Part shown: piece by piece, positions 1 to 38,353 of the stretch
Position numbering within the stretch: the stretch's first letter is position 1
Layout of the letters: every line of letters starts with the position of its first letter
Origin: Globomyces pollinis-pini
Lineage: Eukaryota; Chytridiomycota; Chytridiomycetes; Rhizophydiales; Globomycetaceae
Length of the DNA: 38,353 bases
Direction: 5' to 3'
Assembly (NCBI GenBank): GCA_025399215.1
Contig: MU621258.1
Coordinates: forward strand, 1 to 38,353
Translations under genes and position numbers: made by a program
The notes under the pieces: generated by a model
Databases searched by the model: none
Seen by the model: the letters and a program-made list of their open reading frames with translations, nothing else
Told to the model about the DNA's origin: nothing

Positions 1-1
1 G

Positions 2-232
2 CAAGTTAGTAAATCAGTTTTGGGAGTTCAAGCAGCACTCTTTGCATGTCAATCCTGTTTCAAACATTGTATTGCTTCCGATACTGGATTGGTTGTGGAT
101 AAGACTGGAACAAAACAATTCGTTTACGGACCAACCAAGGGTAATCCATTCAGTGCTCCAGGCTCTGTATTCACGTACACCCAAAAAGATTTCGTCTTTA
201 ATCTTCAACGTGAAAATGATTGGACCGCCTAA
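2..232 (+). CDS. C-terminal fragment of an unidentified protein (5' end outside window)
   Basis: The frame is open from base 2 to a TAA at 230-232 and gives about 76 residues ending in NDWTA. The fragment is Cys-rich early (CQSCFKHC) and then runs through a Gly/Pro/Ser/Phe stretch (GPTKGNPFSAPGS). There is no internal stop and codon use matches the other genes, so it looks like the last exon of a plus-strand gene starting outside the window. I do not recognise the family. The first possible initiator inside the window is a TTG, so no start is claimed. A possible polyadenylation-type AATAAA lies about 25 bases after the stop. Confidence 0.55.
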   Translation, partial: QVSKSVLGVQAALFACQSCFKHCIASDTGLVVDKTGTKQFVYGPTKGNPFSAPGSVFTYTQKDFVFNLQRENDWTA

Positions 233-916
233 TGGGAATGTTGTAATGCTGTAGAGTCAATAAATTCAATTTCAAAATAACGCGATTCACTGTTTTGTTC
301 GTATTGTAAAAGGGACTGCTGTCTTGGTATGAGATATCAAATGCATGATGGTCATCAGTTGCTAAGATTCTGAAGAAAAGACGGCAAGAATAATTTGTAA
401 TAATTCAATGATTTGATGACTACTAGTAATGACAACTTCGACTGTCAACGATCAACATAGGTTTTATTTGCTATCTTATTTTGAGCATGACGCAGGTGAT
501 CTGATCTCTTTCATGCTTTTTCGGAGGCATGACTAGAACCATATTATTTTATAATAGAATCAACTGCTTGATTGCTTTTTCGCGTATCACTGCTTGCAAG
601 TTTTGCATTAATCGCCTCAGCTAGTCTTGTTATTTAAATTGGCTTTTATTCACTCCACAGCATTACAACATGTTTTTAGGCAAGTTTTGATTGCTTCTTT
701 TTTACAGTATGCATTATGAAAATTGGTGACTCCAGTGACTACTCTATAATATTCGCAGACTTTACGAAATAATCATTTGATGCGACAATATCAATTTCTT
801 ATTTTTAAACCTTTTAACTATTTATTTGAGCACGATGTTTATCGAAATTTAAAAAATTGAAGGGCATATAATCGAAATATAAACATAATGGAAGCCAGTA
901 TCGCTTTGGTAAAGTT
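233..916. other. intergenic, convergent 3' regions
   Basis: About 680 bases lie between the plus-strand gene fragment and the minus-strand Eaf6 gene. Both flanking genes end here, so this is 3' UTR plus spacer. I see no long ORF, clear tRNA cloverleaf or repeat. Short A/T runs are frequent. Confidence 0.5.
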
Positions 917-1367
917 TCAATCCTCATCAGAATATACCACTCTCTTCTTCACTCTAATTTGTTTCTTTTCCTCACGTTCTGCATCGTCCCGATCATTCTA
1001 GTTATAAATACACAATATAACTTACACGTCTTACATTAACCGAGGATTGACTAAAAATTCGTTCGCTCTCAATAGATCGTTTTCGATGGCCTGCTCTTGA
1101 ATTGAGAAATCCTTCATAACCACGAACTACGTTCCCATAGTTTGTATCTTGGTATAAATTATTGATGATATTACCTTCAATATATACAGTTTCCAAGTTA
1201 TATATAGAGTTTTCAATATGAATTAAATTAGCATTTAACTCTTGTCGCTTTGATAATAAGTCCATCAACTGTTTCTCTCCCAAGGTCAAGTCGTTGATGG
1301 TATAGGAAACAGTTTGTATTGAATGTTGGGATGGTTGCTGTTGGGGTTCGGTGATGGAAGCAGTCAT
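917..1367 (-). CDS. EAF6: Eaf6/MEAF6-type histone acetyltransferase complex subunit
   Basis: Two exons, 1367-1026 and 997-917, joined over a 28-nt intron (998-1025), give about 140 residues. Residues ~27-60 form a coiled coil (GEKQLMDLLSKRQEL onward). The family signature follows: an LETVYIEG segment, then YGNVVRGYEGFLNS, a basic RKR stretch and a SERIFSQSS motif. The tail after the intron is highly charged and ends VVYSDED. Eaf6 is a small shared subunit of NuA4 and related MYST acetyltransferase complexes in the nucleus. Without the intron the frame would end in VRRVSYIVYL; splicing restores a typical charged tail. The 312 bp to the divergent Mps1 gene would hold both promoters. Confidence 0.9.
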
Positions 1368-1679
1368 AAAAAGTAAAGAAATTAAACAAGTTGGAGATTC
1401 AACAAAATAAAACTATGCTTTAATGCTAATAGAATTCTCAGTTCAAGATCAAATGAATTGCATTTTCTATGTATGTAAAATACCCTAAACATAGGTTAAA
1501 ACTACGGTACCATAAAGAAACAGGTATCCATTCTGACTCTCTCTTTATCACTTTCAGACTATTATATCAACGAATCCATTGTTGATGGTAGGGTAAACTT
1601 AATGCCGTTCTTTGTATTTCATTTCATTTTACTTCCCCACTTTGTCTGAAAAACCAACCATAAACACCTTGGACAAACA
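1368..1679. promoter_or_regulatory. divergent intergenic region between Eaf6 and Mps1 genes
   Basis: This 312-bp AT-rich spacer separates two genes transcribed away from each other, so both promoters must lie here. I recognise no specific operator. Confidence 0.4.
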
Positions 1680-3995
1680 ATGTCAGAATCAGAGAGGACT
1701 CCAACATTTTGGCTACAATGGATTAATCTAAAGAGAGGAAAGATGGATACTAATCAGCTCAAGTCTTCAATCAAAAGTATCCTGGACAGGTAATAATTTA
1801 CATCTACTCCGTTATTCCAATATCTTATTGATTCAAAGCTAACTCACACAGAATCAATTCACAAAAATATAAAGACGATCATGATTTGTTGCTACTATGG
1901 ATTGAATACATCAACTTGGAAATACTACAGAATCAGCCTTATAGCATCATAAACGATTTATTCAAACTTTTGGGTCGTTCTAATATTGGTGTGAACCATT
2001 CACTATTATATACAACTTGGGCTAAATTTGAATGTCAATCCAAACATTTGGAAAAAGCAAGAGAAATATTACGAGTGGCCATTCAATCAAAGGTGCAACC
2101 GTTAAACCTCTTGCAAGACACCTTAGAATATGTGAATTCAATAGATGGTTCTGATATACCAAAAGAAAATATGCATAATGTGGATTTGTTAAAGGTGACA
2201 CAAGGGCCAAATAGGAGACCACTGCAAGAAAAGTTACCACGATCTGTTTCGTTAGAGAGTCATTTCAGCAAGCGGTTAGAAGGTATATTTATCGAATTGT
2301 TTAATATTAGAGAATCAGGAGAATACACCCAATCGTATTTTTGAAATATGTTCACTTTAGATTCTAGGTCTAAACCATTCACCACTGAATCAACCCCAAA
2401 CTATGCAGCTGATCATTCTGTAGCCTTTTTTTTTCTTAACCATAGGTTACGCGCTTGCAGTCCCTCCGTGGCAAAGTCGGACGTACAGCTTTAGGTATCA
2501 TTACAAACGTATTGTTAATTTTGTAAAGGCCCACCAGTACGAACAAAAAAAGATTCTCCAAATGGAACAAAAGACTTCAATGGGGCATTCAAACAAGTCA
2601 ATACATCACCCAAAGGAGTATCAGACACAGTTACTCCGATATCACCAGCTCTTTCAAATGCAAGCTCATCTTTAGCATCTGAAAATCCTTCCCAAACAAG
2701 CAATCAGGAAGAGTTTGAAATAGAAGATATGGAACTTTCCAATACAATTACCATGATGAAAGCCAGAAGTTCTAATCCGATCGATACTACGTTAACTCAA
2801 AAAAATAACCAAAATCAAATGGAATACATGATCCCACTTAAAGATGGGTCTGATCATAAAGAATCAAAATCATTCATCGTATGAATATTTTTAACATGTA
2901 TAGGTGAACGGGCGACCTTATCTTAGATCTGAAGTAATAGGCAAAGGCGGTAGTTGTAAAGTATATAAAGTGACAGATGCAAAGGGGCAGGTGTATGCAT
3001 TGAAGAAAGTAAAATTGCGCAATCAAGATAAATCAGTTATCGCAGGTAAGATCCTATAGCTTTATACTAGGTTATACAAATGAAATTATACTTTTAAATA
3101 AGCTGAAAAACAATGATCGAATCATCAAGCTAATTGATGCTGAGCATAACCATACGGATAAAGTATTGATGATGGTAAATTTGTATAGTAAGACGTTTAG
3201 GTTCTCGAATATGGAGAGATTGATTTGGAGCAAATGCTACAAAAACATCCAAATAGCCGTTTGTCTTTAAACTTTATTCGAAACTACTGGGAGCAAATGT
3301 TACAAGCTGTGCAAGCAATACACGACCAAAATATTATTCATTCAGATTTGAAACCTGCCAATTTTCTATTAGTAGAAGGCTGCTTGAAATTAATTGATTT
3401 TGGAATTGCAAAGGCTATTCCGAACGACACTACAAATATTCAACGAGACCACCAAGTAACCTATATAATTTTATTGACAGTATAGACTGGTACAATTAAT
3501 TATATGGCACCAGAAGCAATCAACTATGTTGAAATACAAGGCACAAAACAAAACTATTTGAAGCAAGGTCGATCAAGTGATGTATGGTCTCTTGGATGTA
3601 TTTTATATCGATTCATATATTTACACCCGCCATTTGGAAACATGACAGTGATGGTGAAGATTAAATGTATCACAGATCCATCACATTGTATTCCATATCC
3701 AGAAACGGAAGACCCTCAAGTAATTCCTATCCTCAAAGGTTGTTTAGAATATGAACCGAAAAAGAGACTCACCATTCCAGAGCTATTAAGTCACCCTTTC
3801 CTCAACCCAAGTGTATTGGATGCTTTCACTATATCCAGAATCCTTAAAAGAGGTTTACAATTGAATTTGAATTCAGAAAATTTAGATTCCGTAGTTGCTG
3901 TAATATTATTTGTTTTTGATTTAAATGTAGACCATTTTGGCCGAATCTACCAGTACATTGAAAAAATAATTTCTCAAGATCATTTGTTAGTTTAA
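1680..3995 (+). CDS. MPS1: Mps1/TTK dual-specificity spindle checkpoint kinase with N-terminal TPR region
   Basis: Nine exons: 1680-1789, 1852-2334, 2368-2419, 2446-2494, 2529-2878, 2904-3045, 3071-3174, 3201-3455 and 3486-3995, about 684 residues. Exon 2 has the Bub1/Mps1-type TPR ([27 protein letters not shown]). Residues ~350-625 are the kinase: glycine loop [12 protein letters not shown] lysine (~382), [11 protein letters not shown] with catalytic Asp ~479, DFGIAK, then [12 protein letters not shown]. The [10 protein letters not shown] and YMAPEA context is diagnostic of Mps1. The family phosphorylates kinetochore proteins to start the spindle checkpoint and in fungi also acts at spindle poles. 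The linker is Ser/Thr/Asn-rich. Introns are 25-34 nt except the first (62 nt). Exons 3-4 are small and placed by phase only, so the least certain. Confidence 0.9.
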
Positions 3996-4041
3996 TATAG
4001 TGTTTTGTTCAAGTTTATCACTATTTATTGGCAAAGATATT

Positions 4042-5309
4042 TTATTCGTAAGCTTCACTGGCAAACAAATTATCTATATCAGCAATTTTCCACGACCCAG
4101 TATATCGTTTTTTCATATGACTTGTCTCCAATCGAAAATTTATTGGACGTTGAATTGTTGAAGTCCAAACAGAATCTGGATTTTCTTTATCAACAACAGA
4201 TATAGTGGCATGTATATTCGCTTTAACATCAATTCCTAAAATAGCACCCTCCCTAGTGACTTCTGATCGATCTGAAAATGTAGGTGGTTCAGCTTCACCA
4301 TCATCATTGATTACCACTTTATCTTTTGGAAAATCATATTCAAAAGACATTTCTTTAAACAACCATCTAGGGTTTTTATCTGGATTTTGGACTCTCCACA
4401 TTACCATTGGAGCTATAGATGTATGAATCTGTGCTTGTGTTAGAGTTGTGGTAACTCTTTCTTTTGGACCAAAAAGTAACCAAGTTTGATCTTTCTCAAA
4501 ATCAGTTAATGAATGAACTTTGATATGTAATTCCAATCCTAACCGTTGAAATTCTAAATGATGTTGATGAAATTCCTCAAAGAGTCGTTTGGTTGTTATA
4601 TCAGATAATTTTAAGGTTAAAGAGTTTCCATAAGTTTGATTCACATCGTTTGGTAATACTTTGAAGAATTCTGTTAATGCTACTTTGGCACCTTTCATAA
4701 ACTCATCAGGCATGTATGGAGTTGCATCAGCGTCTGCATCTTCTTCCTTGAATCTGAGATTAATCCAGTTCTAATGGTCAGCTTGAATCTTAAGTAAACC
4801 TAATATTAGATTCATGATTGAGAATGATGATTACCCGTGTAGTCATTTCGGCTAGATAAGTCCTGATTGGCACCAATAACATTTTATCTACCCATAAGCC
4901 ATTAACTTCTCACTTACCATACCACTGTAAATCTTCAGTCTTGTCGTTGTAACTAGATTCTCTTGGACGATTACCTTTAATGACCAAAGGATAATGCTTT
5001 GTAAACACTTCTAACCCATACCGATCCGATGTAAATCTTTTACTGCTGCCTGCTACATCATTACAATCAAAATTGGATACTTTCTGTATTGAAGAATCTG
5101 GACTTTATCGAATGAATTCTTATCAATGACACTCGAAATTGAAACATTGAATTGAGAAAAAAACTCTGAAGTTGGAGTTTTTATGGAACGAACAATCCTG
5201 GCATATATGGGATCATAGAAATCTTTCTTATTCTTGTATGGGAATCCAAGCAAAATATTGCATGGGAATCTACTCAAAATCGAACGAAGAATGACGCGAT
5301 GAACCCAAT
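4042..5309 (-). CDS. probable mitochondrial protein, Tim44/mL45(Mba1)-like C-terminal domain suspected
   Basis: Exons that can be joined in phase: up to ~5309-5081, 5045(or 5042)-4918, 4887-4835 and 4770-4042. The last exon gives a ~240-residue soluble domain starting NWINLRF and ending YTGSWKIADIDNLF plus a short acidic tail. The alternating helix-then-strand layout, with a terminal W-I strand, resembles the Tim44-like fold of mL45/Mba1, the mitoribosome membrane anchor, but I could not confirm this. The 5' exon is basic and aromatic, as expected near a mitochondrial presequence. No in-frame ATG is visible, so a short upstream exon is probable. Candidate ATGs at 5398 and 5406 overlap or abut the stop of the next gene. 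The intron 4771-4834 is 64 nt and splits exactly into two intron-like units. Confidence 0.55.
4771..4834 (-). other. double intron unit (two head-to-tail intron-like segments)
   Basis: On the minus strand 4834-4800 (35 nt, GTAATC...TATTAG) is followed directly by 4799-4771 (29 nt, GTTTAC...CATTAG). Each has the size and ends of a normal intron in this genome, with no exon base between them. Removing both joins ACG-free codon CGG to AAC in phase 0. Confidence 0.5.
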
Positions 5310-5405
5310 CTCTGTTTGAATTTCAATGTTGTACACCTTCTTTATTAAATCAATTTGATATGATGAATGATTCAGTTACTATCAACGTTGATAAGCATCT
5401 CGTCA

Positions 5406-6878
5406 TTAATTTCGGATAGTACGACGATACCGATGACAATTCCGAATCAACTCTTGATAACTGAACTGAATAGCATAAATAGTCAGATACCCAATTGATT
5501 CTCGATCCAATAGCACATTCTTCAATACATAAGAATCGGCTGGGAAACAGTCTAAATAGTAGTCCATCATATAATTCACCATAAAATTTGGTAATATGTA
5601 ATTCAACAATAGAAATAACCGGCTTTCTTTCAGTAGTTGTGATGCAGTTTTGTTGAATAAGATGATGTTTTTACGGGTGGTGTCGTTGTAGTAGGTGTTG
5701 TAATTGCCATATGCGGCATATGGAGTTACGAAAACTAATAATGGATTGATAGGTACTATTACATGTGTGGTTTCAGTTGTCAGACCCCATGCATTGCACA
5801 GAAGCAACGTAGTATTCGATTGAAGGATTTTTGGTAACCTGCGTAATATCTGATTAGCATTCGACGGCGTTGAGAAAATCAAAGATAGCTTTTTAATTGA
5901 CTTGTTCTTGCTGATGATAGTTTGAAGACTATCTAAGGTGACATTAGTATTGATATTTGAGACGAATGAAATTCTTGCATGTTCCAGTGAAGCAGCTTGT
6001 GATAAAGAGTGTGAAATGATATTTAGACTTTCGTCTGTCATATTTGCCAAGGATAACTCTTTCATGGACGTGTTATTCTCAATCAATTTAGCAATATCAT
6101 TTGCATAAAGTTCGTCAATATCAATACTGCACTTTTTCAAAGTAGTTTTATCTGCAAGGTCTCTAACCCATACACTTCAAATTAGCGAGAAAATCACATA
6201 CCCATACGAACTCACATCTTCCTTTTTTATCGGATTATCTTCGTCACTAAATATCAACAATAAAAAGAATTACCTAGCCGTAAAATCAGCACGTTCCAAA
6301 TTAGTGAAACTGGAAATTGTATGGCTTATGGATGATTCAGCACCAATTACTGATCCGGTAACATAAAACTCCTTTAAATGGCTCGGAAAACTGATAAAAT
6401 CAAAATGTTCTGGATCTTGAGGCTTTGATATCCAAATTGACACGGATCTTAGAGTGGGAATATTCGAGAATATAGGAAGTCCAATTCCATCCTTGTAATA
6501 GTTGTAAACATCTTTGAGCTGATGGCCAACCAAGGTGATGGTTTCCAAATTTGGTAGCGATTGGACTAATTCCAGATATGGGATAAGAGATGGAACATTC
6601 TCATAGAAATCTATTCTGCTCAATCGCTTGGATCCCTTTAACTCCTCGATTCTTTTCAGATACCTCTTGCTGTATTGAAAAATAATTTCTAAATGGAGAC
6701 AATCTTTAGGGTCTTTAACTATTTTAGTTAGTAAACAATCCAATTCTGATTTTAGCATTTCAATACGGATCCTTGAAGGCAGTCGCTTGCATGTTGGACT
6801 TGATTTTATTGCTTCTATTTGCTTTTTGTAGCAGTCATAGCTACTCCAATCTTTCTTTGAATATCCAGTCAATCTCAT
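5406..6878 (-). CDS. leucine-rich-repeat-like protein, function unknown
   Basis: Three exons, 6878-6274, 6246-6202 and 6162-5406, join in phase over 27- and 39-nt introns to about 468 residues. The N-terminal part has irregular LRR-like strands such as LVQSLPNLETITLVG and SFPSHLKEFYVTGS, then SMKELSLANMTDES and SIKKLSLIFST. This resembles the LRR half of F-box/LRR or ribonuclease-inhibitor-like proteins, but I see no F-box. The last ~120 residues are aromatic and hydrophobic (YILPNFMVNYMMDYYL) without a clear membrane topology. The start ATG at 6878 is the first in frame; an upstream ORF at 6907-7101 could not be joined and is not included. It is tandem with the downstream Tim44-like gene, whose start lies close to this stop. 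Confidence 0.65.
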
Positions 6879-7406
6879 CTTTTTAGGGGAACTATTTCGG
6901 ACATAATTAGATTCTGTTCAATGTATCATCAGATAGCCATACGCTGCACCTATGAATATCAAATGTTGTAGAAATTATGATAGAATTGTGATCGATCGCT
7001 ACTAAGACCATCAGACCTAGATTTATTTTAAAAAGCATTGGCAATTTAGTGATAATATTGTAGACAAATGACAATTTAAATAAAGTATGTAATGTAGGCA
7101 AATATTACTACAACAGAAATTCCTTGGTGTAGTGACTGCCATCACTATATTAGGAGTGATTATCTGATAACTTGAGGCAATCAATTCACAAACAATTATA
7201 GAATTTCGTGCCGAAATCGAAGTCTCAACGAATGGTACATTTGAAATGTCCTTATATATCCGTTTTGTTTTTATAAACTGATAAGATTGTTAAAGTCGCG
7301 TGAGAGAAAATCAAAACAAAGTAACGACGTCAACTATTTATTATTCTTGCAAACAGAACAACATAGAAAACAAATTAATTGAATTAGAAAGAAAAATTAA
7401 GTTGGA
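6879..7406. promoter_or_regulatory. divergent intergenic region upstream of LRR and LRRC9 genes
   Basis: About 530 bp lies between two start codons facing away from each other. A minus-strand open stretch at 6907-7101 (64 codons, hydrophobic) has no recognisable domain and no splice junction putting it in frame with the LRR gene. Otherwise I see only AT-rich sequence. Confidence 0.35.
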
Positions 7407-10400
7407 ATGAATGTTGGAGAAGAAGAAAATGCAGTAGATACCTTCAATGAATCATTTACGGAATTAATACGTGTAAACAAACCATTGGAAAAGGATAGAA
7501 AAACGAAAAGGACCGGGATATTTAAAGACGATAAAGATTTGTATGTATTGGTAATTAACAAGCATTTTGTGATTGATTAACAGTGTTTACATAATGGAAT
7601 ATCTGAATATCAAATATCTAGCTCCAAAGTTATTGAATCATTAGATATGTGTCATTACAATTTCCCCAGGATTGTTGGGTTACATAATTTCCCAACCCTG
7701 AAAAGCTTGTGTATTGTTGCGCAGGATATTAGTCATATCACAGGATTGGAAAGTTGTAAATTATTGGAATCTTTGTGGATTTGTGAAACAAAAGTATCCA
7801 AAATAGAAGGACTGGATGAATTGCAGAATTTAAAAAGATTGTTCTTGTAAAATATCGTTATCCGGATTTAACATTTAGATATAGTAACTGTATCAAGAAA
7901 ATAGAAGGTCTAAGTAATCTTGTATCATTAGAACATTTATCTCTATCTGACAATGGTATGATTTTAAATTCTTACCCAAGAAATTACGGAAATTGAAAAT
8001 GTGGAGAATCTTTATTGTCTGACTGTTTTTCATATTGGTAACAACAAAATTAAAACCATCGGGAATTCTTTAAATCAGTGCATCAATCTCATTGTATGGA
8101 ATGTTCTTTAGTTGATCTATAGGAGTTAAATTTATCAGGGAATCTGATTTCGTCATTTCGAGAAATATTACATTTGGCCAGCTTAAAAAAACTGGTTCAG
8201 CTTTGTCTAAGCGACCCAAACTATTCTGATAATCCTATTTGTGCGCTATGTAACTACCAGACTTATGGAGTTCACCACCTTCCAAAATTAACTTCATTTG
8301 ACACATTGGATGTCACAGCAGAATCCAGAAAAATTATAAGCGCTACAATAGTTAAAAAGAGAATGTAGTTTTTATATATATCTAATTGTTTCCTTTAGGT
8401 ATTATAATATGCGAATTATCACGATACGGAGAAATTGTAATTTTTTACTCAAGACCATTGTAAATGTCATAGAGCCTATCATTCAAAGATCTACACTCGA
8501 AAGTGAGCAATTTTTAGCAAAGTCTGCAAAGGTTCAACAACATATTGATCTTCTTTCCGTAAACAAAGATAGCATCAAACAGGTATTGTCATCATCAAAA
8601 TAACTATTTTACAGAAAGCATTGGTGGCCAAATATGAATACATAAAAAATCAGCTAATATGTGTTGCAGAAAAGAAGTATAAATACGTTTGTGATATGAA
8701 TCAGCATGTAAATAAACTTCAGAACCAAATCACAAATCAAAGCAACGAAGCTATCAGAGCACTTCTGTTGGAATTAGAAACAGGTGGGAATGTAAGATTT
8801 GAAGATGAACAGAAAGGTGCCCCTTGGGTCTTACATTGTGAAAAACAAATTAAAAAATTCATTAGAAGAGCAGCTTCAAAAGACTCCCCCAAAACCATTC
8901 AAATTCACAGAATTTCTAAATTGCATAACAGAGGATCTAAAATTAAATTTGAGGTTTTTCAATTTTTTGTATAACTCTTTAGGAACGCGCAACACGACAA
9001 ACTGGACCAGACAAAGGCATTTACTTATGCTTTCAGAACAATGATGGAAATGCAGATATTTTTTCTATTGCAGAGCATGGGTTTGATGTCAAATCGAAGC
9101 AAGGAATCATGATGACAAACTACTTTGACTGCCAAGATCTAAATTCGTCAAACAAACTAAGAAAAGCAATTATTCTGCGCATTGGGCATTGCAAAACTCA
9201 CGAAATTGGATATGAAGACGTCTTGGAAGATATAAATGTAGATGCCTTTTCTGGTTGTGATATACTATACCAGCGTCTTGACCAATCTGATGGAAAAGCA
9301 GGAACAGACCAACCAAAACGATGCTTAGTTCTCAATCCTGATTGTCTTTTGGCAGAATATGCAGTGGAGTATTCGCTTGAAACTGACTTGGATCCAAACA
9401 CCACACAATTAGAGCGTTTAGTGATAGACATTGCATACTCTAATCGTTTATCTCATGCTAACATGCCTACTATTGTTAATGAGTTGTCATCAAAAATCAA
9501 ACCACAGGTACTAAATTGAAACTAAGTGTAGTCAATGGCACTTGAACATCAAGTTATGAATATCGAACAAATGGAAAAAGAATACCCCGAATTAAGTGCT
9601 TTGGAAGACATGACTAAATCCATTAAAGATTATACGGTAATTATTTGAATGCTTATCATCAGAAACTGGTATTGACAGATAAAACTCCAACAGACCATCT
9701 CAATCTTACCGGAATCACACCACTAAATCCCGAATATTTCAATAACAGAAACACTCTAAAAACAATCATCATTAGGCATTCAGAATTAACGAACGTCCCA
9801 TTATTTTTGGTTTGTCCTCTTTTGGAGACCCTCGATTTGTCATTCAACAAAATCACCGTGATACCTGATATTGCTCTGATGATGCCAAAACTTAAAGAAC
9901 TGAACATGATATCCAATTCTTTAAACCATATATCTTCTATCTCATCATTAACTAAAACACGGACAAGTTTGGAGCGATTAGATATCAGGTTTAATCGTAT
10001 CTCATCAATTAAAGAACTGAGAGAGTATATAGTTGGGAGATTGAAGAGCTTGACTGTGATGAATCAAAAACCAATCACTGAAACAGAAAGAACGGATGCA
10101 GAAAGAATGTATATTCAAAGTCAAGCATTGATTTCGCAAAACAATTCCTCTGAGCAATCCCAAAGCTTTAGACCAATGTCTATAAGAACTCAGTATGGAC
10201 CAGGATCTTCTTCTTTGGAGCAAAATTATTATTTTCAAAAGCAATTCATATCCTTGTCTGGAGTCATTGACGCTCAAAAAATTACAACTCTTGAACTTGA
10301 CTCATGCCAGTTGGTCAACTTGGACTTGCTCCCAGACAGGTTTTATTCCCCCAATTTCTCATTTTAGAATGGTTAAGTTACGCTGGGCAAGTTTCAGAAA

Positions 10401-11988
10401 CAATTTTATCGAAGATATTTCAAAATTGGCAAATTATCTTTCTTTGGAAGAACTATCCTTGGAAAATAACCAAATTTCATTTATTGATTGCTTGTCTTCT
10501 TTAAATCAACTGGCTAAATTGGATGTATCCAACAATATAATATCTACGGTGGAAAATGTTCCGTTCAAAGCTTTGATGTTTCTGTGTCTAGAAAAAAATC
10601 AAATGAAAAGTCTACGAGCATTTTCCAAGATTCCTACATTGTTGGAGCTATGTAATTATAATTTTTTAATATTCAGATGTTGGTGATAATAAGATAACAC
10701 ATTCATTCACTACCTTTCCACTAAAGGAGCTTCCAAGGCTAATAATACTAGATTTGACTGGAAATGCTGTGTGCAAGCTTCCAAACTTTCGTCTATTCAC
10801 TATTTTCCATTTAAATAGATTGAAAATTTTGAATGGTGCTGGAATTACTTCGAAAGATCAAGCTCAAGCCAAAGACATGTATATGGGAAAATTAACAATC
10901 GAGCTATTGGGTGAAAAAATTGGGCATTTCAACTTCAAAAATATCACAGAACTCGATCTTAGAAATTGCAAGATTAGGGAGATTGATTGCTTATCTGGTG
11001 TTGAATTTCGAAGTTTAAGAAAACTCAACTTTGATAATAATCTACTGGCCAATATCGATTGCTTTACCTCCTTAAGCAGCTTGAAGCATTTGAGCTTGAA
11101 CAATAATCGTATTGAGCGATTACTCTCTATTGATGGCCAGAATTCTAATACAACTAAAGTAGAGACTGAGACAATCAAAAGCTTTCCGAAGACTTTCTTA
11201 TCTAATTTAGAAGAGCTCTATCTCGGATATAACACAATTGCAAGAATTTCTGATTTAGGTTTACACCGAATGCCACAATTGAAGGTTTTGTACCTGCAAG
11301 GAAACAAAATAACCAAAGTATGCATATAATATATAACTCTTTAGGTGGATGGATTGGAACAGATGACCAACTTAATAGAATTAGTAATTGACAAAAATCA
11401 GATCAAGTCAATTGATCCATTATCATTTCTTTCTTTGATTAACCTACGAGAATTGCATATCAAAGAGAACAGATTAAAATCTTTGGCAAATTTTGATTGT
11501 TTACCAAATCTGCAAATTCTGTTTTTAACCAACAACAGAATTCACGAGATGTCTGAAATAGAGGTAAGCATACTTTGAAGTTTAATTAATAGAAAATGAA
11601 ATTACCGAGCATTTTAGAAATTTCTTTGGCATCAAATGCTGTCTGTAGGAAACAGCTTTATCGAATAGGACTTGTGATTAGGTTTCCTCACATAATGGGC
11701 ATTGATGGTAAAGAAGTTACTAACGAGGAGAGACAAAGAGCACATGTAAACAGACACGCTTTTTAACGTTTAGACTTTTTACTTGGAACAATGTCTTATT
11801 CGAGAAGATCCAGTAGCAAAACTGGTTTCTAACGCCAGTTCTCAAAATCTAGTAGGTTCCTCAATGAACCCCAAGCTAGCCATTAAAATTACATCAGTTG
11901 TATTAGATGGTAAGGATTTCATATTTTAATGGTAGGACTGGAAATGAAATTGTCATCCAATTCTGGATTTGGAATAGGAAGGCCATAA
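7407..11988 (+). CDS. LRRC9: LRRC9 orthologue, cilium-associated leucine-rich repeat protein
   Basis: Sixteen exons: 7407-7550, 7584-7846, 7879-7955, 7981-8093, 8123-8364, 8399-8582, 8615-8953, 8983-9507, 9532-9636, 9663-10339, 10368-10651, 10677-11317, 11345-11563, 11593-11745, 11774-11909 and 11936-11988. They give about 1384 residues, close to vertebrate LRRC9. SDS22-type LRRs at the N-terminus (TIVAQDI-like LCIVAQDI, KIEGLDELQNLKRLFL) are followed by the LRRC9 markers NPICALCNYQTY, KKRMYYNMRI, ELETGGNVRFED and RCLVLNPDCLLAEY. A second long LRR array ends NAVCRKQLYR...GIDGKEVTNEERQRAH. The middle block (exons 6-8) is helical and not LRR. The family is linked to cilia and flagella; its biochemical role is not established. 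All introns are 24-34 nt. Orthology is firm, individual junctions mostly so. Confidence 0.9.
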
Positions 11989-12233
11989 GACATCGAATGA
12001 TTAAGAAGCCATGATAGTTATCGTTTGAAATATAGTTTGTACAGTTTAAGAAATTTTAGTCATCACGTTAGTATCGCGTCTTAGAGGCATGCATGCATAA
12101 CTTCCTTTACTCTAACATTCAATATCCTTCATATCCTACTTTTTGTATTTCGCGGCCCATACGATTTGAGATGTTGGTGGCTTGATCTGAAGATGCAAAT
12201 CTTTTTTTAAATCTGCAAAATCTTATCTTTTCA

Positions 12234-14354
12234 ATGAACCTTCGATTCTTGGGCAGGTTGACTCAGCAAAGGCCTTTTTCATCATGTTTGATTATAAAAA
12301 AGGATTCTAATAGTAATAGCTATCTGTCTGTTGGAAAAAACTCCTTTTTTAAAGCATAACCGTCAAACGAGACAGTCTCTGGATGATCATAGTTTCATCG
12401 GATTAACTGGTGGGCAAATATTCCATGAAATGATGCTGAGGCATAATGTTAAAGTCTTGTTTGGTTATCCAGGTATAAAGTGTAACAATTTTAACTTGAA
12501 GGTGGTGCTATTTTACCTGTTTACGATGCTATTTACAACAGTGATTATTTTGACTTTGTATTACCAAGACATGAGCAAGGGGCTGGGCATATGGCCGAAG
12601 GTTATGCCAGAGCAACGTATGATCGTAGTCTATTAATATTAGTGGTAAACCTGGCGTTGTTTTGGTTACATCTGGCCCTGGAGCTACCAATGTCATTACT
12701 CCAATGCAAGATGCTATGTCGGATGGTATGGAATTGTTGGAATTGACTTTATAGGTACTCCAATGGTTGTATTTTGTGGACAAGTACCAACTACCGCAAT
12801 TGGATCTGACGCCTTTCAAGAAGCCGATGTTGTAGGTATTTCTCGCGCTTGCACAAAATGGAATGTGATGGTGCGGGATGTTTCAGAGTTACCTCGTCGA
12901 ATCAATGAAGCATTTGAAATTGCCACATCAGGACGGCCTGGACCAGTATTGGTTGACTTACCAAAAGACGTAACTGCTGCAGTTTTGAACAAAGCAATTG
13001 CTGGTGGTATAAAGTCCAGTATTCCTGGTAGAAAGCCATTGGGAAGTGGTCAACCATCTGCAGCAACTATGGATGCCATTATGAAAACTGCGGAAGCCAT
13101 CAACAAAGCTCAAAAACCAATATTGTATGTTGGACAAGGAATCTTGCATTCTCAAAAGGGCCCGGAAATTTTGAAGGAACTTGTGGAAAAGGGCAACATT
13201 CCTGTTACCACCACCCTCCAAGGATTGGGCGCTTTCGATGAAGAGCATTCTCATTCATTACACATGCTAGGTATGCATGGATCTGCATATGCCAATCTGG
13301 CGATGCAAACTGCAGATGTTATTGTGGCTCTAGGTGCTCGATTTGACGATCGTGTAACAGGAAATATTTCAAGTAATATTTAAAGTAATGTTGATAGTCT
13401 AGAATTCGCACCTGCTGCTAGACGCGCTGCTCTATCTAATAGAGGCGGTATTTATCATTTCGAGATTATGCCAAAGAATATCAACAAAGTGGTCCCATGT
13501 ACACTTGCAATTGAAGGTGATGTTGCTGACAACCTTGAGCTTATGTTGCCATATATTAAACCTCAACCGCGCACACTGTGGTTCGACCAACTTAATGAGT
13601 GGAAACAGAAATATCCATTTAGTTTTGTACCATCTGTGGAAGGAAGCCCATTGAAACCACAGGAATGTATTCAGGAACTTAATGAGCAAGTGAAAGATAT
13701 AAAGGATAAAGTTATCATTACCACTGGTGTTGGCCAACATCAAATGTGGGCGTGCCAATATTATAGGTACATTTGATACCCTTAATTTTTCTAGATGGAG
13801 AGAACCTAGAAGCTGGATTTCTTCTGGTGGATTGGGAACAATGGGATTCGGTTTACCAGCCGCTATTGGTGCCCAAGTTGCCTACCCTGATAAAATTGTG
13901 ATTGACATTGATGGTGATGCATCTCTTTCGATGACCGCTATGGAACTCATGACTGCTAGACAATTCGATATTCCTGTGAAAGTTTTACTATTGAACAATG
14001 ATTTCCAAGGAATGGTAAGTGAATTTCAGTTTTTAATCTTAGGTCAAACAATGGCAAGATCTTTTCTATGATAAAAGGTATTCTGGAACAAAAATGCGAA
14101 ATCCAGATTTCGTTAAGTTTGCCGAGTCAATGGGATGTGTTGGATTACGAGTAACGACTAAGGCAGAATTACCAATCATGATGAAAAAGTTCTTGGACTG
14201 CAAAGAACCTGTTATCTTAGATTGTGTTGTTGAAAAGGATGAGCATGTGTATCCAATGGTGCCTGCTGGAAAAGCATTACATGAAATGGATCTGGGCGAT
14301 ATGAAGTTGGAAGAACACCACCATAAATTTACAAACTCTTTTGCTGCTCCTTAA
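12234..14354 (+). CDS. ILV2: acetolactate synthase catalytic subunit, mitochondrial
   Basis: Eight exons: 12234-12285, 12320(or 12314)-12472, 12502-12616, 12643-12725, 12755-13372, 13403-13766, 13795-14014 and 14043-14354, about 640 residues. It makes acetolactate or acetohydroxybutyrate from pyruvate (and 2-ketobutyrate), the first common step of branched-chain amino acid synthesis. The basic Ser-rich start [17 protein letters not shown] fits a mitochondrial presequence. The catalytic Glu sits in [19 protein letters not shown] (~residue 92). FAD and core motifs include [18 protein letters not shown] and [11 protein letters not shown]. The ThDP motif is [10 protein letters not shown]...LNNDFQGM, followed by VKQWQDLFY with the conserved Trp. 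GQVPTTAIG keeps the usual Pro. All catalytic residues expected are present. It is convergent with the ABC gene 138 bp downstream. Confidence 0.95.
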
Positions 14355-14492
14355 ATATATTAATTGGATTCATAGTTTTTTTTAATCGTCTAATTTTTTC
14401 ATAAGTTCACGTTATCGTTCATTGATTTTAGATTTTGCTTATCTACAAGAGTTTTAATGATTTTATACAATAAGTTTATTGAATTTTATCCA

Positions 14493-17400
14493 TCAACTCG
14501 TGTTGTCACTGTGCAATACATCTTTTGTACTATGTTGTGATGCCCTGTACCAAGCAGATTGCTTGAGACAATCTGAATGATTACCCATTGCTTCAATAAT
14601 CCCATTATTAACAATGATGATTAAATTCGAATGAATTGCATGTTTTAAATTATGAGTTACAGAAATGCAAATTTTGTCTGGAGCATAAAATAATTGATAC
14701 CTTCCTTACCTTGTACAAATCTATCTAAATGGGTTAGTATTAATTTCTCAGTTTGGCTATCGACAGCACTAACTTTAAGCAAACTTCAAAAGTTACCTTG
14801 TAAATTCATCCAACAATATAACTTTGGGGTCACTTAAATACATTCTTGTTAATGCTAAACGTTGCTTTTGTCCTCCAGATAATAGAATTCCATCTTCTCC
14901 CAACATTGTGTCAAATTTTTCAGGTAATGAATCAATGAAATCAAATGCAATTGCTTTCTTTGATGCTGAAATAACTTGATCGATAGTTGCATCTGGGTTA
15001 TAATACTTTAAACAATCCATTATGGTAGTATTCATAAATTCTGAATTTTGAGGAAGCAAATGGACGCATTTGTGTAAAATAGAAGTATCCCAATTCATGA
15101 TTTCGACATCATTTATGGTTACATGACCATTTGTGGGTTGAAAGAAGTTGTTGATCAGAGACAGTATGCTAGACTTTCCACTTCCAGTTTTTCCAACAAT
15201 ACTAACTTTCATTGGAGAATCAATTTTAAAAGATAAGTTTGAGAGTACCAATTTTTCTGAAAATGGGTAAATAAAATCTACCTTATCAAATGCAATTGAT
15301 TTAATGTTGGATGGAATGCTATTGACTATTGTTTTAGGTATCTTATGTTCGTTTGGTAATAGATTAAAACAAGATTCAATTGAAAATTTCGCTGGCCCAG
15401 TAGAATATCTAATAGAGTTGATGATATCAAAGGAATTCATAATTGTTAAGGTCATTGTTAGTAAAACCACAATAATTTGATCTTGTTCAAGTATTCCATA
15501 AATCATTAATTGAATACCAATATTGATTCCAATTTGAAATATTCCTATTGATATTGCTTCATATAGACCTGCACAAAATCCATTCATTAATGACACGAAC
15601 AGTCTCGATTGACTTAGATTCAAAGAAAATTTGTTGTGAGTACTACTAAAATGATTTTCTTTGCATAAAGTGGATATAATCGATAGATTTGAGATGGTGT
15701 TTGATACAAATCTTCCATATTTTTGATGGGTTTCGATTTCGGCATTTGAAAATTTCTTCTGAACAATGCTTGTGTATAAAGTTAAGGAATATATGATGGG
15801 GATGGCAATCAACATGATTAATGATAAATGCCATGAAGAATTAAATGATATTAGCAAGCCAACAATAACATTCACGATTGCTTTCGCTGTATCATAACTG
15901 AAGCTGCAAACAACATTATGCGCTAAACGGGCATCACGATGCAGTATATTTTCAATTCGAGTTGGAGAGTGTTTTGGATCAAAAAAGAAAGATATAGGTT
16001 GTAATAGTAATCCTTTCAGCAATTTGGACCGGAACCTTTGTATCATATCTGCAGACGCAAACCCGAACCCTATAAACGAGAAGAACTCACCGAAAAAATT
16101 TACAAATCCTAATAAAACCATCATCATTGACCAATAAAGGTTGTTCTCGGATCCAGGAAGTGAATAATTGGTGACTATTTTGCCAATGATATATCCTTGT
16201 AATGGAAAGCACTTAAATTGTTAAAAATAAATAGAATACCAATCCTTCAAGAAAACCACCAAATAGGCCTAGTAATACCATTTTCCATTTCTTCATAAAA
16301 GACATGACTTTTGTCAAAATTTCTGTAAATGGGGTTTTTGAATAGTCTATTTGATCCAACTCTGTTTCATCCGACACATTTCCTTTAGGTTCTTGTTCTT
16401 TCTGACTTGAATCATCACCCAGTTCAGATAATTTACTTAGCGTTTCTTGTTTCATTTTTAAAATGGTCTCTAGATCTCCAGACATGGATATCTGACCGTT
16501 TTCCATCAAATGTATTGTGTCAAAATTATATAACGAGTTTAATCGATGGGTAATTAACAGTGTGGTTTTGTTTTTACGGTATTTCAAGACTTTTTCAATG
16601 GTGTCATTTTCTGTAATTGGATCAAGCGCGCTTGTCGACTCTAACAGTTAATAATGAAAGTTCACCATCTAGTAGTAAAACACTTGAATTAACCAATAGC
16701 GCTCTAGCCAATGCAATTCGTTGCAATTCCCCTCCACTCAATTCAATCCGGTAGGTTTCAATCAAAGTTTCGTATTTGTCAACCTTCGATGTTATAAATT
16801 GATGAGAATTTGATATTCGAGAAATATATTCAATATGATCATCAGTAATAGATTCAAAAGCACCCATTACAATGTTATCTCTTATAGTTCCATCAAACAA
16901 ACCAGCTGTTTGGCTAAAAATCAATTGCAAGACACTTACGTATTTAACATGACATGCTATGATAAACAATGACTAAAAATACCTTTCTGAGTATATCAAT
17001 CGGTATATTTTTGATATTTAATCCATTGATTAGTATTCTACCTCGTTCTGGTTCATACGCCCGAATCAATAGTTGAAAGAGACTAGACTTTCCACAACCA
17101 CTGCATCCAACAATCGCAATATTCTTATTTTTAACAAAAGTCACATTGAAATTTGAAAGTATCCAGACATCCTCTCTACTTGGATATCTAAACCAGACAC
17201 TTTCAAAAGTAATATCACCTTCCAGATCAAACTGGGTTTGAGAGTTGTTTTCCAGACTATTTTTGCTGATTAAATCTTTATCAATATCGATTAATGAGGT
17301 TTGCTGACAATTGTGAATATAACATTGAATTTCCAAATACTTTTTATAACCCTTTTTTAGTTCCGCAACAGGCTGCGCTATGTTTCCAACAGCAGTAATT

Positions 17401-18370
17401 CCTATACTTGAGTAATCAATGCCTAACCAACGGCCAACTGAGTAAATGTGTTGATAGTATCACCTGTAGTATAGTTTCCACTCATCACATACTTTCCCCC
17501 ATAATAAAATGCCAAAGCAAAGGAGAAGAACTAGAAATGAAATATATAATGGATACCATTGTGAATTTGTACAGACCCCAACCGATTCCATTAATCCAAC
17601 TTGTCTTGATTTGCTCACTTTCTACTTTCTTCAATAAGGATTTATATTTCTCGTATTCGTTGAAGAGATTATTACTGCTAGTCACTAGCTTGATATACTT
17701 TATAATGTCATGGGCTACGGTTGATGCCTGTTCATAAGCTTTTACTTCTCTCTCATCACATTCTCTCCATTTCCGATTCATAATAGCCAATACTAATCCA
17801 ACACATGGAAAAGACATAAAGATAATGATACACAGTGGATAGCCTAATCAAACTCGTTGGAAATAAAATAAGTCATACAAGCAATTAAAGCGAGATAAAT
17901 GCCAGCAATAAATGTTACTGAATTTCGGATAACAATCCCCAATTTATCGCATAATATTTCATTAATCATGTCCATATCACTGAAAATAAAACTTGGTGCA
18001 TTTAATTACTTGGTCAGAGTTCGAATAGAGTCATAAGTAGAATGGTTTTCCCTCCATGAATATGTAGAGTTCAGTAATCTGCTATACAATTTGGTTTTCA
18101 AATCCTGAAGTGAGTAACAACTTGGCAGTTTACATCACAAATCCGAGTAGCTAAAGTATTCCAACACCAACGTTCAAGAATATAAATCAACCATATTGAA
18201 AGAGCTAATATCAAAGACAGAAATTGAAGGTTTGTGGTATCTTTTGTTTGCTTCTGCCAATTGGTCAGTTCGTTTGACCATAAGCTTAAGAGATAATTTC
18301 TGGCTGGTTGATAACATCCGTGTAGTAAAGATATGACAACTGATAACGAGCTCATCATCATTAAACGCAT
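14493..18370 (-). CDS. full-size ABCB (P-glycoprotein/Ste6-type) transporter
   Basis: Twelve exons: 18370-18134, 18104-18010, 17979-17879, 17843-17557, 17530-17428, 17401-16983, 16956-16940, 16913-16666, 16640-16240, 16211-14797, 14768-14710 and 14677-14493, about 1188 residues. The order is TMD1-NBD1-TMD2-NBD2. NBD1: Walker A GCSGCGKSS (~373), signature LSGGE, Walker B VLLLDEST, then ITHR. NBD2: Walker A GKTGSGKSS (~977), LSGGQ, Walker B VILLDEFTS, and VTHN where an H-loop is expected. Both ATP sites look competent. The topology fits exporters of lipids, drugs or peptide pheromones such as Ste6; the substrate cannot be told. Exon 7 is only 17 nt yet needed to join LRK to QTAGLFDGT. The start ATG follows an in-frame stop, so the protein begins just before TM1. 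Confidence 0.9.
16940..16956 (-). other. 17-nt micro-exon of the ABC transporter gene
   Basis: This exon is flanked by 26-nt introns at 16957-16982 and 16914-16939. It encodes HVMLN plus two bases of the next codon and restores the NBD1 sequence between the D-helix end (ILRK) and the Q-loop (QTAGLFDG). Skipping it would shift the frame (17 is not a multiple of 3). Confidence 0.7.
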
Positions 18371-19056
18371 TTTTGGTACTTAAAACGCCTAGGATATTCA
18401 GGAGAAGAAAATCTATGAAGGGCAAATAAGATTTACAACTTAGTTGATTTCAAATGGCTTGTCACGATCAGCTAATCAATGAACCAAGTCATTAAAGAAC
18501 TAAGGCGGTTTAATTATCAACTCAGATCCATGTGTGTCAAAACTCCAAACTGAGTAGAGCTAAGATTCAGTCTGTATACTACTATTCATCATTTTATCCA
18601 TCTATGGGTGTAAAATTCATTAAATCTCACAATGCTTCTTTGTCAGACTTAGAGCTTCCCAAACACTACGCGATTGTAAATGAAGTAATTGTAAATGAAT
18701 AATCGGTGTACATTATGAATACAACACCACAATCAGCACCTCAAATTGTGATCTGTCGATAAACTGGTCTTGGGGGGTCCCAGATTGACTTGACCGTTTT
18801 CAGTGTCAAAGACAACGCCATCTAAAAGACACAACAATTTCAGTCAAGGTAGCACCACATTTAAGACAAATCATAGAATCGTATGAACAACTTGAATAGC
18901 AAGTAGATCTGACAAGAAAATCTTACATTTTAATGATTCTTCTTTTTAAGAACTTAACAGGTGAAACTAAGTCTCCCAAATTGAATGTGAAACGTCGTAC
19001 CATTGATTTATAATAGCGCAAGGACAAAGCACATTCATTTTGATTTTAATAATTTA
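18371..19056. promoter_or_regulatory. divergent region between ABC transporter and carbonic anhydrase genes
   Basis: About 690 bp holds the 5' ends of two divergently transcribed genes. Its right half contains a possible small Cys-rich reading frame on the minus strand (listed separately). The part nearest the ABC start (18371-18720) shows no gene. Confidence 0.35.
18733..19003 (-). other. possible small Cys-rich (zinc-ribbon-like) reading frame, splicing unresolved
   Basis: Reading from ATG 19003, the minus strand encodes a basic segment (VKFLKRRIIK), then a piece with CYSSC and ICLKCG, then DGVVFDTENGQVNLGPPKTS before TGA at 18733. The pieces are in different frames. They can be joined only if one intron is very short (18 nt) or an alternative 34-36-nt pair is used. 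The paired Cys-x-x-Cys suggests a zinc ribbon. It may equally be a decayed fragment or chance. It starts only ~50 bp from the divergent CA start. Confidence 0.25.
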
Positions 19057-19849
19057 ATGTGGTTCTCTTGCATACCCTACCTATTCCCAAAGACTATCAA
19101 AGAAAAGGAATCAGATGATAAACAATGTGCCCATCCCAATTGCGACGAACATGTACTGTTGAAGAATATTCTCAAAGCAAATAAAAAATGGGTATCAGTT
19201 ACTTGGAATCTAATTGTAATAGGCAGCCCATGTTTCCCATAAGAAGCCCAAATTCTTTCATAAGTTAGCGCAGGGTCAGAGTCCAGAGTTGCTTTGGATT
19301 GGTTGTTCGGATTCTAGAGTTCCACCGGCCATAATCACTGGAAAGAAACCTGGTGATATTTTTGTTCATCGTAATGTTGGAAATACTATTTATACCTCTG
19401 ACAATAACGTAAATGCCGTCATTGAATATTCAGTCCACCACTTGAAAGTAAAGCATGTAATCGTATGTGGACACTATGGATGTGGTGCAGTTTTAGCTAG
19501 TATGGGTTGTGATACTGGCTCCCCAACCATTGAAGAGTGGATCAAGAACATTCGAAAGATTTACACCGAATATGAATTTCAATTTGAGTCACTAGACAAG
19601 CCTGATCAGATCACAATGATGTGTAAATTAAATGCTATTCTTAATGCTCGTAATGCTTGCTTGACTTCTGCTGTACAGCATGCATGGGAAGAAGGCCAAG
19701 AAGTTGTTGTACATGGGTGGATCTTTCAATTAAGTAATGGCGAAATTGAAGATTTAGAGTTCATTGTTTCTAATGCTGAAGAAGTGGAAACGGTGACGAA
19801 GATGGCCATTGAGAAGGTTCTACATAGTGTTGAGCAAAAAGAAGTATAG
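19057..19849 (+). CDS. stand-alone beta-class carbonic anhydrase
   Basis: Two exons, 19057-19191 and 19223-19849, over a 31-nt intron give about 253 residues. It interconverts CO2 and bicarbonate. The zinc ligands and dyad of the beta class are present: CSDSR (Cys ~73, Asp ~75, Arg ~77) and CGHYGCG (His ~129, Cys ~132). The N-terminal helix LLKNILKANKKW leads into the intron, which lies directly after the Trp codon in phase 0. The two fusion genes downstream have theirs at the same place. A short Cys/His cluster (CAHPNCDEH) precedes the helix. No targeting peptide is obvious, so it is probably cytosolic. Its 3' end and flank are duplicated at 21641-22215. Confidence 0.93.
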
Positions 19850-20335
19850 TAGAGTAATAAATGATCTTGGTCAATACTTTCACGATCCTTTGATATTCGT
19901 AAAATTAGTTCCATAAGTTTGAAAACTTTTGGTGAATTGTAGTGTTTATGATGAATTTCATTCATTACTGCGTTTGATGTGGTTTCAGATACTTCCGATG
20001 TATATGACGCGTTTCTGATCAAACAGCAAATGAAAGAATACTGGAAAACTAGTGAATAATTAATAATGATAGAATTTCAGGAGATTATAAAGAAAAACAA
20101 GCATAATCCAAGCGAAGGTGGAACACATGTGATGTTATACAGAGACGGTCAATCAGCCTCGAACTAAACAAGATAACATCAACTACAACACCATCAATAG
20201 TACTACTTCCATGATGAACTTTACGTGTCTGTATCTAGTCTTTCATAAGTTGGTCATGACTTGGCTTCAAGTGACAGCTGCCAAAAACATTACAACTCAA
20301 CTAAAAGTCATTTTCGCGATTCTACACTTGTCTAA
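19757..20335 (+). repeat. segmental duplication copy 1 (CA 3' end plus downstream flank)
   Basis: It starts inside the CA coding sequence at the codons for EFIVSNAEEVET and runs ~485 bp past its stop. By eye it is roughly 90% identical to 21641-22215, with a more diverged patch near 20265-20320. Both copies include an ACGCGT box (20007-20012 here). It ends abruptly after TCTACACTTGTCTAA. Confidence 0.85.
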
Positions 20336-20450
20336 CGTAGTATTTCCAGATAATAACATTTTTAGACATAATCTTCTAAGATATCACTTCAAATCTGAAC
20401 TGGATTTTTTTTTTGGAATGTTATCGAACAAATGTCCGTGCCAGGTTCAT

Positions 20451-21452
20451 CTAGCAAAAATTTGGAGTTATTCTAGGATTCTTATATATAAGTTTCAACA
20501 AGCTACAATTTTTTACAAATTTGGAAAAAGTACGAGAAGGTAAAGACAAGATATTCAGTTCCGAAATGTCCTTTTCTTCCACGAGAAGCTTCAAAGTATC
20601 GTGAGTAATTCGGTCGTTCTGGCAAATCGCGGCTATCATCCCCTGCAAAGCGTCAAAAGTGACAAATGTGACTTTGACTGATCTTTTCAGAGACAATTTG
20701 ACATACTTGCTTAAAACTAGAGCTTCCAAATAAATTGTAAGGTCGTAAAAAGTATTTCGGTATTCTTCCAACATACAAAAGTCGGAATAAGGTGGAAACG
20801 CGTAACCACTAATATTGTTCCCCTGGTATATTTGATCGTAGATCATGCGAAACATTGCCGTTTGTCGGTCTGGAGTCATCCCAATAATAAACCTTGAACA
20901 ATCAACGAGATATGAGGGCCAATAAGTATCCAAAGGTGCGATTCTAGGGTCGTTTTTGCATTCTTCTTTAACTTGTCTTGATGATATCCAGCACAAATGC
21001 TCACCAACAGGAAGCGACTTGATTTCTCCAAGCATCACAGCTTTGGCAACACTAGTGTCCACAATAAGAATATGCTTCACTGAGGAGTCTATAAATTTAA
21101 AGGATGTCTCTTTGACAACAGGACGAATCCAAGGATTAGAAACATATCCTCTGTCATCAGAGACTTGAGGTGAAATTGCATCATTTGGAGTTTGCCGTAC
21201 AATAAGAGTACAATTTTGTTGCAGAATAATAGGTGAGTCGGTTTTTCCAGTATCCCCTTCCATGTACAAGACAATTCTGCTTGGTGGGAGGTCTTCAGGA
21301 AACCAAGTAGTGGCCGAAAGAAGAGCAGTCTTGAGGGCAAAAAGGGGTTTTCCAGGACGAAGGTGAATGATGGTAGACTTTGTAGAGTTGAAGAGTTTTA
21401 CTGTATATTCCAATGGTTCAGTATCAGGAGTAACAGTGGTTGGTGACACCAT
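20451..21452 (-). CDS. unknown protein; PIN-like nuclease fold suspected
   Basis: A single exon of 333 residues from ATG 21452 (good purine context, AAAAATGG) to TAG 20451. Residues ~15-90 look like a small beta-rich ubiquitin-like module (EYTVKLFNST, then LPPSRIVLYMEG and NCTLIVRQ). Residues ~135-300 carry acidic positions in a PIN-like order: LIVDTSVAKA, then RQVKEEC, then VTFVTFDALQGMIAAI. PIN domains cut RNA using such clustered acids, but the match is from pattern only. The gene is intronless, unlike nearly all neighbours, and sits on the opposite strand between the two copies of the CA-flank duplication, as if inserted. The ORF continues upstream of the ATG only via TTG. Confidence 0.6.
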   Translation of the reverse strand: MVSPTTVTPDTEPLEYTVKLFNSTKSTIIHLRPGKPLFALKTALLSATTWFPEDLPPSRIVLYMEGDTGKTDSPIILQQNCTLIVRQTPNDAISPQVSDDRGYVSNPWIRPVVKETSFKFIDSSVKHILIVDTSVAKAVMLGEIKSLPVGEHLCWISSRQVKEECKNDPRIAPLDTYWPSYLVDCSRFIIGMTPDRQTAMFRMIYDQIYQGNNISGYAFPPYSDFCMLEEYRNTFYDLTIYLEALVLSKYVKLSLKRSVKVTFVTFDALQGMIAAICQNDRITHDTLKLLVEEKDISELNILSLPSRTFSKFVKNCSLLKLIYKNPRITPNFC

Positions 21453-21640
21453 TTTTTGTTTGTTGAAAAAACTCAGCAAAGGATTTTGTAATAATAATTC
21501 CAACAAAGATACGATCAATTCTTTTATTTAAGGATATGATTGGTTTTCATCTTAGAAACTTCTGCGTGTGAAATTTCGTACAGAACTCTAAGACAGAGTA
21601 TTACCGTACAAAGATTGAATTTTTCTGTAGTAATTGATCA

Positions 21641-21720
21641 GAGTTCATTGTTTCTAATGCTGAAGAAGTGGAAACAGTGGCAAAGATGGCCTTTGCGATG
21701 CGCAGAAAGAAGAGTAACAA
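21641..21720 (+). pseudogene. relic of a carbonic anhydrase C-terminus
   Basis: The bases for EFIVSNAEEVETV-KMA are retained and match the stand-alone CA, then an internal deletion changes the frame (FAMRRKKSN). No CA body lies upstream, only the start region of the opposite-strand gene. It shows that a second full CA copy once stood just before the fusion gene. Confidence 0.7.
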
Positions 21721-22215
21721 ATGATCTTGGTCAATGCTTTCACGATCCTTTGATATTCGTAAAATTAGTTCCATAAGTTTGAAAACTATTCGTGACTTGT
21801 AGGTGTTTATGATGAATTTCGTTCATTAATGCATCATCATGTTTGATATGGTTTCAGATACTTAGATGTATATGACGCGTTTCTGATCAAACAGCAAATG
21901 AAAGAATACTGGAAAACTAGTGAATAATTAATAATGATAGAATTTCAGTAGATTATAAAGAAAAACAAGCATAATTCAAGCGAAGGTGGAACACATGTGA
22001 TGTTATACAGAGACGGTCAATCAGCCTCGAACTAAACAAGATAACATCAACTACAACACCATCGATAGTACTACTTCCAGGATGAACTTTACGCGACTGT
22101 ATCTAGTCTTTCATGAGTTGGTCATGACTTGGCTTCAACTGACTCCATGTTTCAAAGAGCCCAGTTACATTTCAAATCGACTAAAAGCCATCCTCGCAAT
22201 TCTACACTTGTCTAA
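21641..22215 (+). repeat. segmental duplication copy 2, now the upstream region of the TPR-PB1-CA gene
   Basis: Homologous to 19757-20335, ending in the same TCTACACTTGTCTAA five bases before the fusion gene's ATG at 22221. It carries an ACGCGT box at 21875-21880. The promoter and 5' leader of the fusion gene therefore descend from the 3' flank of a carbonic anhydrase gene. Confidence 0.85.
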
Positions 22216-22220
22216 TTATA

Positions 22221-24243
22221 ATGTCTTCGAAAGAGGAATTGATTTTATGGGTGAAGGGAATTGGTGAATTTAAAAAAGGAAACTTCAATGCTGCATTCGA
22301 ATACTTTAGAGGTGTTGGTGGTTACGCTAGAATTATGTTCAACTTGGCAATGATTCATACTAATAATCAAGATCATAAATCTAGTATTGCCATGTATTCC
22401 AAATGCACTCAAGTCGATAATTATATGGCTGTTGCTTATTTTCAAAAGGCAAATGCACATTGGCTACTGAGGGAAACGAGTGATGCTAAAAAGTCCTATC
22501 AAATGGCCATTGATGTTTGTTATCATTAATTAATCAATAGTTGCTATTGGACAATGATTACATTGATTATGAACAATTGGGAATGAAATACAAGTTATAT
22601 AGATCTGAAATCGTATTTAACGTAGCAATGTGCTATGCAGATGAGGGAAACACAGCCAAGATGAATGATTGTATTGCTAAAGCAAGAAAATTGGCTACAA
22701 CGTCAGAACAGAAAAGATTTATAGATACAACAAAATCAGATATATTCACTGTCCCACTCAACCTGATATTCGATGTGACTGAATCAAAGAAGAATAATTT
22801 AACAGATAAGAGTTATTTGCAAGATGGAAGGGTGGCCTTGGACAGGAATGCAGCTGAACCAGGTTTTAATGGATTTGCAGGTGCCGCATTATTGAATCCA
22901 GAGTTAAAAAACCCAGAGAATTCTGGTACTTTAGTTCGTGGAAAAGGGAATAATCGGTTGGATAACATATCGAACCGATCTTCATCTTTAGCTGCTAAAA
23001 ACGATTCAAATGCTTATCCATCACCTGGTCGTACATTAAAGAATGAATCTACCAGAAAATATACCAGAAAGTCCTCATTGCCTGAATTCCGGAACAGTAA
23101 TAGACCATATCAAATTGATCGCATGCCAAACCCTATACCAGAGAGCGATGGAAGCGTAATGGAGTATGAAAAAGTGAATGAGTTTGATTTACTGGCATAC
23201 GAAGTTGAAAATACCAGAATTGATGCATATCAAAAAACCCAAACTTTGGGTAGAAAAGACCAAACCGGATATCAAGCAAATCAATCCTTGAGCAGAAAAG
23301 GCGATCAAATTAAATTAAAAATCAATGGCCATGCAATTGGAAACCAATCTTGTATGCTCATGGTTGATTATTCTTCCATACAAATCGATCAATTGGTCTC
23401 AAAAATACAACAGAAGTTAAAGACAAAAGACGGGTTTAATTTGGCGTACTTGGACGAAGATACCATGGTGACCATATTTGATCAAGAGGATTTGAATATT
23501 TTTTTGGATGATAATGATGGTTCATTTGTAATCTATTTGATTGGAAAAGAAGTTGAAGAGCAAGATCAGTTGAAGCAAATTCTAACTGCAAATTTGGCAT
23601 GGGTAAGTTGTTTTGCAAATTAATTCAATAGGCCGAACAAACTGAAAAATCACAACCTAAACTGTTTGAAGAATTAGCAAGTGGTCAAAGTCCTACGATG
23701 CTTTGGATAGGTTGTTCAGATTCAAGAGTTCCTCCATCATTGATTACCGGAAGAAATCCCGGTGAAATGTTTGTACATCGTAATATTGGGAATGGTGTGT
23801 ATCCCATGGATGACAATGCTAATTCCGTCATTGAATATTCGGTGGAGCACTTGAAAGTCAAAGACGTTATTGTTTGTGGTCATTTCGGATGTGGTGCGGT
23901 TATGGCAGGAATGGGAGGAGATACAGGTATGGAATTCATAGAAAAATGGATCAATCAGATTCGTAAAATTTATTCCAAATATGAAATTAAAATGGAATCT
24001 TATAATCAATCAGAGCAAGTTGAAATCATGTGTCAAATCAATGCGATTATTAATGCACGTAATGCTTGTTTATCAAAACCTGTTCAACATGCGTGGAAAG
24101 TTCAACAACCTGTTACAGTTCATGCTTGGATATATCAACTTAAAAATGGTCGTATAAAGGATTTGGGATTCAATGTGTCTAGACCAGAAGATATTGATCT
24201 TACTACACAATTGGCGATTAAAAAGGTGTTCCAGAGTGTATAA
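22221..24243 (+). CDS. NoxR/p67phox-like NADPH oxidase activator fused to beta-carbonic anhydrase (TPR-AD-PB1-CA)
   Basis: Three exons, 22221-22514, 22541-23602 and 23632-24243 (introns 26 and 29 nt), encode about 655 residues in one frame. Residues 1-~150 are the p67phox/NoxR TPR block, with YIDYEQLGMKYKLYRSEIVFN as in fungal NoxR, which binds Rac-GTP. Residues ~165-192 (DIFTVPLNLIFDVTESK...DKSYLQDG) match the activation region. A Ser/Asn/Arg-rich linker follows. Residues ~353-435 are PB1 (KLKINGHAIG, FNLAYLDEDTMVTIFDQEDL). From ~441 there is a complete beta-CA with zinc ligands Cys480, His536, Cys539 and Asp482/Arg484. NoxR proteins activate NADPH oxidase at membranes; here the same chain could supply or sense CO2/HCO3-. 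Splicing over TGG|GCC is what joins the two parts. Confidence 0.9.
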
Positions 24244-24873
24244 GTAAAAGTTTAATTAAATAAAGTTTCAATTATATGAAGTATTGTGTGCAATGAATAA
24301 GCTTATTGGCGTTTTAACACGTATTATATAGCAATGCAACCTAAAAAAATCAGGAACTAATTTGTCTATAGAGAATGCTTCGATTTTCCATACAAAATAA
24401 CTATGAGCAGCGTTCCATAAATAACCAGGAACAACGTTATAAAACATAGTTATGAGCAACGTTATAACACATAGTTGTGAACAACGTTATTAAATAGTTA
24501 CAAACAACAAGTGCAAGGTTACATCAAATAATCATCTACATTGTTACATTCAATAATCATGAACATGGCTGCATAGTTTGAATCGATAAGTTTTTGATGG
24601 GATTGTGTCATTTTCGTGTCAGATCTAATTCAACACAAATTCTTTACCAATTCATTTGATGGAAATGACAAACATTCAATAAACAGTCAACAATTGAAAC
24701 CAAGTGGATTATTGTAAATCAAATTCCCTTCCCAAGAGTCTATTATTAAATCCATAGATTCCCCCTTCCAGATCCTTTCAATCAGATAACAGATTGAGCC
24801 AATTGGAACCAAAACAAGAAAAAAATCACTTTCGCCTCTTATCCACAGATTGTGAATTTGTAATATTGAAATA
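24244..24873. promoter_or_regulatory. intergenic region upstream of the PB1-CA fusion, with short repeats
   Basis: About 630 bp separates the two fusion genes. It contains the 3' end of the first (an AATAAA-type signal lies just after its stop) and three 25-bp repeats (separate entry). I could not find a TPR-coding remnant here, so the second fusion does not seem to extend upstream. Confidence 0.4.
24431..24505. repeat. three tandem 25-bp repeats centred on AACGTT
   Basis: The palindrome-containing core AACGTTAT starts at 24433, 24458 and 24483, exactly 25 bp apart. Each is followed by an A-rich ACATAGTT-like stretch; the third unit is more diverged. They lie ~370-440 bp before the ATG of the PB1-CA gene and could be protein-binding sites or a simple minisatellite. 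Confidence 0.7.
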
Positions 24874-26079
24874 ATGGAAAATCGAAGAATTGGTGGTGGT
24901 AGAACTCAAGAAAGAAATCGTGGTGATTCTGCTACTAAAAAGTATACTAGAAAATCTTCTCTACCTGAATTCCGTAATAGTGCTACTAGGCCTTATCGAA
25001 TTCCAAATGAACCTTTACCTCAAACTGATATGTTGGAATATGAACGTGCTGATGATTTCGACTTTTTGGCTTATGAAGTCTCTAATACCAAAATCAGCAA
25101 TTCTTCAACTGGAAATCGTCAACCAAGTCGTAGGGATAATAAGGTGAAAGTTAAAGTCAATGGTCATGCTATTGGATGTCAAACATGTATGGTTTTGGTT
25201 GACTATCAAACAGTCACTTTGGATCAATTGATTGCTAAAATTGACCAGAAATTAAAAGTGAATGTAAAATATAATTTGGCTTATTTGGATGGAGAAACTT
25301 TGGTGACATTATTTGACCAAGAAGATTTGAATATCTTTTTGGAAGATAATGTAGGATCCTTTTGTCTATTTTTAATAAGTAAAGATGCTGATGATGAAGA
25401 TCAATTGAATCATATACTAGCAGCTAATTTGGCATGGGTAATTAATGTAACTGTTTTTAATATATAGGCGAAAGAAACCGAAAAGTCACAACCGCAGTTA
25501 TTTGAAGAACTAGCTAGCGGCCAGCATCCAACAATGCTTTGGATAGGCTGTTCCGATTCAAGAGTTCCTCCATCGGTTGTAACTGGAAGAAATCCAGGTG
25601 ATATGTTTGTTCATCGAAACATTGGAAATGGTGTCTACCCAACTGATGACAATGCTAATTCGGTTATTGAATACTCAGTTGAGCACTTGAAAGTCAAGGA
25701 CGTTATTGTTTGTGGGCACTTTGGATGTGGTGCAGTGATGGCAGGTATGGGTGGTAATACGGGTATGGAATTCATAGAAAAATGGATCAATCAAATTCGC
25801 AAAATCTATTCCAAATATGAATTTCAAATGGAATCATATGAAACCTCTCAACAAGTTGAAATCATGTGTCAAATCAATGCGATTATTAATGCACGTAATG
25901 CATGTTTATCAAAACCTGTTCAACATGCTTGGAAAAACCAACAATCTGTTACTGTTCATGCTTGGATTTATCAGCTGAAAAATGGTCGTATCAAAGATCT
26001 TGATTTTAACGTTTCGAGGCCCGAAGATGTTGAGATAAGTACCCAATTGGCAATCAAGAAAGTCTTTGCAACTATTTAA
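24874..26079 (+). CDS. PB1 domain-beta-carbonic anhydrase fusion protein
   Basis: Two exons, 24874-25437 and 25468-26079, over a 30-nt intron give about 391 residues. It is a close paralogue of the preceding gene without TPR and activation region. A basic start (MENRRIGGGRTQERNRGDS) leads into the shared KKYTRKSSLPEFRNS linker motif, then PB1 (~90-170: KVKVKVNGHAIG, YNLAYLDGETLVTLFDQEDL) and a full beta-CA (Cys ~216, Asp ~218, Arg ~220, His ~272, Cys ~275). The intron follows the Trp codon of ANLAW, as in the other two CA genes. Nucleotide similarity of the CA exons of the two fusions is very high in places. PB1 domains pair with other PB1 domains (NoxR with Cdc24 in fungi), so this protein may bring CA activity to the same partner. 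Confidence 0.92.
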
Positions 26080-26222
26080 TTGGGCTTTTATGTGTTAAAA
26101 TAAATGAACGTCCATTGAATTTCGGATTTATTTCTTTAAAGTTCTTAAATTTCCAATACCTCTTTAAAAAGCTAAACTTGACATATATTTTTTAAACCTT
26201 TTATTAAAACGTTTCAACGTAT

Positions 26223-27801
26223 CTAATGTGTCTTAACGGAACTCTTTGTTGCTGCACTGTTTGCCGGAGCACTCTTGTTCATATTTGATACCGATGAAGA
26301 TGATTGTTTAAAAATCTTTGGAACTCTATCAAGATAAAAAATATTAAATAAAGAATGAAGTGATCGAAGTACACCTTTGAGTGCTTGAATTCCAATTGCA
26401 ATTTTATCATTGTTCAAATAGTCATTGTAATCAATTGCTTTGTATACGTTTTGGTAGGCAACAATAATAGCAATTTGAATCAAAAGAATAGCAAATACGG
26501 GTCGATCGTAACCCCATAATGTTTTAAGAGTATTTGGAATACCCTTGTTATCGAGGTTGAGTCTCACCATATAAAAGATAAGAAGTGTAGTTGGTACAAG
26601 ATTCCACAAAAACATTGTTATAATCCAATAAGGATTAAAAGTTCGCCATACTTTACGTAAACCTGAAGTACAATATGACCATTTTTTAAGACCTGGGATA
26701 CTACAAACATTGATATAGACCGATCCAGCCAAAAATACATGAAGTAACAATAATAGAACGCAGACTGGATAGATCGACCATCTTGGTATGAAACTAAGTT
26801 TTACAGAGTAAAGCAATAACACGGTCAAGTAAGCATTTCCAAGTGTTGCCAACCCATAGAACCAATTTCCAACAAAACTTAGAGTGTATAATGTAGCATT
26901 ACTTCCTGTTTGTCCCATATCTTGATACACATAAGTACAAACAAAAGCAAAATAGAGTAACTGTGAAGCAATTTGAGCTACAATATACAATTTATAACCC
27001 TTTCTTAATTTCATGATACCATGGATAACACCCAACCCATAAAAAATCAATTGTATAAACAATAAACTGACACGAATCACATCATAAATCACAAATGGAC
27101 CGGTACTAGGGACAAATGCCAAATTTTTGAAATCAGGAGTGAATAAAGTCCTAGTTTAAGTTGATAGATTTTTACCATATATTCTTTACAGAACCTTTTT
27201 GAAATGTCACCATTTTACCTGTCAATAATCCTAAATCAGGGTCATCATATTCTGTTGATTGTGGTAGTAGTTTAACCGAAATTGGATCACCACTACAACC
27301 ATCATCTGCATATACCAAAAAATCACCATTCTTTTTACACTTGTAGTATTGATCTACACATGTAGTGTCATCAGCCAAGACAAGAACTTCCACCAAACCA
27401 GTAAAGAGCGAACCATTAATGGGTTTAACCGAACAATATGTGTTATCATTAGCTCCAAGATGAACCAAAGATTCATAAGCGTCATCATCTGGATCTAATA
27501 AGGCAGGCGACCCACTCATCCAACCTTCCGAAATCTTCAAATCTAGAGATGCAAAACAACAACCAGCATAGATAGGAGTATACTTGTATCCACATTGACC
27601 GATAATATATTCACCAGCAAAATCAGTGTATAATGGAGCCCAAGTCTCATCTTCATCAGGTTCATAAGCTTCTATATCATTGATGTTGAAGATATACATA
27701 GCATTTGGAGGACCTTCACAGGCATACGTGTTTAGCCATTGAGACTGTAAGATTCGATCTGCCAAGATGGTCTTGAGCAGTAAAATCTTTTGGAGAATCA
27801 T
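26223..27801 (-). CDS. receptor-like protein A: secreted Cys-rich ectodomain plus ~7 membrane helices
   Basis: Two exons, 27801-27176 and 27150-26223, over a 25-nt intron, about 517 residues. A signal peptide (MILQKILLLKTILA) precedes a ~190-residue ectodomain with conserved cysteines (CEGPPNAMYIFNI, CGYKYTPIYAGCCFASLDL, TYCSVKPINGSLF, TTCVDQYYKCKKNG). The intron sits exactly at the end of the ectodomain (KNIW|TLFTP). The second exon has about six strong helices plus a weaker seventh (VIYDVIRVSLLFIQL..., GYKLYIVAQIASQLLYFAF, YWIITMFLWNLVPTTLLIF, SLHSLFNIFYL), ending in a Ser/Ala/Lys-rich tail. The layout suggests a plasma-membrane receptor, but I recognise no named family. First of three tandem paralogues. 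The ACGCGT box lies 27 bp before the ATG. Confidence 0.85.
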
Positions 27802-27827
27802 GTAAAGTTTTAAGAAAGTAGAACGAA

Positions 27828-27833
27828 ACGCGT
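27828..27833 (-). promoter_or_regulatory. ACGCGT box upstream of receptor-like gene A
   Basis: ACGCGT, identical to the MCB element bound by fungal MBF, lies 27 bp before the start codon. The same hexamer sits at nearly the same distance in the two paralogues. Confidence 0.45.
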
Positions 27834-27942
27834 AAACAATAAACTCTTTCTAATGGGTCATGTGAATTGATGGATCATAAACACAAAACAGGAGATGGGA
27901 TACTTACACAACTTTTTTTATTTCGGTATTTTGTTAATATAA

Positions 27943-29516
27943 TTAATGATTCTTTGTATTAGTAGTTCCGGTAGTACTATTAGGTACTTCACTTCGAGTC
28001 ATTTTAGAGATATTCAAAGAAGCAGTTTTGAAAATAATTGGAACTCTATCAAGATACAAAATATTAAACAAAGAATGAAGTGAACGTAATATTCCTTTCA
28101 AAGCTTGAACACCAATACCAGCTTTATCATTATTCAAATAATCATTTCTTTCCACAATTTGAAATACATTCTGATAAGATGCAATAATGATAATTTGAAC
28201 TAATAAAATTGCAAATACTGGTTTATCGTATAACCAAATCATTTTAGCTGTAGTTGATCCATTTCTTTTTTCTACACCTTGCCAAACGATATAGATGATT
28301 AATAATGTGGTTGGAATAAGATTCCACAAAAACATGGTTATAATCCAATATGGAACAAACGTTCTCCATACTTTTCGTAATCCTGATGTACAATATGACC
28401 ATTTTTTCAAACTGGCGATACTACATACGTTAAGATAAACTGATCCATTTAATAGTAAATGTAATAAAAATAATAGTATACAAACTGGATATAATGTCCA
28501 TTTCGGTACAAAACTGATTTTCACGGAATATAACAGTAAAACAGTCAAGTAACAGTTGAATAATGTTGCTAATCCATATAACCAATTACCAAGATAATCC
28601 ACATGTGATAAAGTAGTAGCATTACTGATGACTGTATCTTGATAAATGTATGACGAAACGAATGCCATGTAGAGTAATTGTGAACATAATTGAGCAACCA
28701 AGTATAATTTATAACCTTTTTGAAGTCTAATGATAGCTTGAACAGCACCCCATCCATAGAGAAGAAGTTGAAGTGAGAGTAATCCAATACGTAGAACGTC
28801 AGAAGCAACAAATGGATTCGGATTGGGTACAAATACAATGTTTCGGTCACTAGGGGTAAATAGAGTCCTGGAATAAATACAAATATTATATACCATATCT
28901 TTTGGGTTGTTCCCTTTTGAAAAGTTACCATTTGACCTTCAAATGTACCTAAAGATGGATGAGACAGTTCTGTCGATTGTGGTTGGAAAGAGACAGATAT
29001 AGGATTTCCATTACAACCATTTTCATTATAAACCAAAAATTCACCATTCTTTTTACACTTGTAGTGTTGATCTACACATGTAGTGTCATCAGCCAACACA
29101 AGAACTTGCACTAATCCCATGAATAGTGACCCATTCATCGGTTTGACTGAACAGTAAGTATTACCATTTGCACCAAGATAAACCAAACCATCATATGTAT
29201 CATCTGAGGGTAACAAGGTTGGAGAACCACTCTTCCATCCTTCCGATATCGTTAAATCAAGAGATGCAAAACAACATCCATTATAAATAGGTGTTTTCTT
29301 TATCCCACATGTACCTATAATATATTCACAAGCAAAATCAGTGTATAATGGAGCCCAAGTCTCATCTTCATCAGGTTCATATGCTTCTATATCATTGATA
29401 TTGAAGATATACATGGCATTTGGTGGTCCATCACATGAATAACTATCTAACCATTGTGATTCCAAAATTTTATCAGCATGAGCAACAGAAAGTAGTATCA
29501 AATAGTTTAGTATCAT
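27943..29516 (-). CDS. receptor-like protein B: secreted Cys-rich ectodomain plus ~7 membrane helices
   Basis: Two exons, 29516-28894 and 28867-27943, over a 26-nt intron, about 515 residues. I start at ATG 29516 because it opens a signal peptide (MILNYLILLSVAHA); the longer frame upstream begins only at a TTG. The ectodomain repeats the family cysteines (CDGPPNAMYIFNI, GCCFASLDLTISEGWKSGSP, TYCSVKPMNGSLF). The intron again separates ectodomain and membrane part (QKIW|TLFTP). The membrane half is very close to gene A (KKWSYCTSGLRKVWRTF, YWIITMFLWNLIPTTLLI, LRSLHSLFNILYLDRVP). The short tail is Thr/Asn-rich. High similarity to A and lower to C indicates A and B are the younger pair. Confidence 0.85.
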
Positions 29517-29542
29517 ATTTAAATGATAAATTGTTTGAAAAA

Positions 29543-29548
29543 ACGCGT
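29543..29548 (-). promoter_or_regulatory. ACGCGT box upstream of receptor-like gene B
   Basis: The hexamer lies 27 bp before the ATG at 29516, the same distance as in gene A. Confidence 0.45.
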
Positions 29549-29625
29549 ACTGAATACGGTTTGTATATATAATTTGAAATGGTGATTTGGAAATGAAATA
29601 GTTTAAAAATACAGATAAATTGATT

Positions 29626-31201
29626 TTATTGTGACTTTGCTGTACTAACCGTTCCAAAGTTACTTTTCAAATCACTTTTGTTCATACTTGCATCTTTCGA
29701 AACAGACTTAAAAACACGTCTGATACGATGAAGATATATGATATTAAATAGAGAATGAATAGATCGTAACAAACCTTTGATTTTCTGTACACCAGAAACT
29801 GCTTTATCATTATCTAAATAGTCATTAAAGTCAGTTAATAGAAAAACATTTTGATAAGAAATGATATTCATCAATTGAATGAGTAATATGATAAATATGA
29901 ATTTATCATGAAACCATATACTTTTGATGACACCAACGATAGTGAATTTTGGTAAATTTTGAGAAACAATAAAAATAATTAATAGTGTAGCTGGTACGAG
30001 ATTCCAAATAAACATTGTGATTATCCAATAGGGTATATAGAGTCTCCAAACAGATCTGAATGTAGAAGTACAATATGACCAATTCTTCCATGCTGAAAAA
30101 TTACAAACGTTAATATAAACAGCACCATTTAGTAAAATATGTAACATAAAGAGAATTGTACATACAGGATAAATTGTCCATTGAGGAACTAATTTAATTT
30201 GAAGAGAGTATAGTAAAAATACGTTGATGTAGATGTTGAACAATGTAGCAAGTCCATAAAGCCAATTACCAACATACTCAATCAATTGCCTTTCAAATGA
30301 GCTGTTAGTGTTAACCACAAGTTGATAGATGTAAGATGTTGCCAATGCCATATAGAGCAATTGTGAGACAATTTGAATGACAATAAAGAATTTGTATCCT
30401 TTCCGAAGTGCCAGTAACCCATCAAGAATCCCAGCAGTATAGAATAGAAGTGTTAGTAGTAGAAGAGAAAGTCGAAGGATTTCAGATTTAAAATGGGCAT
30501 TAGGATTTGGAACGAAAAACTTATCCTTAAAGGATGGGGTATAGAGTGTCCTAATATCAGTGACAATTGACTCACCATATAGTTCTTGTAGCTCCGTTTT
30601 GATATGTCACTAATCTACCTTCAAAATTTCCTAGCGCTTGGATATCAAACTGTATGATATTCTGTTGTAAACCAAGTGTATTTGGGGTACCAGTACAACC
30701 TTCGCTAGGGTAAACCAAAAAACTTCCATCTTTGTTGCATTTATAATACTTATCAACACATATATCTTTGTCGTCTGCCAAAAATAGAACTTCTGATAAC
30801 CCATTAAATAGAGAACCATTAATTGGGTTGATAGAACAGTAAGAGTGGTCATTTGCTCCAACGTAAACTGAAGATTCGTACGTAAAGTCGTCTGGTTTGA
30901 GTAGTGTTGGCGACCCACTCTTCCAACCACTTGATAAGTTTAAATCTAGAGAAGCAAAGCAACAACCAGAAAAAATAGGAGTGTACTTGTAACCGCATTT
31001 ACCAATGATAAATTCATTGGCAAAAGCAGTGTAAAGAGGTGCCCAAGTCTCATTTTTTGGAGATTGAGACTTTAAATTCTGGATATTGAAGACATACATT
31101 GCATCTGGAGGTCCTTCACATGAGTAGGAGTCCAACCATTGAGATTGAATAATTCTTTCTGCTTGACTATTTCCTATCAATAACCAAAATAATAATTGCA
31201 T
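29626..31201 (-). CDS. receptor-like protein C: secreted Cys-rich ectodomain plus ~7 membrane helices
   Basis: Two exons, 31201-30576 and 30550-29626, over a 25-nt intron, about 516 residues. Signal peptide MQLLFWLLIGNSQA, then CEGPPDAMYVFNI, KCGYKYTPIFSGCCFASLDL, SYCSINPINGSLF and DICVDKYYKCNKDG. The junction is RTIW|TLYTP, in the same phase (2) as in A and B. The membrane half keeps GYKF, QLLYMALATSYIYQ, NWSYCTSTFRSVWRLYIPYWIITMF and LLRSIHSLFNI, but is the most diverged of the three. Aspartate-free helix interiors and conserved aromatic/Trp positions argue for a receptor or channel rather than an enzyme. The paralogues differ mostly in short surface stretches of the ectodomain. Confidence 0.85.
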
Positions 31202-31221
31202 TGATAATAGTTGGAGAGTTG

Positions 31222-31227
31222 ACGCGT
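31222..31227 (-). promoter_or_regulatory. ACGCGT box upstream of receptor-like gene C
   Basis: The hexamer lies 21 bp before the ATG at 31201. The surrounding bases differ from those at genes A and B, so the shared core is not just a recent duplication trace. Confidence 0.4.
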
Positions 31228-31386
31228 TTTCGTTCCCTTGCTATTAAGGAAAAACATACCAATCATATGACAATTTATATTTTTTAATTTATTAATAATT
31301 CTTGTTTATGATTGGATTCTAATATTTTACCCCACAAAATTCAATTAACGAATGATAAGATACTAGTAAAGCAAGAGAGTACCAAG

Positions 31387-32300
<914 letters not shown>

Positions 32301-32498
32301 TGATAAACTATTTTTAATATAGCGTAAAAATACTAATTTTCCGTGATTTATTAGTTTCTCATTCGTGTATAATTAGGGTATGAATTAGTTTATAATTCGT
32401 GATTTATTAGTGTATGAATTAGTTAGTTTTTGTTGTCCAGTCTTTTGTATTTTTTCATTTGATTTGATTTTTCCAAATAAAAAACTTGTGATTCCATC

Positions 32499-35400
32499 AT
32501 GAATCCTTATGGTAATCTACATCAACAAAACCATCAACAAAATAAAGATTTTAATTTTAATTTACAAGAATTCAATCAAGACAGGGGTATTGAAAAAAAA
32601 CTATCTAATTCAATAGCTCAATCCCCTTCAAATCAACTACTATCTCAACCCACTTCAAATCAACTACTATCTCAATCCCCTTCAAATCAACTACTATCTC
32701 AATCCCCTTCAAATCATCAAATGTTCTCGGCACTTCAAAGGCAACAACAACAATTAAATATTCAATCAAGAAATCAACAATTTCAACAAAATCGTAACTA
32801 CTACCTTACTCACTCTTTGTAGCTTTATATTTCTCTCAAATGCAACAGTGGCAGCAAGATACTAATTTACCTTTTCAAAATATCCAATCCAATTTTACCC
32901 CTCAAAATAACTCATTTCAACAAAATCAATCTGGTGGAAATTTAAACCAACAACAATTTAATAATTTTAAACAAAGTAATATCTTTTACTTTTAAAGTTT
33001 TATTAGATCAAGGAATGTTGAATCAATCTCCCATGAGTACAAGTAATATGCCTCAAAATACAATGAATATGAATCAATCTCCAATGAATACCAGTAATTT
33101 ACCTCAGAATGGTATGAATATGAATCAAGGAGCAACTTCAGCTAATTTGAGTCCACCATCACAAAATAATACTCCTCAAACGAATCATGGAGTACCACAA
33201 GGTGCTGGAGTAAATTCTAATATGGGAAATCAAAGTCAGAATCAGTTACAAGGTACTGGCAATTTACAGCAAGTCAATTCTAATATGGGAAATCAAGGGC
33301 AAAATCAATTGCAAGGCAATGTACAACAAGCCAATATGGGAAATCAAGGGCAAAATCAGTTACAAGGCAATGGCAATCTACAACAAGCTAATATGGGTAA
33401 TCAAGGGCAAAATCAGTTACAAGCTGGTCAACTTACTCCTCAAACGCAGAATGCATTGCCTTCTAACACAAACAATATAAACTCGATGCTGCAATCAATG
33501 GGTGGTCAAGTAAATCCACAGTTGCTTCAACAAATGATGCAGATGCAAAATCAACTTAACGCAAATATGGTTCCTGGTCAAATGAATACCCCTCAGATGT
33601 TACAAATGCAACAACTGAATGCTCAGAAATTAATGACACAACAATTAACTCAGCAAAATTTAATGAATGCTTCGTTAAATGGTCAACAATCAATGAATCA
33701 GAAACCAATGAATGACCAAGCAAAGAATCAAAATGTTAATATGCAGCAAAGCGGCCAAGGTTTGACACCTCAACAGCAGCAATTATTGAATAATCAGAAT
33801 ATGCAACAACAGATCCAGGCTGGAATGCCAAACTGGCAACAAAATCAATTTAGTAATCTTTTAATTTTGATGTTTTAGATACAGGAATGATGGGTGTGAA
33901 TAATATTACCAATGTACCATCTCCCACTACCCGACAGAATAGTTTCAAGACATTTGAAGGAACTCCTCATGCTAATTTGAATGAAAGATCTGTTTTTGAA
34001 GCGACCTTCCATCAGTTTTTACAAAAGCGAAATACCAATGCTGGTCGTATTCCACCACTAGGTCAGAAACCTATGGATGCATTTGTAACCTTTCACACTA
34101 TTGTTCAAGAAGGTGGATTTGATAAGGTAACATTAAGTGTCATTTGATGAATAGCTGAGAATTTCAAACAACTGGTTCAATGTTTGTATGAAATTGGGAA
34201 TTGAAATCAGTCCTAAGGTGATAACTCAGCTTCAAACTAATTATGTTACCTTTTTGTATCCACTAGAGCAAATGATTTTACAATCCGGAGCTCGAAAAAC
34301 CCCACAACCACAGCAGCAAATGCAACCTAGACCTCAACAGATTGGAAACACTAAAATGATGACCAATGATATGAACTCGATGGGATCACCGTCAGTAGAA
34401 AGTCTTTCTTCCCAATTTCAAGGGAATGTGATGCAGAACCCTATGCAACCACAAATGATGCCTCAGGTTCAAAAATCACAACCTGCCACTCCAGTTCAAC
34501 AAGAATTACCACCTGAACCAATTCCCAACGTGATTATTGAAGAAGATGGTGAGGGGGTGGAATATGTACCAAAAGCCAGAAGACTGACTTCATTTGGTGG
34601 GTTAGATTTGGGAATCATGAGTGATGCGTTAAAGAAAATGCGAGCTTCAAAAGAACTCTATGGTAATTTATTATTCATTTCATTATATTAGCTCCCAAAA
34701 ATCTGAAAAGACTCAATATGGCATTGAAATCTGGTTTAACGTACCAAATTCGTTATGGATTAGATGTACTAACGATATATTCATCAGAATTTCAATTTCG
34801 CATCCAGGAATATCCACCCATACTTGACACTCTTGTGATTTTAATGAAATCGACGTTAGCGAAATTGGAAATGAAACCCAATCAGAAATTTTTAACTTAT
34901 CGAGAATTATTTGAAATTGAATCCACCATACAAACATCCTTTCAAGCCAATTATGAATCATCATTGGATGAAAACAAATGGTTAATGGAACAAACATGTG
35001 CAATTGGTCTAATATTAAGAAATGCCACACTATTACCCGACAATCAATTTACAATGTCCAAAAATGTGAATTTCATCACCATCATATTTCAAACATTAAA
35101 TTTACCAATATCCTCTGAATTGGAAAGTTTAACGAATCCATATGGTTCATTACCAATTACCTTACCCACCACCAATGTATTGGAGCATCGAAAAAATTCC
35201 CTAATCATGTTATCAAACATTGCCAATTATGTTATTTTACCAAATCAAGAAATGGCGAATTTGATTGTACAAGTCTGTACTGATTATATATCCGAAACCG
35301 ACAACTATTATGTCAATCCAGCATTGGATGTACTTGGAAAATTATTGACAATTCATGAAAATCAAGTATTGATAGGCAACAGTATACATGTTCAAGAATT

Positions 35401-35794
35401 ATGTACCATAATATTTTCACAATTACCTACTCAAGGTTTTAGTTTCGATGCTACACCACATTTATTAACACAATGGGAATTGATGATGATGATTCTAAGT
35501 ACCATTGTCAGTGTTTTATCCAATCTAGATAAACAAGAATTATCCAAAAAACAATATATTCAACAATTAAAATTTTTAGCAAGTCGACCAAAATATCAAA
35601 CAACATATCCACCAGCTTTGGAATTACAACAACAATTTGCAAGTATTCGTGAAAGAGCATTTCGAACTTTTATTGAATTGGGAAAAGATTCGATTGAAGA
35701 AGATATGGTTCGATTTTTATTCCTTGCAAGTAAAAATGGTGATATATGGATGGTTACCATCATACTGGAATATTTATCTAAATTTAGCCAGTAA
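32499..35794 (+). CDS. SWI1: Swi1/ARID-type subunit of a SWI/SNF chromatin remodeller
   Basis: Six exons: 32499-32793, 32823-32975, 33007-33852, 33879-34126, 34155-34662 and 34692-35794, about 1050 residues. The first ~430 residues are Gln/Asn/Met-rich with internal repeats, as in yeast Swi1. An ARID DNA-binding domain spans ~455-555 (FEATFHQFLQKRNT, IPPLGQKPMDAFVTFH, GGFDK|LRISNNWFNVCMKLGI, TNYVTFLYPLEQ); the 28-nt intron lies inside it. A second Gln/Pro-rich linker follows. The C-terminal ~360 residues are helical and armadillo-like (LNMALKSGLTYQIRYGLDVL, ALDVLGKLLTIHENQVL), matching the conserved Swi1 C-terminus. The protein works in nuclear transcription control. The extended Q/N region resembles prion-like domains. 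Confidence 0.88.
32613..32725 (+). repeat. coding repeats in the Swi1 N-terminus (SPSNQLLSQ)
   Basis: About four copies of a 27-nt unit encode S(P/Q)(S/T)NQLLSQ with few silent changes, next to a Gln tract. Typical replication-slippage product in a low-complexity domain. Confidence 0.7.
33217..33425 (+). repeat. coding minisatellite in Swi1 (NMGNQGQNQLQGNGNLQQ)
   Basis: Four units of ~45-60 nt encode NMGNQ(G/S)QNQLQG with or without a GNLQQ spacer. Nucleotide identity between neighbouring units is high (AATATGGGNAATCAAGGGCA), so length may vary between strains. Confidence 0.75.
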
Positions 35795-35929
35795 TAAACA
35801 AAAAAATCAAAAAATTGATCTTGCAAAAAAATATCGTGATTCTTTTTTTTTAAAAAATAACATTTTATATTATCAATGGTAGCATATTGAGAGATTTTGG
35901 ATATAAGTTTTTTTTGAAACGAATTTGAG

Positions 35930-37378
35930 TTAACGAGAAGCTAAACTAAACATGGAATATTGATTTTGATCAGTAATTTCAGTACAATCTAACCAATCTG
36001 GAACCAAAAGACGATTTGAATTTCCTTCATAATCTAAATAAGCTTCCAACATGACTAGACCTTCTTGAGGAGCTTGAAATAAATCTAATTGAAAATATCG
36101 ATCATTATATAAAAAACATCTTCTTAATTTGGTGATTGTTTTACGAGTTGGATCGGATTGAGATCTTAATGATTCAAATTCTCTTGGTGATATATTACGA
36201 CGGATTTCAACTCGTTGACCATCATGTTCTGGATATCGTATGGTCATATTTAAATGTACTGATGTCATTCCTACTTCTACTCGTCTATCATCACATTTAG
36301 ATTTTTTTTTTTAAAGGTTACCTTCTTATTCGTGTTTGGGTACCATCTCCAAGAGTATTGATGACATATCGATCTAGTTGATGAGTGAATGGATTTTGTT
36401 ACGTTCAACGTGGAAATCTCGATAAGGTACAGGAAAGTCTTTTGAAAATTTATAATTATTAACCAAAAATTTGTGTTTTTTAACTTGTTTACCATATCGA
36501 TTTTGATCGGATGTTAAACCTAATCGAGTTGATACTGCTTGAACAACTCGATCACATTTTTCAGTAAAATTCTTGACAGATACGTTATCAATGACTTGTA
36601 AAGATGCATGTCCTACCCAAGCATTCATTACCTATTAAAATTAAAATCAAGATTGGGAATTACAGCTGTATCTAGTGATGCTGCTAATTCTAATCCTTCA
36701 GTTCTTGTTGCATTGTTTTCTAAAGAATAAAAAGCTTCGGCTCCTTTAGCTGCAGTAACTAAATGAACTACACAATCATATCGATGATCTCTAAGTGCTA
36801 CTTCATCTAATTGTAGTTCATGTAACATTCTTAACCATTCATTACGATCCATATAAGCTAACAATTCAGAGTAAAAGAATATACCTGATGGATCCATTGC
36901 ACCTCTAAATCTATTTTAGTTTATCCACATTACCTAACATTATGAAAATGAATTCAAAGTTACCTATCACAAATTAAGACAGTTTTAATTCCACGTTTGC
37001 TATTTAATTTGGCCAACTAGACTGTTTATCAAAAACTCAATTACTTCACGATAAGTATTTTCAATTTGAATCATGACAGTCAAGATAGATTTTTGAAAAC
37101 TGTAAGAAGCTTCTCTATCCAAATCAGGGAAATGAACTCCACCACTAAAGATGATTAGATAATTTAGATACCCAAAGAGAATGGTAGCAGTTTCAGGAAC
37201 TCTATAAACTCTCCAACCCAATGATTCAAATAAATCGGATAGAATTGATACAGAAGAAGTCTTTCCACCACAAGGACCTAATAAGAATCACATTATTGAA
37301 TATATCATTACCACCAGTTAGACAGATGACTTTATAAGGAGCTCTTTTTGGAGAAGGAGATTGCGCGGGTGAATTCAT
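35930..37378 (-). CDS. TTD14-like P-loop NTPase (AAA_28/NadR-type) with C-terminal CYTH-like domain
   Basis: Eight exons: 37378-37312, 37277-37172, 37144-37045, 37016-36964, 36904-36664, 36631-36403, 36373-36322 and 36284-35930, about 400 residues. The P-loop is GGPCGGKTS (~22-30), followed by WRVYRVPETATILFGGG and the Walker-B-like VLICDRGAMDPSG. The next block, RDHRYDCVVHLVTAAKGAE and ATRTEGLELAASLDTA, matches the Drosophila TRPL translocation defect 14 family, which is reported to bind GTP and phosphoinositides. The C-terminal ~150 residues (RRCFLYNDRYFQLDLF, GLVMLEAYLDYE, YSMFSLASR) are the family's triphosphate-tunnel-like domain. The role in fungi is unknown; membrane traffic is a reasonable guess. 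The intron after ICDR (36964 side) is a double unit. Confidence 0.85.
36905..36963 (-). other. double intron unit in the TTD14-like gene
   Basis: 36963-36934 (30 nt, GTAACT...TGTTAG) is followed with no gap by 36933-36905 (29 nt, GTAATG...ATTTAG). Removing both joins GAT AG to A GGT GCA, giving the conserved CDRGAMDPSG. Removing only one would break the frame. Confidence 0.6.
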
Positions 37379-37821
37379 ACTAAAAGATACTTTGATTTTG
37401 TTTTTGTTTTTTTATTTTTGTTTTGCTTTGTTTTGGGGTTTTTTTATTGTTGCCTATTTTAGGGTTCCTTCCTGATTTGGTGTTTTTTATTTTCACCGTT
37501 TCAACTGCAACTTGTTTGACCATCTTGAATCGAGTAGAAATGGTAACATTGAACTAATAGCATTGAACTAATACATTCACTGATGTTTTGATAAATATCC
37601 AAATTACGTGCTTAATTTGATAAATATGTAAATCACTTGCTTAATTCTGGTTTATGGGATGTTGTTGCTTAATTATTTATAAATGGATAATTACCAGATA
37701 TATTATCGACTATCAATATAACCATTTATAGAAACAACACGTTATTAAATACTCAAATATATGACAAACTGGTGTTTTCTATTATAATTACTTTATCTTG
37801 GATTTATTAAAATTTAACTGT
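37379..37821. other. AT-rich intergenic region
   Basis: About 440 bp upstream of the TTD14-like gene and downstream of the GPI-anchored gene. It has a strongly T-rich (on +) stretch at ~37395-37490, i.e. A-rich just before the TTD14-like start on its own strand, and a duplicated TTGAACTAATA at ~37550-37572. No gene seen. Confidence 0.4.
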
Positions 37822-38352
37822 TTACAAGAACAAAGCAAAGAATGCAACAGCAAGAGCTCCAACAGTGGTGGATTGGGCTCCGGAAGCAAGGGATCCATAG
37901 GCAGCTGGAAGAGTAGCAACTACAGAAGAGTCATCACAAGGAGTAGCTGGAGTAGCTGGGGTTTCACATGGAGTGGATGGAGTAGATGGGACATCTGGGA
38001 CAGCGTTGTATCCGGTAGGAACAACTGGGGTTTCACATGGAGTGGTAGGTTGTTCTGGGATAGCCTTGTATTCTGGGTGTTTTGGGGTGTCTTCTTCACA
38101 TGGAGTGGTTGGAGTAACAGGGATGTCATCACAAGGAGTAGATTTGGTGTCTGGGATGACTGGGTAGGTTGGGACAACCTTGTCATCACATGGAGTAGAT
38201 TTAGTATCTGGGATGACTGGGTAAGTTGGGACAACCTTGTCATCACATGGAGTGGTCTTTTCAGTAGAGATTACTGGGTAAGTTGGTGGAGCAGCTGGGT
38301 TGGTGGTTGGGAGAACGGTGATAACAACGTATGGTTTACCGGTAGCATATCC
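37822..38352 (-). CDS. GPI-anchored Thr/Pro/Cys repeat cell-surface protein (5' end outside window)
   Basis: An open frame enters at the right edge and runs 177 codons to TAA at 37822-37824. The sequence is built from TPCDD/TPCE units separated by PTYPVIPDTKS-like spacers, rich in Thr, Pro and Val. It ends in a small-residue omega region (AAYGSLASGAQSTT) and a hydrophobic tail (VGALAVAFFALFL), the classic GPI-attachment signal of fungal wall or membrane proteins. Thr/Ser density predicts heavy O-glycosylation. The regularly spaced single cysteines could cross-link. Codon use is GC-richer and more biased than neighbours, suggesting high expression. The signal peptide would lie outside the window. 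Function is probably structural or adhesive, but this is inference. Confidence 0.85.
   Translation of the reverse strand, partial: GYATGKPYVVITVLPTTNPAAPPTYPVISTEKTTPCDDKVVPTYPVIPDTKSTPCDDKVVPTYPVIPDTKSTPCDDIPVTPTTPCEEDTPKHPEYKAIPEQPTTPCETPVVPTGYNAVPDVPSTPSTPCETPATPATPCDDSSVVATLPAAYGSLASGAQSTTVGALAVAFFALFL
38126..38239 (-). repeat. 57-bp coding repeats in the GPI-anchored protein
   Basis: Two nearly identical 57-bp units (38126-38182 and 38183-38239) encode the 19-residue unit beginning STPCDD and KVVPTYPVIPDTK, with a partial third unit beyond 38239. Remaining TPC units are more diverged. Confidence 0.8.
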
Positions 38353-38353
38353 G

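Follow-up and report, generated by a model that had tools for sequence, protein, structure and literature searches.

The chytrid Globomyces pollinis-pini carries a gene, here called gene A, whose predicted product is a NoxR/p67phox-type NADPH oxidase activator fused in frame to a complete beta-carbonic anhydrase (CA), and we conclude from its sequence, with modest confidence, that the product is probably an activator of Nox that delivers a functional CA to the oxidase. The window, meaning the whole 38,353-nucleotide stretch of DNA analyzed, is one contig (C169) of an 18.5-Mb assembly of 459 contigs. Removal of both introns from gene A yields an uninterrupted 655-residue protein that begins with the ATG at 22221, ends with a stop codon closing at 24243, and reads in the order p67phox/NoxR-type TPR block, activation segment, PB1 domain, and CA (Table 1). 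The initial annotation had proposed a single spliced frame containing a NoxR-type TPR block, a PB1 domain, and a beta-CA, and the parts were found where it had placed them by Pfam, phmmer, and hhalign. To our knowledge, the introns of 26 to 31 nt in gene A, its downstream paralogue gene B, and the free-standing CA gene C are about the smallest known in fungi; those of N1, N2, and N3, three of the ordinary NoxR genes in this genome, measure 34, 31, and 28 nt.

Table 1. Features of genes A, B, and C and of the repeat upstream of gene A, in window positions
Feature	Position	Strand	Description
Gene C exon 1	19057..19191	+	Start of free-standing CA; start codon picked by eye
Gene C intron	19192..19222	+	31 nt; same CA position as in A and B
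Gene C exon 2	19223..19849	+	Beta-CA
Copy of 19756-20335 (gene C 3′ end and beyond)	21640..22215		Repeat families D2, D8, D9, D11, D13, D15
Gene A exon 1	22221..22514	+	NoxR TPR block, residues 1-98; Pfam and p67phox alignment
Gene A intron 1	22515..22540	+	26 nt; placed as the NoxR intron of N1-N3 (N4 too, by eye)
Gene A exon 2	22541..23602	+	TPR end, activation-like segment, RKSSLP linker, PB1, first CA helix
Junction stretch, gene A exon 2	23546..23602	+	Encodes first CA helix (EVEEQDQLKQILTANLAW region); open frame shared with PB1
Gene A intron 2	23603..23631	+	29 nt, phase 0, within CA
Gene A exon 3	23632..24243	+	Remaining beta-CA, including stop
Gene B exon 1	24874..25437	+	NoxR-type linker, PB1, first CA helix; without TPR
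Gene B intron	25438..25467	+	30 nt; position equals gene A intron 2
Gene B exon 2	25468..26079	+	Beta-CA, including stop

Pfam analysis of gene A placed the TPR_8, TPR_1, and TPR_2 models above cutoff and found no SH3 domain. A phmmer search of solved structures aligned residues 2 to 211 with human p67phox (8wej_D; E value, 4.9e-17), and the alignment spans both the IDYEQLG motif and the activation segment. Among the p67phox residues that we take to bind Rac, Asp67, Asn104, and Asp108 are kept in gene A, Ser37 is replaced by Ala, and Arg102, presumably a Rac contact, is replaced by Leu101. The Arg102 position is also Leu in N2, N3, and N4 and His in N1, which suggests that the replacement is a trait of the NoxRs of this genome and not a sign that the fusion is decaying. 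Val204 (or Leu) and Lys196 are the residues named for the p67phox activation domain in section 9 of Kawahara and Lambeth (PMC2121648), and these align with Val196 and Lys188 of gene A. The Pfam models, the p67phox match, and the retained Val and Lys thus support the NoxR-type TPR block with YIDYEQLG and the activation-like segment that had been read from the letters alone.

Identification of the PB1 domain depended on the method used. Pfam called no PB1 domain in gene A or gene B, and its cutoff was passed by two of the three ordinary NoxRs compared, the third falling just under. When the PB1 stretch of A and B was aligned by hhalign with the same stretch of those three NoxRs, the match had a probability of 98.8% and an E value of 5.8e-17. 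Basic residues Lys356, Lys358, Lys386, and Lys390 are invariant in the five aligned rows, and an acidic OPCA segment (YLDED...FDQEDL) is present in gene A. A Foldseek search with a model of the gene A PB1 domain returned zero matches at an E value of ≤0.001. The domain check of the 655-residue product therefore bore out the TPR and Pro_CA assignments by Pfam, whereas the PB1 assignment failed by Pfam yet held by hhalign. Between the activation segment and PB1, the motif [YF][TA]RKSSLP occurs in A, N2, N3, and N4 and also in B (window 23046-23090 and 24935-24970), and an EYTRKSS stretch was seen in a Cdc24-like gene, L012. RKSS presumably fits a basophilic kinase site, and for that reason the predicted products of A, B, N2, N3, N4, and L012 may have one kinase in common.

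The CA domain of gene A scored 153 bits against a Pro_CA cutoff of 25.7, with residues 475 to 627 covering the whole profile (positions 1 to 156). Zinc ligands Cys480, His536, and Cys539 and the Asp482-Arg484 dyad are all present, in agreement with the earlier description of a complete beta-CA with Cys/His/Cys ligands and an Asp-Arg dyad, and the best solved-structure matches were the Porphyridium and E. coli enzymes (1ddz and 1i6o). Trp477, Arg502, and Tyr620 sit where bacterial CAs have a non-catalytic bicarbonate site, for which we take the residues of the H. influenzae enzyme as the reference; gene C has Phe at the Tyr620 position. Beta-CAs function as dimers. Gln38, Tyr88, and His92 of the Coccomyxa enzyme correspond to Gln471, Tyr521, and His525 of gene A under a fixed numbering offset of 433, derived by hand from Asp49 and Arg51 as given in PMC3230598. 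For the Coccomyxa enzyme, that paper describes a dimer with the active site at the interface and, with Tyr in place of the Trp of the non-catalytic site, no bicarbonate bound there.

In both A and B, the PB1 exon closes with the first CA helix (DQLKQILTANLAW), in frame, and the join is therefore independent of any guessed splice. The intron inside the CA is phase 0 in gene A and lies at the same CA position in A, B, and C, which, together with a join located within an exon, indicates that the fusion arose inside exons. No frameshift separates PB1 from CA, the frame being open across the join in both A and B. The in-frame fusion of NoxR to beta-CA proposed by the initial annotation is thus borne out, and, as read from the frames, the end of a NoxR gene runs, just after PB1, into the first exon of a CA gene. 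CA exons were 88% identical between A and B and 60% identical between A and C, versus 40 to 46% for the best 80 of at least 569 bacterial relatives. Because the CA of gene A is nearer to B and C than to the bacterial loci, the simplest history would derive the CA part of the fusion from a neighboring CA copy. Upstream of gene A, the copied stretch, which takes in the 3′ end of gene C and the sequence following it, is 92 to 97% like its source in longer stretches and 79 to 86% in short ones, a minus-strand gene (20451-21527) lies between the two copies, and we take the copied end to be a trace of recent local duplication. Farther along the window, at 26223-31240 on the minus strand, lies a two-part family in three tandem copies, in which one part bears cysteine (DAMYVFNI...) and the other, with its many hydrophobic stretches, is receptor-like by eye.

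Gene B lies 0.6 kb downstream of gene A and encodes 391 residues comprising a linker with KYTRKSSLPEFRNS, PB1, and CA. Its frame opens at 24856, shortly before its ATG, and a tblastn search of the whole window with the TPR/activation part of gene A (E value, ≤1) returned gene A alone. Since RKSSLP is also found in N2, N3, and N4, gene B is most simply explained as a NoxR-CA gene copy whose front has been lost. Between A and B, dN and dS were 0.069 and 1.22 for the CA exon (203 codons), 0.271 and 2.24 for PB1 (82 codons), and 0.196 and 0.52 for the first-helix stretch (19 codons); dN was 0.29 with dS undefined for the linker (64 codons), and all parts pooled gave 0.153 and 1.63 (368 codons), the ratios being rough because dS is near saturation. 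We conclude that, by these rates, the A/B split is old and both PB1 and CA are constrained. In a CA tree of the three window CA domains, 12 of the best 80 bacterial loci, and one CA exon from contig C22, A and B paired (83/98); gene C had no firm place, the C22 row was a runaway branch, and the tree was used for the A/B pairing only.

The genome also encodes oxidases and further activators. The TPR/activation part of gene A matched 10 exons, which make up five genes (A and, on contig C4, N1 to N4), and a CA is joined in one of the five. Eight CA matches mapped to six places, three each on C169 and C22, with PB1 joined at two of the six. N1 to N4 lie on the plus strand within 18 kb of C4, at about 72.1 to 90.0 kb (L027, L028, and L039), and a Nox2-like gene lies on the opposite strand between N3 and N4, an unusual activator-oxidase cluster. 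A single 88-nt intron, as in the N4 model, is probably a misreading: by eye, the DNA there shows an 11-residue exon flanked by introns of 30 and 25 nt. NAD_binding_6 gave seven matches, of which some belong to a single gene, and the two that were compared with solved structures are Nox2-like, with human cytochrome b-245 heavy chain as the best match (E values, 4.7e-85 and 1.9e-88); the genome thus has at least two Nox2-like oxidase genes beside four ordinary NoxR genes without CA. These oxidase and NoxR genes, like gene B and the shared intron position of gene C, go beyond the initial annotation. Eight PB1 matches comprised N1 to N3 and five others, including Cdc24-like PH-PB1 and CBS-PB1 genes, which are partner types proposed in section 15 of PMC2121648. 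PMC5785021 reports interaction among NoxR, BemA, and Cdc24 in Epichloe, together with binding of RacA to NoxR. Chitin synthase models matched 33 stretches, 29 of them above cutoff and several belonging to the same gene; matches also occurred in 4 of 14 control bacteria. Together with the SH3-less NoxR type, the chitin synthase matches point to a fungus.

This is the only genome in which the fusion was seen. When genome contigs were searched with the three CA exons, the matches were bacterial CAs: at least 599 stretches matched, and at least 569 of them encode a relative; none of the best 80 of these at least 569 loci had a long N-terminal partner, the open frame before the match being at most 97 residues. 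Viral contigs scanned with exon 2 of gene A yielded 11 pattern matches, none of them a relative. No fusion of NoxR, p67phox, or PB1 to carbonic anhydrase was found in the titles and abstract starts of the open-access literature searched, which agrees with the earlier statement that none had been described.

We propose that gene A is a genuine fungal NoxR gene, the last exon of which became joined, just after PB1, to the first exon of a neighboring beta-CA gene. Its TPRs would bind Rac-GTP, its activation segment would engage the oxidase, its PB1 domain would engage Cdc24/Bem1-type partners, and its CA would be brought to the cytosolic face of the oxidase. At this point of proton release by NADPH oxidation, the tethered CA would equilibrate CO2, HCO3−, and H+, such that the site would be buffered and bicarbonate would be at hand, and the bicarbonate may also speed H2O2 signaling via peroxymonocarbonate. 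As beta-CAs work as dimers, dimerization would also pair the NoxR heads, and gene B, which is TPR-less, might tune the complex by pairing with A through CA or by competing for PB1 partners. Release of protons on the cytosolic side by NADPH oxidation is described in PMC4892433, in which neither carbonic anhydrase nor bicarbonate appears. In animal cells, bicarbonate speeds the oxidation of PTEN by H2O2, probably via peroxymonocarbonate, and the CA inhibitor acetazolamide lowers H2O2-linked PTEN oxidation, as reported in PMC11047460. A tethered CA fits both observations. The benefit of the fusion could be proton buffering, bicarbonate for peroxymonocarbonate, or CO2 sensing, and local pH buffering or CO2/bicarbonate gating by the tethered CA, as first suggested, is plausible, with this animal-cell chemistry as a precedent.

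Several lines of evidence favor an activator that carries a CA: the p67phox match, Pro_CA with its catalytic residues, the hhalign PB1 match, the one-exon join in two genes, an A/B dN far below dS, the Nox2-like, Cdc24-like PH-PB1, and CBS-PB1 genes, and the acetazolamide effect on PTEN oxidation reported in PMC11047460. Against it stand Leu101 in place of p67phox Arg102, a PB1 domain uncalled by Pfam and without a Foldseek match at an E value of ≤0.001, a fusion seen in one genome, and four other NoxRs that manage without CA. More speculatively, and on balance doubtfully, the activator with its CA and the PB1-CA adaptor may form a module that couples CO2/bicarbonate chemistry to oxidant production, setting local HCO3− and H+, and hence peroxymonocarbonate signaling, at each oxidase complex, with a bacterial-type bicarbonate site on the CA (Trp477, Arg502, and Tyr620) feeding CO2 status back on it.

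Alternatively, the CA could be mainly a dimerization or scaffold module whose catalysis is kept but unused for oxidase control or support. The dimer with an interface active site described for Coccomyxa in PMC3230598 is compatible with such a role, as is gene B, which keeps just PB1 and CA as a pairing partner would, but the full set of catalytic residues and the low CA-exon dN (0.069 versus a dS of 1.22) exceed what a scaffold seems to need, and we consider it unlikely. Distinctly unlikely is a neofunctionalized CA that its PB1 and TPR parts direct to sites of polarity (Cdc24, Bem1, and Rac) for CO2/bicarbonate supply or sensing, without oxidase activation. Gene B has been kept without TPR or activation segment, Cdc24-like and CBS-PB1 genes exist, and the Rac-contact position of gene A is Leu, all of which would suit that role, but gene A keeps the equivalents of p67phox Val204 and Lys196 discussed in section 9 of PMC2121648. 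It is improbable that gene A makes two products, a NoxR by retention of intron 2 and the fusion by splicing, with CA in only part of the protein: unspliced exon 2 does reach a stop codon at 23621-23623, shortly after PB1 and directly after LAWVSCFAN, but an intron stands at the corresponding position in genes B and C, which suggests that a CA simply requires its excision. Finally, an assembly or annotation artefact joining two separate genes is scarcely credible despite the 92 to 97% repeats of 19756-20335 just upstream, as these end before gene A, the shared exon and the join in gene B (75.5% nucleotide identity, both frames open) rule out two adjacent genes misread as one, and long divergence of A and B (dS above 1) with dN far below dS makes an artefact very unlikely.

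A kept gene fusion is among the cleanest natural hints that two proteins cooperate, and CO2 chemistry and oxidant signaling may here be physically coupled, with a partial join kept in neighboring gene B. Bicarbonate is reported to speed, and a CA inhibitor to lower, the oxidation of PTEN by H2O2 (PMC11047460), but the titles and abstract starts of the open-access literature searched showed no Nox regulator linked genetically to a CA. Separable TPR, activation, PB1, and CA parts in one gene, together with a natural PB1-CA version, make a link between CO2 and oxidant signaling directly testable.

NoxR-type proteins and beta-CAs are each known families, and their combination is new as far as the searched literature shows. 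Like fungal NoxR and human p67phox (NCF2), gene A has TPRs with IDYEQLG, an activation-like segment, PB1 near the end, and no SH3 by Pfam; unlike them, it has a complete beta-CA after PB1. The ordinary NoxRs N1 to N4 match gene A in domain order, in intron 1 position, and, for N2, N3, and N4, in the RKSSLP linker motif, and before the linker they are 39 to 51% identical to it, identities to N4 being slightly off owing to its one-intron model, but they stop within about 20 residues after PB1, and C4 has no listed CA match. Zinc ligands and the Asp-Arg dyad are those of E. coli- and Porphyridium-type beta-CAs, whereas the CA here is carried at the C terminus of a NoxR or PB1 protein.
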